This document shows, piece after piece, positions 1 to 64,000 of a stretch of 64,000 nucleotides of DNA (position 1 is the stretch's first letter; every line of letters begins with the position of its first letter). A model generated the notes under the pieces. The model ran no database searches. It was given only the letters and a program-made list of their open reading frames with translations, and had not been told where the DNA came from. Source of the stretch: Modestobacter sp. DSM 44400 (GTDB lineage Bacteria; Actinomycetota; Actinomycetes; Mycobacteriales; Geodermatophilaceae); NCBI RefSeq assembly GCF_900107175.1, contig NZ_FNOZ01000009.1:62001-126000 (forward strand), written 5' to 3'. The translations under genes were made by a program, and so were the position numbers.

Positions 1-178
1 GCACGTACGGGGTGACGGGCCGGCCGAAGTAGGAGGTGCCGGACGCGACCAGCTGGTCCAGCGGGACGATCGGCGCGGCGGTCACCGAGACCAGCGTGTG
101 CCCGGCGGCCTCGCCCGGCTCGGGGTGGTCTCGGACGACCGGCTCCTCCCCGAGGGTGTCCAGCACTGCGGCGCGCAC
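1..178 (-). CDS. MDR-family (zinc-type alcohol dehydrogenase/quinone oxidoreductase) N-terminus, partial
   Basis: The gene begins at a GTG whose last base is 178 and runs off the left edge, so only about 59 residues are visible. They read MRAAVLDTLGEEPVV and later VASGTSYFGRPVTPYV. This is the usual start of medium-chain dehydrogenase/reductase proteins: the first beta strands of the GroES-like domain, followed by the loop leading to the PY(V)PG motif. An AGGGAGGA ribosome site sits a few bases upstream. It lies just downstream of the citrate-synthase-like gene on the same strand, so it is probably the third gene of that operon. The catalytic and NAD(P)-binding parts lie outside the window, so its substrate cannot be stated. 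Confidence 0.75.
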   Translation of the reverse strand, partial: MRAAVLDTLGEEPVVRDHPEPGEAAGHTLVSVTAAPIVPLDQLVASGTSYFGRPVTPYV

Positions 179-282
179 CGGTCCTCCCTGCGTCAGCCGT
201 CGGCGGGCTCGACGTAGACGGCGTTGCGGTCCACGGCCAGGTACGCCTGCATGCCGATGGGCCGCCGGCGTTCCTCGGCGAT

Positions 283-1014
283 CTAACCGAGGAGCCCGGC
301 CGCGCGGGCCAGCAGCGCGAACCCGCGCAGCAGCTCCACCGGCAGGCCCAGGTCGGCCAGCGCCGCGCCGCAGACCCCGGCCCCGTTGAGCGGCAGCCGC
401 CGGCCGAGCACCTGCTCGTGCACGCGGCCGATCGCCTCGAACAGCCGGAGGTGCGGCCCGCGCAGCCCCTCCTCCTCGGCGATCCGGACGAGCACGGGGG
501 TCCGCGGGTCACGCTCCTTGTGCACCGGGTGCCCGAGGCCGGGGACGAACCGCCCGGCGGCACGGGTCTCGGTGACCGCCGCCAGGGCCAGGGCGTCCCA
601 GCCGGCGTCGTCCGCAGGCAGCTCGGCACCCGGTCCGGAGGCGCCGTGCCGCTCGAGCACCTCGTGCAGGTAGGTGCCGCAGTCCTCGGTCACGCCGAGG
701 AACCGGGAGCCGCCGCCGAGCAGTCCGGCGGCGAGCGCGCCCTGTAGGGAGTCCGGCGCGGAGAGGTAGGTCAGCCGGGCCGCGATCGCCGTCGGGGTGA
801 ACCCGTGGTCGGCCAGGGCGACCAGCACCGCCTCGAACACGCGGGTCTCCGACGGGGTCGGGCGACGCAGGGCCACCAGCCAGAACGCCAGTTCGCCGAA
901 GCCGACCGACCCCATCAGGTCCGCGGTCAGGTCCTGCCCGAGCAGCCGGATCTCCTCGGCCGTGGAGGTGCCCAACGAGGTCGGGAAGGACAGCCCGGGG
1001 GCTTCGTCGGTCAC
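283..1014 (-). CDS. Citrate synthase/citryl-CoA lyase-like protein, interrupted by an in-frame TAG
   Basis: This 243-residue product resembles the short citrate-synthase-fold proteins annotated as citryl-CoA lyases, which are often found beside CaiB-type CoA transferases. Around residue 165 it carries GLGHPVHKERDPR, which matches the citrate synthase signature with its active-site histidine, followed by NGAGVCGAALADLGLP. The frame stops at TAG (283-285) directly after the conserved ARAAGLLG. Reading past it restores about 29 residues (IAEERRRPIGMQAYLAV and so on) up to a natural TGA at 193-195, which is exactly the family C-terminus. The native gene was therefore probably 193-1014. Its GTG start overlaps the CoA transferase stop by 4 bp, indicating translational coupling. 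Loss of the C-terminal RRPIG helix may inactivate it. Confidence 0.75.
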   Translation of the reverse strand: MTDEAPGLSFPTSLGTSTAEEIRLLGQDLTADLMGSVGFGELAFWLVALRRPTPSETRVFEAVLVALADHGFTPTAIAARLTYLSAPDSLQGALAAGLLGGGSRFLGVTEDCGTYLHEVLERHGASGPGAELPADDAGWDALALAAVTETRAAGRFVPGLGHPVHKERDPRTPVLVRIAEEEGLRGPHLRLFEAIGRVHEQVLGRRLPLNGAGVCGAALADLGLPVELLRGFALLARAAGLLG

Positions 1015-2210
1015 GCGGTTCGCTCCTCGTCAGCGGGGTGGGCCGGCTCGCCCAGCCAGCGGCGGAGCTCGACGCCGTGCTGGTCCAGGGTGGGTGGGGG
1101 CAGCCGGTACTCCGCCGCCGTCGCGGAGAAGGTGATGGGGTTGCGCACCGACGGGACGGCGGCGGCCCCCTCCCCCACCGTGACCACGGGGTCCAGCCCC
1201 ACCTCCTCGGCGAAGGCGACTCCCTGGTCGATGGTGTTGATCGGGCCGCAGGGGACGCCTGCGGCGATGATGTCCCGGAACCAGTCCAGCTTGGGGCGGG
1301 TCCGCAGCCGCTCGACCAGCAGCGGGCGGAGTTCGTCCCGGTGGGCGGTGCGGTCCTCGTTGCGCAGGAAGCGCGGGTCGTCGCGGAGCTCCGGCAGGCC
1401 GAGGACCTCGCACAGCCGGCGGAACTGCCCGTCGTTGCCCGCGGTGACGATCAGCTCGCCGTCGGCGCACGGCAGCGGCTCGTAGGGGAACAGGCTGGGG
1501 TGGCTGTTGCCCATCCGGAACGGCACGACGCCGCCGGCCACGAAAGCGCTGGTCTGGTTCACCAGGCCCGACAGCGCCGAGGACAGCAGGTTCACCTCGA
1601 CGTGCTGCCCCTGGCCGGTCTCGCGGCGGGAGTTCAGCGCGGCGAGGACGCCGATCGTCGCGTGCATCCCGGCCATGACGTCGAAGAGCGCGACGCCGGC
1701 GCGGTACGGCTCGCCGTCGGTGTCGCCGGTCAGGCTCATGAACCCCGAGATGGCCTGCACGATGAGGTCGTACCCCGGCAGCGCCCGGCCCCCGGGACCG
1801 CTGCCGAAGCCGCTGATGGACGCGTAGACCAGGCCCGGGTTCCCAGTCGCGACGGTGTCGTAGTCCAGCCCGAAGCGGGCCAGCCCCCCGGGCTTGAAGT
1901 TCTCGACGAGGACGTCGGCCCGGCGCGCGAGTTCCCGGGCGAGCTGGGCGTCCGCCGGGTCCTTCAGGTCGAGGGCGACCGACCGCTTGTTGCGGTTGAC
2001 CCCCAGGTAGTACGTGGCGACACCGTCGCGGACCGGGGGCTGCCAGGTGCGGGTGTCGTCCCCGCCCGGCCCCTCGACCTTGACCACCTCGGCGCCCAGG
2101 TCGGCCAGCAGCATGGTGGCGTACGGGCCCGCGAGGATGCGGGAGAAGTCGGCGACGAGCAGTCCGGCCAGCGGGCCGCCCCCGGGCGGATCGGCCAGAT
2201 CTGCGGTCAT
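1011..2210 (-). CDS. CaiB/BaiF (family III) acyl-CoA transferase
   Basis: This 399-residue protein belongs to the family III CoA transferases, which move CoA between acyl-CoA and a free acid through an aspartyl-CoA intermediate in the cytosol. The N-terminus has the typical DFSRILAGPYATMLLADLGAEVVKVE. The stretch KRSVALDLKDP and the region VALFDVMAGMHATIGVLAAL follow; the Asp in FDVMAG matches the family's catalytic position. Length is normal. The ATG at 2210 has a GGGAG ribosome site. It leads a minus-strand operon with the citrate-synthase-like gene, with which it overlaps by 4 bp, and the MDR gene. The grouping suggests activation of a carboxylic acid followed by C-C cleavage or condensation, but the substrate is not identifiable. 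Confidence 0.88.
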   Translation of the reverse strand: MTADLADPPGGGPLAGLLVADFSRILAGPYATMLLADLGAEVVKVEGPGGDDTRTWQPPVRDGVATYYLGVNRNKRSVALDLKDPADAQLARELARRADVLVENFKPGGLARFGLDYDTVATGNPGLVYASISGFGSGPGGRALPGYDLIVQAISGFMSLTGDTDGEPYRAGVALFDVMAGMHATIGVLAALNSRRETGQGQHVEVNLLSSALSGLVNQTSAFVAGGVVPFRMGNSHPSLFPYEPLPCADGELIVTAGNDGQFRRLCEVLGLPELRDDPRFLRNEDRTAHRDELRPLLVERLRTRPKLDWFRDIIAAGVPCGPINTIDQGVAFAEEVGLDPVVTVGEGAAAVPSVRNPITFSATAAEYRLPPPTLDQHGVELRRWLGEPAHPADEERTA

Positions 2211-2277
2211 CGGTCTCCCAGCGCTCGTCGTCCGGCCCGCAGGATCCCCGGACCATTGTCCGTGCGGCGTGCACCGC

Positions 2278-2307
2278 AGTGTTGGCGCGGCGACGAAGCG
2301 CTGTCAA
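2278..2307 (-). promoter_or_regulatory. Predicted promoter of the CoA-transferase operon
   Basis: On the minus strand TTGACA (2307-2302) is followed after 18 bases by AACACT (2283-2278), a plausible housekeeping-sigma promoter about 70 bp before the CaiB start. The -35 lies in ctgtcaagc, which is repeated in inverted orientation as gcttgacag at 2346-2354, where it supplies a TTGACA facing the amidohydrolase gene. The mirrored boxes suggest coordinated divergent control of both operons. This is read from sequence only. Confidence 0.5.
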
Positions 2308-2347
2308 GCCTCGGCCGATCCGCACTGCGGGCCCACGCCGGAAGCGC

Positions 2348-2377
2348 TTGACAGGCCCGATCCGGCCCGGCGAAGGT
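2348..2377 (+). promoter_or_regulatory. Possible amidohydrolase promoter (TTGACA, weak -10)
   Basis: TTGACA at 2348-2353 faces the amidohydrolase gene and is the mirror copy of the box used by the divergent operon. Eighteen bases further is GAAGGT, only a weak -10, so an activator may be needed. The IclR gene downstream of the amidohydrolase is the obvious candidate regulator. A leader of about 75 bases would precede the ATG at 2451. Confidence 0.35.
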
Positions 2378-2450
2378 GTCGCTACTGGACCGGTTGACCG
2401 CGCAGCGGACGACGGTCCGGTTCCGTGACGACGACGTCCAGGAGGAACCG

Positions 2451-3941
2451 ATGAGCCAGTCCGAGCCCCCGGCCGAGCCCCCCGTCGCAGGACGGCCGGT
2501 GGTCCTGCGCGGCGGGACCGTGCTGACCATGGGCGACGCGTCGACGGTCCTTCCCGACGCCGACGTCCTGGTGGTCGGCGACCGCCTCGCCGCCGTCGGA
2601 TCGGGGCTCGACGTCCCGGAGGGCACCCGGGAGATCGACGCCCGCGGCGGCATCGTGATGCCGGGGATGATCGACACCCACCGCCACATGTGGCAGACCG
2701 CCATGCGCGGCTACGGGGCCGACTGGACGCTCACGCAGTACTTCGTCTGGTACTACCTCGAGCACGGCAAGCACTTCCGGCCCCAGGACATCGCCGCCGG
2801 CAACCGGCTCTCGGCCATCGAGTCCCTCGACGCGGGCGTGACCACGACCGTCGACTGGTCCCACGGGCTGCAGAGCGTCGAGCACGCCGAGGCCGCGGTC
2901 GAGGCGCTCCGATCGGTGCCGGGCCGGTTCGTCCTGGCCTACGGCAACATCCAGGCCGGGCCGTGGGAGTGGACCGCCGACCCCGCCGTCCGTGCGCTGC
3001 TGGAGCGGCTGCGCGACGGCGGCGACGACCTGATGGGCGTGCAGATCGCCTTCGACGTCACCGGCGACCCCAGTTTTCCGGAGCGGGCCGCCTTCGAGGC
3101 CGCGCGCGAACTCGGCATCCCGGTGACGACGCACGCCGGTGTCTGGGCCGCCACCAACGACGACGGCATCCGGCTCATGCACGAGCACGGGTTCATGACG
3201 CCCGAGACCATCTACGTGCACGCGGCCACGCTCACGGCCGATTCCTACCAGCGGATCGCAGCCACCGGCGGGTCCATCTCCGTCGCGACCGAGTCGGAGT
3301 GCAGCGCCGGGCAGGGGCACGCGCCCACCGCCCAGGTCCTGCAGTACGGCATCCCGGTGTCGCTGTCGATGGACACCAGCGTGTGGTGGAGCGGTGACAT
3401 GTTCTCCGCCATGCGGGCGACGCTGAACGCCGACCGCATGGCCGAGCACATGGACGCCCATCTCAAGGGCGACACCATCACCCACCTGCGGCTGCGTGCC
3501 CAGCGCGTGGTCGAGTGGGCCACCCGCGGCGGCGCCGCTGCGCTGGGCCGCGACGACATCGGCAGCCTGCAGGCGGGCAAGCGGGCCGACGTCGTCCTGA
3601 TCAAGAACGACCGCTCCCCCGTGTCGTTCCCGCTGCTGAACCCCTACGGCCACGTCGCCTTCCAGGCCCAGCGCGCCGACGTGCACACCGTCCTGGTCAA
3701 CGGCCGGGTCGTGAAGTTCGCGCACGAGCTGGTCGGCATCGACCTGGCGCCGGTGCGCACCGAGATCGAGGACACCCTCGACCACCTGCGGTCGACGCTC
3801 GGCGAGGAGGTGTGGGCGCACGGGATGTTCCCCGAGCTGCCGTCGGCCGAGGCCGAGGTGCTGGATAACCCGTACCGGTACTCCGACTACAAGGACCAGT
3901 CCAAGCGCGCCGGCGGCGAGGAACGGGTCCTCGGGCGCTGA
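2451..3941 (+). CDS. Amidohydrolase-superfamily deaminase/chlorohydrolase (AtzA/TrzN/SAH-deaminase-like)
   Basis: This 496-residue member of the cytosine-deaminase/AtzA branch of the amidohydrolase superfamily would hydrolyse C-N or C-Cl bonds with one active-site metal. Visible metal ligands are the HxH in GMIDTHRHMWQTAMRG, the His of VTTHAGVW, the His of IYVHAATLT and the Asp of LSMDTSVWW, all in the order and spacing expected. The C-terminus has the urease-type beta sandwich segment GSLQAGKRADVVLI. The ATG at 2451 is chosen because AGGAGGAACCG precedes it perfectly; an upstream in-frame ATG at 2376 has no ribosome site. An IclR regulator follows. Substrate is unknown; a catabolic hydrolase acting on a ring compound is a reasonable guess from the context. 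Confidence 0.85.
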   Translation: MSQSEPPAEPPVAGRPVVLRGGTVLTMGDASTVLPDADVLVVGDRLAAVGSGLDVPEGTREIDARGGIVMPGMIDTHRHMWQTAMRGYGADWTLTQYFVWYYLEHGKHFRPQDIAAGNRLSAIESLDAGVTTTVDWSHGLQSVEHAEAAVEALRSVPGRFVLAYGNIQAGPWEWTADPAVRALLERLRDGGDDLMGVQIAFDVTGDPSFPERAAFEAARELGIPVTTHAGVWAATNDDGIRLMHEHGFMTPETIYVHAATLTADSYQRIAATGGSISVATESECSAGQGHAPTAQVLQYGIPVSLSMDTSVWWSGDMFSAMRATLNADRMAEHMDAHLKGDTITHLRLRAQRVVEWATRGGAAALGRDDIGSLQAGKRADVVLIKNDRSPVSFPLLNPYGHVAFQAQRADVHTVLVNGRVVKFAHELVGIDLAPVRTEIEDTLDHLRSTLGEEVWAHGMFPELPSAEAEVLDNPYRYSDYKDQSKRAGGEERVLGR

Positions 3942-3949
3942 AGAAGGAA

Positions 3950-4030
3950 AAGGACCCCGCAGCCCCCCACCGCTCGCAGGCTCCCGGCGGGACCCAGCAG
4001 CGGGGCCGGGGCGGGGCCCTGCAGGGGGCC
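3950..4030. repeat. Dispersed GC-rich repeat, copy A (intergenic, probable stem-loop)
   Basis: Between the amidohydrolase stop and the IclR gene lies aggaccccgcagcccccc, then accgctcgcaggctcccggc, gggacccagcagcgggg and gggccctgcagggggcc. Read on the opposite strand, 46661-46720 has a clearly related sequence in the same order: aggaccccctgcccccc, accactcgccagctcgcggc, gggcccctgcagggggcc. The outer ACCCCGC/GCGGGG segments can pair, so copy A may act as a terminator or attenuator before the regulator gene. Confidence 0.6.
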
Positions 4031-4056
4031 GACGAGGCCCAGGTAAGGAGGAGCGC

Positions 4057-4887
4057 ATGGCCGGGCGAGGAGAAGGACCCGACTTCGTGGAGGCACTGGC
4101 GCGGGGGCTGGACGTCCTGGCCTGCTTCGACGCCGGCCACCGCAGCATGTCGCTGACGGAGGTCGCGACCGCCGCGGGGCTCGCCCGGCCCACCGCACGG
4201 CGGTTGCTGCTCACGCTCGAGGAGCTGGGCTTCGTCCGGTCCGCCGGCGGGGCGTTCCAGCTCACCCCGAAGGTCCTCACCCTGGGCATGGCCTACGTCG
4301 GCGCGCTGGGACTGTGGGACATCGCCCGCCCCCATCTGGAGGCGCTGGTCGCCCGCACCGGCGAGTCGTCGTCGATGGCCCAGCTCGACGGCTCCGACAT
4401 CGTCTACGTCGCCCGGGTGTCGGTGCCGAAGATCATCGCGCTGCGCGTGGAGATCGGCACGCGCTTCCCCGCCGCCCGGACGTCGCAGGGGAAGGTGCTG
4501 CTCGCTGCCCTCTCCCCCGACCGGCTCGCCGCGACCCTGGCCGAGCCGAGCCGGTCGGGCCTGCCCCCCCACATCGGCCGGACGCCGGACCAGCTGCGCG
4601 ACGAGCTGACCGCGATCCGTGCCCGGGGCTGGGCGCTGGCCGACGAGGAACTGGCCCTCGGGGTGCGCTCGGTCGCCGTTCCGGTCCGCGACCGGGACGG
4701 TGCCGTGCAGGCCGCCATGAATGTCACCGTGCACGCGGCCGAGACCAGCACCGAACAACTGCTGCGGGAACACCTGCCGCTGCTGCTCCGCGCGGCGGGT
4801 GACGTCGGTGCGGAATGGGCCCTGTGGCAGTCCCGGCCGCACGTCGAGGTCGCCCCCCGCAGCGGCGACGGCAGCGCGACCGCCTGA
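4057..4887 (+). CDS. IclR-family transcriptional regulator (PcaR/PobR-like)
   Basis: This 276-residue protein has an N-terminal winged helix-turn-helix, residues ~10-65. It includes LARGLDVLACFDAGHRSMSLTEVATAAGLARPTARRLLLTL (segments: SLTEVATAAGLARPTARRLL as the HTH). The IclR effector-binding domain follows, with ARTSQGKVLLAAL and the closing GVRSVAVPVRDRDGAVQAAMNV. The arrangement matches regulators of aromatic-acid and beta-ketoadipate pathways, which bind small carboxylic acids. A strong TAAGGAGG site precedes the ATG. It lies directly downstream of the amidohydrolase and is likely its local regulator and that of the divergent CoA-transferase operon. The inferred effector is the pathway substrate or an intermediate, which is not determinable here. 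Confidence 0.9.
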   Translation: MAGRGEGPDFVEALARGLDVLACFDAGHRSMSLTEVATAAGLARPTARRLLLTLEELGFVRSAGGAFQLTPKVLTLGMAYVGALGLWDIARPHLEALVARTGESSSMAQLDGSDIVYVARVSVPKIIALRVEIGTRFPAARTSQGKVLLAALSPDRLAATLAEPSRSGLPPHIGRTPDQLRDELTAIRARGWALADEELALGVRSVAVPVRDRDGAVQAAMNVTVHAAETSTEQLLREHLPLLLRAAGDVGAEWALWQSRPHVEVAPRSGDGSATA

Positions 4888-4932
4888 GCGAGGCCCGTGG
4901 TCCCGCTCAGTCCCGGCGCCCCGGCCATCCGG

Positions 4933-4984
4933 CGGCGGCGTGCCAGACGGTCTCCGCGCGGCGGCGTGCCAGACGGTCTCCGCG
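4933..4984. repeat. 26-bp perfect tandem duplication
   Basis: The 26-bp unit beginning cggcggcgtgccagacgg occurs twice head to tail at 4933-4958 and 4959-4984. It duplicates the codons for the C-terminal ETVWHAAA region of the kinase pseudogene and shifts its frame, so it is a decay event rather than a functional repeat. Confidence 0.9.
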
Positions 4985-5271
4985 CCCGGCGTCGGGGTGA
5001 ACGTCCGGACCTCCTGCGTGGCGCGCAGAACGGTCCCACAGCTCGGGGAGTCCGCCCGCCGGCCCGCCGGCGCGGGCCCGGACGCGCACGTTGCCCAGCG
5101 CGGCGGCCCCACCGGCCGGCCAGCACCGGCAGCCCGCAGGCGTCGGCGGTGAGCTGACAGAGCAGGGCGTTGCGGGCGCCGCCGCCGACCAGGTGGACGA
5201 CGTCGACGTCCCGGCCGGACAGCTCGACCGCGCGGCGCACCGTCGCGCGGTAGGCCAGCGCCAGGCTGTCC

Positions 5272-5301
5272 AGGATGCAGCGCACCAGAATGCAGCGCAC
5301 C
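5272..5301. repeat. 15-bp tandem duplication inside the kinase pseudogene
   Basis: aggatgcagcgcacc and agaatgcagcgcacc lie head to tail with one mismatch. In the minus-strand kinase frame this gives the doubled peptide VRCILVRCIL, an in-frame five-codon duplication. Together with the 26-bp duplication nearby it points to replication slippage in a gene no longer under selection. Confidence 0.85.
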
Positions 5302-6335
5302 GTCTCGGCCTGGCTCTGCGGCGGCGGCTGGCCGGTCTCGGCGCACACCTGGGCGATCCGCGCCGGCATGTCCCCCGGTGGCAGCAACCGGGCGTCGTCG
5401 CAATCGACGACGGCGGGAAAGGCCGACACCGGGCGGCGGCGTGCAGCAGGTCGGTCAGGTCGGCCGGCAGTCCCACGGCCTGCCAGGTGCGCACCGACTC
5501 CTGCAGCAGCTACAGCTCCATCACGGTGCGCAGGTAGCGGACCGTCCCGTCGACCCCGAGCTCGTTGGTGAACCCGGCCCGCCGGCTGGCCTCGCTCAGC
5601 ACCGGCGCGGGCAGCTCCAGCCCCACCAGCGACCAGGTGCAGCAGGAGACGTAGGCGAAGCGCTCCGTCGCGGCCGGGACCCCCACGACCGCGGACGCCG
5701 TGTCGTGCGACCCCACGGCGGTGACCGGCACCGAGCCGGTGAGCCCGCTCTCGGCGAGCACGTCGTCGGTGAGGTGCCCGAGCCGGTCGCCAGGCCGGGT
5801 CAACGACGGGAACAGCCCGCGGGGCAGTTCCAGCCGGTCGATCACCTCCCAGGCCCACTCCCCCGTCGTGGCGTCGAGCAGGCCGGTGGTCGAGGCGTTG
5901 GTGACCTTAGCGCCCTCGCTCCTGGGCAGCCAGCAGGCCAGCAGGTCGGGCACGAGCAGCGCGCGCCGGGCGGCGGCCAGCCGGGCGGTGCCCCGCAGGG
6001 CGGCCAGCTGGAACACCGTGGTGAAGGGCAGGTGCTGCCGGCCGTTGACCCGGTAGAGCTCGTCCGTCGGGACGGCGGCGTGCACGTCGGGCACGGCGGT
6101 GGCGTGCCGACGGCGCGGTAGTGCACCGGGTTGCCGAGCGGGGCGCCGTTGGCGTCGAGCAGCCCGACGACCACCGCCCAGCTGTCGATGCCGACGCCGT
6201 CCAGGTCCGCCGACCTCCCGCCCGGCGGCGCGGAGGCCGTCCAGCACCCCGCCGTACAACGCCAGCACGTCCCAGTACAGCGTGCCGGCGACCCGCACCG
6301 GACGCGGTGGCGGCGACCTGGTACCGCACCGTCAT

Positions 6336-7042
6336 GTGCGTGCCGCCGGCGACCTCTGCCAGGTCCACCCGACCGCGGACCGTCGGCAGGCCGCGGCCCC
6401 GCTCACCGAGGAGCCCGGCTCCCGTCGTGCCGGTGGACGAGTCGGCCGGCGAGCCGGCGCGGCAGCCGCCGGGTCGCACGGTGGGGGTCCTGGCGAGCGA
6501 CTCCGACGCGGCGCCTCGGCTGCGGGAGCTGGGTGCCCGTGTGCGGGACTCGTGGCGCCCGCCCCGCACGCCGCATCCCAGCGGTTGCCAGACCCCGGGC
6601 CCGCCCCATCCGCGGGACCGCTCCCCTCCCCGCGATGCGCAGTTGGACGGCGGCGTGCCCTGCACCGGCTGCTGTCCTCGCGAACGCGGCGCGCAGCCGG
6701 TCCCGCACGGCCGGAGGCGTGCGGGCGGCTGCGAGCGCCGGCCGCGGGACGGGCGCCGCTCTCTTCTCCCGCTCCCAGCGCGCGGTCGAGCTGCGGGCCA
6801 GGGCGATCACGCCGGTCGTGGCGGCCACGAACCCGACGACGGTCACGGTCGGCCAGAACACGTGGGCCACCTCCCGGTGCAGCGCAGCGGTCCCGGCGCC
6901 CGGTCGTCCACCGCGCGAGCTGACCATCCCGCCGACGGGGCCGGGCAGCAAGGAGATGGACTCCGACGCAGTCCGAATCGTTGTGAACCGGTGCACGATG
7001 ACCCGACGGGCGTCCGCCGAGCGCTGCACCCCAGGAGTCGCC
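6336..7042. other. Poorly coding interval upstream of the kinase pseudogene
   Basis: Apart from one possible small membrane-protein frame on the minus strand (6403-6927), this roughly 700-bp stretch shows no convincing gene on either strand. Frames present are Arg/Pro/Ala-rich, typical of non-coding reading of GC-rich DNA. No RNA gene or clear terminator was recognised. It probably belongs to the same decayed zone as the rhamnulokinase relic. Confidence 0.5.
6403..6927 (-). CDS. Possible small single-pass membrane protein
   Basis: A minus-strand frame from the ATG at 6927 contains one convincing hydrophobic helix, VFWPTVTVVGFVAATTGVIA, followed at once by LARSSTARWEREKR, a charged stop-transfer segment. 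Downstream the translation becomes Arg/Ala/Pro-rich and looks like a non-coding shadow, so the true gene, if real, may be short or broken. Candidate start ATG 6927 was preferred over 7044 because the latter overlaps the divergent TfoX-like gene. No family was recognised and no function is proposed. Confidence is low. Confidence 0.3.
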   Translation of the reverse strand: MVSSRGGRPGAGTAALHREVAHVFWPTVTVVGFVAATTGVIALARSSTARWEREKRAAPVPRPALAAARTPPAVRDRLRAAFARTAAGAGHAAVQLRIAGRGAVPRMGRARGLATAGMRRAGRAPRVPHTGTQLPQPRRRVGVARQDPHRATRRLPRRLAGRLVHRHDGSRAPR

Positions 7043-7366
7043 ATGGCCTACGACGCAGGACTCGCCGCGCGGGTCCATGAAGAGCTCGAGGGCCGTCCGG
7101 GCGTGACCCAGAAGGCCATGTTCGGCGGTCTCGCCTTCCTGGTGGACGGCCGGATGGCCTGTTGCGTGACCGGGGACGGTCTCCTGGTCCGACTGGCGCC
7201 GGAGGAGGCAGCGGTCGCCCTCGCCGACCCCGCCATCCGGCCGTTCGACATGGGCCGTCGCCGGATGGGGGGATGGGGCATCGTCGAACTCGCCGGCCTG
7301 GCCACGGAGGCGGACCTGCGCGGCTGGCTCGACCGAGGTGTCGCCCAAGCGAGCGCGCCCGGCTGA
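7043..7366 (+). CDS. TfoX N-terminal domain protein
   Basis: This 107-residue protein consists of a single TfoX-N domain. It opens with MAYDAGLAARVHEELEGRPG, then the characteristic KAMFGGLAFLVDGRMACCV, LVRLAPEEAAVAL and FDMGRRRMGGWGIVEL. Stand-alone TfoX-N proteins are common in actinobacteria; their role is unknown and they are not necessarily linked to competence, for which the full TfoX of Haemophilus is named. A CAGGAG site precedes the ATG at 7043. The stop lies within a remnant of a GYD-domain gene (7348-7638), suggesting that a deletion joined the two loci. Confidence 0.82.
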   Translation: MAYDAGLAARVHEELEGRPGVTQKAMFGGLAFLVDGRMACCVTGDGLLVRLAPEEAAVALADPAIRPFDMGRRRMGGWGIVELAGLATEADLRGWLDRGVAQASAPG

Positions 7367-7638
7367 TCGACCATCCCGAAGACCGCCGCGCGGCCGCCCG
7401 GTCCTACATCGAGTCGGTCGGCGGGCAGCTGCACGGGTTCCGGTACGCCTTCGGCCCCCATGACGGTTACACGCTCTGGTAGGCCCCCGACAACGTGTCC
7501 ATGGCCGCGGTCGTCCTGGCCATCGGCGCCGGCGGTGCGCTCAACCCGTTGGAGACCACCGTGCTGCTGACGGTCGAGGAGACCATGGAGGCGATGGACA
7601 GGGCGCAGCAGGTCCGGTACCGGCCGCCGGGAGCGTAG
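7348..7638 (+). pseudogene. GYD-domain protein pseudogene, N-terminally truncated with an amber stop
   Basis: From about 7348 the frame reads ARLIDHPEDRRAAARSYIES, then VGGQLHGFRYAFGPHDGYTLW. It stops at TAG (7480-7482) and continues in the same frame as APDNVSMAAVVLAIGAGGAL, then LLTVEETMEAMDRAQQVRYR and PPGA to TAG at 7636-7638. This is the layout of GYD-domain proteins, whose usual core at that point is (D/E)xPDNxSAAA, so the TAG most likely replaces GAG. The first beta strand of the family (MxKYLxxxSYTxEG) is missing. The remnant overlaps the tail of the TfoX-N gene. Two independent lesions make it a pseudogene. Confidence 0.8.
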
Positions 7639-7712
7639 CGCCTCCCGACGCGTGCGACACCATGTCCCTCCCGGCTCGACGACGAGCCCCCGGACGAGGG
7701 ACCGCCCACGCC

Positions 7713-9338
7713 ATGGAGCACCTGTTCACCCCGTCGACGTCCGCCGCGATCACCCGCACCCGCCGGCACTCGGTCGGTGACCTGCTGCACCGCACCGCCC
7801 GCCGGTACCCGGACAAGCTGGCCGTCGTCGCCGGCGGCCGCCGGTTCACCTTCGCCGAGTTCGACGTCGCGGTGAACCGCGCCGCCTCTGCGCTGGCCGG
7901 CCGCGGCCTGCGCAAGGGCGACCGCCTCGCGCTGCTCTCGCACAACTCGTGGCAGTACGCGGTCCTCGTCTTCGCGACGGCGCGGCTCGCGGTGGTCCTC
8001 GTCCCGGTCAACTTCATGCTCGGCGCCGACGAGATCGCCTACGTGCTCCGGCACTCGGGCGCGAGCGGCATGGTCGCCGAGGACGCACTCGTGCCCACCG
8101 CGGAGCAGGCACTGGCCACCGCCGGCGTGACGGGCGGGGTGCGGGGCTGGATCCCACTGACCGGCTCGGCGCCCGCTGCGGGCTGGGAGGACGTCGACGA
8201 CTGGTGGACCGCCGGCCCGGACACCGCTCCGGACGTGACCGTCGACGACGACGACCCGCTGCGGCTGATGTACACCTCCGGCACCGAATCGCGGCCCAAG
8301 GGCGTGATGCTGTCGAGCCGGTCGCTGATCAGCCAGTACATGAGCTGCGCGATCGACGGCGGCATGAGCGCCGAGGACGTCGAGCTGCACTCCCTGCCGA
8401 TGTACCACTGCGCCCAGCTGGACTGCTTCTTCTCCGTCGACGTCTACCTGGGCGCCACCAGCATCATCCTGCCCGGCCCGGACCCCGCGACGCTGCTGGC
8501 GACGATCGCGCGCGAGCAGGTCACCAAGCTGTTCTGCCCACCGACGGTGTGGATCTCGCTGCTGCGCCACCCGGACTTCGACAACACGGACCTGTCCAGC
8601 CTGCGCACGGGCTACTACGGCGCCTCCCCGATGCCGGTGGAGGTGCTGCGCGAGCTGCAGCGCCGGCTGCCGGACGTGCAGCTGTGGAACTTCTACGGCC
8701 AGACCGAGATGTCCCCGCTGGCCACGATCCTGCGCCCGCACGAGCAGCTGCCCCGGGCCGGCTCGGCCGGCCGGGCGGCGCTGAACGTCGAGACGATGCT
8801 GGTGGACGACGACGGCCACCCCGTGGCGCCCGGCGAGGTCGGTGAGATCGTGCACCGCAGCCCGCACGCCGCCCTGGGCTACTACAACGACGAGGAGAAG
8901 ACCGCCGAGGCATTCCGCGGCGGCTGGTTCCACTCCGGTGACCTGGGGATCATGAGCGCCGACGGCTACCTGTCGGTCGTCGACCGCAAGAAGGACATGA
9001 TCAAGACCGGCGGGGAGAACGTCGCCAGCCGCGAGATCGAGGAGACGATCTACGCACTGGACGGCGTCGCGGAGGTCGCGGTCTTCGGCATCAGCCACCC
9101 CTACTGGGTCGAGGCGGTCACCGCGGTCGTCGTCCCCAAGGCCGGCGGCGCGCTGACGGTCGAGGCCGTGCACGCTCACGCCGCGGCCACGCTCGCGGGC
9201 TTCAAACGGCCCAAGTACGTCGTCCTGGCCGACGCGCTGCCGAAGAACCCCAGCGGCAAGATCCTCAAGCGGGACCTCCGCGAGGAGCACGCCTCCCTCG
9301 CGCGGGGGACGGGGTCCGCCGGCACGGCCCAGCGGTAG
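7713..9338 (+). CDS. AMP-dependent acyl-CoA synthetase (ANL superfamily)
   Basis: This 541-residue enzyme activates a carboxylic acid to acyl-AMP and then acyl-CoA in the cytosol. Visible ANL motifs are LMYTSGTESRPKGVMLS (P-loop-like A3), LWNFYGQTEMSPLATI (A5), GGWFHSGDLGIM (A7), VDRKKDMIKTGGENV (A8) and the catalytic lysine near the end in LPKNPSGKILKRDL (A10). Length is normal. The ATG at 7713 follows GAGGG; an upstream in-frame ATG at 7662 has no good site and adds residues foreign to the family. It resembles the medium/long-chain fatty acid and unknown-acid group. The neighbouring genes do not reveal the substrate. Confidence 0.9.
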   Translation: MEHLFTPSTSAAITRTRRHSVGDLLHRTARRYPDKLAVVAGGRRFTFAEFDVAVNRAASALAGRGLRKGDRLALLSHNSWQYAVLVFATARLAVVLVPVNFMLGADEIAYVLRHSGASGMVAEDALVPTAEQALATAGVTGGVRGWIPLTGSAPAAGWEDVDDWWTAGPDTAPDVTVDDDDPLRLMYTSGTESRPKGVMLSSRSLISQYMSCAIDGGMSAEDVELHSLPMYHCAQLDCFFSVDVYLGATSIILPGPDPATLLATIAREQVTKLFCPPTVWISLLRHPDFDNTDLSSLRTGYYGASPMPVEVLRELQRRLPDVQLWNFYGQTEMSPLATILRPHEQLPRAGSAGRAALNVETMLVDDDGHPVAPGEVGEIVHRSPHAALGYYNDEEKTAEAFRGGWFHSGDLGIMSADGYLSVVDRKKDMIKTGGENVASREIEETIYALDGVAEVAVFGISHPYWVEAVTAVVVPKAGGALTVEAVHAHAAATLAGFKRPKYVVLADALPKNPSGKILKRDLREEHASLARGTGSAGTAQR

Positions 9339-9399
9339 TGCCCCGACGTCCGGGGACCCGACCCGGAGTGGTCACCGCTTACTGGGGTGGGGGGCGGAC

Positions 9400-9588
9400 A
9401 TGGCCACGGACCCACACGTCTTCCACCCCGGGCAGATCGTCGAGACCAGCGGCATCTACCGCTGCGACGTGGCGGAGGACGACCACTCCTTCGAGTCCAC
9501 CGACGTCAAGGGCCATCGCTTCCCACCGCTCCCCCACGGGTGCCAGGGAGGCGGCTGGGTGCTGCAGCAGGCGACCGCGCACCATTGA
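9400..9588 (+). CDS. Small conserved-looking protein (62 aa)
   Basis: A 62-residue frame starting MATDPHVFHPGQIVETSGIY reads on through RCDVAEDDHSFESTDVKGHRFPPLPHGC (segments DHSFESTDVKGHRF and PPLPHGCQGGGWVL) to AHH. It is compact and hydrophilic, with a FxPGQIVETSGIYRC opening reminiscent of small YjzC-like proteins. A G-rich ribosome-binding stretch precedes the ATG. Composition is unlike the Arg/Pro-rich shadows around it, which supports a real gene. It has two cysteines and several histidines that might bind metal. Function is unknown. Confidence 0.6.
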   Translation: MATDPHVFHPGQIVETSGIYRCDVAEDDHSFESTDVKGHRFPPLPHGCQGGGWVLQQATAHH

Positions 9589-9673
9589 TCCGACGGGACG
9601 GGGCAACGGCCGCGGACCGTCACCGCCAGCTACCTGATCGCTGCTGTTCTGATCCGTACGGCGAGGAGACCCG

Positions 9674-10777
9674 ATGGACCAGCGTGCCGTCCGAACGATC
9701 GGCGTGGTGGCACCCGGCCGACCGGCCATGCTCGACGACGTCGAACCCGCCCCCGGCCCCGGGCAGGCCTGGGTGTCCACCGAGTGGACCGGGATCAGCG
9801 CCGGCACCGAGGTCGCCCTGGTCCGCGGCACCGATCCGCAGCACCGGCTGTGCTGGGACCCGGACCTCCGGTCGTTCTCCTCGCACGGCCCCCCTGCCGG
9901 CTATCCGATCCGCGGGTTGGGTTACATGGAGGTCGGCCGGGTCACCGAGAGCCGAACGAAGACGCTCAGCGAGGGCTCGCTCGTCGCGATGGCCTTCGGG
10001 CACCGTACGGGGCGCTGTGTCGATCCGGCTGCCACCGTGGCGTTCCCGGTACCCGAGGACATGGACCCGCTGCTGGGCATCTACCTCGCCCAGATGGGCC
10101 CGATCTGCGTCAACGGACTGCTGCACGCCGCCGCGGACGTCGCCGGACCGGAGGCCGCGGTCGACGCCGGTGTCCGCGACCGGCACGTCCTGGTGACCGG
10201 GGCCGGCGTGATCGGACTGCTCACTGCGCTGCTGGCCGTCCACCACGGGGCCGCCGCGGTCGTCGTGGCGGAACCGTCACCCGAGCGTCGCGCGGTCGCG
10301 GAGGCACTCGGGCTGTCGGCCGTCGACGACTCGGACGGCCAGGCGTGGCTCGCTGTCAAGCAGCTGTGGCGGCACGGCCCGGGAGACCGCGGTGCCGACG
10401 TCGTCTTCCAGTGCCGGGGGCACGACATCTCCCTGGCCACCGCGCTGAAGGCCCTGCGCCCCCAGGGCACCGTGGTCGACCTCGGCTTCTACCAGGGTGG
10501 CGCGCCGTCCGTGCGGCTCGGTGAGGAGTTCCACCACAACGGCCTGGCGATCGTCTGCGCACAGATCTCCCGGGTGCCCCGCGGCATGGCAGTGGCCTGG
10601 ACCCGGACGGCGCTGGCCACGGTCACTCTCGATCTGCTCCGTGCGCGAGGAGGTGACATCCGCAGGCACCTGGTGACCGATGTCGTTTCCTTCGACAACG
10701 GGCCGGAGTTCCTCGCCGATCTCGCCACGCGGCGCCGGGGCGGTTTGCAAGCGGTCCTCCAGGTCACCCCGGCGTGA
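9674..10777 (+). CDS. MDR-superfamily dehydrogenase
   Basis: This 367-residue protein has a GroES-like N-terminal half and a Rossmann domain with HVLVTGAGVIGLLTALLAVH as the NAD(P)-binding turn, then VVVAEPSPERRAVAEALGL as the second strand. The usual structural-zinc cysteine cluster and the GHE motif of zinc alcohol dehydrogenases are not visible, so it may be a zinc-independent or atypical member. It starts at an ATG after GGCGAGGAGACCCG. Its stop overlaps the GTG of the glycosyltransferase by 4 bp, and that gene in turn overlaps an oxidoreductase, so all three are translationally coupled. Joint action on a sugar or sugar-like substrate is inferred. Confidence 0.78.
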   Translation: MDQRAVRTIGVVAPGRPAMLDDVEPAPGPGQAWVSTEWTGISAGTEVALVRGTDPQHRLCWDPDLRSFSSHGPPAGYPIRGLGYMEVGRVTESRTKTLSEGSLVAMAFGHRTGRCVDPAATVAFPVPEDMDPLLGIYLAQMGPICVNGLLHAAADVAGPEAAVDAGVRDRHVLVTGAGVIGLLTALLAVHHGAAAVVVAEPSPERRAVAEALGLSAVDDSDGQAWLAVKQLWRHGPGDRGADVVFQCRGHDISLATALKALRPQGTVVDLGFYQGGAPSVRLGEEFHHNGLAIVCAQISRVPRGMAVAWTRTALATVTLDLLRARGGDIRRHLVTDVVSFDNGPEFLADLATRRRGGLQAVLQVTPA

Positions 10778-11952
10778 GCTGGGCACACCCGGGGCGGGCA
10801 CCGGGAGCTGGGTCGCCCGGACGGCGTTCGATCTGCTTCTACACGCCTTCAACCGAGCCGTCGGGGATGGGCGCGCACATGCTGGACCTGGTGGCGGAGT
10901 ACGTGCCGGTCGCGGACGTGTCGGTCATGTTCCGCCCGACCGAGGGGGGCCGGCGGCTGTTGGCGGAGGCCGCCGCCCTGGGCGCGCGGACCGTGGCGAT
11001 CCCGTCGCCGCGCGACCCCGACTTCGGCACCGTCGTCACGGGCTTCCTGACGTCCCATCCCGCGGACGTCTTCCACTGCCACGTCGGCATGGGCGTGGAA
11101 GACTTCGACGGCGTTCGCCTCGCGCGAGCGGCCGGCTGCGCGGCGGTCGTGCAGACCCAGCACCAGCCGTTCCTGCTGTCCCACCCCCGCAAGCGCGCCG
11201 GATGGCACCACGCCGTGGAGCAGGTGGACCGCCTCATCGCGGTGTCCGAAGCCCTGGGACGCACCTATGAACGGATCGGCGCCGCACCGGGACGCCTCAC
11301 CACCGTCCCCAACGGCGTCGCCCCGCGGACACACCAGCTCGGCAGGGCAGCGGCCCGCGGCCTGCTGGGCCTGGGCAGGGAGCAGCCGGTCGTGCTGACG
11401 ATCGGCCGGCTCGCACCCTTCAAAGGGCACCGTCACCTGATCGACGCCATCCCCCAGGTGGCGGCCCAGTTCCCCGAGGTCGTCGTCGTCCTCGTCGGCG
11501 ACGGCGCACTGCGTGGCGCCCTGGCCAAGCACGCGGCCGGCCTCGGGATCTCCGACCGGGTGTACTTCGCCGGCCACCGACCGGACGCCCGCCTGCTGCT
11601 CGACGCTGCTGACGTGTTCGTCCTGCCCTCGCTGCACGAGGGGATGCCCCTGGTGGCGTTGGAGGCGATGGAAGCCGGGTTGCCCGTGGTCGGCACCCGT
11701 GTCACCGGAACGGAGGAGGTCGTCGTGGACGGAGAGACCGGTGCCCTGGTCCCGCCGGGGAACGCCACTGCGCTGGCCACGGCGATGGCCGCCCTGCTCC
11801 GGAACCCCGACCGGCGACGCGTGTCCGGTGAGGCGGGCCAACGCCGGTACCTGGAGCGCTTCACCCGCGACCGGATGGCCGCGGCCACCTGGGCGGTCTA
11901 CGACGAGGCACTGCAGGCAGGCCGCAGCGACCCCTGCGGAGTGCAGCCGTGA
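10774..11952 (+). CDS. GT4-family glycosyltransferase
   Basis: This 392-residue retaining GT-B glycosyltransferase has an N-terminal domain with the substrate loop EPSGMGAHMLDLVAEYV and DVFHCHVGMG. The C-terminal GT4 domain shows VVLTIGRLAPFKGHRHLIDA, VVVLVGDGALRGAL, FAGHRPDARLLLDAADVFVL and the EX7E nucleotide-sugar motif in LHEGMPLVALEAMEAGLPVV. It starts at a GTG inside the preceding stop (GTGA). It would transfer a sugar from a nucleotide sugar to an acceptor in the cytoplasm or at the inner membrane face. Acceptor and donor are unknown. It is flanked by two coupled NAD(P) oxidoreductases, an arrangement suggesting modification of one shared metabolite. Confidence 0.88.
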   Translation: MSWAHPGRAPGAGSPGRRSICFYTPSTEPSGMGAHMLDLVAEYVPVADVSVMFRPTEGGRRLLAEAAALGARTVAIPSPRDPDFGTVVTGFLTSHPADVFHCHVGMGVEDFDGVRLARAAGCAAVVQTQHQPFLLSHPRKRAGWHHAVEQVDRLIAVSEALGRTYERIGAAPGRLTTVPNGVAPRTHQLGRAAARGLLGLGREQPVVLTIGRLAPFKGHRHLIDAIPQVAAQFPEVVVVLVGDGALRGALAKHAAGLGISDRVYFAGHRPDARLLLDAADVFVLPSLHEGMPLVALEAMEAGLPVVGTRVTGTEEVVVDGETGALVPPGNATALATAMAALLRNPDRRRVSGEAGQRRYLERFTRDRMAAATWAVYDEALQAGRSDPCGVQP

Positions 11953-12938
11953 GCAGGCTGCGGGTCGCCTGCGTCGGCACGGGCTTCATCGCCGGCCGGC
12001 ACCTGAGCGCGCTGACCGGCTTCGACGACGTCGAGATCGTCGCTGTCGCTGACGCCGTGCCGGAACGCGCAGCGGACACGGCCGCCCGGTACGGAGCCCG
12101 CGCGTATCCCGATGGATCGGCGCTCCTGGAGTCCGAGGAGCTCGACGCGGTCTGGCTGTGCGTGCCCCCGTTCGCCCACGGCCCGCTGGAGGCAGCAGCC
12201 CTCGAGCGTCGGCTGCCGTTCTTCGTGGAGAAGCCGCTCGCCTCCGACCTGGCGACCGCCGTCCAGATCGCCGGCGCGGTCCGCGAAGCGCACCTGGTCA
12301 CCGCGGTGGGCTACCACTGGCGGCACCTGGATCTGGTCCACCAGGCCGCCGGACTGCTGGTCGAGACCCCGGCGCAGCTGGTCACCGGCCACTGGCTGGA
12401 CAAGACACCCCCGGTGCCGTGGTGGTCCCAGCGCACCCGATCGGGCGGGCAGGTGCTCGAGCAGACCACTCACGTCTTCGACCTGGCCCGACTGCTGGTC
12501 GGGGAGGTCGACACCATCACGGCCGCCGAGCGGACCGCCTCACGACAGCACGGCGACGACGGCGACGTCCCCACCGCGGCAAGTGCACTGCTCACCTTTG
12601 CCTCCGGGGCCGTCGGCACCATCTCCTCCGCGCGCATCCTCGGCCGGCGACACCGGGTGGGGCTGCAGCTCGTGGCCGAGGGCAGGGCCATCGACATCTC
12701 GGAGCGGGGGCTCACCGACCACGAACTCCGCGTGGCCACCGCGACGGGCGAGCGGGTCGACCAGTCGATCCAGGACCCGATCAGCCGGGAGGACCGGGAG
12801 TTCCTCGACGTGCTCCTCGGCCGGGCACCGCACACCCGGGTTCCCTACCAGGAGGCTCTGCGCAGCCACGCACTCGCCTGGGCAGCTGACCGGTCCGCGC
12901 GCGAGGGCGGCCCCATCCGGCCCGACCAACAGATCTGA
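11949..12938 (+). CDS. Gfo/Idh/MocA-family oxidoreductase
   Basis: This 329-residue NAD(P)-dependent sugar or inositol oxidoreductase has a Rossmann start VACVGTGFIAGRHLSAL, the acidic turn VAVADAVPERA, and the family's EKP motif in FFVEKPLASDL, whose lysine is catalytic. The C-terminal alpha/beta domain has VTAVGYHWRHLD and GGQVLEQTTHVFDLARLL, where His would complete the active site. It starts at a GTG that overlaps the glycosyltransferase stop by 4 bp. It is the last gene of the MDR/GT4/Gfo cassette, with a G/C-rich gap of about 120 bp before the next operon. Substrate is not deducible. Confidence 0.87.
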   Translation: MSRLRVACVGTGFIAGRHLSALTGFDDVEIVAVADAVPERAADTAARYGARAYPDGSALLESEELDAVWLCVPPFAHGPLEAAALERRLPFFVEKPLASDLATAVQIAGAVREAHLVTAVGYHWRHLDLVHQAAGLLVETPAQLVTGHWLDKTPPVPWWSQRTRSGGQVLEQTTHVFDLARLLVGEVDTITAAERTASRQHGDDGDVPTAASALLTFASGAVGTISSARILGRRHRVGLQLVAEGRAIDISERGLTDHELRVATATGERVDQSIQDPISREDREFLDVLLGRAPHTRVPYQEALRSHALAWAADRSAREGGPIRPDQQI

Positions 12939-13059
12939 CCCAGGAGCCCGGGCGGTGCGTCGATCGAGCTCACGGTTGATCTCCCGCTGGCAGAACCGCG
13001 TCGGGGCCCCTTACATCCACGGCTGCGCGCCCGTAGCCTCCCCCGCGAGGTGAGCTCTC

Positions 13060-14127
13060 TTGACGGAGTCGGTCGCTCCACCTGCCGGGAGTCGCCGGCC
13101 ACGCACCGCGCCCGCACTGGCGACTGCCCTGGTGCTGGTGCTCGCCGCCTGCGGTGGGACCAGCACCGGGGCGGGGTCGTCCGGCGGGGCAGGGTCGTCC
13201 GGCGGGGCAGGGTCGTCCAGTGAGGCGGCGTCACCAGAGGCGCTTACCCTCTACACCTGCGTCAGCGACACGACGATCCAGCCGGTCCTCGAGGCGTTCG
13301 AGAAGAGTCAGCCGGGCAGCACGGTCGACCTGTTTCGCGCCCCCACCGGGGAACTCAACGCCCGGGTGGCGGCCGACGTCCGGTCGGGCGGGCTGCGCGC
13401 CGACGTCATCTGGGGGTGTGACCCGCTGACCGTGCAGGCCTTCGTCGACCAGGGCCTCGTCGGCGGCTGGACCCCGCCCGGAGCCGACGCGATCCCCACC
13501 CAGTACCGCACCGACGACTACGTCGGCGCCGCCGTCCTCTACCTGGTGGCCGTGCACCGCACCGACGTCCCCGCACCACGTGCCTGGTCCGACCTGACCG
13601 GTCCCGACTACACCGGCGCGGTGGCCGTGCCCGACCCCTCCGTCGCCGCCTCGGCGCTCGGCGCGCTGGGCTGGTTCGCGGCGGCACCAGGCTACGGCCT
13701 GGACTTCTACCGGGACCTGAAGAGCAACGGGGCCGTCCAGGTGAAGACGCCGGACGACGTCACCACCGGCGTGGCCCAGGGCATCTACGACGCGGGCATG
13801 ACCACCGCCAACGCCGCCTACGCGGCCCGGGACGACGGCTCCCCCGTGGACGTCGTCTGGCCAGAGCCTGGCGCGGTCGCCATCTATGGACCGGTCGCGC
13901 TCGCCACGCACAGCGCCGACTCGCAGGTCGCCCAGGACTTCATCTCCTTCGTCGTCGGCGCCGACGGGCAGCGGGTGCTCGGGGAGGCCGGCTCCTATCC
14001 CACCCGGCCCGGCGGGGCCGGCCCCACCGTGCCCGCGGACGCGCCGATCGTCTTCCCGGACTGGGCCACGATCGGGCAGTCCCGGGACACCATCCTCAGT
14101 AGCTACCAGCAGCTCTTCGGCGGCTGA
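13060..14127 (+). CDS. Iron(III)-type ABC transporter substrate-binding lipoprotein
   Basis: This 355-residue extracellular solute-binding protein begins at a TTG behind GAGGTGAG. A lipoprotein signal peptide is clear: TALVLVLAACGG, with the lipobox cysteine near residue 31. A Gly/Ser linker follows, built from an 18-bp tandem repeat. The mature part (LTLYTCVSDTTIQPVLEAFE, RVAADVRSGGLRADVIWG) resembles family 1 periplasmic binding proteins of the FbpA/AfuA and phosphonate type. The next two genes encode the matching two-domain permease and ATPase. Ferric iron is the typical cargo of this set, but putrescine- or phosphonate-like cargo cannot be excluded, since the FbpA tyrosine ligands are not clearly visible. 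Confidence 0.82.
   Translation: MTESVAPPAGSRRPRTAPALATALVLVLAACGGTSTGAGSSGGAGSSGGAGSSSEAASPEALTLYTCVSDTTIQPVLEAFEKSQPGSTVDLFRAPTGELNARVAADVRSGGLRADVIWGCDPLTVQAFVDQGLVGGWTPPGADAIPTQYRTDDYVGAAVLYLVAVHRTDVPAPRAWSDLTGPDYTGAVAVPDPSVAASALGALGWFAAAPGYGLDFYRDLKSNGAVQVKTPDDVTTGVAQGIYDAGMTTANAAYAARDDGSPVDVVWPEPGAVAIYGPVALATHSADSQVAQDFISFVVGADGQRVLGEAGSYPTRPGGAGPTVPADAPIVFPDWATIGQSRDTILSSYQQLFGG
13174..13218. repeat. 18-bp tandem repeat in the lipoprotein linker
   Basis: The unit gggtcgtccggcggggca occurs at 13174-13191 and 13192-13209, followed by a half copy to 13218. It encodes the flexible GSSGGA linker between the acylated cysteine and the binding domain. Copy number could vary without breaking the frame, since the unit is a multiple of three. 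Confidence 0.85.
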
Positions 14128-14130
14128 GCG

Positions 14131-15765
14131 GTGCGCGGCGGCGGTTCGGCCCTGCCCCGGGCCGGCGCCACGGCCGCCGTCGTCGTCCCGCTCGCCGCCC
14201 TCGTCGCGTTCCCGTTGTTCCGGCTGGTCCAGGTGGCGTGGCAGGAGGGCGGCGGCGATCTCTCGGGCGTCCTCGGCGCGGACGGCCTGGGGACGGCGCT
14301 GCGCAACACCGTCGTCCTCGCCGCCGGCGTCACCCTCGCCGCGGTGCCGCTCGGGGTCGTGCTGGCGCTGGTGCTGCGCCGGTCGGACCTGCCCGGTCGA
14401 GCGTTCTGGCAGGCCACCGTCCTGGCGCCGGTGGTGGTGCCCGACTTCGTCCTCGGCTACAGCTGGACCCAGGCCTACGCGCGGGCGGGCTTCACCGACA
14501 CCCTGCTGGGACTGTCCTGGGCCGGCGTCCAGGGCCCGCTTGGGGTGTGGCTCGTGCTGGTCGTCAACGCGTCGCCGCTGGCCTACCTGGTCGTCGCGGT
14601 CGGCCTGGCCGCCCGGGCCGAGCCGGACCTCGAACGCGCGGCCCGGGTCTCCGGCGCAGGCTCCGCGACGACGCTGGTCACCATCACGCTCCGGCTCGTG
14701 TTCCCGGCAGTGGCCGCCGCAGCCGTGCTGGTGTTCGTGCTGACCCTGGGCACCTTCGCGATCCCGCAGGTCCTCGGCGCGCCCGCCGGGTTCAGCACCG
14801 TCACCACGCGGATCTACGCCGACCTCTCCATCGGCGGCGACCCGGCGTCGTTCGTCGAGGCGGTCACTCTCGCCCTGCTGCTCGTCCTCGTCGCCGCGGC
14901 CACGGTGGCACCCGCCGACTCGATCCTCGGACCGCGGCTACGGGCTGCCCGGCCGGCCGACGCGCAGGCGGCACACCCGGTGCCCGGACGGCAGACGGTG
15001 CGGCGGGCCGAGGCCGTCGTCCTGGGCGGGTACCTGGCGTTCAGCATGTGCCTGCCACTGGCCGCGCTGGCGCTCTCCTCGGTCACCCGGGCCCTCGGGG
15101 TGCCGCCCACCCCGGCCAACTGGACCCTGGACTCCTTCCGGGGCGTGCTCACCGTCCGCACCCTCGAGGCGCTCGGCCGGAGCCTGGGCCTGTCCGTCGT
15201 CGCGGCGACCCTGCTCGTCGTGCTCGGCGGCCTGGTGGCGGTGGCCGAGCGGCGCCGCGCCGGCCGCGCGACCGCGTCCCTGATCACCCTGACCCTCGTC
15301 CTGCCCGGCTCGACGCTCGCAGTCGCGCTGCTGATCGCTTACGGGCGCTGGCTGTCCGGGTCGCTGGCGCTGATCCTGCTGGCCTACCTGGCCAAGCTGT
15401 GGGCCTTCGCGCACCGGCCGATCGCCGGCGCGCTGGACCGGCTGCCCCCCGCGGAGCTGTACGCCGCCCGGGCCAGCGGCGCCGGCGTGCTCACCGCCGT
15501 CCGCACCGTCGCGCTGCGGCCGTTGGCGCCGGCCCTGCTCGGGGCGTGGCTGGTCTGCTTCCTCACCGCCCTGCACGAGGTCACCATGTCCAGCCTGCTC
15601 TACGGCCCGGGCAGCGAGACGCTGGCGGTCATCGTGCTCAACAGCTCCGAGCTCGGCCGGATCGGGCCGACCGCGGCACTGTCCGTCGTCCTCACCCTGC
15701 TCGTCGCCGTCCCGGGGATCCTGCTGTGGTGGGCCAGCAACCGGCTGCGGACACGTGCCGGCTGA
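14131..15765 (+). CDS. Two-domain ABC permease, FbpB type
   Basis: This 544-residue permease has two fused BPD-transport modules, each with about six membrane helices. The family's cytoplasmic EAA-like loops are visible twice: LERAARVSGAGSATTLVTIT near residue 170 and LYAARASGAGVLTAVRTVAL near residue 445. This fused form is typical of ferric-iron (FbpB/SfuB) importers. The GTG start lies three bases after the binding-protein stop, and the 3' end overlaps the ATPase gene by 11 bases, so the three genes form one operon. The permease would form the whole membrane channel, docking an ATPase dimer through the two loops. Confidence 0.9.
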   Translation: MRGGGSALPRAGATAAVVVPLAALVAFPLFRLVQVAWQEGGGDLSGVLGADGLGTALRNTVVLAAGVTLAAVPLGVVLALVLRRSDLPGRAFWQATVLAPVVVPDFVLGYSWTQAYARAGFTDTLLGLSWAGVQGPLGVWLVLVVNASPLAYLVVAVGLAARAEPDLERAARVSGAGSATTLVTITLRLVFPAVAAAAVLVFVLTLGTFAIPQVLGAPAGFSTVTTRIYADLSIGGDPASFVEAVTLALLLVLVAAATVAPADSILGPRLRAARPADAQAAHPVPGRQTVRRAEAVVLGGYLAFSMCLPLAALALSSVTRALGVPPTPANWTLDSFRGVLTVRTLEALGRSLGLSVVAATLLVVLGGLVAVAERRRAGRATASLITLTLVLPGSTLAVALLIAYGRWLSGSLALILLAYLAKLWAFAHRPIAGALDRLPPAELYAARASGAGVLTAVRTVALRPLAPALLGAWLVCFLTALHEVTMSSLLYGPGSETLAVIVLNSSELGRIGPTAALSVVLTLLVAVPGILLWWASNRLRTRAG

Positions 15766-16732
15766 ACCGGCGCTCGAGGTCCGGGACCTCGTCGTGGCCT
15801 ACGGCCGGACGACGGCGCTGTGCGGGGTGAGCCTCAGCGTCGGGACGGCGGAGGTGCTGGCCCTGCTCGGCCCGTCGGGCTCGGGCAAGTCGACCCTGCT
15901 CCAGGCCGTGGCCGGGTTCGTCGTGCCCAGCGCCGGCACCGTCCGGCTGGGCGGGACGACCGTGGCGGGCAACTGCCGGCCGGTCCCACCGGAGCGCCGG
16001 GACCTCGGGGTGGTCTTCCAGAACTACGCGCTGTGGCCGCACCTGTCGGCGCTGGACACCGTGGCCTATCCCGCCCGGCGGCGCGGCGTCGGCCGGCCGC
16101 AGGCCCGCAGCGAGGCACGGGCAATTTTGGAGCGGCTGCGCATCGCGCACCTGGCCGACCGGAAGCCCGCCGAGCTCTCCGGCGGCGAGCAGCAGCGGGT
16201 GGGCCTGGCCCGGGCGCTGGCCCGCCGGCCCGCGGTCTACCTGTTCGACGAGCCGACCGCGCACCTGGACACCCACGTGCGCGGGGTCTTCCTCGCCGAG
16301 CTGGTCGCCCGCCAGCGCGAGGCCGGCGCCGCCGCCGTGTACGCCACGCACGACGCGGAGGAAGCGCTGGGGCTGGCCGACCGGGTCGCCCTGCTGTCCG
16401 AGGGACGGCTGTTGCAGATCGGCACGCCTCAGCAGGTCTACGACGAGCCCGTGGACCTGTTCGCCGCCCGGCTCACCGGCCCCGCGTCGCTGATCGACGC
16501 CCCGGACGGTGGGGGCACGGTGCTGGTGCGGCCCGGCTGGGCGCGGCTCGGGGGCCCGCTGGAGGCCGAGGTGCGCGCGGTCTGGTTCCGCGGCCCGCAC
16601 TCCGACCACCTGGTCGCCGGCCCGTTGGGTGAGCTGCTCGTCCGGGAGCCCGGCCCGCCGCGGCACCCGGTCGGCGCCCGGGTGGGGTGGACGCTGCTGC
16701 GCAGCTGGCCGCTACCCGGGCCGACCGGGTGA
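15755..16732 (+). CDS. ABC transporter ATPase, FbpC type
   Basis: This 325-residue ATPase powers the iron-type importer. It shows Walker A GPSGSGKSTLLQAVAGF, Q-loop VVFQNYALWPHL, signature LSGGEQQRVGLARAL, Walker B AVYLFDEPTAHLD and switch His in VYATHDAEEALGL. A short TOBE-like C-terminal domain (about residues 235-325) follows, with LVRPGWARL and RAVWFRGPHSDHLV, as in FbpC/PotA proteins. The GTG start is inside the permease gene (11-bp overlap). It converges on the hydrogenase cluster with only three bases between the stops, so both transcripts may end in each other's coding region. Confidence 0.9.
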   Translation: MPAEPALEVRDLVVAYGRTTALCGVSLSVGTAEVLALLGPSGSGKSTLLQAVAGFVVPSAGTVRLGGTTVAGNCRPVPPERRDLGVVFQNYALWPHLSALDTVAYPARRRGVGRPQARSEARAILERLRIAHLADRKPAELSGGEQQRVGLARALARRPAVYLFDEPTAHLDTHVRGVFLAELVARQREAGAAAVYATHDAEEALGLADRVALLSEGRLLQIGTPQQVYDEPVDLFAARLTGPASLIDAPDGGGTVLVRPGWARLGGPLEAEVRAVWFRGPHSDHLVAGPLGELLVREPGPPRHPVGARVGWTLLRSWPLPGPTG

Positions 16733-16735
16733 GAG

Positions 16736-17548
16736 TCAGCCGAGCATCGCGGGCACCACCGACCGTGCCTGCCGGTCGTTGACGATCGCCAGGTGCCGCT
16801 GGGTGTAGCGGCGCAGCAGGGCGACCTGGCTGTCGGTCAGCCGGTCGCAGACCCACTCCCAGTGCAGCGACACCCAGTCCCCGGGGCGCACGCCGCCGAC
16901 CATCCCCACGCCGTCGACCGACTGCACGACGGTCTCCGTCGTGCTCGGTCCCAGGCCCAGGACGTCGCCGTCCCAGGTGAGCGGCTGGCTCTCCACCACG
17001 ACCTGGTCGCCGGAGACGGCCAGCACCCGCCCCCAGCGGATTCGGCACCGGTCGAGCACGGTGAGCGCGTGCGGCGCCTTGCGCCGGTCGGTGAGCAGGC
17101 CGGTGTAGGGGTAGATGCAGAAGACGGCGAAGCTGTGGTGCGGCACTCCCCCGGCGAGCACCCCCTCGGTGAGACTCCCGAACATCGCCCCGGTCATGTG
17201 CCGGAACCGGTCCTCCATGGAGTTGCCGACCGCCCGGGTGCCGACCTGGTCCAGCCGGCGGCTCCCGATCCAGTACGCCTCCACCACCCGGCGGTCCAAC
17301 GGGTCGGCCAGTCCGGTGGCGCCGGCGATCAGCTGGAGGTAGGGCCAGGCCCCGGCGAACTGCTGGGCCATGGCCCGTAGGCCTTTGTCATCGACCCCGG
17401 CGACGCCGTGCTCGAAGAACTCCCCGGAGTCCGCCGGCCCGCAGAAGCCGTGGGAGTTGGGTGGAAAGGCGTAGCGGGCGAACAGCACCGGTCCTGGCAC
17501 GACCCGTGGCCTCGCATCGACCCCGAGACCCGTCACCAGGCCGGTCAT
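16736..17548 (-). CDS. Hydrogenase-cluster protein, DUF6390-like
   Basis: This 270-residue soluble protein starts MTGLVTGLGVDARPRVVPGP, with LFARYAFPPNSHGFCGPADS and later VGNSMEDRFRHMTGAMFGSL and FAVFCIYPYTGLLTDRRKAP. It corresponds to the protein found at the end of actinobacterial group 1h hydrogenase operons, named DUF6390 in databases to my knowledge. Function is unknown; a role in maturation is inferred from position directly after hypC, with which it overlaps by 4 bp (ATGA). It is probably the last gene of the hydrogenase operon, which stops three bases from the convergent ABC ATPase gene. Confidence 0.75.
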   Translation of the reverse strand: MTGLVTGLGVDARPRVVPGPVLFARYAFPPNSHGFCGPADSGEFFEHGVAGVDDKGLRAMAQQFAGAWPYLQLIAGATGLADPLDRRVVEAYWIGSRRLDQVGTRAVGNSMEDRFRHMTGAMFGSLTEGVLAGGVPHHSFAVFCIYPYTGLLTDRRKAPHALTVLDRCRIRWGRVLAVSGDQVVVESQPLTWDGDVLGLGPSTTETVVQSVDGVGMVGGVRPGDWVSLHWEWVCDRLTDSQVALLRRYTQRHLAIVNDRQARSVVPAMLG

Positions 17549-17814
17549 CGGTCCGCCCCGGCCTGCTCGACGGACGGGTCGCTGCGTGCGCGGCCCATCA
17601 TCTCCAGGCCGGACATCGCCCGCTCGGCGCCGTCGGCGTCGGTGAGCTCGACCGCAAAGCCCATGTGGACGAGCACCCACTGCCCTGGCCGCGGCGCGTC
17701 GTCGAGCAGGCCGATGTTGATCCGACGGGCCACGCCCTCGATGTCGACGAGGGCGATCTGATCGCCGTAACCGTCGACCATGCCGACCACGCGGCCGGGA
17801 ATTCCGAGGCACAT
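17545..17814 (-). CDS. hypC: Hydrogenase assembly chaperone HypC
   Basis: This 89-residue HypC/HybG/HupF protein has the invariant N-terminus MCLGIPGRVV, whose Cys2 binds the Fe(CN)2CO precursor and the large-subunit precursor. The core VDIEGVARRINIGLL and GQWVLVHMGFAVELTD is also typical. The C-terminus is somewhat extended with an acidic tail. It works with HypD to build the active-site iron centre, but no hypD or hypE is present in this window, so those must be encoded elsewhere. The gene is one base from the protease gene upstream and overlaps the DUF6390-like gene downstream. Confidence 0.93.
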   Translation of the reverse strand: MCLGIPGRVVGMVDGYGDQIALVDIEGVARRINIGLLDDAPRPGQWVLVHMGFAVELTDADGAERAMSGLEMMGRARSDPSVEQAGADR

Positions 17815-17815
17815 C

Positions 17816-18304
17816 TCAGGACACCTCCGCCCGGGTCAGCTCGCGGGTCAGCAGGGCCTGCACCGTGCGCACGGCCTCATCGACTGCCTGCTCGACGGGC
17901 GGCGTGAGACCGATCCGCTCGTCGACGTCGGTGACCTGGCAGCCCACCAGCAGGGTGATCTGCGGAACCTTTCCGCCGAGCGCCGCCAGACTGGCCAGCA
18001 CGGTGGCCGGGTCCATGCTGTGCGCGTCGACCTGCCCTCCCGCAGGAACGTCCTCCGCGCCGAGCTCCAGGACGACGATGCGGCTGGGGTCACCCCGGTC
18101 GGGCAGCGCGTCGATGAGGATCAGCCCGTCCCACGGGTCGAGCAGGTCGTAGGCCAGATGCAGCCCGCGGATGCCGTAGTCGACGATCCGGACCTCCTCA
18201 GGGAAATCGTGCTGCCCGGCCAGCCGGCGGACGACCTCGGGGCCGAAGCCGTCGTCGCCGAGGAGGACGTTGCCGATGCCGGCGACCAGCACGCGACCCG
18301 CCAC
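17816..18304 (-). CDS. Hydrogenase maturation protease (HyaD/HycI family)
   Basis: This 162-residue endopeptidase cleaves the C-terminal extension of the [NiFe] large subunit after nickel insertion. Motifs visible are VLVAGIGNVLLGDDGFGPEV, with the metal-contacting Asp of GDDGFG, then IVDYGIRGLHLAYDLL, LILIDALPD with the second acidic ligand, and VDAHSMDPATVL carrying the conserved His. It starts at a GTG one base after the upstream stop. The hydrogenase large subunit here keeps the DPCLPCGVH-M cleavage site, so this protease has an obvious local substrate. Confidence 0.9.
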   Translation of the reverse strand: MAGRVLVAGIGNVLLGDDGFGPEVVRRLAGQHDFPEEVRIVDYGIRGLHLAYDLLDPWDGLILIDALPDRGDPSRIVVLELGAEDVPAGGQVDAHSMDPATVLASLAALGGKVPQITLLVGCQVTDVDERIGLTPPVEQAVDEAVRTVQALLTRELTRAEVS

Positions 18305-18305
18305 G

Positions 18306-18641
18306 TCAGGGCTGGTCCTCTGCGCGCGAGGTGCCCTTGGTGTGTGCCGGCCCCACCCGGTCGTCGTCGAGGTCGGTCTCCGGCATCGAACTCGCCGGCT
18401 GCTCATCGGCGGGCGAACCGGTTGCCCCGCCCGGCGTGCTGCCGGGGTCGGGTGCCTTCATCTCGTCGTCCGCGACCGGTCCGGTGGCGCCGGCGGTCTT
18501 GGCGCCGTCCTTCGTCGACTTCTGCTTGTCGTCGACATCGGCCGTCTCCCGGCGCCCTTCATACGGTGGCACCGTCTTACCTCGGGTGTCGACGCCTTCT
18601 GGACCGTGTCGGCTGTCGGGCCCGTTCGGATCAACGGTCAT
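18306..18641 (-). CDS. Low-complexity hydrophilic protein in the hydrogenase cluster (111 aa)
   Basis: A 111-residue protein made almost entirely of Asp, Glu, Lys, Gly, Pro, Ser and Thr, starting MTVDPNGPDSRHGPEGVDTR. It has no cysteine, no hydrophobic core and no membrane segment, so it is predicted to be disordered. An excellent AGGAGGAGAAC ribosome site precedes the ATG, and its stop is one base from the protease GTG, which supports a real, translated gene. No family was recognised. A chaperone-like or tether role is possible but unproven. Confidence 0.7.
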   Translation of the reverse strand: MTVDPNGPDSRHGPEGVDTRGKTVPPYEGRRETADVDDKQKSTKDGAKTAGATGPVADDEMKAPDPGSTPGGATGSPADEQPASSMPETDLDDDRVGPAHTKGTSRAEDQP

Positions 18642-18664
18642 GTTCTCCTCCTGTGGTCGTGGGC

Positions 18665-18868
18665 CTAGCGCCCGGTTGGCAGGTCGGGCGCATCAGGGTC
18701 TGAGGACTTCTGCGGCAGGACCGAGGTGTCGGACTTCTCGTCCGCTGTACCCGCGGGGCGGTCGACCGGGCCGCCGGACGGCTCGTCCGACCCGGTGTCG
18801 CGTGAGCCCTGGGGGCCGCGCTCGGTCTGCGGCTCCTCTTCGAGGTGCGCACCTGGCGTCTCGCTCAT
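18665..18868 (-). CDS. Small acidic disordered protein in the hydrogenase cluster (67 aa)
   Basis: A 67-residue Glu/Asp/Pro/Ser-rich protein, MSETPGAHLEEEPQTERGPQ onward to DAPDLPTGR. Its make-up is like that of the 111-residue protein that follows it, and the two may be related in role. AGGAGGAGGACTCG before the ATG is a strong ribosome site. It has no cysteine and no hydrophobic stretch. Nothing in the sequence assigns a function. The position between the DUF6893-like microprotein and the 111-residue protein, all co-directional with short gaps, places it in the hydrogenase operon. Confidence 0.65.
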   Translation of the reverse strand: MSETPGAHLEEEPQTERGPQGSRDTGSDEPSGGPVDRPAGTADEKSDTSVLPQKSSDPDAPDLPTGR

Positions 18869-18887
18869 CGAGTCCTCCTCCTACCGC

Positions 18888-19007
18888 TCACATCGAGCGC
18901 ACTTTCAGGTACCTGCGGATGTCGGGGATCGACTGGACCCCGACGACGACGGCGACCATGGCAACGACCGCGCCCAAACCCGCGGTGACCATGCCTAGGC
19001 TTCTCAT
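18888..19007 (-). CDS. 39-aa single-pass membrane microprotein (DUF6893-like)
   Basis: The frame encodes MRSLGMVTAGLGAVVAMVAV, then VVGVQSIPDIRRYLKVRSM: one hydrophobic helix followed by a basic tail. It matches the short proteins called DUF6893 that sit in actinobacterial hydrogenase clusters, to my knowledge. Its ATG overlaps the upstream 490-residue gene by 4 bp (ATGA), so it should be co-translated. The basic C-terminus predicts an N-out/C-in single-pass orientation. A role in holding the otherwise soluble hydrogenase at the membrane is an attractive inference but is not shown by the sequence. Confidence 0.7.
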   Translation of the reverse strand: MRSLGMVTAGLGAVVAMVAVVVGVQSIPDIRRYLKVRSM

Positions 19008-20476
19008 GAGCGACTCTCCTCTCGCTGTACCGGGTCTGGTTTGGCTGGTTCTGGCTGGGCCGGACCTTCTGCTGAGGCACTGACGCCCAGCGGCTCGAGC
19101 TCGTCGGGCGCGAAGTAGAAGTACCGGCCGTACCAGTCGTGCAGATCCGCCGCCGGATCGTCGACGAGGACGAGGGCCACGTGCACGGCGCCATCGACGT
19201 CGGAGAGCACCGCGGTCACCCGGGCCACCTGATCGGCGAAGAACAGGTCCTGCGCGTCGGCTCGACGCGACGGGTGCACCCGCACCAGGCTGCCCCTGGC
19301 CACGGGAACTCCGTCGATCACGACCGCATCGGTCCCTGGCTGCACGTCGGCGTCGGCCTCGGGGTCCCACCAGGGGACGTCGCCGGTGCCGAAGCTGGGC
19401 GGCTCGGCGTTCCGGAGATCGGCGTCGCGCAGGTCGGTGAACGGCGTCTCGACAGCCTCCACCAGCGCCGCCGCGTGCGGATCGCGCAGGATGCCGTGCA
19501 GTTGTTGCAGGTCCGCGGCCGACATGTCGTCGCAGCGGTCGATGATCGCCCGTGCCAGTGGGTCGGTGGCCCGCGCCTCCGCCTTCTCCTCGTCGGTCAA
19601 GGTCATCACCCGCAGCGTGAGGATCTCGTCGATCTCGGTGCCGTCGAACAGCGCACCGGGGCTCTGCTCGGCCACTTCGGGGTAGTCGTAGAGGATGATC
19701 GGGGCGCCGAGCACGACGTCGGTCGCCCCCGGTGCGCCGGCCAGCACCGGCCAGCAACGCCGCTGGGAACACCTGGTGGCCGCCCCGCTCGCCTCGTCGG
19801 ACGGCTCGAGGAGCGAGACGAAGTCGGCGCCCTGCGCCTTGAGCACGAGGTGCGCTCCGATCAGCGAGCTGCGGATGGCGGCGTCCTTGTTTTCTGCCGG
19901 CCCGGGATGTTGGTTGTCCACCGACACCGACAGCCGGAGGAAGTCGCCGTCGGCGGTGGTGTGCATCGCGACCCGGGCCGCCAGCGGCCAACGGCGGCGG
20001 AGAACCCGGCCCACGACGTGGCCGCGGGAGTCCGACAGTGGCTCGACGTCCTCACCCCCGGGAACCTCGAGCAGCGTCTCGACGGGATCGGCCAGGGCGT
20101 GCGCAGGCAGGGTGATCTCGCGCTCGACCGCCTCGTCCCAGCTGAGCACCGATAGCCCGTCCACGGTGAGCTCGTCGACCGGGACGAAGCGGCCGTCCGC
20201 GTCGAGCCGCTGTACCTCGCGGGCCTGGAGGTGCAGGAAGCGCAGGTGGACGGTGATCGAGCCGGGTCGCTGACCTGGCGCGAGCAGGCACTGCATCGCC
20301 ATGCCCGGTTCCTCGCCGAGGCCGACCGCCGAGGCGCCGGGCGGGCCGAGCACACCGAACTGCCAGCGCGACTGGTTCTTCCGCGAGCTCGCGCGGTAGG
20401 GGTAGAGCAGGTAGCCCTCGTAGAGCACCGCGTCGGCAATCGTGCGGACCTTGTCGATACCACTGTCGGGGCTCAT
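19004..20476 (-). CDS. Hydrogenase-cluster protein of unknown function (490 aa)
   Basis: A 490-residue soluble protein starting MSPDSGIDKVRTIADAVLYE, GYLLYPYRASSRKNQSRWQF, with GPPGASAVGLGEEPGMAMQC and a central segment GAPIILYDYPEVAEQSPGAL, FDGTEIDEILTLRVMTLTDE. The last ~70 residues form a separate small beta-rich domain (VARGSLVRVHPSRRADAQDL, FYFAPDELEPLGVSA). Large proteins of this kind recur in group 1h hydrogenase operons beside the NifU-like, DUF5947 and DUF6084 genes. No catalytic motif was recognised. The ATG overlaps the DUF6084-like stop by 4 bp. Function is unknown; hydrogenase assembly is inferred from context. Confidence 0.75.
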   Translation of the reverse strand: MSPDSGIDKVRTIADAVLYEGYLLYPYRASSRKNQSRWQFGVLGPPGASAVGLGEEPGMAMQCLLAPGQRPGSITVHLRFLHLQAREVQRLDADGRFVPVDELTVDGLSVLSWDEAVEREITLPAHALADPVETLLEVPGGEDVEPLSDSRGHVVGRVLRRRWPLAARVAMHTTADGDFLRLSVSVDNQHPGPAENKDAAIRSSLIGAHLVLKAQGADFVSLLEPSDEASGAATRCSQRRCWPVLAGAPGATDVVLGAPIILYDYPEVAEQSPGALFDGTEIDEILTLRVMTLTDEEKAEARATDPLARAIIDRCDDMSAADLQQLHGILRDPHAAALVEAVETPFTDLRDADLRNAEPPSFGTGDVPWWDPEADADVQPGTDAVVIDGVPVARGSLVRVHPSRRADAQDLFFADQVARVTAVLSDVDGAVHVALVLVDDPAADLHDWYGRYFYFAPDELEPLGVSASAEGPAQPEPAKPDPVQREESRS

Positions 20477-21114
20477 GACACGGTCTGCCCCTCGGCGGCC
20501 AGCAACGTCTGCACCGTCTCTTCCCAGCTGATCAGCCCGTGCCGCGAGCGGTAGTCGGCGAGCAGGGTGAGCACGTCGGAGTCCAGTCGCAGCCAGCCGG
20601 TGTGGGGAAAGAATGACGCGATCATCTGCTGCCACACCGCGACCGGAAGGTCATACCTGGCCTCGCAGTCCCACGGCACCGGCTGCACCCCGAAGCCGTT
20701 ACTGCCCCGGGTGAACACGGTGCCGGAGAAGAGCAGCGTGATCGGCACCGTGCCCGCGTCGATGGCGTGCAGGTAACGCGAGCCGATCACGTCGAAGTCG
20801 TAGGTGCACGGCAGCACGAGGTCGACGTCGCAGCCGCCGGTGAATCCCTGCACGGTCGTGTTGCACTGCATCCACTGGAACGGCTTCAAGGTGTCCACCC
20901 ACCTGTCCCGCTCCCCGAACAAGCCGCGCAGACCACGAGTCTCGGCCTCGTCGTAGTGCCGGCGCTGCGGCTCGATCCGCACCTGGCACCGCAGCGCGAT
21001 GGCGTGGATCACCTGCCCGGTGGCCTCCTCGATCCGGAGTCGGGCGGTCAGCTGCGGAGCAACGGCGTACGGCTCGGCGAAGACGTCGAGCACGGCGAAC
21101 GAGTAGTCGCTCAT
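20473..21114 (-). CDS. Hydrogenase-cluster protein, DUF6084-like
   Basis: This 213-residue protein starts MSDYSFAVLDVFAEPYAVAP, followed by a beta-strand-rich domain: LTARLRIEEATGQVIHAIAL, RCQVRIEPQRRHYDEAE, WMQCNTTVQGFTGGCDVDLV and ITLLFSGTVFTRGSNGFGVQ. It matches the DUF6084 group that accompanies group 1h hydrogenases, from memory of that cluster. The fold looks like an all-beta sandwich with a short helical tail. It has three cysteines without a clear metal motif. The gene overlaps both neighbours by 4 bp. A structural or maturation role in the hydrogenase system is inferred only from the conserved company. Confidence 0.75.
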   Translation of the reverse strand: MSDYSFAVLDVFAEPYAVAPQLTARLRIEEATGQVIHAIALRCQVRIEPQRRHYDEAETRGLRGLFGERDRWVDTLKPFQWMQCNTTVQGFTGGCDVDLVLPCTYDFDVIGSRYLHAIDAGTVPITLLFSGTVFTRGSNGFGVQPVPWDCEARYDLPVAVWQQMIASFFPHTGWLRLDSDVLTLLADYRSRHGLISWEETVQTLLAAEGQTVS

Positions 21115-21779
21115 GGCGCGGGCTCCGGAACGGCACCGACCGAAGGCGCGGGCCGGCTGCGGACCTGCACCTGGGCGAAGAACGCATCCATCGCCTCGTG
21201 CACCTCGGAACCGCCGTCGAACCCTCGCCACAGCATCCGTAGCCGGCCGACCAGCTCGTAGCACGCGTCGATCGGCACCAGGTAGCACGAGCCGCTCGTC
21301 CCGTCGTCCCGGCGCACCAGCAGTGCCTCGACGTCGGGGCGCAGCACACCGAGCTCGGGGTTGTGCTCGACGATCCGGTCCCAGGCATCCAGCGGCAGAT
21401 CGGACTCGGTGGCGCCGGCGGGGCTGGGGTAAAAAGCGATCGTGCGCCGTTGCACGGAGTTCTGGAAGAGGAAGGCCAGCCCGACCGGGATCTGCAGTTC
21501 GTCCCAGGCCCGCGCGTCCAGCGGAAGGCCGGGAAAGCGCAGGTACCGTTCGGGCACCGCCCGATAGCGCAGGTGCGCGTCCTGATCGGTGAACAGCAGG
21601 TAGCAGGCGCGGCACGTGCACATCAGCGCGCGGCTGTCCAGGTTCACCACATGGGAATGGGTGGCCGCGATCGACTCCGCGCACATCTCGCAGCGCTCGC
21701 CGACAACCGGCGCCGGCCGGTTCCGGGCGATCCGCCGCAGCGCGGCCAGCGGGACACCTGATCGACCGGGGCCGGTCAT
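21111..21779 (-). CDS. Hydrogenase-cluster protein, DUF5947-like
   Basis: This 222-residue protein begins MTGPGRSGVPLAALRRIARN and carries two CxxC-type pairs near the start: ERCEMCAESIAATHSHVVNL and LMCTCRACYLLF. These could hold a zinc or Fe-S centre (Cys-x2-Cys ... Cys-x-Cys-x2-Cys). The rest (YRAVPERYLRFPGLPLD, IPVGLAFLFQNSVQRRTIAF, CYELVGRLRMLWRGFDGG) matches the DUF5947 group from hydrogenase operons. It overlaps the genes on both sides by 4 bp. A metal-handling maturation role is plausible but unproven. Confidence 0.78.
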   Translation of the reverse strand: MTGPGRSGVPLAALRRIARNRPAPVVGERCEMCAESIAATHSHVVNLDSRALMCTCRACYLLFTDQDAHLRYRAVPERYLRFPGLPLDARAWDELQIPVGLAFLFQNSVQRRTIAFYPSPAGATESDLPLDAWDRIVEHNPELGVLRPDVEALLVRRDDGTSGSCYLVPIDACYELVGRLRMLWRGFDGGSEVHEAMDAFFAQVQVRSRPAPSVGAVPEPAP

Positions 21780-22738
21780 ACCGCGACCGGGAACGGCACG
21801 GCGACCGAGACGGTGACCCCATCGGCCAGCAGCGGCAACGGGGCAAGATGGAGGCCCTCGGCGTCCAGGCAGACACCGGCCCGTCGCACGTCGTAGTGCG
21901 CGGCACAGCTGGGACAGCGCAGCACCGCGTCCCCGGTGGCGCCACCCAGCCGGCGGGCCAGTACGGCACCGCCCATCGACTGCTCGCAGCGGGCACACCG
22001 GTCCCGGAAGGCGAACAGGTCCGCGCCGATCCGGCACGCCACGATGGGGACAGAACCGGCGAGCACCCGAGTGACCCCACCGGAGGGCAGCCCGTCCAGC
22101 TCCGGGATCGGCTGCCAGGACGAGCCGCCGGCCGTCTGCGGACCGGCGGCCGACCCGAGCCGGGCGCGCAGCGATTCGACCGGGATCACCGGCCCGGCAG
22201 TGTCCTCCGTCGCGGTCTCGACCTCGATCGTGGTGATCTCGGGAGCAGCGGCCTCGATCGCCCCCTCGACGGCGAGCTTCAGGGTGACCGAGGAGGACGG
22301 GCAGCCGTCACAGCTGCCCAGCAGCCGCAGCCGGACGACCACCTCGCCGCTGTCGTCCTCGGTGACCTCGAGCAGCTCCACGTCCCCGCCGTGCGAGCCG
22401 AGGTAAGGCCGGACGCTGTCCAGCGCCTGCTCGACCCGAGTGACCACGTCGTAGGGATGCAGGCCGTGCACGAGCAGCAGACTGGCCACCAGATCGTCCT
22501 TGGCCAGCGCGTCCAGGACCACGTCGTCGAGATGGCCGAGGTCGTGCACGATGTCGAGCACCCGTTCCAGTCCGGCCCCGTAGAGGTCGGCCACCAGGCG
22601 GACGAGCTCCTCGGTCCGTTCCCGGGCGACGGCGCCACCCGACGCGCTGGCGTCGATCAGCGTGTCGATGCGCTCACCGGCCGCCCGCCAGTCCGGTGGC
22701 CCGTGATCGGCCGGCACGCCCTCCGTCTGCGCTGCCAC
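21776..22738 (-). CDS. NifU C-terminal domain fused to a Rieske-like four-cysteine domain
   Basis: This 320-residue protein begins at a GTG and has three parts. Residues ~1-95 are helical. Residues ~105-180 form the NifU C-terminal domain with RPYLGSHGGDVELLEV and the CxxC of LLGSCDGCPSSSVTLKLAVE, which carries Fe-S clusters. Residues ~225-305 resemble a Rieske domain (LFAFRDRCARCEQSMGG and VLRCPSCAAHYDV), but both usual histidine ligands are replaced by cysteine. It follows the large-subunit gene by seven bases. It probably supplies or relays Fe-S clusters or electrons for the hydrogenase. Such proteins are typical companions of group 1h enzymes. Confidence 0.85.
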   Translation of the reverse strand: MAAQTEGVPADHGPPDWRAAGERIDTLIDASASGGAVARERTEELVRLVADLYGAGLERVLDIVHDLGHLDDVVLDALAKDDLVASLLLVHGLHPYDVVTRVEQALDSVRPYLGSHGGDVELLEVTEDDSGEVVVRLRLLGSCDGCPSSSVTLKLAVEGAIEAAAPEITTIEVETATEDTAGPVIPVESLRARLGSAAGPQTAGGSSWQPIPELDGLPSGGVTRVLAGSVPIVACRIGADLFAFRDRCARCEQSMGGAVLARRLGGATGDAVLRCPSCAAHYDVRRAGVCLDAEGLHLAPLPLLADGVTVSVAVPFPVAV

Positions 22739-22746
22739 TTCTCGCC

Positions 22747-24537
22747 TCAGCTGCCGGCGGACTGGGTGGGTGAGTGCAGCAGTTCCAGCTTCTTGCCCTC
22801 GCCCAGGAACATGTGCACCCCGCAGGGCAGGCACGGGTCGAAGCTGCGCACCGTGCGCATGATGTCGATGCCCTTGAAGTGCTCCCGGTCGTTCTCCTCG
22901 AAGATCGGCTGTCCCTGCACCGCGTCCTCGTAGGGCCCGGGGGTGCCGAAGGAGTCGCGTGGGCTCGCGTTCCAGGGGGTCGGCGGGTAGGGGTGGTAGT
23001 TGGCGATCTTGCCGTCCCGGATCACCATGTGGTGGCTCAGCACGCCGCGCACCGCCTCGGTGAAGCCGCAGCCGACACCGTCGGCGGGAACCTCGAACTT
23101 CTCCCAGGTCTTGGTCCGGCCGGCCCGGATCTCGACCAGCGCCTTCTCCGCGAAGTGCAGGGCGCAGGCGGCCGCGTACGCCTGGAAGTAGGTCCGGGCC
23201 CGGTTGCGCTCGATCGTGTTGCTCCACTGCGGGATCTTCCACTCGAACTCCACCGGGCCCTTGAGCGCGGTCTTCGGCAGGTTGATCTGCACGCTGTGGC
23301 CGGTGGACTTGACGTAACCGATGTCGACCAGCCCGGCCAGCGCCGTGGCCCACAGCCGTGCCAACGGGCCGCCGCCGGTGTCCAGGGCCAGGTAGTCCTT
23401 GCCGTCGAACCAGCGTGGCGACATGACCCAGCTGTACTTGTTGTCCAGGTCCCGCTTCTGCGGCTCGGGATTGGTGTGCTGGTTCCACGGGTGCCGCCGG
23501 TCGACCGGATTGCCGAGCGGGTCGTTCTTCACGAACATCTCCTGGTCCTCCCAGTCGTCGTAGTACGACGAGCCGAGCAGGATCCGGATGCCGAGGTTGA
23601 TCTCGACCAGGTCGGTGGTGACCAACTTGCCGTCGACGACCACGCCGGGGGTGACGTACATCTTGCGTCCCCAGTCGGTCATGTCCTTGTACTCGAAGTT
23701 GCAGTGCTCGGGGTCCTGGAACGACCCCCAGCAGGCGAGCAGGATCCGCCGGTTCCCTACCTGCTCGTAGCCGGGCAGGGCCTCGTAGAAGAAGTCGAAG
23801 AGATCGTCGTGCATCGGCACGACCTTCTTCATGAACTCGACGTAGCGCTGCAGCCGGGTGATGTAGTCGGTCATCAGCTGGATCGTCGCGACTGTGCCCA
23901 CACCACCGGGATAGAGCGTGGAGGGGTGGACGTGGCGCCCTTCCATCAGGCAGAACATCTCCCGCGCCAGGCGGCTGACCTGCAGCGCCTCGCGGTAGAA
24001 CTCGCCGGTGAACGGGTTCAGCGAGCGCATGATGTCGCCGATGGTCTTGTATCCGTGGGCGTCGGCATGCGGCGACTCGGTCCGGTTGGCCTTCTCCAGC
24101 ACCCCCGGATTGGTCTCGGCGACCATTTTCTCGCAGTAGTCGACCCCGACCAGGTTCTCCTGGAAGATGTTGTGGTCGAACATGTACTCGGCGGCCTCGC
24201 CGAGGTTGACGATCCACTCGCCGAGGTGCGGCGGCTTCACCCCGTACGCCATGTTCTGCGCGTAGCAGGAGCAGGTGGCGTGGTTGTCCCCGCAGATGCC
24301 GCAGATCCGGCTGGTGATGAAGTGCGCGTCCCTGGGGTCCTTGCCCTTCATGAAGATCGAGTAGCCGCGGAAGATCGAACTCGTACTGTGGCATTCGGCG
24401 ACGATCTTCTGGTTGAAGTCGATCTTCGTGTAGATCCCCAGGCTCCCGACGATGCGCGTGATGGGATCCCACGCCATCTCGACGAGTCCGTCCTTGCCTT
24501 GGCTCATGCTGCTGGGCTTCGGGACTGTCGACGTCAT
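22747..24537 (-). CDS. [NiFe] hydrogenase large subunit, group 1h (HhyL/HucL type)
   Basis: This 596-residue catalytic subunit oxidises H2 at a NiFe centre. The four nickel cysteines are visible as RICGICGDNH near residue 78 (L1) and DPCLPCGVH near residue 571 (L2). After that His comes a 21-residue tail (MFLGEGKKLELLHSPTQSAG) that would be removed by the local maturation protease. Sequence features such as the CHSTSSIFRGYSIFMKGKDP start and the QRDLDNKYSW-like insert agree with the oxygen-tolerant, high-affinity actinobacterial group able to use atmospheric H2. It lies 46 bases after the small subunit. Cytoplasmic, because no Tat signal exists on either subunit. Confidence 0.95.
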   Translation of the reverse strand: MTSTVPKPSSMSQGKDGLVEMAWDPITRIVGSLGIYTKIDFNQKIVAECHSTSSIFRGYSIFMKGKDPRDAHFITSRICGICGDNHATCSCYAQNMAYGVKPPHLGEWIVNLGEAAEYMFDHNIFQENLVGVDYCEKMVAETNPGVLEKANRTESPHADAHGYKTIGDIMRSLNPFTGEFYREALQVSRLAREMFCLMEGRHVHPSTLYPGGVGTVATIQLMTDYITRLQRYVEFMKKVVPMHDDLFDFFYEALPGYEQVGNRRILLACWGSFQDPEHCNFEYKDMTDWGRKMYVTPGVVVDGKLVTTDLVEINLGIRILLGSSYYDDWEDQEMFVKNDPLGNPVDRRHPWNQHTNPEPQKRDLDNKYSWVMSPRWFDGKDYLALDTGGGPLARLWATALAGLVDIGYVKSTGHSVQINLPKTALKGPVEFEWKIPQWSNTIERNRARTYFQAYAAACALHFAEKALVEIRAGRTKTWEKFEVPADGVGCGFTEAVRGVLSHHMVIRDGKIANYHPYPPTPWNASPRDSFGTPGPYEDAVQGQPIFEENDREHFKGIDIMRTVRSFDPCLPCGVHMFLGEGKKLELLHSPTQSAGS

Positions 24538-24583
24538 CGCGCCGCCGCCTTCTCGTCGGGGGTCGGATTACCGGGTGCGGGGG

Positions 24584-25639
24584 TCACCACGTGCGGGTGG
24601 CGCCGGTGGAAAGGGTCCTGCCGGGCTTGCGCCACTTGGGCTCTCGGTCGAGCGTGCGCGTGGTGATGCTCCGCAGCCTGCGCATCGTCGACCCGTAAGG
24701 GCCCACTGCGTTCGTGGAGAGCTTGCCGCCAGGTGGCTCGTCCATGAACGGCATGAACTTGTCGGGGAAGCCGGGCATCGTGCAGCCGATACAGATCCCG
24801 CCGACGTTCGGGCAGCCGCCGATGCCGTTCATCCAGCCGCGTTTGGGAACGTTGCACTTCACCGTCGGGCCCCAGCAGCCCAGCTTCACGATGCACTTGG
24901 GCGAGCCGTACTCGGTGGCGAAGTCGGCCTGCTCGTAATAGCCGGCGCGGTCACAGCCCTCGTGCACGGTCTGCCCGAACAGCCAGGTCGGTCGCAAGGC
25001 GTCGTCGAGGGGAATCATCGGGGCCTGGCCGGTGGCCATGTAGAGCATGTAGGTCAACGTCTCGGACAGGTTGTCGGGCTGGATGGGGCAGCCGGGCACG
25101 CACACGATCGGGATGCCGGCCTTGGATTTCCAGTCCCAGCCCAGGTAGTCCGGCACGCCCATGGCCCCCGTCGGGTTGCCCGCCATGGCGTGGATCCCGC
25201 CGTAGGTTGCGCAGGTGCCGGCCGCCACGATCGCGGTCGCCTTCGGGGCCAGGCGGTCCAGCCACTCGCTCGTCGTCATCGGCTGGCCGGTGGCGGGATT
25301 GTTGCCGAACCCGCACCAGTAGCCCTCGTCGTGCAGCTTCTCGTTGGGAATCGAACCCTCGACGACGAGAACGAACGGCTCGAGTTCGCCGCGGTCGGCC
25401 TTGAAGAACCATTCGAGGAAGTCGTCGGCGCCCCCGTTGGGGCCGCACTCGAAGTCGATCAACGGCCAGTGCATGGCGATCTGCGGCAGACCGGGCAATG
25501 CGCCCAGCGCGATCTCTTCGATGCTGGGCTGAGTGGCGGCGGTCAGGGACACCGAGTCCCCGTCGCAGCTGAGACCTGCGTTGATCCACAGCACGTGGAT
25601 GAGGGTCTCTTCGGCCTTCTGGGCTTCAGCTGTGGGCAT
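24584..25639 (-). CDS. [NiFe] hydrogenase small subunit, group 1h (HhyS/HucS type)
   Basis: This 351-residue electron-transfer subunit carries three Fe-S clusters. Motifs: HVLWINAGLSCDGDSVSLTA at the N-terminus, where the Cys-x-x-Asp arrangement fits the group's unusual Asp-containing proximal cluster site, then VAAGTCATYGGIHAMAG, CVPGCPIQPDN, GYYEQADFATEYGSPKC, KLGCWGPTVKCNVPKRGWMN and CPNVGGICIGCTMPGFPDKF. There is no Tat signal or C-terminal membrane anchor, as expected for this group. ATG 25639 is chosen with a GGGAAG site; GTG 25648 is an alternative. It is the first gene of the hydrogenase operon behind a good promoter. Confidence 0.94.
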   Translation of the reverse strand: MPTAEAQKAEETLIHVLWINAGLSCDGDSVSLTAATQPSIEEIALGALPGLPQIAMHWPLIDFECGPNGGADDFLEWFFKADRGELEPFVLVVEGSIPNEKLHDEGYWCGFGNNPATGQPMTTSEWLDRLAPKATAIVAAGTCATYGGIHAMAGNPTGAMGVPDYLGWDWKSKAGIPIVCVPGCPIQPDNLSETLTYMLYMATGQAPMIPLDDALRPTWLFGQTVHEGCDRAGYYEQADFATEYGSPKCIVKLGCWGPTVKCNVPKRGWMNGIGGCPNVGGICIGCTMPGFPDKFMPFMDEPPGGKLSTNAVGPYGSTMRRLRSITTRTLDREPKWRKPGRTLSTGATRTW

Positions 25640-25736
25640 CGACGCCACACTTCCCGTGGGGCCGGAGCGCCCGGACCCGCACGCTGCGTTGTTGCGGGGG
25701 ACGAGATCTTCGTCTCTCTTGCGCAACCAGAGTCCT

Positions 25737-25766
25737 ATCTAGGCCTTCCGCTCACCGCCCTGTCAA
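25737..25766 (-). promoter_or_regulatory. Predicted promoter of the hydrogenase operon
   Basis: On the minus strand TTGACA (25766-25761), an 18-bp spacer and CTAGAT (25742-25737) form a near-consensus promoter about 100 bases before the small-subunit start. Just downstream, at 25719-25726, lies the palindrome ttgcgcaa, which could be an operator in the leader. The promoter is between hypB and the small-subunit gene, so the structural genes can be expressed separately from hypA-hypB. Confidence 0.6.
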
Positions 25767-25787
25767 GAGAGGAGGCCGCGCGAAGCG

Positions 25788-26543
25788 TCACAGCGCGTTC
25801 AGCCAGTCGTACCAGGCACCGAGGCCGGACCCGTCGCGTACCGACAACGGAAGGACCGTCAGGGTCGGCTTGAGCCGGCGGGCATCGCGTGCGCACCGGT
25901 CCACGTCGAAGTCCACGTAGGGCAGGAGGTCGGTCTTGTTCACGACGACCAGATCAGCGGCGGCGAACATGTGCGGATACTTCAGCGGCTTGTCGTCGCC
26001 CTCCGTCACCGAGATGATCACGACCTTTGCACGCTCCCCGAGGTCGAAGAGCGCGGGGCAGACCAGATTTCCGACGTTCTCGAGAAAGACGAGACTGTCC
26101 GGCTTCGGGTCGAGTGCGCGAAGACCTCGTTCGATCATGGTCGCGTCGAGATGACATCCGGATCCGGTGTTGATCTGGATCGCCCGCGCGCCCGCGTCGC
26201 GGATTCGCTGCGCATCGAAGGTGGTCTCCTGGTCACCTTCGATCACGCTGATCTCACGCCCGACCCGGGCGCCTTTGAGGGTGCGCTCGAGCAGCGAGGT
26301 CTTGCCCGCGCCCGGCGAGCTCATCAGGTTCAGCGCGACGATGCCCCGCTCGGCCAGCCAGCTGCGGTTGTGCCCGGCCAGGTGGTCGTTCTTGGCCAAC
26401 AGAGCGGTCTCGATGTCGACCGTCCTCGAGCGCGGCTCGTGCACAGGTGGGTGCCCGTGCTCGGTCGAAACACCGTGCCGGTGCCCGTCGGCCAGCCCCT
26501 CCACGCGGACGTCGGACTCTCCACAGCCACATGTGCCGCACAC
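25788..26543 (-). CDS. hypB: Hydrogenase nickel incorporation GTPase HypB
   Basis: This 251-residue GTPase delivers nickel to the hydrogenase large subunit together with HypA. The N-terminus VCGTCGCGESDV supplies the CxxCGC nickel-binding motif, followed by a His-rich stretch (DGHRHGVSTEHGHPPVHEP) that can store nickel. The G domain has the P-loop LMSSPGAGKTSLLERTL, IEGDQETTFDAQRI, and NKTDLLPYVDFDVDRC. The internal nickel/zinc site (GSGCHLDATMIERGL) is present. It starts at a GTG with GGGAGAGG upstream, about 50 bases after hypA. It is probably transcribed with hypA from its own promoter. Confidence 0.94.
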   Translation of the reverse strand: MCGTCGCGESDVRVEGLADGHRHGVSTEHGHPPVHEPRSRTVDIETALLAKNDHLAGHNRSWLAERGIVALNLMSSPGAGKTSLLERTLKGARVGREISVIEGDQETTFDAQRIRDAGARAIQINTGSGCHLDATMIERGLRALDPKPDSLVFLENVGNLVCPALFDLGERAKVVIISVTEGDDKPLKYPHMFAAADLVVVNKTDLLPYVDFDVDRCARDARRLKPTLTVLPLSVRDGSGLGAWYDWLNAL

Positions 26544-26595
26544 GCTCGACCACCTCTCCCGGCCGGCACCACGCCGGCGATCAGCTCGGCAACGC

Positions 26596-26925
26596 TCAGG
26601 CCAGCACGACCGACGCGACCGCCAGTTCCCGGCCGGCCAGCACCTCGACGTCGGCACTGCCGCAGTCGCACAGCAGGAGGAGGTCGGCGAGCACGAACTC
26701 TCGGCCGCAGGTGCGGCACCGGCCGCGTCCCTCCGGCTGGTCGAACTCGAGGACGGCGCCGTCGAGCGACGTCCCAGCGGTGACCAGCCCGAAGCAGAAA
26801 GCCATCGCGTCGGGCACGACGCCGGCCAGCCGGCCCACCCGGAGCCGGACGCTCGCCACCCGCGCACTCCCGGTGCGCTCGGTGACGGCGTCCACCACGC
26901 TCTGGGTGATCGTGAGCTCGTGCAT
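26596..26925 (-). CDS. hypA: Hydrogenase maturation nickel metallochaperone HypA
   Basis: This 109-residue HypA/HybF protein begins MHELTITQSVVDAVTERTG, whose His2 is the nickel ligand. The zinc-ribbon half shows RCRTCGREF followed by LLLLCDCGSADVEVLAGREL: Cys-x2-Cys and Cys-x-Cys, the second pair one residue shorter than the usual CxxC. It hands nickel to HypB and the large subunit. It is the first gene of the hypAB pair and lies divergent from the HOT gene with about 105 bases between them. Confidence 0.92.
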   Translation of the reverse strand: MHELTITQSVVDAVTERTGSARVASVRLRVGRLAGVVPDAMAFCFGLVTAGTSLDGAVLEFDQPEGRGRCRTCGREFVLADLLLLCDCGSADVEVLAGRELAVASVVLA

Positions 26926-27031
26926 CGCACTCCTGCCCGTACGGAGCGCGAACGCTACGCCGGACGGCCTCCCGGGTGAAGGGCCCGCTGGGGCAGGATG
27001 GGCAGCCCCGTCCGCTCAGCGAGGAGAGACG

Positions 27032-28333
27032 ATGTCCGCGCCCATGTCCACGTTCCAGCCAGCGAATCCCGAAAGCGTCTTCACCTACGGCGCCCCGCAC
27101 CTGAAGTTCGGCGTGGGCGCCGCCGACGAGATCGGCTACGACCTCGCCCAGACCGGGGCGAAGCGGGTGCTCGTCGTCACCGACCCCGGGGTCGCGGCCA
27201 CCGGCCACCCGCAGCGGGTCGCCGACCAGATGACCCAGTTCGGCATCGACGCGCACGTCTTCGACGGCGCCCACGTCGAGCCGACCGACGAGAGCCTGCA
27301 GTTCGCCGTCGACTGGGCCCGGGAACACGGCCCCTGGGACGCGATCGTCGCGGTCGGCGGTGGGACGAGCATCGACACCGCCAAGGCGGTGAACCTGATG
27401 ACGACGAACCCCGGCGAGCTGATGGACTACGTCAACAAGCCGGTCGGTGGGGGGAAAGCCCCCGTCAACCCACTGCACCCGCTCGTCGCCGTCCCCACCA
27501 CGACGGGCACCGGCGCGGAGAGCACCACGATCTGCGTGCTCGACGTCCTGTCGCAGAAGGTGAAGACCGGGATCAGCCACGTCCGTCTCCGGCCCACGCT
27601 CGCCGTCATCGACCCCTCGCTGACCCGCACCCAGCCGGCCGGGGTGACCGCCGCAGCCGGCATGGACATCCTCTGCCACGCGCTGGAGAGCTACACCGCG
27701 CGGCCGTACACGACCTACGAGCACAAGAAGCCCGAGGAGCGGGTGCCCTACTGCGGCGCCAATCCGATCGCCGACATGTGGTCGGAGAAGGCGATGAGCC
27801 TGCTGGCGGAGTCCTTCCGCCGCGCGGTGCACCACGGGGACGACGACGAGGCGCGGGCCAAGATGGCGATGGCCGCGACCTTCGCCGGCATGGGCTTCGG
27901 CAACGCGGGGGTGCACATCCCGCACGCCAACGCTTACCCGATCGCCGGCCGGGTGAAGGACTTCAACCCCAAGGACTACCCGGCCGACCACCCGATGATC
28001 CCGCACGGCATGTCGGTGGCCCTCACCGCGCCGGAGGCCTTCCGGTTCACCTTCGACGCCTCCGCCGACCGGCACCGCCGTGCGGCCCAGTTGCTCGACC
28101 CGCGCGCCGAGGAGCCGAACGACCCCGCGGAGTACCTGCCGGCGGTGCTGTCGTCGCTGATGCGCGACATCGGCATCCCCGGGGGGATCGGCGCGGTGGG
28201 CTACGACGAGGGCGACATCGGCGACCTGGTCGAGGGCACGCTCAAGCAGCAGCGGCTGCTGGCCACGGCACCCAAGGAGGTCACCGCCGACGACCTCGAG
28301 GGCATCTTCCGCCGGTCGATCACCCTGTGGTGA
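27032..28333 (+). CDS. Hydroxyacid-oxoacid transhydrogenase (iron-containing ADH family)
   Basis: This 433-residue group III iron-dependent dehydrogenase resembles ADHFE1/HOT proteins, which oxidise 4-hydroxybutyrate to succinic semialdehyde while reducing 2-oxoglutarate to D-2-hydroxyglutarate. Visible features are DAIVAVGGGTSIDTAKAVNL (nucleotide loop), AVPTTTGTGAESTTICVLDV, the metal ligands in AGMDILCHALESYTARPYTT and GNAGVHIPHANAYPIAGRVK, and the HOT-type KKPEERVPYCGANPIADMWS insertion. The ATG follows GAGGAGAGAC. It overlaps by 4 bp with a flavoprotein whose family includes D-2-hydroxyglutarate dehydrogenases, which fits a hydride-recycling pair. The exact hydroxyacid is inferred. Confidence 0.88.
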   Translation: MSAPMSTFQPANPESVFTYGAPHLKFGVGAADEIGYDLAQTGAKRVLVVTDPGVAATGHPQRVADQMTQFGIDAHVFDGAHVEPTDESLQFAVDWAREHGPWDAIVAVGGGTSIDTAKAVNLMTTNPGELMDYVNKPVGGGKAPVNPLHPLVAVPTTTGTGAESTTICVLDVLSQKVKTGISHVRLRPTLAVIDPSLTRTQPAGVTAAAGMDILCHALESYTARPYTTYEHKKPEERVPYCGANPIADMWSEKAMSLLAESFRRAVHHGDDDEARAKMAMAATFAGMGFGNAGVHIPHANAYPIAGRVKDFNPKDYPADHPMIPHGMSVALTAPEAFRFTFDASADRHRRAAQLLDPRAEEPNDPAEYLPAVLSSLMRDIGIPGGIGAVGYDEGDIGDLVEGTLKQQRLLATAPKEVTADDLEGIFRRSITLW

Positions 28334-31170
28334 CCCGCGCGGCCAACTCGGAGGTGGCGGACGCCGAGCTGCTGGCCGGTCTGCACCGGGCGGGGGTCGC
28401 CGACGTCGACGGCTCCGGGCTGGCGCGGGCGCTGTACTCCAGCGACGCCTCGCTCTACCGCGTGCTGCCCCGGGCGGTCGTCCGCCCCCGGCACGCCGAC
28501 GAGATCGTCGCGACCCTTGCGGTCTGCCGGGAGCTCGGCGTGCCGCTGACCGCCCGCGGGGCCGGCACGTCGATCGCCGGCAACGCGGTCGGCCCCGGCG
28601 TCGTGTTCGACACCAGCCGGCACCTGTCCCGGATCCGGTCGATCGACCCGGAGACCCGGACGGCGGTGGTCGACCCCGGCGTCGTCCAGGCCGCACTGCA
28701 GGCCGCCGCCCGGCCGCACGGGCTCCGCTTCGGCCCCGACCCCAGCACGCACAACCGCTGCACGATCGGCGGGATGATCGGCAACAACGCCTGCGGCTCG
28801 CGGGCGCTGGGCTACGGGCGGACGTCGGACAACGTCGCCGCGCTGGACGTCGTCACCGGCGCCGGCGCACAGCTGCAGCTGGCCAGCGCCGCCGCCGGCG
28901 CACTGCCCGACCCGCTGCAGGCGCTCGTCGACGCGCACCTGTCGACCATCCGCACCGAGCTCGGGCGCTTCGGCCGGCAGGTCTCCGGCTACGCGCTCGA
29001 GCACCTGCTGCCCGAGCGCGGCGGCGACCTCACCCGGGCGCTCGTAGGCAGCGAGGGCACCCTCGCCCTCACCCTGGGCGCCACCGTGCGGCTGGTGCCC
29101 GAGCCGGCCGTGCGCGCGCTCGTCGTCCTCGGCTACCCCTCGATGCCCGACGCGGCCGACCAGACCCCGGCCCTGCTCGCCTACTCCCCCACCGCCGTGG
29201 AGGGGCTGGACTCGCGCATCGTCCAGCGCCTGCGCGACGTGCCCGCCGCCGTCGTCCCCGACCTGCCGCGCGGCGAGGGCTGGCTGATCGTCGAGCTCAC
29301 CGGCGACGACGCCGGCGAGGTGGCCGACCGCGCCCGGCGGATGGTCGCCGGCGCCGGGGCCGTCGACTCCCTGGTGGTGGCCGACCCGGCCGAGGCAGCG
29401 GCCATCTGGCGGATCCGGGAGGACGGCGCCGGCCTGGCCGCCCGGACCAGCGACGGGCATCCGGCGCACGCCGGCTGGGAGGACGCCGCCGTTCCGGTGG
29501 AGCAGCTGGGCGCCTACCTTCGCGACTTCGACGCGCTGCTCACCGAGCACGACCTGCAGGGGCTGCCCTACGGGCACTTCGGCGACGGCTGCGTGCACGT
29601 CCGCATCGACTTCCCGTTCGGCCAGCAGCACGAGGACGGCGGCCGGCCGCGGTACCGCGCGTTCATCACCGACGCCGCCCGGCTGGTGGCCCGCTACGGC
29701 GGGTCGGTGTCCGGGGAGCACGGCGACGGCCGGGCCCGCAGCGAGCTGCTGCCGCACATGTACTCCCCCGCCGTTATCGCGCTGTTCGAGCAGGTCAAGG
29801 GCGTCCTGGACCCCGGCGACGTGCTCAACCCCGGTGTCCTGGTCCGCCCCGCACCCTTCGACGCCGACGTCCGGGTCGCCGAGGTCGGCCCCCGGCGGCA
29901 GCACCTGGCGCTGGCCTACCGGCACGACGGCGGGGATCTCACTGCCGCGGTGCACCGGTGCACCGGAGTCGGGAAGTGCCGGGCCGACCTGACCGCCACC
30001 GGCGGCGTGATGTGCCCGTCGTACCCGGCCACCCGGGAGGAGAAGGACAGCACCCGGGGCCGCGCCCGGGTGCTGCAGGAGATGCTCGCCCCCGGTGGGC
30101 CGGTGCACGACTGGCGCTCCCCCGAGGTGCACGCCGCCCTCGACCTGTGCCTGTCCTGCAAGGGCTGTTCCCGCGACTGCCCCACCGGCGTGGACATGGC
30201 CGCCTACAAGACCGAGGTGCTGCACCAGTCCTACCGGCGGCACCTTCGGCCGCGGCCGCACTACGCGCTCGGCCAGCTGCCCCGCTGGGCCGACCTGGCC
30301 GCCCGCGCGCCCCGGTTGGTGAACGCGCTCATGGGCTCCCGGCCCGGCGGTGCGCTGGCGAAATGGGCCGCCGGTGTCGACCAGCGACGTGACCTGCCGG
30401 CTTTCGCCGCGCACACGTTCCGCGCGGGGTGGACGCCGCGAACCGATGACGACCGGCCGCCGGTGGCGCTGTGGGTGGACTCGTTCACCGACCACTTCGC
30501 CCCCGAGGTCGCCGTCGCAGCCGTCACGGTGCTGGAGTCGGCCGGCTACCGGGTCGAGGTGCCCCCGGCGGACACCTGCTGTGCGCTGACCTGGATCACC
30601 ACCGGCCAGCTCGACGCCGCGAAGCGCATCCTGCGCGGCACGATCTCCACCCTCGCCGGCTACGCCGACGCCGGGATGCCGATCGTGGGTGTCGAGCCGT
30701 CGTGCACCGCCGTGCTGCGCGGTGAGGCCGCCGAGCTGGTCGACGACCCGGCAACCGTGCGGGTCGCCCGGGCCACCCGCACGCTGGCCGAGCTGCTGAC
30801 GGAGACCCCCGGCTGGGCGCCGCCGTCCCTGGCCGGGGTCGAGGTGGTCGCCCAGCCGCACTGCCACCACCACTCCGTGCTGGGCTGGAGCACAGACGAA
30901 CGGCTGCTGCGCCGGGCGGGTGCCACGGTCACCCGGGTCGGCGGATGCTGCGGGCTGGCCGGCAACTGGGGCGTCGAGCGTGGGCACCACGACGTGTCGG
31001 TCCGGATCGCCGAGCACGACCTGCTGCCCGCCGTCCGCGGCGCCGGCCCGGACGCCGTCGTCCTCGCTGACGGCTTCTCCTGCCGCACCCAGCTCGACCA
31101 GCTCGACGGCCGGACGGCGGTCCACCTGGCCCAGCTGCTGGCCGGCCTCCCGACCGCGCCGGCGGACTAG
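28330..31170 (+). CDS. FAD-linked oxidase with C-terminal Fe-S/CCG domain (D-2-hydroxyglutarate or D-lactate dehydrogenase type)
   Basis: This 946-residue enzyme has an N-terminal VAO/PCMH FAD domain (LTARGAGTSIAGNAVGPGVV, PDPSTHNRCTIGGMIGNNAC) and an FAD-oxidase C domain (LPYGHFGDGCVHVRIDFPFG, GSVSGEHGDGRARSELL). A ferredoxin-like Fe-S region follows near residues 545-625 (CTGVGKCR and CLSCKGCSRDCPTGVDM). A CCG-type electron-acceptor domain ends the protein (DTCCALTWITTGQLDAAKR and GGCCGLAGNWG). Size and order match Ydij-like D-2-hydroxyacid dehydrogenases. The GTG start overlaps the HOT stop by 4 bp. It would reoxidise D-2-hydroxyglutarate made by the transhydrogenase and pass electrons to the respiratory chain. 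Confidence 0.88.
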   Translation: MTRAANSEVADAELLAGLHRAGVADVDGSGLARALYSSDASLYRVLPRAVVRPRHADEIVATLAVCRELGVPLTARGAGTSIAGNAVGPGVVFDTSRHLSRIRSIDPETRTAVVDPGVVQAALQAAARPHGLRFGPDPSTHNRCTIGGMIGNNACGSRALGYGRTSDNVAALDVVTGAGAQLQLASAAAGALPDPLQALVDAHLSTIRTELGRFGRQVSGYALEHLLPERGGDLTRALVGSEGTLALTLGATVRLVPEPAVRALVVLGYPSMPDAADQTPALLAYSPTAVEGLDSRIVQRLRDVPAAVVPDLPRGEGWLIVELTGDDAGEVADRARRMVAGAGAVDSLVVADPAEAAAIWRIREDGAGLAARTSDGHPAHAGWEDAAVPVEQLGAYLRDFDALLTEHDLQGLPYGHFGDGCVHVRIDFPFGQQHEDGGRPRYRAFITDAARLVARYGGSVSGEHGDGRARSELLPHMYSPAVIALFEQVKGVLDPGDVLNPGVLVRPAPFDADVRVAEVGPRRQHLALAYRHDGGDLTAAVHRCTGVGKCRADLTATGGVMCPSYPATREEKDSTRGRARVLQEMLAPGGPVHDWRSPEVHAALDLCLSCKGCSRDCPTGVDMAAYKTEVLHQSYRRHLRPRPHYALGQLPRWADLAARAPRLVNALMGSRPGGALAKWAAGVDQRRDLPAFAAHTFRAGWTPRTDDDRPPVALWVDSFTDHFAPEVAVAAVTVLESAGYRVEVPPADTCCALTWITTGQLDAAKRILRGTISTLAGYADAGMPIVGVEPSCTAVLRGEAAELVDDPATVRVARATRTLAELLTETPGWAPPSLAGVEVVAQPHCHHHSVLGWSTDERLLRRAGATVTRVGGCCGLAGNWGVERGHHDVSVRIAEHDLLPAVRGAGPDAVVLADGFSCRTQLDQLDGRTAVHLAQLLAGLPTAPAD

Positions 31171-33353
31171 AGGAGGTCGGCCAGCAGCGCCGCGGCCCGG
31201 GCCGCCCCGTCGGTCTCCACCGGGCGGTAGGCCACCGACCGGGTGACCTCCTGCGCGATGACCTCGGCGAGCGCGTCGGGCTCGGCGGCCTGGGCGTAGT
31301 CCAGGCACCGCCCGGCCCCGTACCGGTCGAGCCGTTTGCGGACGTGGAAGGTCTGCTCGAAGTGCCGGCGCAGGGGCACGTAGACGAACGGCCTGCCCAG
31401 CGCGGTGAGCTCCATGCACGTCGTCAGGCCGCCCTGCACCACCGCGAGGTCGCAGGCGGCCAGGTGGCGGTAGAGGTCGGGCACGTACCCCAGCACCGCA
31501 ACACCGGGGGTCCGGGGCAGCGACCGTGGGTCGATCCGCGGTCCGGTGACGACCACGAACCGCAGCTCCGGCACCCGACGCCGCACCAGCGGCACGGCGT
31601 CCAGCACCCGGTGCAGCAACGAGCCGCCCACCCCGGAGCCGCCCACGGTCACCAGGCACAGCGCCTCGCCCTCGCCCACCCCCAGGCCGCGACGGAGCCG
31701 GGCGGTCCCCGTCAGGGCCGCCGGGTCGAAGCCGGTCACGTATCCGGAGAAGTCGAAGTTCTGCTCGGTCCACTCCCGGATCGAGGGCAGCCCCGGACCG
31801 AAGCAGTCCTCGACGACGTCCTCGGGGTTGCCCACGAACACCGAGCGGTCCCGCACCCGCCGGAAGCGGGCCCGCTGCTCAAGCATCTCCGCGTTGAGGT
31901 CGGCGGTCAGCGCCGCCTCCCGCGCCCCGCCCTCGGGCATCGGCAACCAGCCGACGAAGTCCGTCATCCAGGCGAAGGCGAACCGCTTGAGCTCCGGGTT
32001 CTCGTGCAGGAAGTAGTCGACCTCCCACGCCTCGTCGCCCACGACGAGGTCGTAGTCGCCGTCCCGGACGACGTCGGCGAAGACCATGAAATTGTTCACC
32101 AGGATCTCGTCCATCCGGCGGATGGCCTGGAAGGCGTGCAGGTCGTGCTCGCCCGACTCGTGCTCCATGTGGCCCGACTCGTTCGCCAGCTCGGCGGACG
32201 CCGGGTGGATGCGCTCGCCCCGGTCGGCGAGCACCCGGGTGACCGGGTGCTGGGCGAGCCAGTCGATCTCCAGGTCGGGCTGCAGGAGGCGGAGCTCGGT
32301 GGCGATGGCGGTGTCGCGCTGGGCATGGCCCAGCCCGATCGGTGAGGAGAGGTACAGCGCCCGGCGCCTGCGCCGGGCCGCCCGGACCCACGTCGCCTGC
32401 TCCGTCGGGGGGCAGACCCGGTCGACGAACTCGCTGATCAGGTGGTTGATCCGCACCGGGTCACGGGCCGGTGGGCCGTGGCCGGCGCCGTCCAGGAGCA
32501 CCAGCGAACCGCCGGTCAGCTCGGCCAGCATCTCCCCCACCTCCGGGCTGCGAACCCGGTCCCCCGTCCCGTGGACGACGGTCACCAGGCACCTGACGAG
32601 CCGGCACAACGGCTCCAGCGGCTCGCAGACCGCCCCGTCGCACCCCAGCCGGCCGGCCGTGGTGTCGGCCAGGGTGGCCGGGGAGATCTCCCGGCCCCAG
32701 CCGACGCAGTCCTCGACCTGCTTGGTCGAGTGCGGCTCGCTGAACATCTGGCCGAAGAAGAACTGCAGGAAGCCGTCGTAGTCACCATCGAGCCAGACGT
32801 GCTTGTTGTAGCTCGCCCACCCCTCGTGCCCGTCGAGCCTGGCGTTCCACGGCTGCAGGTCCCGGCCCGGCGTCCGTACCGGCAATCCGCAGGACGGCGC
32901 GATGGCGAACAGGCCGAGCATCCGGTCCGGCGCGGACGCGGCCACGTGCACCGACCACGCGGCGCCGCAGGAGAGCGAGACGAGCACCGCCCGGTCGGTG
33001 GCGGTCGCGTCCAGGACGGCGAGGGCGTCGGCCGCGTACTCGCCGTCGGTGTACGCGGCCGCCCCCGCCGGCCGGTCCGAGCGGCCGCTGCCCCGGCCGT
33101 CGAAGGTGACCACCCGGTACCAGCGGGCCAGGTGGCCGACCTGGGCCTTCCAGAACCGCGAGGACACGATCGACCACGTCGGCATCAGCAGCACGGTCGG
33201 GTGGTGGCCCTCGCCGAACACCTCGTAGGCCAGCCGGACGCCGTCCCGCTCGACGACGCCCTGGACGTCGGGCTCCCGTGCCCGAGCGACCTGGCCCACG
33301 CGGGCAGTCTGCTCCCTCCACGGCCCTGGTCGGACCCGATCGGCTCCCGTCAC
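31167..33353 (-). CDS. Alpha/beta-hydrolase fused to a GT-B glycosyltransferase
   Basis: This 728-residue two-domain protein starts at a GTG overlapping the methyltransferase stop by 4 bp. Residues ~35-300 are an alpha/beta hydrolase: nucleophile elbow VLVSLSCGAAWSVHVA (S-x-S-C-G), oxyanion region VLLMPTWSIVSSRFWK, acid/His part CLVTVVHGTGDRVRSPE and LLDGAGHGPPARDP. Residues ~320-728 are a MurG/UGT-like glycosyltransferase: YLSSPIGLGHAQRDTAIATE, DEAWEVDYFLHENPELKRFA, LVTVGGSGVGGSLLHRVL and DLAVVQGGLTTCMELTALGR. Fusion of a hydrolase and a transferase suggests sequential steps on one acceptor, possibly a lipid or secondary metabolite. It ends by overlapping the convergent flavoprotein stop. 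Confidence 0.85.
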   Translation of the reverse strand: MTGADRVRPGPWREQTARVGQVARAREPDVQGVVERDGVRLAYEVFGEGHHPTVLLMPTWSIVSSRFWKAQVGHLARWYRVVTFDGRGSGRSDRPAGAAAYTDGEYAADALAVLDATATDRAVLVSLSCGAAWSVHVAASAPDRMLGLFAIAPSCGLPVRTPGRDLQPWNARLDGHEGWASYNKHVWLDGDYDGFLQFFFGQMFSEPHSTKQVEDCVGWGREISPATLADTTAGRLGCDGAVCEPLEPLCRLVRCLVTVVHGTGDRVRSPEVGEMLAELTGGSLVLLDGAGHGPPARDPVRINHLISEFVDRVCPPTEQATWVRAARRRRRALYLSSPIGLGHAQRDTAIATELRLLQPDLEIDWLAQHPVTRVLADRGERIHPASAELANESGHMEHESGEHDLHAFQAIRRMDEILVNNFMVFADVVRDGDYDLVVGDEAWEVDYFLHENPELKRFAFAWMTDFVGWLPMPEGGAREAALTADLNAEMLEQRARFRRVRDRSVFVGNPEDVVEDCFGPGLPSIREWTEQNFDFSGYVTGFDPAALTGTARLRRGLGVGEGEALCLVTVGGSGVGGSLLHRVLDAVPLVRRRVPELRFVVVTGPRIDPRSLPRTPGVAVLGYVPDLYRHLAACDLAVVQGGLTTCMELTALGRPFVYVPLRRHFEQTFHVRKRLDRYGAGRCLDYAQAAEPDALAEVIAQEVTRSVAYRPVETDGAARAAALLADLL

Positions 33354-34477
33354 GGACGGACCTCGAGGACGTTGTTGAAGGGGGTCGCGGTCGCGGCACG
33401 GAACCGGCTGAACCCCCCGGCGGTGACGACGTCCTTGATCCGGGCCGGCCCGGCCTGCGTGCCCAGCGCCAGGCCGACGTCCTGGGACAGGGACGCGGGG
33501 GTGCACAGCAGCGTCGAGAAGCCGTAGTAGGCCCGGCCGACGGGGTTGAGGTTGTCCTCCACCCGGTCGCCCGCCATCGGCTCGACGATCATCCAGGTGC
33601 CGTCGTCGGCGATCGCCTCCCTGACGTGCCGCGCCGCCCCGACCGGGTCGCCCATGTCATGCAGGCAGTCGAACATGGTGACCAGGTCGTAACCGCTGCC
33701 GGAGAAACTGGCGGCGGGTGCGATCTCGAAGCGGACCCGGTCGCCCACGCCGGCCTCCGCGGCCCGGGACCGGGCGATCTCGATCGACCCGGCGTGGTAG
33801 TCCGAGCCGGTGAACGTCGAGCGCGGGAAGTGCCGGGCCATCAGGATGGTCGAGGCGCCGTGGCCACAGCCCACGTCGGCGACGGCCGCGCCCCGCTCGA
33901 GCTTGGCGACGACGCCGTCCAGGGCGGGGAGCCACTCGCTGGTCAGGTGTGCGTTGTACATCGTGCGGAAGAACCGCTCGCAGCCGACGTGCACGTCGCT
34001 GTTGTGTGCGTGCCACCCGATCCCGTCGCCGTTCCGCGCCGCCTCGATGACCCCGGCGGCGTCCCGCACCGTGCCGGCGGCGATCTGGAAGAACCCGGGC
34101 AGGTAGGCCGGGCTGCTCTCGTCGACCAGCGCGGAGGCGTGCTCCGCCGGCAGGGTGTACCGGCGGGTCACCGGGTCGTGCTCGACGTAGCCGCCGGCCG
34201 CCTGGGCGGCGAGCCACTCGCGCGCGTAGTGCTCGCTCGTGGCGGTCCGCTCCGCCAGCTCCGACGGGGTGATGCCGGCGCCGTCGGCCATCGCGCGGTA
34301 GTAGCCCAGGGCGTCGCCCATCACGACCAGCGCCGTGTTCAGCGTCGCGCCGACCTCGTCCACCGCGCGGAAGACGAAGGCCATCAGCTTGTCCGGGTCG
34401 ACCGGCCGGGAGGCCGGCCGGGTCTGCGGCTGGGTCACCGGCTGGACGGTGGCGGTGGGTTGCTCGGTGGCGGTCAT
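33350..34477 (-). CDS. Class I SAM-dependent methyltransferase with N-terminal winged helix
   Basis: This 375-residue enzyme has an N-terminal winged-helix/dimerisation domain, residues ~30-125 (ALVVMGDALGYYRAMADGAG, ITPSELAERTATSEHYAREW). A Rossmann methyltransferase domain follows with motif I VADVGCGHGASTILMARHF, FTGSDYHAGSIEIARSRAAE and YDLVTMFDCLHDMGDPVGAA. The layout matches the O-methyltransferase-like group of which mycobacterial Rv2258c is a known member. The start has a GAGAGGGG site. It is translationally coupled to the hydrolase-glycosyltransferase fusion, so the two probably decorate the same product. Acceptor unknown. Confidence 0.87.
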   Translation of the reverse strand: MTATEQPTATVQPVTQPQTRPASRPVDPDKLMAFVFRAVDEVGATLNTALVVMGDALGYYRAMADGAGITPSELAERTATSEHYAREWLAAQAAGGYVEHDPVTRRYTLPAEHASALVDESSPAYLPGFFQIAAGTVRDAAGVIEAARNGDGIGWHAHNSDVHVGCERFFRTMYNAHLTSEWLPALDGVVAKLERGAAVADVGCGHGASTILMARHFPRSTFTGSDYHAGSIEIARSRAAEAGVGDRVRFEIAPAASFSGSGYDLVTMFDCLHDMGDPVGAARHVREAIADDGTWMIVEPMAGDRVEDNLNPVGRAYYGFSTLLCTPASLSQDVGLALGTQAGPARIKDVVTAGGFSRFRAATATPFNNVLEVRP

Positions 34478-34568
34478 GACGGGCCCCTCTCGGGCGGTGG
34501 TGCGGTCGCCGTCGACCCTGGCCGCGCACGGGGTGTCGTCGCATCAGGGGACCCCCCTGGTCCGTCCC

Positions 34569-34583
34569 TACACTCGGCGGATG
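34569..34583 (+). promoter_or_regulatory. Leaderless promoter of the LuxR regulator
   Basis: TACACT (34569-34574) fits the actinobacterial -10 pattern TAnnnT and lies exactly six bases before the ATG at 34581, with no ribosome-binding sequence in between. This is the spacing of leaderless transcripts that begin at the start codon. No clear -35 is visible, which is common for such promoters. Confidence 0.55.
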
Positions 34584-37325
34584 CTGGTCGGTCGCGCTCG
34601 CGAGCGCCAGGTGATCGAGGGCCTGGTGACCGCCGCGCGGGTCGGGCGGAGCGCCGTGCTCGTGCTCACCGGTGAGGCGGGCATCGGCAAGAGCGCACTG
34701 CTCGGCCACGCCGCGTCCTGCACCACCGGCATGCGGCTGCTGCGGGCCACCGGCGCCGAGTCGGAGTCCGAGGTGCCCTTCGGTGGGCTGCTGCAGCTGC
34801 TGCGGCCCCTGTTGTCACACCTCGACGCGATCCCGGCCCCGCAGGCCGATGCGCTGGCCGCGGCCCTGGCCCTGCGGCCCGGGACGGGCGGCGACCGGTT
34901 CGCGGTCGGCGCCGCGACCCTGAGCCTGTTGAGCAGGTCCGCCCAGGACGACCCGCTCGCCGTCCTGGTCGACGACGCGCACCTGCTCGACGAGCCCTCC
35001 GCGCAGGCACTGGTCTTCGCGGCCCGGCGGCTGACCGCCGACCCGGTGCTGCTCGTGGCCGCCGTCCGGGACGGGCACCCCTGCCCCATGACCGCGGCCG
35101 ACCTGCCGGTGCTGCACGTCGAGGGCCTGTCCCCCGGGGCCTCCGGCGAGCTCGTCACCGCGACCGGCCGTCGGCTGGCCGATCGCGTCGCCGCGCGCCT
35201 GTACGAGGTCACCGGGGGCAACCCGCTGGCCCTGCTCGAACTCGCCGACGACGTCGAGGGCGTCGACGCCCTGCCGCCGGGTGCCCCCCTGCCGGTGTCC
35301 GCCTCGCTGGCGCGCGCGTTCGCGCGACGCGCCGACCGGCTGTCGGCACCGGCGCGCACCGCGCTGCTGGTCGCCGCCACCAGCGGCGGCGACCCCGGAC
35401 TCACCGCCCGGGCCTGCCGGCTGCTCGGCGTCGAGGGCACGCCCCTCGACGAGGCCGAGACCGCCGACCTCGTCCGCGTGGACGCCGACGTCCTCACCTT
35501 CCGCCACGGCCTGGTCCGCTCCGCCGTCTACGCCGAGGCGTCCCCGGCAGAGCGTCGCGCGGTGCACCGCGCCCTGGCCGACGCCCTCCCCGAGGCCGAC
35601 GTCGACCGCCGGGCGTGGCACCTCGGTGCGGCGGCGCACGGGCCCGACGAGGAGACCGCCCGGCTCCTGGACGCCGCGGCGACCCGGGCGCGGGACCGCA
35701 GCGCGCACGCGGTCGCGGCCGGGGCCTTCGAGCGCGCTGCCCGGCTGAGCCCGGACCTCGCCGATCGCACCCGCCGGCTGGTGTCGGCCGCGGCGTCCGC
35801 CTGGCAGGCCGGGACGGGGAAGCGGGCGAACACCCTGCTGGCCGAGTCGTCCGGTCTGCCCCAGCCGTCGGCTCTCCGGGTGCGGGCAGCCGGCCTCCGG
35901 GGCGCCATCGCCTCCCGGACCGGGTCGGTCGAGGACGCCCGGGACGTGCTGATGGCCGCGGGCACCGAGAGCGCCGACGCCGCGCCGGACACGGCGGTCC
36001 TGCTCTTCGCCGACGCGATCCTGGCCTGCTTCTTCCTCGCCGACACCGCCACGGTGGCCGACGCCTCGGCCCGCATCGACCGGCTGGTCGAACGCGTCGG
36101 GACCGACTCCGCGCGGTGGGTGGCCGCGATGGCCGGTGGCGTGGCCGGCGTGCTCACCGGCGCGGGCGGGCCCGAGCGGATGCGCTCCGCCGTCCGGCAG
36201 GTCACGCCCGGCGGACTGTTGCTGACCGACCCGCGGCTGGCGCCCTGGCTGGTCATCGGCCCGCTGTTCCTGCGGGAGAGCGGCACCGGCCGGGAACTGG
36301 TCGAGACCGTCGTGGCGGACCTCCGTCGCCGCAGCGACATCGGCGGACTGCCGTTCCTGCTGTTCCAGGTCGCCCGGGACCAGGCGACCAGGGACCGCTG
36401 GGACGTCGCCGAGGTCAACTACACCGAGGGCATTCAGCTGGCCCGGGAGGCGGGGCACACCACGGACCTGGTGGCCTGCCTGGCCGGCCTTACCTGGCTC
36501 GAGGCCCGCCAGGGGCGCGCGGTGGTGTGCCGTGAGCACGCCGCCGAGACGATGCGGCTCGCCGGATCGCGGCACCTGGCGCTGTTCCACGCGTGGTCCC
36601 TGTTCGCTCTCGGAGAGCTGGAGCTCGGCACCGGGCGGGTCGCGGACGCGATCAGTCACCTCGAGCGACTCGACCGGCTGCTCGGCGACCTCCGGCTCGT
36701 CGACGTGGACCTCTCCCCCGCCCCGGAACTGGTCGAGGCGTTCGTCCACGCCGGTCGCGCCGACGCGGCCGGCGACCTGGCCGACCGCTATTCCGCCCGG
36801 GCCCGGGCCAAGGGGCAGCCCTGGGCACTGGCCCGGGCGGCCCGGGCGGTGGCGCTGACGTGCCCCGCGCCGGCCATGGACGAGCAGTTCGCGCTGGCCC
36901 TGGCTTCCCACCGGCAGACGCTGGACGTCTTCGAGCTGGCCCGGACACAGCTGGCCCACGGTGCGCGGCTGCGCCGCGCCCGCCGCCGCACCGATGCGCG
37001 CGCACCACTGCGCGCCGCTCTGGCGACGTTCGAGTCGCTGGGCGCCGCCCCGTGGGCGGACCAGGCGGCGGTGGAACTGCGGGCCACCGGCGAGACCGCG
37101 CACCGCCGCACGGCCAGCGCGCTCGACCAGCTGACCCCCCAGGAGCTGCAGATCGGCACGATGCTGGCGGACGGGCGCACGACCAGGGAGGCGGCGACGG
37201 CGCTCTTCCTGAGCCCGAAGACCGTCGAGTACCACCTCCGGCACGTCTACCTGAAGCTCGGCGTGGCGTCCCGGGCGGAGCTGTCGGGCCGGCTCGCCGG
37301 TCCGGGAGCCGACGCGGCCGGCTGA
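34581..37325 (+). CDS. LAL-type LuxR-family ATPase regulator
   Basis: This 914-residue large ATP-binding regulator of the LuxR (LAL/MalT-like) group has an N-terminal AAA-like ATPase with Walker A VLTGEAGIGKSALLGHAAS and Walker B LAVLVDDAHLLDEPSAQALV. A long helical TPR-like middle follows, residues ~350-840. The C-terminal LuxR HTH ends it: LTPQELQIGTMLADGRTTRE, AATALFLSPKTVEYHLRHVY, LKLGVASRAELSGRL. Such proteins activate transcription when a small ligand and ATP are bound. It is divergent from the methyltransferase gene with about 100 bases between, so that operon is its most likely local target. Confidence 0.9.
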   Translation: MLVGRARERQVIEGLVTAARVGRSAVLVLTGEAGIGKSALLGHAASCTTGMRLLRATGAESESEVPFGGLLQLLRPLLSHLDAIPAPQADALAAALALRPGTGGDRFAVGAATLSLLSRSAQDDPLAVLVDDAHLLDEPSAQALVFAARRLTADPVLLVAAVRDGHPCPMTAADLPVLHVEGLSPGASGELVTATGRRLADRVAARLYEVTGGNPLALLELADDVEGVDALPPGAPLPVSASLARAFARRADRLSAPARTALLVAATSGGDPGLTARACRLLGVEGTPLDEAETADLVRVDADVLTFRHGLVRSAVYAEASPAERRAVHRALADALPEADVDRRAWHLGAAAHGPDEETARLLDAAATRARDRSAHAVAAGAFERAARLSPDLADRTRRLVSAAASAWQAGTGKRANTLLAESSGLPQPSALRVRAAGLRGAIASRTGSVEDARDVLMAAGTESADAAPDTAVLLFADAILACFFLADTATVADASARIDRLVERVGTDSARWVAAMAGGVAGVLTGAGGPERMRSAVRQVTPGGLLLTDPRLAPWLVIGPLFLRESGTGRELVETVVADLRRRSDIGGLPFLLFQVARDQATRDRWDVAEVNYTEGIQLAREAGHTTDLVACLAGLTWLEARQGRAVVCREHAAETMRLAGSRHLALFHAWSLFALGELELGTGRVADAISHLERLDRLLGDLRLVDVDLSPAPELVEAFVHAGRADAAGDLADRYSARARAKGQPWALARAARAVALTCPAPAMDEQFALALASHRQTLDVFELARTQLAHGARLRRARRRTDARAPLRAALATFESLGAAPWADQAAVELRATGETAHRRTASALDQLTPQELQIGTMLADGRTTREAATALFLSPKTVEYHLRHVYLKLGVASRAELSGRLAGPGADAAG

Positions 37326-37343
37326 CGTGCGCCGCCAGGCCGG

Positions 37344-38138
37344 TCAGGCGGTCATCGCGAATGCGCCGAGGGCCTGCGGCACGTCGTCCACCACCACGGC
37401 ATCGACTCCGGCGTCGACCAGCATCCGGGCCGGCTCCAGCTCGGGGCACCACACCATCACCTCACGGCCCGCGCCGTGGACCAGGGACAGCATGCGCGCC
37501 ACCGCGGGCACGTCGACCTGCCCGGTGGCCCGGTCCACCCCGAGGGAGCCCACGTGCAACCCGAGGGCGTCGATGTCCAGGTGTGCGCACCCGGCCACGG
37601 CCATCTCCAGCGGGAACCGGTGCCAGGTCAGCCAGGCGAGGCCGACCTGCGGTGCCTCGTGGCGGATCCAGGAGAGCGCGGCCGGGTCGAAGGAGGAGAC
37701 CACCACCGGCCGCCGGGTGGCCTCGTCGGCGACCACCGGGCTGAGCACGCCCGCCGTCGTGCGGTCCGACGGACGGGAGCCGTCGTCCATGGAGGACTTC
37801 AGGTCCACGTCCACCCCGACGTGCGCCGGCAGTTCCGCGAACAGGTCGGCCAGGCGCAGGGTCCCCCGCTCGTCGGTCTCGGCCCCGGAGAGGTCGGCCA
37901 CGCGGACGCCGTCGGCGTAGGTGGGGTCGTGAGCCACGACGAGGGTGTCGTCCGCGGTCCGCCGGACGTCCACCTCCAGCCACGACATCCCCAGCCCGAC
38001 CGCGCTGGTGAACGACCCCAGCGTGTTCTCCCGGTGCCCATCGACGACCCCGCGGCCGAGGCCGCGGTGCCCGATGACCGCTGGCTCGAACCCGAAGAGG
38101 CCTGGTGCCGATGGGTCGCCGTGCTCGAGCGTGGCCAC
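37344..38138 (-). CDS. Glycerophosphodiester phosphodiesterase
   Basis: This 264-residue GDPD-family TIM barrel cleaves glycerophosphodiesters to glycerol-3-phosphate and an alcohol. Catalytic and metal residues are visible: the two His of the family in VIGHRGLGRGVVDGHRENTL (GHRG ... ENT) and in VVAHDPTYADGV, plus the acidic pair of WLEVDVRRTADDTLVV. No signal peptide, so cytosolic. The GTG at 38138 is preferred because TAGGTT (38151-38146) lies seven bases upstream, the layout of a leaderless promoter; a TTG at 38147 is an alternative. It is transcribed towards the LuxR gene, with which it converges. Confidence 0.87.
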   Translation of the reverse strand: MATLEHGDPSAPGLFGFEPAVIGHRGLGRGVVDGHRENTLGSFTSAVGLGMSWLEVDVRRTADDTLVVAHDPTYADGVRVADLSGAETDERGTLRLADLFAELPAHVGVDVDLKSSMDDGSRPSDRTTAGVLSPVVADEATRRPVVVSSFDPAALSWIRHEAPQVGLAWLTWHRFPLEMAVAGCAHLDIDALGLHVGSLGVDRATGQVDVPAVARMLSLVHGAGREVMVWCPELEPARMLVDAGVDAVVVDDVPQALGAFAMTA

Positions 38139-38178
38139 GGGACCCAACCTAGACCCGGCGGGGCCGGTCAGCCCGCGG

Positions 38179-39003
38179 TCAGCCCCCCATGGGGGACATC
38201 CCGTGCACGGGGCCGTCGCCGGGGACGGTCAGCGCCGGGACCGCCTCTGGGGCGGCGAGCAGGAGCACCCCGAGGACGAGGAGGACCGCCGCCGTCCCGT
38301 ACGTCGCGACCCGCCGCCAGGGGACGGTCTTCTCGACGGCGATCAGCCCGGCCACCACTGCCATCCAGGGCACGCTCATGACCCCCAGCGCGAAGAGCGC
38401 GGCCATCAGCGCCCAGCAGCACCCGACGCACCAGGCGCCGTTCCTGGTTCCCATCCGGAACGCTCCCACCCGCCCGTCGCGCCAGGAGCTGAGCAGCGAC
38501 CCGAGTGGGCTGCGGCACCGGCCGAGGCAGACGTCCTTGAACGGGCTCAGCTCGTAGCCGGCCGCGACCAGCAGCGTGGCCCCGGCCACCGACCGGCCCG
38601 CGCGGTCCCAGGCGAGCACGTCCCCGGGGATGCGGGCTGCGGCCACGGCGATCGCGAAGGCCAGCACACCGGCGCCGGCCCACGTGACCAGGTAGCCCGC
38701 GGCGAACAGCAGCGGCGAGAGCGGGGACCGCTGCCTGGTCAGGCGGGAGTAGAGAGCGACCGTCGGTGCCACGGACGGGAACATCATCGCGGCCATCATC
38801 GCGACCCAGACCCCGAGGAACCAGCCGAACGCCCCGAGGCCGGTCCACGGCCCGGCGTCCATGCCGCGCATCCGGTCGACCGTCCACCACCAGCCGACGC
38901 CGGCCAGGGCGAACAGCAGCGCGACGAGGCCGAGGCGGACCCGAACCGCGGCGAGGGCCGGGGCCGGACCGCCGCCGGTACGTCCCCGCGCCGGAGCGCT
39001 CAT
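38179..39003 (-). CDS. DUF2182 integral membrane protein
   Basis: This 274-residue protein has about seven hydrophobic helices and the DUF2182 hallmark WVAMMAAMMFPSVAPTVALY, a methionine-rich helix, plus CLGRCRSPLGSLLSSW, GAWCVGCCWALMAALFALGV and EKTVPWRR. The Cys and Met clusters suggest handling of a soft metal such as copper, but this is not established. The gene follows a DUF1326 gene with only four bases between; these two families frequently occur together. Function is unknown beyond that; a membrane partner of the DUF1326 protein is inferred. Confidence 0.85.
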   Translation of the reverse strand: MSAPARGRTGGGPAPALAAVRVRLGLVALLFALAGVGWWWTVDRMRGMDAGPWTGLGAFGWFLGVWVAMMAAMMFPSVAPTVALYSRLTRQRSPLSPLLFAAGYLVTWAGAGVLAFAIAVAAARIPGDVLAWDRAGRSVAGATLLVAAGYELSPFKDVCLGRCRSPLGSLLSSWRDGRVGAFRMGTRNGAWCVGCCWALMAALFALGVMSVPWMAVVAGLIAVEKTVPWRRVATYGTAAVLLVLGVLLLAAPEAVPALTVPGDGPVHGMSPMGG

Positions 39004-39007
39004 CCGC

Positions 39008-39610
39008 TCAGGCGGACCAGGCGAACTCGGACGTCGACAGGCTGCTCCTGCCCTCGTACTCGATGCCGAAGGCGTTGATCCGCGAGCGCCGCGCCTCGGC
39101 CATGGTCAGATCGGATGCGACCGGGTGGAACCCGCCGGCGAAGCGGACCGGCGTCCCCGACTCGACCCCCCAGGGCACGATGTCCTCGATCTCGAAGTCG
39201 ATCGCGTCCCCGACCCGGACGCTGTGCCGCAGCCCGTCGTCGCTGACCTCGATCGCCGCGCGCTCGACCCCGAGCACCTCACCGACGAGCGGGGCGAGCG
39301 CTCCCATCGGGCCGCCGAGCTGCCCACCGAAGAGCTGGGTGAGCTTGTCGAACTGCTCGTCGGTGGACTGGTCGTCGATGAACACCCCGAGCCGCCAGTT
39401 GCCGTCGGTCATGACCTTCGGCGTGTCGATCACCGCCGCCACCCGGCGCCCGGCGATGTCGGTGCCCTCGATCTCCCCCGTTCGGATGGAGAACACGAGC
39501 GTCGCCCGGCAGAAGTCATAGGTGGCGCCGTGGTCGAAGGACAGGCTGCACGGGCACATCAGCTCGCAGGAACAGGTTTCGACGTAGCTTCCGGTCAGGC
39601 TCCACGCCAT
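39008..39610 (-). CDS. DUF1326 cysteine-rich protein
   Basis: This 200-residue soluble protein begins MAWSLTGSYVETCSCELMCP followed by CSLSFDHGATYDFCRA: the clustered cysteines CSCxxMCPC at the N-terminus are the mark of DUF1326 and look like a metal or Fe-S site. Further on are GTDIAGRRVAAVIDTPKVMT and FDKLTQLFGGQLGGPMGALA. ATG 39610 is chosen because GGAGGGAGC precedes it; a longer in-frame start at 39664 lacks one. It lies four bases upstream of the DUF2182 membrane gene, forming the usual pair. Confidence 0.88.
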   Translation of the reverse strand: MAWSLTGSYVETCSCELMCPCSLSFDHGATYDFCRATLVFSIRTGEIEGTDIAGRRVAAVIDTPKVMTDGNWRLGVFIDDQSTDEQFDKLTQLFGGQLGGPMGALAPLVGEVLGVERAAIEVSDDGLRHSVRVGDAIDFEIEDIVPWGVESGTPVRFAGGFHPVASDLTMAEARRSRINAFGIEYEGRSSLSTSEFAWSA

Positions 39611-39822
39611 CGCTGGCTCCCTCCGAGAGGCGCCGATCTCCACCCGTCGGGACGTGCGGGTCAACCGATTGCCGGACGGCTAGCCGCACGGGCGACGAAC
39701 TGGCGGTCGACACCACTGCCCGGCGCGCGATCATGGGGCCTGGCTACATGGGCAGCACACAGGCGCAGTAGCACGATGTGGCACAGACCACCCGTGCAGA
39801 GCCGCACCCCTGGAGAAGTTCC

Positions 39823-41040
39823 GTGCACCGTCCCCGCTCCGTCACCCTGACCCTCGCGCTGGCCGGCGTCCTCGCCCTCGGCGCCTGCGGCAGCCCGAGC
39901 TCGTCGTCGTCCTCTGGCGGAGGCGGTGGCGGTGGCGACGCGGCCGGCGACAGCACGCCCGTGCAGGTCGGTCTCGTCTACTCGAAGTCCGGCCCGCTGG
40001 CCACCTACGGCGCCCAGTACCTGCAGGGCTTCCAGGCCGGGCTGGACTACGCCACCGACGGCACCGGCGAGGTCGACGGCCGCCCGATCGAGGTCATCGA
40101 GCGCGACGACGCCGGCGATCCGGCCAAGGCCGTCGCCGAGGCCACCGACCTGATCGGTCAGGGTGTGCAGATCCTCGGTGGCTCCACATCCTCCGGCGTG
40201 GCCACGCAGGTCGCGCCGCTGGCCGAGCAGAACGACGTGCTGTTCGTCTCCGGCCCGGCCGCCACCGACGCGATCACCGGTATCAACGGCAACACCTTCC
40301 GCTCCGGCCGGCAGACCTACCAGGACATCCTCACCGCGCAGTCCTTCATCGGCGATCCCGCGGGCAAGAGCGTCCTGGTCTACGCCCAGGACAGCGCGTT
40401 CGGCCAGGCGAACGTCGCCGCGGTCACCGCCGTGCTCGGTGGCGCGGGAGCCACCGTCACCCCGCTGCTCGTCCCGGCCAGCGCCACCGACCTCACGCCG
40501 TTCGCCGTCCAGGCCCGCGACGCCGGCGCCGATCTGACTTTCGTGGCGTGGGCCGGAGAGACTGCGCCGGCGATGTGGCAGGCCATGGGCCAGCAGGGCG
40601 TCTTCGATGCGACCACCGTGGTCAGCGGACTGGACCTGCGGGCTTCCTACCCGACCTACGGCGACCAGGCCACGCAGCTGAACTTCCTGTCCCACTTCTT
40701 CGCCGAGGCCGTGGACAACGAGGTCAGCCAGGCCATGGCCGAGCGGGTCGAGGCAGCCGGCGGCACGGTCGACATATTCACCCCCGACGGCTTCACCGCC
40801 GCGCAGATGATCGTGCACGCCATCTCCGAGGGCGGGGACGACGTCAACGCGATGATCGACTCCCTCGAGGGCTGGACCTTCGACGGCGTCAAGGGTGAGC
40901 TGACCGTCCGCGCCGAGGACCACGCGCTGCTGCAGCCGATGTTCCAGGCCACGCTCGAGGACCAGGGCGGCACGCTGGGCCCGGTCCTGGTCGACACCCT
41001 CGACCCGGAGCAGACCGCCCCGCCGGTCACCAAGCCCTGA
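39823..41040 (+). CDS. Branched-chain amino acid-type ABC transporter binding lipoprotein (LivK-like)
   Basis: This 405-residue periplasmic-binding protein of the type I Leu/Ile/Val family starts at a GTG with GGAGA upstream. The signal peptide TLTLALAGVLALGACG ends in a lipobox whose cysteine is acylated, followed by a Ser/Gly linker (SPSSSSSSGGGGGGGDAA). The mature domain shows VQVGLVYSKSGPLATYGAQY, QILGGSTSSGVATQVAPLAE and LVYAQDSAFGQANVAAVTAV. It is the first gene of a complete five-gene importer. Specificity may be for amino acids, amides or other small organic ligands. Confidence 0.9.
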   Translation: MHRPRSVTLTLALAGVLALGACGSPSSSSSSGGGGGGGDAAGDSTPVQVGLVYSKSGPLATYGAQYLQGFQAGLDYATDGTGEVDGRPIEVIERDDAGDPAKAVAEATDLIGQGVQILGGSTSSGVATQVAPLAEQNDVLFVSGPAATDAITGINGNTFRSGRQTYQDILTAQSFIGDPAGKSVLVYAQDSAFGQANVAAVTAVLGGAGATVTPLLVPASATDLTPFAVQARDAGADLTFVAWAGETAPAMWQAMGQQGVFDATTVVSGLDLRASYPTYGDQATQLNFLSHFFAEAVDNEVSQAMAERVEAAGGTVDIFTPDGFTAAQMIVHAISEGGDDVNAMIDSLEGWTFDGVKGELTVRAEDHALLQPMFQATLEDQGGTLGPVLVDTLDPEQTAPPVTKP

Positions 41041-41050
41041 GCGATTCCGC

Positions 41051-41854
41051 GTGACGACCCAGACCGAACCGGGTCCGCCCCGCCCCGCGCCGTCCGGCGG
41101 GGGCGGGCCGGTGCTCCGGGTCGCCGGCCTCACCTGCGCGATCGGCGGGGCGGTCATCGTCTCCGACGTCTCCTTCGACGTCGCCCCGGGTGAGTTCATC
41201 GCCGTCATCGGGCCGAACGGCGCCGGCAAGACGTCGCTGTTCAACCTGCTGTCTGGGCTTATGCCGGCCACCGGCGGCACGGTGACCCTCGCCGGGCACG
41301 ACGTCACGACCGCCTCCCCCGCCACCCGCGCGCGGCGGGGGCTGGGCCGCACCTTCCAGTCCTCCTCGGTGTTCGCCGGGCTGTCGGTCGCCGAGAACGT
41401 GCGGCTCGCTGCCCAGGCCCGGCTCGGCGGCAGCCTCCGATTCTGGCAGCGGGTCCGACCGGACGACGAGGCCCAGCAGGTCGCCACCCGCTCGCTGGAG
41501 CGGGTCGGGCTCGCCGCCCGCAGCCGGGACCTCGCCGGGTCCCTGTCCCACGGCGACAAGCGGAAGCTCGAACTGGCCATCCTGCTGGCCACCGACCCGG
41601 CTGTCGTGCTGCTCGACGAGCCGATGGCGGGGGTCAGCATCGAGGACGTCGCCGGCCTCACCGAGGTCATCGGCGCCGTGCACCGGGAGGAGGGCAAGAC
41701 CGTGCTCATGGTCGAGCACCACATGGACGTGCTGCTCGGGCTGGCCGACCGGGTCGCGGTGATGCACCACGGCTCGCTGCTGGCACTGGACACCCCGGCC
41801 CGGGTGACTGCCGACCCCGCCGTCCAGGAGGCGTACCTGGGGGACGCCCTGTGA
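41051..41854 (+). CDS. ABC transporter ATPase LivG-type
   Basis: This 267-residue ATPase shows Walker A VIGPNGAGKTSLFNLLSGL, the Q-loop in GRTFQSSSVFAGLSVAENVR, signature GSLSHGDKRKLELAILLAT (a LSHGDKR variant typical for LivG proteins), Walker B VVLLDEPMAGV and the switch His in VEHHMDVLLGLADRV. It begins at GTG, ten bases after the binding-protein stop, and overlaps the LivF gene by 4 bp. It forms a heterodimer with the next gene product to drive uptake. Confidence 0.92.
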   Translation: MTTQTEPGPPRPAPSGGGGPVLRVAGLTCAIGGAVIVSDVSFDVAPGEFIAVIGPNGAGKTSLFNLLSGLMPATGGTVTLAGHDVTTASPATRARRGLGRTFQSSSVFAGLSVAENVRLAAQARLGGSLRFWQRVRPDDEAQQVATRSLERVGLAARSRDLAGSLSHGDKRKLELAILLATDPAVVLLDEPMAGVSIEDVAGLTEVIGAVHREEGKTVLMVEHHMDVLLGLADRVAVMHHGSLLALDTPARVTADPAVQEAYLGDAL

Positions 41855-42708
41855 GCACGACTGAGCCGACCGCCGCCCAGCGTCCGGTGGTGCTCCAGCT
41901 GACCGACGTGCACGTCCGGCTGTCCGGCAGCCACATCCTGCAGGGCGTCGATCTCACCGTCCGGCGCGGCGGGGTCACCGCGCTGCTGGGCCGCAACGGC
42001 GCCGGCAAGACGACCACCGTCAAGTCGGTGCTCGGGCTGGTACCGGCCGCCGGCACCATCGAGCTCACCGACGCCGCGGGCCGGGTGCACCGGCTCACCG
42101 GCCGGCGCACCCACGAGGTGGTCCGGCTCGGCGTCGGCTACGCACCGGAGGACCGGGAGGTTTTCGGCGGGCTCACCGTGGCGGAGAACCTGGCGCTCGC
42201 CGAGCGCCGCGGCTCGGCCCACCACCCCGACCGGGTCTACGAGCTGTTCCCCGAGCTCCAGCAGCGCAGCCGCCAGCTGGCCGGGACGCTGTCCGGCGGC
42301 CAGCAGCAGATGGTCGCGATCGGACGACTGCTGCTCAACGACAACCAGGTGCTGCTGGTCGACGAACCGACCAAGGGACTTGCCCCGCTGCTGGTCACCG
42401 AGGTCGCCGAGGTGTTGGCCCGCGCGGCCGAGGAGGTCACCGTGCTCCTGGTGGAGCAGAACCTGTCGGTGGTGCGGCGGATGGCCATCGACGCCGCCGT
42501 CGTCGACAACGGACGGGTGGTCTGGACCGGCTCGGCCTCCGAGCTGCTCGCCGACGCAGACCGCACCAGGGAGCTTCTCGGGGTCGCCACCAGCGCGCCG
42601 CTCGATGAATCGCGAAGCCATTCGTCGAGCGGGGCCGAAGGCCGCACTCGGGAGGATTTGCCCGCACGGCGCAGCCGTTCCGCTCCGGCACCGGAGGTGG
42701 GTGGATGA
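41851..42708 (+). CDS. ABC transporter ATPase LivF-type with a C-terminal extension
   Basis: This 285-residue ATPase has Walker A LLGRNGAGKTTTVKSVLGLV, signature TLSGGQQQMVAIGRLLL, Walker B VLLVDEPTKGLAP and the switch region VTVLLVEQNLSVVRRM. LivF proteins are usually about 235-250 residues long. Here some 38 extra residues follow TRELLGVATSAPL, made of Ser, Arg, Glu and Pro (SRSHSSSGAEGRTRED). That extension is encoded by DNA holding a strong hairpin at 42600-42630. The GTG start and the ATGA at the end couple it to both neighbours, so the tail is really translated. Confidence 0.9.
   Translation: MSTTEPTAAQRPVVLQLTDVHVRLSGSHILQGVDLTVRRGGVTALLGRNGAGKTTTVKSVLGLVPAAGTIELTDAAGRVHRLTGRRTHEVVRLGVGYAPEDREVFGGLTVAENLALAERRGSAHHPDRVYELFPELQQRSRQLAGTLSGGQQQMVAIGRLLLNDNQVLLVDEPTKGLAPLLVTEVAEVLARAAEEVTVLLVEQNLSVVRRMAIDAAVVDNGRVVWTGSASELLADADRTRELLGVATSAPLDESRSHSSSGAEGRTREDLPARRSRSAPAPEVGG
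42600..42630. repeat. Inverted repeat inside the LivF C-terminal extension
   Basis: gctcgatgaat (42600-42610) and attcgtcgagc (42620-42630) form an 11-bp inverted repeat with one G:T-type mismatch, around a nine-base loop. It lies in the poorly conserved tail of the LivF gene. It could slow ribosomes or RNase between the ATPase and permease genes, or be a mobile repeat caught in the reading frame. Confidence 0.6.
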
Positions 42709-43589
42709 GCACCATCGTGCTGCTGACCGTCACGGGGCTGGGTCTGGCGGCGCTGTACTTTTTGGTGGCCTCAGGCCTGAGCTTGATCTTCGGCCTGATG
42801 GGCGTGCTCAATTTCGCGCACGGCGCGTTCCTGACCGTCGGTGCCTACGGCACGTGGTGGGCGGCGGGGCACCTGCCCGGTGCCGGGTCCACCGGCTGGA
42901 GCTTCGTGCTCGCCGTCGTCTTCGGCGTCGCGGTCGGGACGGCGGTGGCCGCGCTGGTCGAGCTGGCCCTGATCCGCCCGCTCTACGAACGGCACATCGA
43001 GCAGGTGCTCGTCACCGTCGGCCTGTCGCTGGCGATGGTGGCGCTGGTCCGGGCCATCTGGGGCGCCGACGCGCGCCCATTCCCCCGGCCGGAGTGGGCA
43101 CAGCGGACGACGTCCCTGCTGGGCGCGAACGTGCCCAACGACCGGTTCCTGCTGATCGGCACCGCCGTGGTCGTGCTGGTCGCGGTGCTGGTGCTGCTGC
43201 GCTCCACCCGGATCGGCCTGGTCATCCGGGCCGGGGTGGAGAACCGCACGATGGTCACCGCGCTGGGCATCGACGTCCGCAAGGCCTTCACCCTCGTCTT
43301 CGCCGTCGGCGGGGCGTTCGCTGCGCTGGCCGGCTCACTGGGCGGGGTCTACCTGGGCTCCATCTCCCCCGGCCAGGGCACCTCGCTGCTGATCTTCGCC
43401 TTCATCGTGGTCGTCATCGGCGGGATGAGCTCGATCACCGGCACGGCGGTCGCCGCGGTGCTGGTCGGGCTGGTGCAGCAGTACGCCAACTACTACGCGG
43501 CCAGCGGGGTGGGCGACCTGTCGGTCGTGCTGCTGCTGGCCGTCGTCCTGCTGACCCGGCCCAGCGGCCTGAGTGCGAAGGTGGCCTGA
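42705..43589 (+). CDS. Branched-chain ABC permease LivH-type
   Basis: This 294-residue inner-membrane permease has about eight hydrophobic helices. It begins MSTIVLLTVTGLGLAALYFL, with GLMGVLNFAHGAFLTVGAYG as the typical NFAHG signature, and the EAA-like loop in VIRAGVENRTMVTALGIDVR. The end VLLTRPSGLSAKVA is usual for LivH. It overlaps the LivF stop by 4 bp and is followed one base later by LivM. It pairs with LivM to form the channel. Confidence 0.92.
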   Translation: MSTIVLLTVTGLGLAALYFLVASGLSLIFGLMGVLNFAHGAFLTVGAYGTWWAAGHLPGAGSTGWSFVLAVVFGVAVGTAVAALVELALIRPLYERHIEQVLVTVGLSLAMVALVRAIWGADARPFPRPEWAQRTTSLLGANVPNDRFLLIGTAVVVLVAVLVLLRSTRIGLVIRAGVENRTMVTALGIDVRKAFTLVFAVGGAFAALAGSLGGVYLGSISPGQGTSLLIFAFIVVVIGGMSSITGTAVAAVLVGLVQQYANYYAASGVGDLSVVLLLAVVLLTRPSGLSAKVA

Positions 43590-43590
43590 G

Positions 43591-44712
43591 ATGCGGTCGG
43601 TCCCGATCGGGCGGTTCGCACCGCTCGTCATCCTGGTGGTCCTCGCGGTGCTGCCGTACTCCACCCTGCAGGTGCCCGTCCTGTTCGACGGGCTGCTCAA
43701 CAGCCCTGGCACGCTGCAGCTGCTCGCGCTCTGCCTGTTGTTCGGCGGGCTGGCGCTCTCCTACGACCTGCTGTTCGGGTTCACCGGGTTGCTGTCGTTC
43801 GGGCACGCGCTCTACTTCGCCGGCGGCACCTACGTGGCCAACCTCGCGCTCACCGAGCTCGGCTGGGGCCTGGGCGCGGCGCTGCTGCTCACCACCGCCG
43901 TCGGCACCGTGCTGCCGCTGCTGGTCGGTTCGGTCGCGCTGCGGGTCTCCGGGATCGCCTTCTCGATGGTCACCCTGGCCACCGCGCAGGTCGGCTCCAT
44001 CCTGGTGCTCCAGGACCCGGGCGGGTACACCGGCGGCGAGGAGGGCCTGGCGCTGGACCGCGGGCAGGTCCCCGACGCCTTCGTCGGCGTGTTCAACACC
44101 GTCAACCTGTACTGGCTCGCACTGGTCTACCTGACGGTGGTCTACGTCGTGGTCAGCTGGGTGACCCGCTCGCGGGCCGGCCGGGTGTGGCAGGCCATCC
44201 GGGAGAACGAGCGCCGGGTCGAGGTGCTGGGCCTGCGGCCCTACACCTTCAAGCTGCTGGTGTTCGTTCTCGCCGGGCTCCTCGCCGCCCTGGGCGGTGT
44301 CGTGCACCTGCTGGTGCTCGGCGGGTCCACCCCCCGGACGACGACCTCGGAGTTCACCCTCAGCCTGCTGGTCATGGTGGTGCTGGGCGGGGCGGGCAGC
44401 CGGTGGGGGGCGGTGCTGGGCGGGGTGCTCTACACCTATCTGGACAGCCGGCTCACCGACCTGGCCTCCTCCCCCGCCGTCCAGGACCTGCCCGAGTGGC
44501 TGCGGGTCCCGCTCAGCGAGCCGTTGTTCCTGCTCGGGTCGCTGTTCGTCGTCGTGGTGTTCTTCGTGCCCGGAGGCATCGCCGGGCTGGTGGACCGGCT
44601 GCGTTCCCGGCGCCGCCGGGGCGAGGACGACGGGCCGGCCCCGGGCCGGGTGGTCGAGCAGCTGAAGGACCGGGTCGGCGCCGGGATGAGCGGCCCGCGC
44701 GACGGCATCTGA
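43591..44712 (+). CDS. Branched-chain ABC permease LivM-type
   Basis: This 373-residue permease has about ten hydrophobic helices. Typical LivM features are ALSYDLLFGFTGLLSFGHAL, SGIAFSMVTLATAQVGSILV and the EAA loop in RVWQAIRENERRVEVLGLRP, plus VVLGGAGSRWGAVLGGVLYT. The end is a basic cytoplasmic tail (RSRRRRGEDDGPAPGRVVEQ). The ATG lies one base after the LivH stop. It is the last gene of the importer operon; a large palindromic terminator follows 20 bases later and separates it from the convergent regulator gene. Confidence 0.92.
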   Translation: MRSVPIGRFAPLVILVVLAVLPYSTLQVPVLFDGLLNSPGTLQLLALCLLFGGLALSYDLLFGFTGLLSFGHALYFAGGTYVANLALTELGWGLGAALLLTTAVGTVLPLLVGSVALRVSGIAFSMVTLATAQVGSILVLQDPGGYTGGEEGLALDRGQVPDAFVGVFNTVNLYWLALVYLTVVYVVVSWVTRSRAGRVWQAIRENERRVEVLGLRPYTFKLLVFVLAGLLAALGGVVHLLVLGGSTPRTTTSEFTLSLLVMVVLGGAGSRWGAVLGGVLYTYLDSRLTDLASSPAVQDLPEWLRVPLSEPLFLLGSLFVVVVFFVPGGIAGLVDRLRSRRRRGEDDGPAPGRVVEQLKDRVGAGMSGPRDGI

Positions 44713-44731
44713 CCCCCGCACATCGAGCCGG

Positions 44732-44767
44732 CCCCCGGGGCAGAAATGGCCATTTCTGCCCCCGGGG
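44732..44767. terminator. Palindromic bidirectional terminator
   Basis: ggggcagaaatgg/ccatttctgcccc (44737-44762) is a perfect 26-bp palindrome, extended by four more G:C pairs on each side after one mismatch (44732-44767). It lies between the converging stops of LivM and the PucR-type gene, where it can stop transcripts from both sides. No T tract follows, as is usual in such high-GC genomes. Confidence 0.8.
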
Positions 44768-44772
44768 GCGGT

Positions 44773-46722
44773 TCAGCCGGCGGCCAGGCGGTGCAGCCGC
44801 AGGGCGAGCTGGACCTCCAGGGCCCGGTCCGGGGCCGACCAGTCCCGGCCCAGCAGCCGCCCCACCCGCTCCAGCCGTTGGGTGACGGTGTTGACGTGCA
44901 CACCGAGGGCCTCAGCGGCCCGTGCGGGGCTGCCACCGCCGTCGAACCAGGCGCGCAGCGTGGCGGCCAGCTCGGTGCCGCGGCGGGCGTCGTAGTCCAG
45001 GACCGGCCCCAACTCCCCGGTGACGAAGCCGGCGACGTCGCGCCCCTCCCCCACCAACAGCCCGAAGAAGCCGAGCTCGTCGACCGCGGCCGCCTGCCCG
45101 GCGCGGCCCAGCGCGACCAGCGTGGTGGCGCACCGCTCCGCATCGGCGTGCGCACCGGCCAGCGCCTCGGGCCCAGCGGCCGGCCCGGCCGCGCCCACCG
45201 TGACCGGCCCGGCGCCGGCGCCGGTGAGGTCGCGCCGCACGGTGGCGGCGGCGTCTGCGGGCGGGACGTCGGGCAGGCAGAGCACCACGCGGCCGGCGTG
45301 CACGCCGGCCAGGCCGCCCCGGGTGGCGGCCAGGTGGGTGGCGGCCGCGCACGCGCGGGCCTGGGAGCGCTCCTCGACCCGGACGACGACGACCGCACAG
45401 CGCGCGTCGAGGTCGGCCCCGACCCGGCGGGCCCGCTCCCGCAGCCCCTCCGGGTCGCGTCCCGGGGAGGTGAACAGCTCGTCGAGCAGCTCGCCGCGGA
45501 CCCGGTCCTCGGCCGCGGCGGCCGACCGGCGGAAGAGCAGCAGGAGCGCGGTCACCAGCGCGGCCCGTTCCAGGATCCGCTGGTCGGATTCCGAGAGCTC
45601 CGCCGCGCGCCGCAGCACCAGGCCCCCGAGCAGCTCGGAGTCCACGGTGACCGCGGCGGTCCACCACTCGCCGTCCCGGACCGTGCGTCCTGTGGTGGAG
45701 GCCAGCGCCAGCGTGCCCGCGGCGTCGGGCGACACCTGGGCACCGGTGCCCCGGTCACGCACCCCCCGGGCGTCGGAGTCGACGACGGTGACCGCACCGC
45801 CGAGCGCTTCGGTGACCGCCGCCGCGACGTCCTCGACCCCGCCGCCGTGCAGCACCAGGTCGATGAACCGGTCGTGCGCGCCGGCGGCCCGCTCGACCGA
45901 CTCGGTGTGCGCGCGCAGCTCGCGGCTTGCGGTGGACAGCTCGTCCAGGGCGGTCCGGGTCTCCTCCAGCAGCCGGGCGTTGTCCAGCGCGATGGCCGCG
46001 TGCGCGGCCAGCGACCCCAGCAGGGCGACCTCGGAGCGCTCGAAGGACCGCACGCTGCGGTCGGCGGCGTAGAGGACGCCGATGACCTGGGACCCCCGCA
46101 CCAGCGGCACCCCGAGGATCGCGACCAGCCCCTCGTCGTCCACCCCGCCGTTGATGTCGGTGGTGTGCCGGAACCGCGGGTCGGAGAAGTAGTCGTCGGT
46201 GGCGTAGGGCGACGCCGTCTGCGCGACCAGGCCGCCGAGGCCGGCGCCCATCGGCAGCCGCAGGGCCTGGAACCGTGCTGACACCGAGCCGTCGGTGACC
46301 CGCATGTACGTGTCGCGGCGGGCGTCGTCGTTGAGGGTCAGGTACGCGGTGTCGGTGCCGAGCAGCCGGCGAGCCCGTTGGACGATCGCGGTGAGCACCT
46401 GGTCGACCCCGTGCAGGGCGGCCAGGTCGTTGGCGGTGTCGAACAGGGCCGAGAGCTCGGACTCCCGTCGTCGGCGGGCGGCGAAGGCCTCGCGCACCTG
46501 CAGGGCGCGCAGCTTCACCTGCTCCAGCTCGGCCAGCTCGGCGGGCCCGGCGCCCGCGGCGCGTGCCTGGACGACGGGTCGCTCGAACTCGATGGCGGCG
46601 GCCTCTCCGAGTAGAAGCTCGAAGAACTCCCCCGCCACAGCCAGCTGACCGGAACCCGGGGCCGGCCCCCTGCAGGGGCCCGCCGCGAGCTGGCGAGTGG
46701 TGGGGGGCAGGGGGTCCTCCAT
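44773..46722 (-). CDS. GAF-domain PucR/CdaR-type transcriptional regulator
   Basis: This 649-residue regulator has an N-terminal helical stretch, a GAF sensor domain at ~110-280 (LLGTDTAYLTLNDDARRDTY, VAILGVPLVRGSQVIGVLYA) and a middle PucR-like domain. The C-terminal PucR HTH ends it: RAAEALGVHVNTVTQRLERV, GRLLGRDWSAPDRALEVQLA. The first ~22 residues (MEDPLPPTTRQLAAGPCRGP) are encoded by a dispersed DNA repeat. Its ATG overlaps the stop of the 3-hydroxybutyrate dehydrogenase gene by 4 bp, so it probably responds to and regulates ketone-body or hydroxybutyrate use. Confidence 0.87.
   Translation of the reverse strand: MEDPLPPTTRQLAAGPCRGPAPGSGQLAVAGEFFELLLGEAAAIEFERPVVQARAAGAGPAELAELEQVKLRALQVREAFAARRRRESELSALFDTANDLAALHGVDQVLTAIVQRARRLLGTDTAYLTLNDDARRDTYMRVTDGSVSARFQALRLPMGAGLGGLVAQTASPYATDDYFSDPRFRHTTDINGGVDDEGLVAILGVPLVRGSQVIGVLYAADRSVRSFERSEVALLGSLAAHAAIALDNARLLEETRTALDELSTASRELRAHTESVERAAGAHDRFIDLVLHGGGVEDVAAAVTEALGGAVTVVDSDARGVRDRGTGAQVSPDAAGTLALASTTGRTVRDGEWWTAAVTVDSELLGGLVLRRAAELSESDQRILERAALVTALLLLFRRSAAAAEDRVRGELLDELFTSPGRDPEGLRERARRVGADLDARCAVVVVRVEERSQARACAAATHLAATRGGLAGVHAGRVVLCLPDVPPADAAATVRRDLTGAGAGPVTVGAAGPAAGPEALAGAHADAERCATTLVALGRAGQAAAVDELGFFGLLVGEGRDVAGFVTGELGPVLDYDARRGTELAATLRAWFDGGGSPARAAEALGVHVNTVTQRLERVGRLLGRDWSAPDRALEVQLALRLHRLAAG
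46661..46720. repeat. Dispersed GC-rich repeat, copy B (within the regulator N-terminus)
   Basis: Read on the minus strand this is aggaccccctgcccccc, then accactcgccagctcgcggc and gggcccctgcagggggcc, the same block order as the intergenic copy at 3950-4030. Here it lies inside the coding sequence, giving residues ~2-23 of the PucR-type protein. An extragenic repeat thus appears to have been captured as a protein N-terminus. Confidence 0.6.
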
Positions 46723-47474
46723 CAGTGGGCGCTCCACCCGCCGTCCATGACCACGGAGGTGCCGGTGACCGAGGTGGCGGCGGGCGAGCAGAGCCAGGCG
46801 ACGGCGTCGGCGACCTCGTCGGGCTCCAGCAGCCGCTTGACCGCCACCGGACCGAGCATGACCTCCCCGAGGACGTCCTCCTCCCTCATCCCGTGCGCCC
46901 TCGCCTGGTCGGCGATCTGTCCCTCGACCAGCGGCGTCCGCACGTAGGCGGGGTTGACGCAGTTCGAGGTCACCCCGTGCGGTGCCCCCTCCAGGGCGAT
47001 CACCTTCGACAGACCCTCCAGGCCGTGCTTGGCGGTGACGTAGGCGGACTTGTACGGCGAGGCGCGCAGCCCGTGCACCGAGCTGATGTTCACCACCCGA
47101 CCCCAGCCGCGCTCGTACATGTGCGGGAGCGCGCCCCGGACCAGCCGGAACGGCGCTTCCAGCATCAGCCGCAGGATCAGGGAGAACCGGTCCACCGGGA
47201 ACTCGTGCAGCGGCGCCACGTGCTGCAGGCCGGCGTTGTTGACCAGCACGTCGACATCGAGGTCCAGGGCGTCGACCGCGTCGAGGTCGGACAGGTCGAC
47301 GGTGACCGCCGTCCCGCCCACCTCGGCGGCGACGGCCTGTGCGCCGTCGGCGTCCCGGTCGACCACGACGACCGCCGCGCCGTCGGCGGCCAGCCGGACC
47401 GCGCAGGCCCGGCCGATGCCCGATGCCCCTCCGGTCACCATCGCCCGCCGGCCCGCCAGGGGTGTCGCTGTCAT
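46722..47474 (-). CDS. 3-hydroxybutyrate dehydrogenase (SDR)
   Basis: This 250-residue short-chain dehydrogenase has the cofactor turn AMVTGGASGIGRACAVRLA, DVLVNNAGLQHVAPLHEFP, the catalytic Ser in VVNISSVHGLRASPYKSAYV and the YxxxK in AYVTAKHGLEGLSKVIALEG. The QHVAPLHEFP and HGLRASPYKSAY segments are characteristic of D-3-hydroxybutyrate dehydrogenases (BdhA), which interconvert 3-hydroxybutyrate and acetoacetate with NAD. A -10 element TACCGT lies seven bases before the ATG at 47474, so translation is probably leaderless. The regulator gene is coupled downstream. Confidence 0.88.
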   Translation of the reverse strand: MTATPLAGRRAMVTGGASGIGRACAVRLAADGAAVVVVDRDADGAQAVAAEVGGTAVTVDLSDLDAVDALDLDVDVLVNNAGLQHVAPLHEFPVDRFSLILRLMLEAPFRLVRGALPHMYERGWGRVVNISSVHGLRASPYKSAYVTAKHGLEGLSKVIALEGAPHGVTSNCVNPAYVRTPLVEGQIADQARAHGMREEDVLGEVMLGPVAVKRLLEPDEVADAVAWLCSPAATSVTGTSVVMDGGWSAH

Positions 47475-47481
47475 GCCCCGG

Positions 47482-47487
47482 ACGGTA
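47482..47487 (-). promoter_or_regulatory. Leaderless-type -10 element of the 3-hydroxybutyrate dehydrogenase operon
   Basis: On the minus strand TACCGT (47487-47482) is followed by seven bases and the ATG at 47474. No ribosome-binding sequence is present. The spacing fits leaderless transcription of the dehydrogenase-regulator operon. A weak inverted repeat (acgac ... gtcgt) lies further upstream near 47528-47544 and might be the regulator's site. Confidence 0.5.
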
Positions 47488-47596
47488 GACGGCGGATGCG
47501 ACCCGCCCCACGTCGCCCGCGCACACAACGACTGAACTTGTCGTGGGGGGACGCCACACGGGCAGCGGGCGCTGCGACAGGGCGGTCGCACATGGT

Positions 47597-48625
47597 CTAC
47601 GCCCCGGCCACCCGCGGCAGGACTTCCGTGCCCAGCAGCTCGATGCCCCGGAGCAGGCCGGCATGGGCCAGCCGCGGATTGGTCATCTGCAGCGAGATGC
47701 GGTCGACCCCGCCCAGCTGCCCGGCCACCCGGGCGATCTTGGCGGCCACGGTGTCGGGGTCGCCCAGAAAGAAGGCGCCGTCCGGCCCGGAGGTGGCGTC
47801 GAACTGCCGGCGGGTGGGCGGGGAGAAGCCCCGTTCCCGGGAAACCTTGGTGAACATCTCGTGCCAGCCCGGGTAGATGGCGTCCGCGGCGGCCTGGCTG
47901 CTCTCGGCGACGAAGCCGAACACGTGCAGCCCCACCTGCAGCGCCTCGGGCGGGTGCCCGGCCTGGGCACCGGCCCGGCGATAGAGGTCGACGAGCGGCC
48001 CGAACTGGCGCGGCTCGCCACCGATGATCGCCACCATGAGCGGCAGGCCGAGCAGCCCGGCACGGGCGAAGGACTCCGGTGTCCCGCCGACCCCCACCCA
48101 GATCGGCAGCGGGTCCTGCACCGGGCGCGGGTAGACGCCCTGCCCGGTGAGGGCCGGCCGGTGCCGACCGGACCAGGTCACCTGCTCCGAGTCCCGGATC
48201 CGCAGCAACAGGTCCAGCTTCTCGGTGAACAGGCTGTCGTAGTCGGCCAGGTCCAGGCCGAACAGCGGGAACGCCTCGGTGAACGAGCCCCGCCCGACGA
48301 CCAGGTCGATCCGGCCCTTCGAGATCAGGTCCAGAGTGGCGAACTCCTGGAAGACCCGCACCGGATCGGCGGCGCTGAGCACGTTCACCGCGCTGCCGAG
48401 CCGGATGCGGAAGGTGCGGGCGGCCGCGGCGGCGAGGATGACCGCCGGCGCGGAGTCGTAGTACTCCGGGCGGTGGTGCTCGCCGATGCCGAAGGAGTAC
48501 AGGCCCACCCGGTCGGCGAGCTCGATCTCCTCCAGCAGGTGCTGCATCCGTTCCTCGGCGCCGATGACGCGGCCCGAGGCGGGGTCGGTCACTGCCGAGA
48601 CGAAGCTGTCGACGCCCACATGCAT
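47597..48625 (-). CDS. LLM-class flavin-dependent oxidoreductase (luciferase-like)
   Basis: This 342-residue luciferase-like monooxygenase of the TIM-barrel family probably uses FMN or F420. Visible features: MHVGVDSFVSAVTDPASGRV, YSFGIGEHHRPEYYDSAPAV (the GEHH motif), IRLGSAVNVLSAADPVRVFQ, DLVVGRGSFTEAFPLFGL and WVGVGGTPESFARAGLLGLP. The C-terminus FLGDPDTVAAKIARVAGQLG is normal for the family. It is transcribed on the minus strand, upstream of the dehydrogenase, with ~120 bases in between. Substrate cannot be inferred. Confidence 0.87.
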   Translation of the reverse strand: MHVGVDSFVSAVTDPASGRVIGAEERMQHLLEEIELADRVGLYSFGIGEHHRPEYYDSAPAVILAAAAARTFRIRLGSAVNVLSAADPVRVFQEFATLDLISKGRIDLVVGRGSFTEAFPLFGLDLADYDSLFTEKLDLLLRIRDSEQVTWSGRHRPALTGQGVYPRPVQDPLPIWVGVGGTPESFARAGLLGLPLMVAIIGGEPRQFGPLVDLYRRAGAQAGHPPEALQVGLHVFGFVAESSQAAADAIYPGWHEMFTKVSRERGFSPPTRRQFDATSGPDGAFFLGDPDTVAAKIARVAGQLGGVDRISLQMTNPRLAHAGLLRGIELLGTEVLPRVAGA

Positions 48626-48666
48626 GGGCGCCAGTCAAGCAGGTGGGCGGCTGCGAGCATGGCGCC

Positions 48667-50199
48667 GTGCTCCTCGCCGACGTCCTCGGGACCTCCACCG
48701 CCGTCGCGGCCACCCGATCCCGGACGGCGAAGGCCGCGGCGATCGCGGAGCTGCTGAGTGGCGCGGCGCCCGGCGAGGTCGAGCCGGTCACCGCCTGGCT
48801 GGCCGGCGAGCCCCGTCAGGGGCGGCTGGGCCTGGGCCGGCGCACCCTGTCGACCGCGGCGCAGCCGCCGGCGCCGGCGCCGTTCCTGACCGTGGCCGAG
48901 GTCGACCGGGCCCTCACCGAGCTCGCCGCGACGACCGGCCCGGGCTCGGTGGCCCGGCGCGACGCGGTCCTCGGTGGCCTGCTGTCGGCCGCCACCGTCG
49001 ATGAGCAGGGCTTCCTGGTGCGGCTCCTCACCGGCGAGCTGCGCCACGGGGCGCTCGAGGGCGTGGTGCTCGACGCGGTTGCCGGCGCCGCCGGCGTTTC
49101 CGCGACGAGCGTCCGCCGGGCCCTGATGCTCTCCGGCCGGCTGCCGGAGACCGCGGCAGCCGCGCTGGCCGGCGGGGTCGCCGCCCTCGACGCGGTGCAC
49201 CTGGAGGTCGGCCGCCCGGTGCGGCCCATGCTCGCCAGCCCGGGCTCCTCGCTCGACGCCGCGCTCGCCGACCTCGGTCGCGACATCACCGTGGAGTACA
49301 AGCTCGACGGCGCCCGCATCCAGGTCCACCGGGACGGCGACGTCGTCCGGGTGTGGACCCGCACCCTGCGCGAGGTGACCGACGGCGTGCCCGAGCTGGT
49401 CGAGCGCATCCGGGCCCTGCCGTGCGAGACCGCCGTCCTCGACGGCGAGACCCTCGCCCTGGACGACGACGGCCGGCCGCGCGCGTTCCAGGACACGATG
49501 AGCCGCTTCGGTGCCGACGCCGCCGACGAGGGCGTGCTGCTGTCCCCGTTCCTGTTCGACCTGCTCCACCTGGACGGTCGCGACCTCCTCGACGAGCCGC
49601 TGTACGTCCGCCTCGATGCCCTGGCCGGCCTGCTGGCCGCCGACGAGCACGCCGCGCTGCGGATGCCCGGCGTCCGGCGGCCCGACGTCGAGCAGGCGGC
49701 GGCGGTGCTGGACGGTGCGCTCGCCGCCGGCCACGAGGGCGTCGTCGTCAAGGCCCTCGATGCGGCGTACGCCGCCGGCCGGCGCGGCCGGGCCTGGCAG
49801 AAGGTCAAGCCCGTGCACACCCTCGACCTGGTCGTGATCGGCGCGGAGTGGGGGTACGGTCGCCGGTCGGGGAAGCTGTCGAACATCCACCTGGGGGCCC
49901 GGGACCCCGACGGTGGCGAGCCGGTCATGGTGGGCAAGACGTTCAAGGGGATGACCGACGAGCTGCTGGACTGGCAGACGCGGACCTTCCCCGGGCACGC
50001 CCAGGAGCACGCCGACTGGGGGGTGCGGCTCCGACCGGAGCTCGTCGTCGAGATCGCCCTGGATGGCGCCCAGCGCAGCACCCGCTACCCGGGCGGGGTC
50101 GCGCTGCGGTTCGCCCGGGTGCTGCGGTACCGGCCGGACCGGACCGCGGCCGACGCCGACACGATCGAGGCGGTGCGCGCCCTGCTCGCCGGCTCCTGA
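48667..50199 (+). CDS. ligB: ATP-dependent DNA ligase, LigB type
   Basis: This 510-residue ligase closely fits mycobacterial LigB in size and architecture. An N-terminal DNA-binding helical domain (residues ~1-190) is followed by the nucleotidyltransferase core. Motif I is EYKLDGARIQVH, whose Lys (about residue 212) forms the AMP adduct. Motif III lies in LLSPFLFDLLHLDGRDLLDE, motif IV in GHEGVVVKALDAAYAAG and motif V in WQKVKPVHTLDLVVIG. An OB fold with VGKTFKGMTDELLDWQTRTF ends the protein. The GTG at 48667 is chosen by family alignment; no strong ribosome site is visible. It seals nicks, usually as a non-essential accessory to NAD-dependent LigA. Confidence 0.92.
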   Translation: MLLADVLGTSTAVAATRSRTAKAAAIAELLSGAAPGEVEPVTAWLAGEPRQGRLGLGRRTLSTAAQPPAPAPFLTVAEVDRALTELAATTGPGSVARRDAVLGGLLSAATVDEQGFLVRLLTGELRHGALEGVVLDAVAGAAGVSATSVRRALMLSGRLPETAAAALAGGVAALDAVHLEVGRPVRPMLASPGSSLDAALADLGRDITVEYKLDGARIQVHRDGDVVRVWTRTLREVTDGVPELVERIRALPCETAVLDGETLALDDDGRPRAFQDTMSRFGADAADEGVLLSPFLFDLLHLDGRDLLDEPLYVRLDALAGLLAADEHAALRMPGVRRPDVEQAAAVLDGALAAGHEGVVVKALDAAYAAGRRGRAWQKVKPVHTLDLVVIGAEWGYGRRSGKLSNIHLGARDPDGGEPVMVGKTFKGMTDELLDWQTRTFPGHAQEHADWGVRLRPELVVEIALDGAQRSTRYPGGVALRFARVLRYRPDRTAADADTIEAVRALLAGS

Positions 50200-50214
50200 G
50201 CCGAGTGGCCGGGC

Positions 50215-51303
50215 TCAGGTGGCGGTGACGCGCACCCGGGCCCAGGAGTTGTTGACGTAGCCCTTGGGATTCCAGAGGTCTTCCGGTTGCTGCGGTTGCA
50301 GCGCGCCGGTTGGGTCCCACGCCCGGGCGGTCAGTTCGGTGGTCCCCGGCGGCAGGTCGACGTCGATGCGCCAGTGTTGCCACGTCCATGGCCCGTCTGG
50401 CGCGTCGACCCGGGCCTGCACCCAGGTGACCCCCCGGTCGGCCGAGACGTCGACCCGCTCGACGGTGCGGTCCTCGCCGGCGTAGGCGTACCCGGTCACG
50501 GTGACCGGTCCGGCCGGCCGGGTCTGCCCGTCCCCGGGGGCGAGGATCTCGCAGTTGAGGGCCACCGGGCCCAGCGACGGCCCGGCGGCGGCGTCGGCCG
50601 TCCCCGGGTCCGCGGCGGGGGGCAGCAGCCGGTACGCGGTGGCCTGGAAGTGGCCGGGAAAGGATTCCGCGGACGCAGTGACGTGCTGCAGCCACTTCAC
50701 GCTGCGCGCCCCGATCCAGCCGGGCACCACGAGCCGTACGGGCGCACCGTGCACGGGGGTCAGTGCCCGGCCGTTCATGGCCCAGGCCAGCAGCACCTCC
50801 GGCGAGGTCGCCTTGCCGACCGGCACCGAGGCGCCGTAGGCCTCGGGCGGGTCAGGGATGTGCGAGACGTCGGGAGCCTGGAAGCACACGTGCTGTGCCT
50901 CTTCCAGCAGACCCGCGGCGTCCAGCACGTCGCCCAGTGCGACCCCGGTCCAGGTGGCGGTGGATGTGGCCCCGCCCTGCCAGGGGTCCTCTCCGGGGAT
51001 GTCCCGCACAGCGATCAGTCCCGCACGCCGGTTGCCGGCGCACTGCAGGGTCACCGGCAGCGTCCGCTCGACGAACCGGGCCTGCAGGTCGGCCAGTGAC
51101 AGCTCCACCGGGTGCTCGACCAGGCCGTCCACCCGCAACCGCCACGACGTGGGGTCCAGATCGGGGACGGGGCCGTGGTTGCGGGAGTAGAACGTGTCGA
51201 CCGCGGTGACGGGATGCCCGGCCAGGGCCGACACCGGGGGTTCGGCGTTGTAGGGGTCCTGCTCGTGCACCAGCATGTCCTCGCGCTTGTCCCACGAGCT
51301 CAC
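50215..51303 (-). CDS. Sulfite oxidase-like molybdopterin oxidoreductase
   Basis: This 362-residue protein has the sulfite-oxidase molybdopterin domain: FYSRNHGPVPDLDPTSWRLR, and TLPVTLQCAGNRRAGL with the Cys that binds molybdenum, then VHGAPVRLVVPGWIGARSVK. A Mo-co dimerisation domain follows (VTVTGYAYAGEDRTVERVDV, WTWQHWRIDVDLPPG). There is no heme domain and no Tat signal, so it is probably cytoplasmic and uses an unknown acceptor. The GTG at 51303 has a perfect AGGAGGAACC site. It may detoxify sulfite or sulfonate-derived sulfite. It stands alone, next to a broken MBL hydrolase. Confidence 0.9.
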   Translation of the reverse strand: MSSWDKREDMLVHEQDPYNAEPPVSALAGHPVTAVDTFYSRNHGPVPDLDPTSWRLRVDGLVEHPVELSLADLQARFVERTLPVTLQCAGNRRAGLIAVRDIPGEDPWQGGATSTATWTGVALGDVLDAAGLLEEAQHVCFQAPDVSHIPDPPEAYGASVPVGKATSPEVLLAWAMNGRALTPVHGAPVRLVVPGWIGARSVKWLQHVTASAESFPGHFQATAYRLLPPAADPGTADAAAGPSLGPVALNCEILAPGDGQTRPAGPVTVTGYAYAGEDRTVERVDVSADRGVTWVQARVDAPDGPWTWQHWRIDVDLPPGTTELTARAWDPTGALQPQQPEDLWNPKGYVNNSWARVRVTAT

Positions 51304-51329
51304 GGTTCCTCCTGAGATGGTGCCGGGAA

Positions 51330-52174
51330 TCAGCACCGGACGGTCATCAGATCGCCCGCCCAGTACACCGGGCCGTCGTACTCGCTGCGGATGAGTCGCT
51401 CCGCGGCCGCCTGCTCGTCCTCCAGCTCCGGCATCACGTGCGTGAGGAGCAGCGCCCGGGCCCCTGCCGCAGCCGCCGTCCGGCCGACCTCGCTGGGGGT
51501 GGCGTGCAGATCCCCGTGCGGGACGTCGCGCTCGGGCAGCGCCATGTCGTGCACCAGCAGGTCGGCCCCGCGGGCGAGCCCGGCCAGCGGCGGGTGATGA
51601 CTTTGGACGTCGCCGCCGACCACGACGGCCCGGTCAGCGGCCTCGATCCGGTAGGCGACCGCAGGCATCATGCCGTGCGGCACCGCGACGGCCGAGACGG
51701 TGAACCCGGGACCAGCCAGGACCCTCGTGACAGAGGAGTCCTGGGGGTCACTGGGCACGTCGGTCGGTGCGAGCGCGAAGTCGGGGAACGTGTGCAGGTA
51801 GCTCAGGCACCCTGCGGTCCGAAGAGCAGGTCGCAGAACCGCGCGCAGCCCGGGTGCTGCTCCCGCCCCGCCGGGCCGGCGACCGCCAGCGGCCATTCCC
51901 GCTCGGCCATCGCCATGGCGAAGACCACCGGGGCCAGCCCGCCGCTGTGGTCGATGTGGGTGTGGGTGAGCAGGACCGCCTCCAGCGACGTGACGTCGAC
52001 CCCGGCGCGGCCCAGCCGCTCGAAGGTCCCCCCGCCCGCGTCGACCAGCACCTTCGCCTGCCCGTCCAGCCGGACCACCAGGCCGGAGGAGGCGCGGTCC
52101 GGGTTGACGAACGGGCCACCGCTGCCGAGCACGGTCACCGACATCCCCCGGTCGGTCGGCGCCTCGATCCCCAT
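51330..52174 (-). pseudogene. MBL-fold metallo-hydrolase with a single-base frameshift
   Basis: The N-terminal half, from the ATG at 52174, reads MGIEAPTDRGMSVTVLGSGG and holds the metal motif LLTHTHIDHSGGLAPVV. It ends at TGA (51805-51803) after LLFGPQGA. The C-terminal half continues in another frame from SYLHTFPDFALAPTD through VVVGGDVQSHHPPLAGLARG, DLLVHDMALPERDVPHGDLH and LLLTHVMPELEDEQAAAERL. Adding one G at the TGA (giving Trp: AWSYLH) rejoins them into 281 residues. The protein resembles ribonuclease Z/arylsulfatase-type MBL hydrolases. All metal ligands are otherwise intact, so this is a very young lesion or a base-calling error. Confidence 0.82.
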
Positions 52175-52203
52175 CGCCCCGACCTGCCCTGTCCCCGTCC
52201 CGG

Positions 52204-52971
52204 TCAAACGGCCAGGGCGGCGTCCGGGTCGACACCCCGCGCGCGCAGGGCCGCTTCGATCGCCTCGCAGACGGTGCGGACCACCGCCACGCGCGCCCAG
52301 CGCTTGTCGTCGGCTGCAACGATGTGCCAGGGCGCCGCCGGTACGTCGGTGCGCTCGATCATCTCCTCGACGGCGGCCTCGTAGTCCGCCCGTCTCTCCC
52401 GGTTGCGCCAGTCCTCGTCGGTGAGCTTCCAGGCGCGGTACGGATCGGCCTGGCGGGACTCGAACCGGCGCAGCTGCTCCTGCGGTGACAGGTGCATCCA
52501 GAACTTGACCAGGACCGTCCCCTCCGCGGCGAGGGTGGCCTCGAGGTCGGCGATCTCGCCGTACGCCCGCTGCCAGGCCTCCTCCGGAGCGAAGCCCTCC
52601 ACCCGCTCGACCAGCACCCGGCCGTACCAGGTGCGGTCCAGCACGGCCATGCCGCCCCAGCCGGGCAGCACCGGCCAGAACCGCCACAGGAAGTGGTGCC
52701 GCTTCTCGTCGAAGGTGGGGGCGGCGAACTGCGCTACCCGCACGTGCCGGGGGTCGAGGTGGTCGACGAGCCGCTTGATCGCACCGCCCTTGCCCGAGGC
52801 GTCCCAGCCCTCGAACAGCACGCACAGCGGCGGCCCGATCGTTCCCGGCCCGAGCTGGCCGCCGAGCAGCAGGCGCAGGCCGACCAGCCGCTCCTGGGCG
52901 GCGGCGAGCTGCGCCTTGGCCTCGGGCTTCTTCAGCCGCAGGGTCAGGTCCACGTCGTCCAGCCGGCTCAT
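52204..52971 (-). CDS. Polyphosphate kinase 2 family protein
   Basis: This 255-residue PPK2 enzyme transfers phosphate between polyphosphate and a nucleotide. Walker A lies in FEGWDASGKGGAIKRLVDHL, the lid with DRTWYGRVLVERVEGFAPEE, and Walker B-type motif in VLVKFWMHLSPQEQLRRF. The latter half has DPYRAWKLTDEDWRNRERRA. ATG 52971 is preferred over 53025 because it agrees with the family's N-terminus. Typical size for the single-domain class. It lies between the MBL gene and a divergently transcribed epimerase gene. The nucleotide preference cannot be decided from sequence. Confidence 0.92.
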   Translation of the reverse strand: MSRLDDVDLTLRLKKPEAKAQLAAAQERLVGLRLLLGGQLGPGTIGPPLCVLFEGWDASGKGGAIKRLVDHLDPRHVRVAQFAAPTFDEKRHHFLWRFWPVLPGWGGMAVLDRTWYGRVLVERVEGFAPEEAWQRAYGEIADLEATLAAEGTVLVKFWMHLSPQEQLRRFESRQADPYRAWKLTDEDWRNRERRADYEAAVEEMIERTDVPAAPWHIVAADDKRWARVAVVRTVCEAIEAALRARGVDPDAALAV

Positions 52972-53070
52972 GGCTGCACCCTGCCAGGAATGGGGAGCAC
53001 CCGCGGCCCGGTGTGCGGGCAGCACAGGCCTGGGTCAGGCTGGCCCGGACAGCGACGGCAGGGGGCTCAC

Positions 53071-53931
53071 ATGGCACGGGTGGCGGTCACCGGCAGCAGC
53101 GGCAAGCTCGGGAGGGCGGTGGTGCCCCACCTGGTCGAGCACGGCTGGGACGTCGTGGCCCTGGACCGGGTCGCCGGCCTGCGGGACGACGTCGTCTCCT
53201 CCACGGTCGACCTCACCGACTTCGGGCAGGCCGTCGAGGCGCTGAGCGGCATCGACGACCGTCACGACGGCGTCGACGCCCTGGTGCACCTGGCCGCAGT
53301 CCCGGCGCCCGGCCTGCTGCCCAACGCGGCGACCTTCGCCAACAACATGACCACCTCGTACAACGTCCACAGCGCCGCGCTGCGGGCCGGCGTCCGGAAG
53401 ATCGTCTGGGCTTCCAGCGAGACCGTGCTGGGGCTGCCCTTCGACGAGCCGCCGCCCTACGTGCCGGTCGACGAGGAGTACGCGCCGCGGCCCACGACGA
53501 CGTACTCGCTGGTCAAGACCCTCGAGGAGGAGCTGGCCCGACAGCTGTGCCGGTGGCATCCGGACCTGTCGATGACCGGGCTCCGGTTCAGCAACGTCAT
53601 GTACCCCGAGGACTACGCCGCCTTTCCGTCCTTCGACGCCGACCCCTCGCTGCGCCGGTGGAACCTGTGGGGCTACATGGACGCCCGCGACGGCGCGCAG
53701 GCGGTCCGGCGTGCCCTCGAGCACGACGTCCCGGGGGCGGACGTCTTCATCGTCGCCAACGCCGACACGGTGATGTCCCGGCCGAACGAGGAGCTGCTGG
53801 CGGCGGAATTCGCCGGCGTCCCGCTCGCGCGCCCGATCGGGTCACACGAGACGCTGCTGTCGATCGACAAGGCGCGCCGGGTGCTCGGCTACGAACCGAC
53901 GCACTCCTGGCGGGACGAGACCGGCTCGTAG
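53071..53931 (+). CDS. NAD-dependent epimerase/dehydratase family protein (extended SDR)
   Basis: This 286-residue extended short-chain dehydrogenase starts MARVAVTGSSGKLGRAVVPH, with the TGxxGxxG turn, followed by VDALVHLAAVPAPG, IVWASSETVLGLPFDEPPPY as the catalytic Ser strand, and the YxxxK in TTYSLVKTLEEELARQLC. The sugar-type downstream motif GLRFSNVMYP is present. It resembles nucleotide-sugar epimerases and uronate dehydrogenase-like proteins. It stands alone on the plus strand. The C-terminus SIDKARRVLGYEPTHSWRDE is typical. Substrate not identifiable. Confidence 0.87.
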   Translation: MARVAVTGSSGKLGRAVVPHLVEHGWDVVALDRVAGLRDDVVSSTVDLTDFGQAVEALSGIDDRHDGVDALVHLAAVPAPGLLPNAATFANNMTTSYNVHSAALRAGVRKIVWASSETVLGLPFDEPPPYVPVDEEYAPRPTTTYSLVKTLEEELARQLCRWHPDLSMTGLRFSNVMYPEDYAAFPSFDADPSLRRWNLWGYMDARDGAQAVRRALEHDVPGADVFIVANADTVMSRPNEELLAAEFAGVPLARPIGSHETLLSIDKARRVLGYEPTHSWRDETGS

Positions 53932-53952
53932 GGTTCGGCTCGCGGCCCGCGG

Positions 53953-55419
53953 TCATGCCTCCGTCGGCTCACCGCCCCGTCCGGCCACCCTGAGCCCGTA
54001 CTGGGCGATCTTGCGGTAGAGCGTCGCCCGGGACAGTCCGAGCTCGGTGGCCGCTTGCAACACCGTGGTGCCCGGGTGGGTCAGGCAGCGCAGGATCTCG
54101 TCCCGCTCGAGCTGTTCCAACCGCGTCAGCGACCGCGAGCCGGAGCTCAGCACCGCCGGCCGAAGGTGGCCCACGTCGGTGCGCGCGACGGCCTCCCGGA
54201 CGACGGAGCGCAGCTCGCGGACGTTCTCCGGCCAGGCGTACCCCGCCAGGGCCCGGACGGCGCGGGGCGTGAACTGCACGTCGCGGTGCCGCAGCTCCCG
54301 GGCGAAGGAGCGGGCCAGCGGCTCGACGTCCTCGGGGCGGTGCCGCAGCGCCGGGACCTCGACGACGGCGTCCACCACCGCCGCGAGCGGTTCGGGCACC
54401 GCCGCGAACGACGGCGCGGTCAGCACCGCCGGGCGGACCACCCCCGGCTGCGCCGCCGAGAGCACCGCGGCCAGGTCGTCGGCGGCCCAGGCCGGGAGGG
54501 CGTCGGCGCCGGAGACGACCACGCAGGTGTCCCGGGCGCTCAGCTCCGGGGCCCACAGGGCCAGCCAGGAGTCCACGTCGACAGCGGCCGGTGGCCGGGC
54601 GACGAGCACCCGCTCACGCCGGCGGCCGCCGTGCCGGGCCAGCGTGGCCACCGCCGCCTTGCCCGCCCCCGGCTCCCCCACCACGGCGAGCAACCGGCCG
54701 GCCGTGACCGCCTGCCGGGCCGCCGCCACGGCGTCCCGCCAGGCCCGGGAGGGACACGGGTCGGCACCGGGCAGCCGGTCGGCGAAGACGTGGAACACCT
54801 CGCCGCGGGGCATCGGCCGCACCGGGTGACCACCGGCCCGCACGTGCATCAGGGCGCTGGTGTTGCCGGCGGCGGACTGGGCCAGGGCCAGCAGCAGGTC
54901 CGAGGAGGCGTCGGACCAGGTGGTCATGTTGATGCTGCCCACCAGGCTCCCGGTGCGCGAGTCGAGGACCGGGACGGCTGCGCAGGTGTACCGGCGCAGC
55001 GGTGCCACGAAGTGCTCTCCGGCGCGGACCAGCGAGGGCACCCGGTCGGCCAGGGCGAGCGCGAGCCCGTTGGTGCCGGCGGTCCGCTCGCCGAAGTAGA
55101 AGCCCGGGGCGAGGTGCACCCGGTCCAGCGAGCGGTTGATGTCCGAGTCGCCGGACCAGCGGGCCAGCACGAGGCCCTCCGCGTCGGTGATCATGAGCCC
55201 GACGGGCTCGTTCACCAGGGTTCCGTGCAGGTGTTCCAGCACCTCGGCGCCGCACTCGTAGAACAGCGAGTCCGTGGGGACCGCGTCGGTGAAGACCGCC
55301 TCGACCGCTTCCGGGGACACCCCGTAACGCTGGCTGCGCACCCAGGACGCCTGCACCCGCGGCCGGGCAACGCCGCCATGGCGGCCGGTTCCAGCCAGTT
55401 GAGCAGGGCCGTCGGGCAC
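53953..55419 (-). CDS. GAF/Fis-type activator, MimR/AcoR-like
   Basis: This 488-residue regulator has an N-terminal SWxRSQxYGVSPE-type start, a GAF sensor domain at ~60-190 (VGLMITDAEGLVLARWSGDS, FGERTAGTNGLALALADRVP), a degenerate AAA domain (LAVVGEPGAGKAAVATLARH) and a Fis-type HTH (TVLQAATELGLSRATLYRKI). The AAA domain has no GAFTGA motif, so it should act with a sigma70-type factor rather than sigma54. It is divergent from the amidohydrolase/MIP18/ADH operon, the same arrangement as mimR beside mimABCD in mycobacteria. A perfect TGTCTC-N5-GAGACA operator lies between them. Confidence 0.87.
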   Translation of the reverse strand: MPDGPAQLAGTGRHGGVARPRVQASWVRSQRYGVSPEAVEAVFTDAVPTDSLFYECGAEVLEHLHGTLVNEPVGLMITDAEGLVLARWSGDSDINRSLDRVHLAPGFYFGERTAGTNGLALALADRVPSLVRAGEHFVAPLRRYTCAAVPVLDSRTGSLVGSINMTTWSDASSDLLLALAQSAAGNTSALMHVRAGGHPVRPMPRGEVFHVFADRLPGADPCPSRAWRDAVAAARQAVTAGRLLAVVGEPGAGKAAVATLARHGGRRRERVLVARPPAAVDVDSWLALWAPELSARDTCVVVSGADALPAWAADDLAAVLSAAQPGVVRPAVLTAPSFAAVPEPLAAVVDAVVEVPALRHRPEDVEPLARSFARELRHRDVQFTPRAVRALAGYAWPENVRELRSVVREAVARTDVGHLRPAVLSSGSRSLTRLEQLERDEILRCLTHPGTTVLQAATELGLSRATLYRKIAQYGLRVAGRGGEPTEA

Positions 55420-55460
55420 GGGGACCTCCGAACGCCTCGTTGCGTCCTGCCGACTGTAGG

Positions 55461-55477
55461 TGTCTCAAAATGAGACA
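55461..55477. promoter_or_regulatory. Perfect inverted repeat, probable MimR-type operator
   Basis: tgtctcaaaatgagaca is a perfect 6-5-6 inverted repeat located 42 bases from the regulator start and about 30 bases before a possible -10 (TAGCGT, 55509-55514) of the amidohydrolase operon. That puts it just upstream of the -35 region, a usual position for an activator. It may also autoregulate the regulator. Confidence 0.7.
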
Positions 55478-55568
55478 GCACACCCCGTCCACCGGCGCCG
55501 CGTGGGCCTAGCGTGACGATTGTGTGATCCAGCTCGCACCCGACGAGCCGGCCGGTCGAGGAGGAACC

Positions 55569-56612
55569 GTGTACAGCAAGGACGGCGAGAACTACTTCAT
55601 CGTGGACGCCCACGTCGCACTCTGGGACGCCCGCCCGGAGAACCAGCTCAACGTGCACGGCAAGCAGTTCATCGACTGCTTCTACGACTACCACCGCAAC
55701 CTCAGCCCGGAGTCCGAAGTCTGGCCCTACGAGGAGTACCTCTACCAGGGCGGCGAGCGGCTGATGAAGGACCTGTTCACCGACGGCTACGTCGACCACG
55801 CGATCTTCCAGCCCGCCCGCCTCGCCGAGTTCTACGCGAAGGGCTTCGGGCAGACCGAGGAGGCGTTCGCGCTCAGCCAGGCGAACCCGGACAAGCTGAC
55901 CTACAACCACTGGTTCGACCCCCGGGACGGCGAGCGCGGGCTGGACCAGCTGCGTGCCGACGCCGAGCGCTTCGGCCTCACGGGCGTGAAGCTCTACACC
56001 GCCGACTGGCACGGCGACTCCCGCGGCTGGAAGCTCAACGACCCGACGGCCTACCGGTACTTCGAGGTCTGCCGGGAGCTGGGCATCCGGAACATCCACG
56101 TGCACAAGGGCCCGACCATCCGCCCGCTGGACCGGGACGCCTTCGACGTCGCCGACGTCGACCACGTGGCCACCGACTTCACCGACCTGAACTTCATCGT
56201 CGAGCATTGCGGGCTGCCCCGGCTCGAGGACTTCTGCTGGATCGCCACCCAGGAGCCCAACGTCTACGCCGGTCTGGCGGTGGCGATCCCGTTCATCCAC
56301 ACCCGGCCGCGCTACTTCGCCCAGATCATGGGTGAGCTTCTGTACTGGCTCGGTGAGGACCGGATCTTCTTCTCCAGCGACTACGCGCTGTGGACGCCGA
56401 AGTGGCTCATCGAGAGCTTCGTGGACTTCCAGATCCCCGAGGACATGAGCGAGTACGGCCCGCTCACCACGGCGCAGAAGAAGAAGGTGCTCGGGCTCAA
56501 CGCCGCCAAGATGTACGACATCCCGGTGCCGGCCGAGCTGCAGCTGCCCGACGCCGACGAGACCGCGACCGGGCCACGGCAGCCCGAGAGCGCCGACCTG
56601 GCGATGGCCTGA
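55569..56612 (+). CDS. Amidohydrolase-2 family protein of the propane/acetone monooxygenase accessory set
   Basis: This 347-residue TIM-barrel amidohydrolase starts at a GTG right after GAGGAGGAACC. Features: ENYFIVDAHVALWDARPENQ, GFGQTEEAFALSQANPDKLT, GLTGVKLYTADWHGDSRGWK, IHVHKGPTIRPLDRDAFDVA and DRIFFSSDYALWTPKWLIES. It matches the protein encoded between the monooxygenase genes and the ADH in mim/prm clusters; its role there is unsettled but has been linked to activity of the diiron oxygenase or to intermediate processing. The monooxygenase genes usually found directly upstream are absent here. It is coupled to the MIP18-like gene (TGATG overlap). Confidence 0.88.
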   Translation: MYSKDGENYFIVDAHVALWDARPENQLNVHGKQFIDCFYDYHRNLSPESEVWPYEEYLYQGGERLMKDLFTDGYVDHAIFQPARLAEFYAKGFGQTEEAFALSQANPDKLTYNHWFDPRDGERGLDQLRADAERFGLTGVKLYTADWHGDSRGWKLNDPTAYRYFEVCRELGIRNIHVHKGPTIRPLDRDAFDVADVDHVATDFTDLNFIVEHCGLPRLEDFCWIATQEPNVYAGLAVAIPFIHTRPRYFAQIMGELLYWLGEDRIFFSSDYALWTPKWLIESFVDFQIPEDMSEYGPLTTAQKKKVLGLNAAKMYDIPVPAELQLPDADETATGPRQPESADLAMA

Positions 56613-57376
56613 TGACGGCGGTCCTGACGGCGGTGACCGAGGACGACGTCCGCACCGCGCTGGGTTCCGTCGTCGACCCGGAGCTGGACGAGCCGATCAC
56701 CGACCTGGGCTTCGTCCGCTCGGTCGCCGTCGACGGCGGGACGGTGGAGGTGCACCTCCGGTTGCCGACGTCGTTCTGCGCGCCGAACTTCGCCTGGCTG
56801 ATGGTCTCCGACGCCCGGGACGCCGTCGCGGGCGTGCCCGGGGTCGGACGGGTGGTGCTCGAGCTGGACGACCACTCCGACTCCGACCTGATCAACGCGG
56901 GGCTGGCCGCTGACGCCGGCTACCGGGGCACGTTCGGGCACGAGGCCGAGGAGAGCCTGGACGAGCTCCGGGCGACCTTCCAGCGCAAGGCCCACACCGC
57001 GGCGATGGAGCGGGCGCTCACCGCACTGCTGCGCGCCGAACCGGTCCGGACCGAGGCCGACCTGGGCGAGGTCACGCTGGCCGACCTCCCCGCCGGGCCC
57101 ACCACCGAAGCGCTGCTCCGCCGGCGGGCCACCCTCGGCCTGCCGGTGGACGGGAGGGCGCCGGTCCTGGTCGACGCCGCCGGCCGGCGGCCCGACCGGG
57201 CCGAGGTGCCGCTGGCGGTGCGTAAGGCCCGGTCGGTCCGCATCTCGATCGACGGCAACGCGCACTTCTGCCGCGGGCTGCTCGCCACCCGCTACCCCGG
57301 CGCGGAGGACGACCAGTTCCCTCGCGCCGACGACCGTCCCCTCCTCCCCGTCCTGGTCCAGGAAGTGAGCTCATGA
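56612..57376 (+). CDS. MIP18/DUF59 iron-sulfur assembly-type protein
   Basis: This 254-residue protein has an N-terminal MIP18 domain at ~10-100: VRTALGSVVDPELDEPITDL, GFVRSVAVDGGTVEVHLRLP and TSFCAPNFAWLMVSDARDAV with one conserved Cys. A helical C-terminal half follows (DADSDLIN-like segment DDHSDSDLINAGLAADAGYR). MIP18-like proteins assist Fe-S or metal insertion. The long C-terminal extension is the form found in mim/prm clusters beside the amidohydrolase. Its start overlaps the previous stop by one base and its stop overlaps the ADH start by 4 bp, so the trio is tightly coupled. Confidence 0.85.
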   Translation: MTAVLTAVTEDDVRTALGSVVDPELDEPITDLGFVRSVAVDGGTVEVHLRLPTSFCAPNFAWLMVSDARDAVAGVPGVGRVVLELDDHSDSDLINAGLAADAGYRGTFGHEAEESLDELRATFQRKAHTAAMERALTALLRAEPVRTEADLGEVTLADLPAGPTTEALLRRRATLGLPVDGRAPVLVDAAGRRPDRAEVPLAVRKARSVRISIDGNAHFCRGLLATRYPGAEDDQFPRADDRPLLPVLVQEVSS

Positions 57377-58398
57377 AGGCCGTCCGAGTCACCGGTTACC
57401 ACCAGCAGCTGCAGATGGACGACGTCCCGGTCCCCGAGGCGACCGGTCCGCACGACGTCGTCGTGAAGATCGGTGGCGCCGGGGTGTGCCGCACCGACCT
57501 GCACATCCTCGAGGGGCAGTGGGCGGAGAAGTCGCAGGTCGCGCTGCCCTACACGATCGGCCACGAGAACGCCGGGTGGGTGCACGAGGTCGGCTCGGCG
57601 GTGACCAACGTGGCGGTCGGTGACAAGGTGATCCTGCACCCGCTGGTCACCTGCGGGCTCTGCCGCGCCTGCCGGGCCGGGGACGACGTGCACTGCGAGA
57701 ACTCGCAGTTTCCCGGCATCGACAGCGACGGCGGGTACGCCGAGTACCTCAAGACCTCAGCGCGCAGCTGCGTGAAGATCGACGACTCCCTGGAGCCCGC
57801 CGACGTCGCTGCGCTGGCCGACGCCGGCCTCACCGCTTACCACGCGGCGGCGAAGGCAGCCAGGCGGCTGCGCGCCGGGGACCGGTGCGTGATCATCGGC
57901 GCCGGCGGCCTGGGACACATCGGAATCCAGGTGATGGACGCCATCTCGCCTGCCGAGCTGATCGTCGTCGACCGCAACCCCGACGCGGTGAAGCTGGCGC
58001 TGTCGATCGGCGCCAGCCACGGGATCGTGGCCGACGGCAGCCAGGTCCAGCAGGTGCTCGACCTGACTGGTGGACACGGCGCCGAGGTCGTCATCGACTT
58101 CGTCGGCGAGGGCGGTTCGACGAAGGAGGGGCTCGCGATGACCCGGCGGGCGGGCGACTACCTGGTCGTCGGCTACGGGGAGAACGTCGACGTACCGACC
58201 ATCGACCTGGTCTCCGCCGAGATCAACATCATCGGCAACCTCGTCGGCAGCTACAACGACCTGGTCGAGCTGATGGCCCTGGCTGCGCAGCACAAGGTCC
58301 GGCTGCACACCGCGAAGTACGCGCTGGACGACTTCCAGTCCGCGATCGACGACCTGGACGCCGGCCGGGTCCGCGGCCGGGCGATCCTGGTGCCCTGA
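57373..58398 (+). CDS. Zinc-dependent alcohol dehydrogenase
   Basis: This 341-residue MDR alcohol dehydrogenase shows the catalytic zinc site in GAGVCRTDLHILEGQW and IGHENAGWVHEVG (GHE motif), the structural zinc cysteines in TCGLCRACRAGDDVHCENS, and the NAD turn CVIIGAGGLGHIGIQVMDAI followed by LIVVDRNPDAVKLALSIGAS (Asp: NAD preference). The same type of ADH ends the mim/prm clusters, where it oxidises the alcohol formed from propane or similar. Here it would oxidise a short-chain alcohol supplied from elsewhere. A strong hairpin terminator follows immediately. Confidence 0.9.
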   Translation: MKAVRVTGYHQQLQMDDVPVPEATGPHDVVVKIGGAGVCRTDLHILEGQWAEKSQVALPYTIGHENAGWVHEVGSAVTNVAVGDKVILHPLVTCGLCRACRAGDDVHCENSQFPGIDSDGGYAEYLKTSARSCVKIDDSLEPADVAALADAGLTAYHAAAKAARRLRAGDRCVIIGAGGLGHIGIQVMDAISPAELIVVDRNPDAVKLALSIGASHGIVADGSQVQQVLDLTGGHGAEVVIDFVGEGGSTKEGLAMTRRAGDYLVVGYGENVDVPTIDLVSAEINIIGNLVGSYNDLVELMALAAQHKVRLHTAKYALDDFQSAIDDLDAGRVRGRAILVP

Positions 58399-58399
58399 G

Positions 58400-58437
58400 G
58401 GGGAGGTGCGGGCCCGCTACGGGGCCCGCACCTCCCC
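58400..58437. terminator. Long hairpin terminator overlapping the mug 3' end
   Basis: ggggaggtgcgggccc (58400-58415) and gggcccgcacctcccc (58422-58437) form a perfect 16-bp stem with a six-base loop. It directly follows the ADH stop and covers the last codons of the convergent mug gene, so both operons probably end here. No U tract is present. Confidence 0.82.
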
Positions 58438-58920
58438 GTACAGCCGGGCCAGGTCGGGGAGCTGGTGATGGGCGTTCAGGCCGCTGGGGTTCGGCACCAC
58501 CCAGGTCACCGCACCGCCCACGTGTTCCGGCTGCGGCCCCAGCACGGCCCGGGGACGCTCGAAGGCCAGCCGCCAGGCGGTGATGCCCAGGACAGCGAGC
58601 ACCCGCGGCCGGTACCGGGCGACGAGGTCGGCGAGCGCCGCGGCGCCCTCCCGCAGCTCGGCCGGTTCCAGTTCGGCCGCCGTCCGGGTCGGCCGGGCCA
58701 CCAGGTTGGTCACTCCCAGGCCGTAGCGCGGGAGCTCGCCGTCCTCCTCGGGGCTCAGCCGGCGCGGGGTGAGGCCGGCCGCGTGCAGGGCCGGCCAGAA
58801 CCGGTTGCCCGGCCGGGCGAAGTGGTGCCCGCGGCTGGCCGACAGCAGCGAGGGGTTGATGCCGCAGAACAGCACGTCGAGATCCGGGACGACGACGTCC
58901 GGCAGCGGCTTGTCCGGCAC
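58417..58920 (-). CDS. mug: G/U(T) mismatch-specific DNA glycosylase (Mug/TDG family)
   Basis: This 167-residue glycosylase removes uracil or thymine from mismatches. The family's first motif GINPSLLSASRGHHFARPGN (GINPS, with the catalytic Asn) and second motif VVPNPSGLNAHH (NPSGLN) are both present. Also visible is YGLGVTNLVARPTRTAAELE. The GTG start at 58920 lies seven bases after the upstream gene's stop. The C-terminal codons are part of a terminator stem shared with the converging ADH gene. Confidence 0.9.
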   Translation of the reverse strand: MPDKPLPDVVVPDLDVLFCGINPSLLSASRGHHFARPGNRFWPALHAAGLTPRRLSPEEDGELPRYGLGVTNLVARPTRTAAELEPAELREGAAALADLVARYRPRVLAVLGITAWRLAFERPRAVLGPQPEHVGGAVTWVVPNPSGLNAHHQLPDLARLYGEVRAP

Positions 58921-58927
58921 GTTCGGG

Positions 58928-59545
58928 TCAGCGGCTCTGCAGCGCGTCCAGGGCCACGGCCATGGAGGCGGCGACGCGGAAGTCGAGCCGCGGGTCGGGG
59001 ACGCTGACGGTGTAGCGGTCCTTGATGGTCTTCTGCCGCTCGCTGACCAACACCGTCACGCCTTGGGTGTCGACGAAGTCGAAGTGGAAGACGAAGGGCA
59101 CCCAGACGTCGCCCACGTAGGGGAGAACGCCCCACATCCGCCGGAGGATCGCGATCCCTAGCCGGCGCTCCTGGCCGACGGCTTCGATGCCCGGAGCCGA
59201 CAGGTTCCAGGTCGAGCGCAGCAGGCTGGCCCCGAACTGCTTGCTGAACATGCCGAGCGGGTTGCCGTGCTCGTCGAAGACGTCATGCTCGGCCGAGACG
59301 TCGAGTCGCTGCCGGGCCTTGAAGGAGAACACCGGGCGGGTCTTAGACTCGTCGGCGTAGAAGACCACCTCCTCCTTGAGCTTCATCCGCTTCTGCTCGG
59401 CCAGCGCCAGCAGGTGCCCCTCGCTGCCGTCGGGGTTGGCGGCCAGCACCTCGTACCGGTTGACCATCAGCGTGATCCGCTGCTTGACGAAGAACGCCGG
59501 CACGACCATGGCGGCCGGTGGCTGGTGCCCGGGAGGGACGGTCAT
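58928..59545 (-). CDS. LURP-one-related/scramblase-like protein
   Basis: This 205-residue protein has the beta-barrel pattern of the LURP-one-related (Tubby-C/phospholipid-scramblase-like) family: FFVKQRITLMVNRYEVLAAN, LLALAEQKRMKLKEEVVFYA, VFSFKARQRLDVSAEHDVFD, and the lone C-terminal helix DFRVAASMAVALDALQSR. The ATG at 59545 has an AGGAGC site. It is placed just upstream of mug with a seven-base gap. Bacterial members are of unknown function; membrane lipid binding has been suggested for the fold. Confidence 0.83.
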   Translation of the reverse strand: MTVPPGHQPPAAMVVPAFFVKQRITLMVNRYEVLAANPDGSEGHLLALAEQKRMKLKEEVVFYADESKTRPVFSFKARQRLDVSAEHDVFDEHGNPLGMFSKQFGASLLRSTWNLSAPGIEAVGQERRLGIAILRRMWGVLPYVGDVWVPFVFHFDFVDTQGVTVLVSERQKTIKDRYTVSVPDPRLDFRVAASMAVALDALQSR

Positions 59546-59615
59546 GGCGGAGCTCCTGTACGGGTCGGTCGCGGCGGAACGCCCATCCTGGCCCATCGGG
59601 GCCGATGCTGACCGC

Positions 59616-60078
59616 ATGCCGCAACACCGCTGGCCCGCCCAGCTACCGCCGGACGAGCTGGGCGCCGTCGTCCACGGGCCGGTCGTGCTCGCCCGCTCCC
59701 CCGGCATCGCCGCCGGAGTGCGCTGCGTCTTGGCGCACCCCGGCGGTCTGCGGCTGCCGCTGGTCCTGCGCGCTCGGGATGTGCAGGCCGAGGCCGCGGC
59801 CCGCGCCACCTTCCTGCGCAACCGGGGAGACCACGAGGCGTGGTCCGGTCCGCTGCTCACCGTCGAGCTGGACGGGTTGTCGGGGGTCGCCGACCCACTG
59901 GGGCAGCGGTCCTCCGGCGGCGACGACGATTTCTCCCTCGACGCGGACTGCTGGCTCGGCGGGCTGCCGCCCGACGGCCGCGTTCGGCTGGCCGCGGGCG
60001 GTTCTGGCCGAAGCGAGCATCGTGCTCACCCTCGACGATCTGGACGACCTCGCCGACCGGGTCCTGTCGCTGCCCTGA
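59616..60078 (+). pseudogene. Small protein of unknown function with a late frameshift
   Basis: From the ATG at 59616 the frame reads MPQHRWPAQLPPDELGAVVH, GPVVLARSPGIAAGVRCVLA to DDFSLDADCWLGGLPPDGRV. Near 59996-60003 it turns into Arg/Pro/His-rich shadow sequence. The neighbouring frame at that point reads VLAEASIVLTLDDLDDLADR and VLSLP to TGA at 60078, a much more natural end. A one-base change in the GC run at ~60000 would join them into about 154 residues. No family was recognised. It may be a true frameshift or a sequence error. Confidence 0.55.
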
Positions 60079-60093
60079 CCGGACGCCCGTTCC

Positions 60094-61200
60094 TCAGCCG
60101 CCGGCAGCCAGCTCGGCCACGACCGCCGCCGTGAAGCCGCTGGTCGTCGTCGAGCCGCCAAGGTCCGGCGTCGTGATGCCGCGGACCACGGTGGACCGGA
60201 CCGCAGCGTGTACCCGGTACCCGGCGTCCCGCAGGACGGCGTCACCGCGCCGGTCGCCGAGCCACTCCAGGAGCATCGCGGTGGACAGCATCATGGCGAT
60301 CGGGTTGGCCACGTCCCGGCCGGCGATGTCGGGCGCGGACCCGTGGGCCGCCTGCGCCATCGCCCGGTCGTCCGAGGTGTTCAGGGACGGCGCGGTGCCG
60401 AGCGAGCCGGCGAGCTCACCGGCCAGGTCGGAGAGCACGTCGCCGAACATGTTCTCGGTGACGACGACGTCGAAGTCCGCGCCCCGGCGCACCAGGTGCA
60501 CCGTCGCCGCGTCGATGTGCAGGTCGTCCACCGCCACGTCCGGGTAGTCGCGGCCGACCTCCCGGCACACGTCCCGGAACAAGCCCATGGTCAGCCGGAG
60601 CACGTTGGCCTTGTGCACGACGGTCACCCGCCGGCGCCGCCGCCGGGCCAGTTCGAAGGCCGTGACGGCGATCCGCCGGACCGCGGTCCGGGTGAACACG
60701 CCCAGCGCGATCGCCACGTCCGGCGAGGGCATGAACTCCCCGGTGCCGGCGACGGTGTTCCGGTCGGCGTAGAAGCCCTCGGTGTTCTCCCGAACGACCA
60801 CCAGGTCCATGCCGGGCACGACGGCACGGGCGCCCGAGAAGGCGACGGCGGGCCGAATGTTGGCGTAGAGGCCGAAATGCCGGCGGACCGTGCCGCTGGG
60901 GTTCAGCTGCGACCGGAAGGGCTCGGGATAGGCGGCGCTGTCGTGCGGCCCGAGCACCCACCCGTCCAGGGCCGCCAGGGCGTCCAGCGTCGCGGCCGGG
61001 GTCGGCGTCCCGTTCTCGTCGATTGCGGAGGCCCCGATCGGCAGGGGATGCCACTCGAGCGGGGCTGCTCCGGCGGCCGCGACCGCCGCATCGGCGACGG
61101 CCACCGCTGCCGGGACGATCTCCGGCCCGATGCCGTCGCCGATGAGCACCCCCAGGCGGGGGCCGATCGGGCCGCCGTCCGTGCGGTCGTTACCGGTCAT
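60094..61200 (-). CDS. Isocitrate/isopropylmalate dehydrogenase-family enzyme (tartrate/D-malate type)
   Basis: This 368-residue beta-decarboxylating dehydrogenase shows LGVLIGDGIGPEIVPAAVAV, LNPSGTVRRHFGLYANIRPA, the substrate motif DLVVVRENTEGFYADRNTVA, the catalytic VHKANVLRLTMGLF, DVVVTENMFGDVLSDLAGEL with the metal aspartates, and AAHGSAPDIAGRDVANPIAM. The NTEGFYAD type loop and genomic setting favour tartrate or D-malate over isopropylmalate. The start is leaderless: TAACCT (61212-61207), then six bases, then ATG. The neighbouring GntR regulator, MFS carrier and RraA-type aldolase suggest a hydroxy-diacid pathway. Confidence 0.85.
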   Translation of the reverse strand: MTGNDRTDGGPIGPRLGVLIGDGIGPEIVPAAVAVADAAVAAAGAAPLEWHPLPIGASAIDENGTPTPAATLDALAALDGWVLGPHDSAAYPEPFRSQLNPSGTVRRHFGLYANIRPAVAFSGARAVVPGMDLVVVRENTEGFYADRNTVAGTGEFMPSPDVAIALGVFTRTAVRRIAVTAFELARRRRRRVTVVHKANVLRLTMGLFRDVCREVGRDYPDVAVDDLHIDAATVHLVRRGADFDVVVTENMFGDVLSDLAGELAGSLGTAPSLNTSDDRAMAQAAHGSAPDIAGRDVANPIAMMLSTAMLLEWLGDRRGDAVLRDAGYRVHAAVRSTVVRGITTPDLGGSTTTSGFTAAVVAELAAGG

Positions 61201-61206
61201 GGCCCG

Positions 61207-61218
61207 AGGTTATAACCT
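61207..61218. promoter_or_regulatory. 12-bp palindrome AGGTTATAACCT overlapping a leaderless promoter
   Basis: aggttataacct is a perfect palindrome. Its left half supplies the -10 (TAACCT on the minus strand) of the dehydrogenase gene. It lies ~70 bases before the GntR gene, so binding by that regulator could block the dehydrogenase promoter and control its own gene. Confidence 0.6.
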
Positions 61219-61288
61219 GTTCGTCGAGCGCGGGGGCAGCGGTAGTTGGGCCGGCCTTTTCGGATTCACCCGTCATAAGGAGGGCAGG

Positions 61289-61978
61289 ATGGCGGCGGCA
61301 TCGCCACCAGCCGGGGAGTTCCCACGGAAGAGCGACCTGGCCTACGCCCGCCTCCGCGACCTGATCCTCTCCGGCGTGCTACAGCCCGGCAGCGCGCTGA
61401 ACCAGGCGACCCTCGCCCGGACCATCGGGATCAGCACCACTCCCCTCCGGGAAGCACTGCGGCGCCTGAAGGAGCAGGGGCTGGTCGAGCTGGACGCCCA
61501 CCGGGACGCCCGCGTCGCGCCGCTGGACGCCGCGGAGGCCCGCGACCTGCTGGAGCTGCGCCGCAGTCTCGACCCGCTGTCCGCCGGGCTCGCCGCCGAA
61601 CGGCGGACCGCGTCGGACATCGCCGAGATCCGGCGGGCCCTGGAGGGCCTCGCATCCCTGCCCAGCGATCCCTCCCCTGCCCAACTGGACACACACCGCC
61701 GCTTCCACGCAGCCGTCTACCGGGCCTCGCACAACGACCTGCTCGTCGAGACCCTCGACGGCCTCTGGGACAAGAGCGACCGCTACCGGCGGCACGCCCT
61801 CGAGGTGGAGCGGACGGAGGAGGAGCGACAGCGCAGAGCCGAGGAGCACCGCCTCCTGGTCGAGGCGGTCGTGGACCGGGACAGCGAGGGTGCAGCCGCG
61901 CTCATGCACCGCCACGTCGAGTCCAGCCTGGGCGCACGGGCGGCCTGGCGGCTCGCCGGTGGGGCTGGCACACCGTGA
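61289..61978 (+). CDS. GntR-family regulator with FCD domain
   Basis: This 229-residue regulator has an N-terminal GntR winged helix: [40 protein letters not shown] and [20 protein letters not shown]-terminal FCD ligand domain at ~85-215 follows, with the metal-binding His/Asp pattern of FadR-type proteins ([49 protein letters not shown]). Its ligand is likely an organic acid. AAGGAGGGCAGG precedes the ATG. It overlaps the MFS gene by 4 bp and is divergent from the dehydrogenase, which it presumably controls through the palindrome between them. Confidence 0.9.
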
Positions 61979-63195
61979 GCGAGCCGCGCGGCCGACGGCT
62001 GCTCGGGCTGCTCCTGCTCCACTCCGCGCTGACCCAGGTGGTCACCTTCGTGCTGCGCCCGGCCGCGACCTACCGGGCCATCGAGCTCGACGTGCCGCCG
62101 GCCTGGCTCGGCGCGCTGACCGCCTGCTTCGCGGTGGTGCCGCTGTTCCTCGCCGTCCCCGCCGGCCAGGCCACCGACCGCCTCGGCGAGCGGCGGGTGC
62201 TGCTGGCCGGCTCGCTGCTCATGCTCGCGGCCGGTGTCGTGTTCGTCTTTGCCGGCGCCGGTGCTCCGGGCCTGGTCGCCGGCATCGCCGTCCTCGGGAC
62301 GGCGCACCTGTTCTGCGTCGTGGCCCAGCAGGCGGCCGTGGCGAACGCGGCGGGGCCGGGCACCTTCGACACCGCCTTCGGCCGCTACACGTTCGCCGCC
62401 TCGCTCGGGCAGGCCATCGGGCCGGGGCTGATCATCCTGGCCGGCGGCGGGCAGGCCATCCCGGACACCGCGACCCTGTTCCTGGTCGCCACGGCGCTCG
62501 GTGGCGTCCTCGTCGTGTGCGCCGCCCCGATCCGCATCCCGCGCCGGGAGCGACCGACCGGGTCCGCCGCAGCCGGCGGCCTCGCGTCCCTGCTGCGGCT
62601 GCCGGGACTGCTGCGGGCGCTGGTCATCAGTTGCGTCGTCCTGGCGGCGGTCGACATCACGCTGGTCTACCTGCCTGCCCTGGGCGCCGAACGCGAGCTG
62701 GCCGCGGGCTTCATCGGCCTCCTGCTCACCCTGCGCGCCCTCGCCTCCATGACCTCGCGGCTGCTGCTCGGCCGGCTCGCCCGGTGGCTGGGCCGGCGGC
62801 GGCTGATGATCATCAGCGTCACGATGTCCGCGGTCGCCATGGCCGCGGTGGGGCTGCCCCTGCCGCCGTGGGCGACCGCCGTCCTCGTGGTCCTGCTCGG
62901 GCTCGGCCTCGGCGTCGGCCAGCCGCTGACGATGTCGTGGCTGGCGGAGACCGCACCCGCCGGGCTGCGCGGCCGGGCGATGTCGCTGCGGCTCACCGGC
63001 AACCGGCTCGGTCAGGTCGTCATCCCCAGCGCGGTCGGGGCGGTCGCGGTCGGCATCGGTGCGGCCGGGGTGCTCGGCACGACCGCCGTCGCCCTCGCCG
63101 TGGTCGCGGCCGCCGCACGCAAGCTGCAGACCGACGGCTCCCGCACCCCCGAGATCCCCGCACCGTCCACCCCGTCCGAGGAGCCAGCACGATGA
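61975..63195 (+). CDS. MFS transporter
   Basis: This 406-residue carrier has about twelve hydrophobic helices in two halves separated by a central basic loop ([20 protein letters not shown]). The MFS signature is seen as [20 protein letters not shown] after helix 2 and again in the second half as [20 protein letters not shown]. It begins at GTG overlapping the GntR stop by 4 bp and overlaps the RraA-like gene by 4 bp. It is probably the importer, or exporter, of the acid handled by this operon. Confidence 0.88.
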
Positions 63196-63662
63196 CTACA
63201 GCCACCGCCGACCTGATCGACGAGCACGGGGACACCCTGGGCTCCTGTGACCTGCAGTTGCGCCAGTACGGCGGCGTGCGGGCCTTCGCCGGCCCGGTGT
63301 CGACCGTGCGGTGCCACCAGGACAACGCCCTGGTGAAGTCCGTGCTGTCCGGTCCGGGCGACGGCCGGGTGCTGGTCGTCGACGGGGGCGGGTCGGTGCA
63401 CACCGCCCTCCTGGGCGACCTGATCGCCCAGCTCGCCGTCGACAACGGCTGGGCGGGGGTCGTTCTTCACGGGGCCGTGCGGGACACCGCGACGCTGGCC
63501 GGGATGCCCCTGGGGATCAAGGCGGTGGGGTCCAATCCCCGGAAGAGCACGAAGACCGGCGCCGGCGAACGGGACGTGCCCGTGTCCTTCGGTGGGACCA
63601 CGTTTCGGCCCGGCGACCGACTGTGGTCCGACGACGACGGCGTGGTGGTCCTCCCGGCCTGA
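63192..63662 (+). CDS. RraA-like/4-hydroxy-4-methyl-2-oxoglutarate aldolase family protein
   Basis: This 156-residue protein has the DX20RD motif of the HMG/CHA aldolase group exactly: the Asp of [19 protein letters not shown] and, twenty residues later, the Arg-Asp of [10 protein letters not shown]. These bind the metal and pyruvyl substrate. Members cleave 4-hydroxy-2-oxo acids or decarboxylate oxaloacetate; similar sequences are named RraA, the RNase E inhibitor. Position in a GntR/MFS/malate-type dehydrogenase operon favours the aldolase or decarboxylase role. The ATG overlaps the MFS stop by 4 bp. Confidence 0.87.
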
Positions 63663-63757
63663 CGTGCATGGCTGCAACTGGACCGATCTCTGGTGGCCGC
63701 CCGGCCGCCGGGCCATCGATTGCACACTGCGATGACCGCGAGGTGCCTGGTCAGCGG

Positions 63758-63772
63758 CTTGCCTGAGGCAAG
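63758..63772. promoter_or_regulatory. Inverted repeat just upstream of the DUF222 gene
   Basis: cttgcctgaggcaag is a perfect 6-3-6 inverted repeat ending eleven bases before the ATG at 63783. AAGATT within its right edge could be a -10 for a leaderless start. Whether it is an operator or part of the promoter cannot be decided. Confidence 0.4.
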
Positions 63773-63782
63773 ATTCGAACGC

Positions 63783-64000
63783 ATGTCGACTGCAGTGACC
63801 TCTCCGGTCCAGGGGGCTGTTGTGCCGTCGGTGGGGTGGGCGTCCGGGCCGTTGGGTCGGGTGCAGGCCGCGGATCGGGCGATCGCCGTGCAGACGGCGG
63901 TCCGGGTGCGGGCGGTGGCGGAGTTCGCCGGGTCGCGGCCGGCGTCGGTGGACCGGCAGCCCGGTGAGCGGGGGTGTGCGTCGGCTGCGACCCGGGCGGC
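63783..64000 (+). CDS. DUF222/HNH endonuclease-type protein, N-terminus only
   Basis: About 72 residues are visible before the window ends: MSTAVTSPVQGAVVPSVGWA, SGPLGRVQAADRAIAVQTAV and RVRAVAEFAGSRPASVDRQP. The RxQAADRAIAVQTA-RxRAVAEFAxxRP pattern is the start of DUF222 proteins, which usually end in an HNH nuclease domain and occur in many copies in Geodermatophilaceae and related actinobacteria. The nuclease part lies beyond the window. No ribosome site is visible, so the start may be leaderless. Confidence 0.75.
   Translation, partial: MSTAVTSPVQGAVVPSVGWASGPLGRVQAADRAIAVQTAVRVRAVAEFAGSRPASVDRQPGERGCASAATRA

Follow-up and report, generated by a model that had tools for sequence, protein, structure and literature searches.

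An amidohydrolase-DUF59-alcohol dehydrogenase block in Modestobacter sp. DSM 44400, probably a self-standing cassette, carries the operator sequence of mim monooxygenase loci

The window analysed here, the whole stretch of 64,000 nucleotides from Modestobacter sp. DSM 44400 (genome G000: 5.0 Mb, a draft of 182 contigs, 99.93% complete), carries four genes at the positions given by an earlier sequence-only reading. REG (53953..55419, minus strand) encodes an AAA_lid and Fis-type HTH regulator and is divergent from a plus-strand operon comprising AMH, an Amidohydro_2 (PF04909) TIM-barrel protein (55569..56612, 347 aa from its likelier GTG start); a DUF59/MIP18-like (PF01883) protein whose C-terminal extension is helical (56612..57376); and ADH, a medium-chain zinc alcohol dehydrogenase of 341 aa (57373..58398) akin to the ADHs of mim loci. 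The operator, which that reading had called intact, is the palindrome TGTCTCAAAATGAGACA at 55461–55477 (no strand assigned), with the core GTCTCA-N3-TGAGAC at 55462–55476. Below, AMH-DUF59-ADH is referred to as the trio, and REG plus the trio, away from mim genes, as the detached block. The AMH/DUF59 junction is TGATG (1-base overlap) and the DUF59/ADH junction is ATGA (4-base overlap), indicating that the tight coupling noted earlier is a real translational coupling of the three genes.

REG has the Pfam domains AAA_lid_14 and HTH_8 and a P-loop-like GEPGAGKA, and the string GAFTGA is absent from its sequence, as had been read. Its description as a GAF-AAA-Fis regulator thus held for the AAA and Fis parts; a Pfam scan at E 0.001 gave no GAF call, and the GAF part is represented only by a weak, partial match to the NCBIfam model DhaR (best stretch residues 47–193, far below the model cut-off). 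The mim-linked regulator of locus L157 does receive a Pfam GAF call. AMH matched Amidohydro_2 with an E-value of 9.4e-51. Its listed ORF (55524–56612, plus strand) gives a 362-aa reading; however, the GTG at 55569 (VYSKDG...) is directly preceded by GAGGAGG, and alignments to many listed relatives begin only at residue 10–16, so that the start proposed at 55524 should probably be moved to 55569. In the DUF59 protein, residues 10–81 matched FeS_assembly_P (PF01883, E 9.4e-18), C56 and C220 were invariant in a 48-row alignment, and the top matches of a fold search were DUF59 structures aligned over 76–128 columns. ADH contains both ADH_N and ADH_zinc_N and is 78–79% identical to the mim-cluster ADHs of L156/L157, which bears out the proposed kinship with mim/prm accessory genes.

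The monooxygenase, noted together with GroEL as missing from the locus, is also missing from the genome. PF02332, a profile matching both MimA and MimC, gave no match in G000, nor in 14 control genomes, and was positive in 25 of the 296 genomes examined from the class; a MimA protein query against G000 also returned nothing. G000 has only two GroELs; each shows 54% identity to the L032 MimG, and both are on other contigs. Of the 17 genomes of the genus that carry the module (G000 among them), 15 yielded no MimA, the exceptions being G002 and G003; among those lacking it are the one- or two-contig genomes G007, G014, G017, and G020. GroEL genes near the detached block at seven of 80 loci (L070, L072, L076, L088, L097, L105, and L109) were considered as linked MimG, but they are only 47–52% identical to the MimG of L157, a level similar to the 54% of the two G000 GroELs against another MimG, and were not counted as support.

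The 80 loci are the best matches to AMH, each with up to 10 kb on either side (some stretches ended by contig edges); because of this choice, the conservation of context and of the residue A32 described below is partly selected for. A divergent REG adjoins AMH in 77 of them, AMH is followed by DUF59 in all 80, and ADH is present in 78 (two contigs end first). The mimA-B-C genes occur within only two stretches (L032 and L043), so the suggested survey did find blocks lacking mim. Among the matches listed, the block occurs in at least 24 named genera, counted from record titles, with its sequence and order kept, which argues against the earlier picture of an "orphan" left by recent loss or relocation. 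Purifying selection, a suggested check, was evident from low dN/dS ratios (NG86) against Modestobacter-type loci: 0.12–0.33 for AMH (10 loci), 0.20–0.46 for DUF59 (9 loci), 0.17–0.39 for REG (7 loci), and 0.13–0.25 for ADH (7 loci), excluding the replaced ADHs of L038 and L039, which show that ADH exchange occurs, and the mim-type regulator of L031. In family f8 (taken as GTDB Mycobacteriaceae) at E 1e-100, AMH was found in 60 of 61 genomes with MimA and in 28 of 290 without it; 27 of the latter loci have REG and A32, and the remaining one (L294) lies at a contig edge. In some lineages ADH is followed by a glycerol dehydrogenase (a cluster of three loci, L051 above the NCBIfam cut-off) or an acetoin reductase (a cluster of two, L078 just above it), and these annotations would fit alcohol or hydroxyketone chemistry, though in three and two loci only. 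An ABM-type gene was also seen in 18 of the 80 stretches (one member scanned, in L066), as were transketolase-like genes in nine (cluster c7, named by reading the translation).

H-x-H is the metal-site motif of Amidohydro_2 proteins, although some family members vary it. AMH reads D-A-H-V-A, with Ala at residue 32 (362-aa reading) in place of the second His. The full set contained 176 AMH loci (L001–L030 outside that count), and its 110 detached loci contain 100 distinct AMH cores, some genomes being listed under two ids. Ala32 was present in 109 of 109 readable detached loci, whereas His occupied this position in 53 of 56 mim-linked AMHs; this distinction appears to be new here. As a strict marker of detached loci, Ala32 was rejected, since the mim-linked L032, L253, and L315 also have it. 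In a tree of 71 of the 176 AMH loci with column 32 retained, the detached AMHs formed their own clade marked by H32A. Because this change removes a canonical metal-ligand position, AMH may act differently from the mim-linked form. The predicted AMH model (pLDDT 86.5) is a TIM barrel with a Z of 24.8 to 3irs; it also matched AibH1H2 (8ful), 6m1w, and the ARO structures 8sm7/8sm8, among many hydrolases and decarboxylases. At the sequence level, the AMH profile gave only two matches among PDB sequences (E 0.13 and 0.66), and a phmmer search gave none. The alignments used with the structures had 47 and 48 rows; L199 AMH was omitted from them because its matched stretch overran its stop, which sits at the natural end.

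The regulators also fell apart into groups: 25 REG and 24 mim regulators lay on opposite sides of one branch (SH-aLRT 100), with REG outside the mim-regulator clade, in a quick tree that carried a long-branch warning and included some truncated mim rows. This separate clade, like that of AMH, is at odds with reading the block as an orphan or a product of loss. REG matched mim regulators only partially, at 34–40% identity.

Meanwhile, the operator links the two kinds of locus. The first pattern, TGTCTC-N4..6-GAGACA, occurred in 108 of 110 REG-AMH gaps (1.15 expected), or 101 of 103 distinct gaps. GTCTCA-N3-TGAGAC with at most two substitutions was present in all 110 gaps (74 exact, 30 with one substitution, and six with two), compared with 0.65 expected from mono-shuffled gaps. 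The same pattern preceded mimA at 62 of 64 loci (0.85 expected); the other two have no sequence upstream of mimA, giving 62 of 62 readable loci. As a negative control, the regions upstream of AMH inside mim operons gave one weak match in 54. With 110/110 gaps and 62/62 mimA upstream regions, the operator is common to the detached trio and the monooxygenase. G000 has a single exact core site in the whole 5.0-Mb genome, at 55462–55476, and among the 17 genomes of the genus that bear the module, 15 contain one exact site and no more, always at the AMH promoter; the operator of G011 is a one-mismatch site, and that of G003 is the variant GTCCCA-N3-TGGGAC, which likewise occurs upstream of its mimA. 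No operator site was found in the six genomes of the genus without the module, two of which are only 70–72% complete. Exact sites outside modules occurred in G036, G040, G037, and G038; the loci around sites outside modules (L346, L363, L364, and L365) had no common gene when judged by eye. The consulted portion of PMC4428276 notes that the −35 box of prmA is overlain by a conserved palindrome, whose sequence the text does not give; the mim-side operator may therefore already be known, and what is apparently new here is that the detached trio and mim share its sequence. Because the regulators match only partially, the shared operator is no proof of a shared signal.

Trio and monooxygenase also occur apart in one genome. 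In nine genomes (G037, G052, G046, G280, G484, G595, G655, G677 [AT1], and G680), the mim cluster includes GroEL but has neither AMH nor a close ADH, and a detached block is found at a different place in the genome, with the operator at both; several were chosen since their matches looked unlinked, so nine is no rate. In all nine, MimG is part of the mim cluster and does not accompany the trio. The mim cluster of G484 (L246) retains a DUF59-like match (45% over 180 aa), with AMH and ADH gone. In Mycobacterium sp. AT1, L104 has divergent REG, AMH, DUF59, ADH, A32, and an exact operator, and the mim cluster lies separately at L371. The parts of PMC6849523 consulted report that this strain grows on propane, that its first three accessory genes are located elsewhere on the chromosome, and that the chaperone MimG is essential for Mim, as it also is in a heterologous host. 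In the partial texts examined, AT1 was the only case of a detached trio; the nine genomes with mim and block apart, both with the operator, would be a new observation. The earlier reading had mentioned neither the operator common to mimA nor mim clusters without AMH and ADH. In the window's genus, mimA, a mim-type regulator, and AMH lie together in G002, and the trio lies 6.3 kb from mimC in G003. With a mim-type regulator standing in for REG (L334 and L337), the mim-docked state in this genus looks derived.

We consider it probable that the block is a complete, self-standing cassette for small alcohols or ketones, governed by one operator, on which mim clusters can draw. REG would bind GTCTCA-N3-TGAGAC between REG and AMH and, upon a small-molecule signal, switch on AMH-DUF59-ADH. 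The trio corresponds to the cassette found in service at propane/acetone (group 5) monooxygenase loci; in Gordonia TY-5, the ADH of the monooxygenase locus is reportedly needed for propane metabolism. Where there is no such monooxygenase, the cassette would most likely handle small alcohols, ketones, and hydroxyketones of other origin, with 2-propanol/acetone/acetol or vicinal diols as candidate substrates of a presumed class. DUF59 may supply metal to AMH, whose place in the pathway is likewise putative. The "independent job" suggested earlier as one of two explanations is favoured by the conserved block, its dedicated regulator clade, and the absence of a monooxygenase from the genome. A bolder form is offered tentatively: the trio may be the core, a widespread, self-sufficient pathway with its own regulator, in which a remodelled H32A AMH, metal-supplied by DUF59, would convert a small hydroxyketone or alcohol by a reaction not yet described. 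Group 5 propane monooxygenases may then be clients that dock onto it by way of a single common operator, whether in cis or in trans.

DUF59/MIP18 family proteins are Fe-S or metal carriers, and AMH and DUF59 (with REG) might accordingly form a maturation set that builds or metal-loads an oxygenase, the client being MimAC in mim strains and another metalloenzyme here. The presence of AMH in 60 of 61 f8 genomes with MimA and the DUF59-like match kept in the G484 mim cluster are consistent with this; however, conservation of the block in this genome, which encodes no PF02332 protein, the retention of an ordinary enzyme, ADH, within the coupled operon, and the fact that MimG never accompanies the trio in the trans cases speak against it, so we regard a maturation set as rather unlikely. 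It is improbable that AMH itself acts as an oxygenase of the AibH2, PtmU3, and SfbO kind, with DUF59 as its metal-loading factor and hence no monooxygenase missing. Amidohydrolase-related oxygenases belong to the same Pfam family (PMC10811679, in part), a metal carrier is encoded in the operon, and the model matched 8ful, 6m1w, and 8sm7/8sm8; but the ARO structures ranked below 3irs, lactonases, and decarboxylases, the operon has no Rieske or reductase gene, and, by motif and not superposition, AMH D286 has Leu at +3 where D-x-x-H needs His. In AibH2, the metal ligands are given as D25, H27, H211, E265, D337, and H340 in the part of PMC7782822 consulted.

Two further explanations concern the missing mim genes themselves. 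The trio beside mim genes in the sister genomes G002 and G003 and an operator shared with mimA would suit the remains of a mim operon that was lost, still intact by chance, but the low dN/dS, single conserved operator, dedicated regulator clade, occurrence in at least 24 named genera among the matches listed, and apparently derived mim-docked state make this quite improbable. That the mim genes lie in an assembly gap is conceivable for a draft of 182 contigs, yet scarcely credible at 99.93% completeness, with neither hydroxylase subunit found anywhere in G000 and MimA lacking from most genomes of the genus that bear the module (15 of 17, with G007, G014, G017, and G020 among them). On the favoured reading as a self-standing cassette, the detached form, with its apparent single-site regulon, makes the roles of AMH and DUF59 testable in isolation from the oxygenase. 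For strains that have mim and the trio at separate sites, the common operator also predicts that the two are co-regulated, and it can be used to find mim loci and the trio in genomes.

Compared with the mim/prm loci of Mycobacterium, Gordonia, and Rhodococcus, as described in the consulted parts of PMC4428276 and PMC6849523, the detached block shares the three enzymes and their order, an ABM-type gene (in 18 of the 80 stretches here), a divergent Fis-type regulator, and the operator sequence that precedes the first gene of the operon. It differs in lacking the monooxygenase, reductase, coupling protein, and GroEL, in having a regulator and AMH of other clades, and in A32 for H32. The detached trio of AT1 is the same block as here, although AT1 has mim elsewhere and G000 has none; the section on AT1 in PMC6849523 gives the location only, with regulator clade, operator, and spread not included. 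AMH has the PF04909 barrel of the AibH2/PtmU3/SfbO oxygenases but, by motif, not the D-x-x-H His, and no Rieske/reductase partner in its operon. Finally, ADH belongs to the same family as the secondary alcohol dehydrogenases ADH-A of R. ruber (2xaa) and ADH of A. pernix (1h2b), with full-length matches, ADH-A being among its nearest solved structures; it is not the same enzyme as these.

The four genes of the block, namely a divergent AAA/Fis-type regulator (REG), an Amidohydro_2 protein (AMH), a MIP18-like protein (DUF59), and a zinc alcohol dehydrogenase (ADH), lie at the positions assigned by the sequence-only reading, and the identities it gave were right in outline. The tight coupling it described is seen in the overlaps between AMH and DUF59 (1 base, TGATG) and between DUF59 and ADH (4 bases, ATGA). 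The GTG at 55569, behind GAGGAGG, appears to be the better placement of the AMH start. REG had been described as a GAF-AAA-Fis regulator without GAFTGA: the motif is indeed absent, AAA_lid_14 and HTH_8 were found, and a P-loop-like GEPGAGKA is present; however, Pfam at E 0.001 gave no family beyond these two, hence no GAF call, and the N-terminal part matched DhaR only weakly.

The monooxygenase is absent from the genome of the window, and has not moved within it. PF02332, the profile matched by both MimA and MimC, the hydroxylase subunits of the propane/acetone monooxygenase (mim) cluster, gave no match in this assembly (5.0 Mb, 99.93% complete), in a search in which the control genomes were silent too; a wider search matched 25 of 296 genomes of the class. 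A MimA protein query likewise found nothing there and detected close MimA (75–91% identical) in 12 of the 59 genomes of the relatives set, a 13th match (G041) having 29% identity. The absence first noted in the window held genome-wide, and the suggestion that the monooxygenase had moved was not supported. The proposed whole-genome homolog check, as run, thus yielded no MimA/MimC-type match but two GroELs, each 54% identical to MimG, the GroEL of a Modestobacter lapidis mim locus (L032).

The detached block, that is, REG and the AMH-DUF59-ADH trio without mim genes, is old and widespread. The best 80 AMH relatives listed among GTDB species genomes were 81–92% identical and included at least 24 named genera, among them Modestobacter, Geodermatophilus, Klenkia, Nocardioides, Arthrobacter, Herbiconiux, Cryobacterium, Janibacter, Rhodococcus, Mycolicibacterium, Kribbella, and Promicromonospora. 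By tblastn, AMH and DUF59 were present in all 80 loci and ADH in 78, the stretches of the other two (L037 and L082) ending before the ADH position. In this survey, of the kind suggested by the sequence-only reading, a divergent REG adjoined AMH in 77/80, and MimA-B-C lay within two of the 80 stretches (L032 and L043), which extended at most 10 kb to each side and were in some cases short. The three loci lacking an adjacent divergent REG were L099, a contig edge; L031, where the regulator is of the mim type and codirectional with AMH; and L032, with a different gene at that position. The genes flanking the block vary from genus to genus. Purifying selection, also raised earlier, was supported by NG86 dN/dS values against Modestobacter-type loci, which for orthologous copies of each of the four genes were well below 1, although the synonymous sites of a GC-rich genome may bias this method; the high values of 0.74–0.75 (ADH of L038/L039) and 0.96 (REG of L031) come from comparisons with replaced genes. 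After ADH, 18 of the 80 stretches carry an ABM-type gene (L066:12945-13268 and 17 further loci; one member scanned), a gene that PMC4428276 also names in prm loci, and a nine-locus cluster carries a DUF1097 membrane protein gene (L047:12848-13372 and eight others; one member scanned).

The palindrome GTCTCA-N3-TGAGAC, with at most two substitutions, occurred in 110/110 REG-AMH gaps (74 exact, 30 with one substitution, and six with two; 0.65 expected in mono-shuffled gaps), at a distance of 73–130 bases (median 89) upstream of the start taken for AMH. The first pattern, TGTCTC-N4..6-GAGACA, was found in 108/110 gaps (1.15 expected) and in 101/103 distinct gaps. This operator also lies upstream of mimA in 62/64 loci (0.85 expected), the remaining two having no upstream sequence to read, and not upstream of AMH inside mim operons (one weak match in 54). 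In the window's genus, 15 of 23 genomes had exactly one exact site, always at the AMH promoter; of the two other module carriers, G011 had a one-mismatch site and G003 the altered form given below, and none was found in the six genomes without the module, two of which (G015 and G019) are 70–72% complete. Exact sites away from modules occurred in G036, G040, G037, and G038, with no common gene seen by eye; an exact site in G038 (L363), apart from its mim locus, lies close to a putative aldehyde dehydrogenase gene.

In a quick AMH tree (71 rows, one long outgroup row), the detached AMHs formed one group (SH-aLRT 93) that included two mim-linked rows (L253 and L032) and adjoined the mim-linked AMHs of family f8, which we took for GTDB's Mycobacteriaceae. 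Together these fell inside a 54-row group (support 100), with other mim-linked lineages outside, and the label "detached" required 3 changes vs 23.9 when shuffled. The detached clade is fixed for Ala at residue 32, where D-x-H-x-H has its second His (109/109 readable loci and 99/99 distinct cores), whereas 53 of the 56 mim-linked loci collected have His. Five genomes (L190–L194; four of f34 and one of f31) showed a third arrangement, ADH-AMH-DUF59 with no REG; all have His32, and none is among those matching PF02332. REG and the mim regulators form separate clades; the recognition-helix text RAT(L/I)YRKI is common to both in most rows shown. Structure prediction models AMH as a TIM barrel whose closest matches are 3irs, lactonases, and decarboxylases. 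DUF59 is predicted to have a MIP18 fold at its N terminus and a helical C-terminal region, for which Foldseek gave no convincing coverage.

Nine genomes (G280, G484, G595, G655, G037, G052, G046, AT1 [G677], and G680) carry a mim cluster with GroEL but without AMH or a close ADH in the fetched stretch, and REG|AMH-DUF59-ADH elsewhere, with the operator, in some cases mismatched, at both. The G484 cluster retains a DUF59-like match, and a distant ADH (30%) lies in the clusters of AT1 and of G680. In f8, AMH was found at E 1e-100 in 60/61 MimA genomes vs 28/290 others (Fisher p 1.4e-44, without relatedness correction). The sole exception, G633 (L263), has a MimA 75–76% identical and a nearby ADH match 77% identical to the window's. 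In five Geodermatophilus/Blastococcus blocks (L040, L041, L046, L053, and L099), ADH is 83–85% identical to a same-family mim-cluster ADH (L207) and 62–64% to the window's, whereas AMH is 84–88% identical to the window's: ADH has been exchanged between the two kinds of locus, by in-place replacement with the mim-cluster type. Within the window's genus, G002, G003, and G022 have an Ala32 AMH next to either mim genes or a regulator of the mim type. In G003 (M. lapidis; L032:4060-21039, L333), mimABC-GroEL is convergent with the trio, an FAD-binding oxygenase-like/FAA hydrolase pair replaces REG, and the operators of both trio and mimA are altered alike, to GTCCCA-N3-TGGGAC. Given the trans cases, the ADH exchange, and the Ala32 AMHs beside mim genes, detached and docked trios look interchangeable. 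One genome with a full mim locus (G144; L159) also holds REG and AMH without DUF59/ADH matches (L198), possibly a redundant block that is shrinking.

The ADH of such loci is needed for propane metabolism in Gordonia TY-5 (Kotani 2003, as reported in PMC6849523), and in DSM 45062, according to PMC7176365, acetone and 2-HIBA strongly induce the Mim cluster, whose Adh1 and amidohydrolase-like protein are listed as abundant. After ADH, some lineages have a glycerol dehydrogenase (three loci) or an acetoin reductase (two loci; one member per cluster scanned). Together, these observations make small alcohols, ketones, or hydroxyketones the probable substrates of the trio. In the open literature searched, mostly by listings, no report was found that treats the detached block as a conserved regulon, that gives it an operator in common with mim, or that describes the H32A clade. 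The prm/mim accessory genes and a divergent Fis-type regulator have already been described (PMC4428276), and PMC6849523 reports that in AT1 the three genes lie at a separate site.
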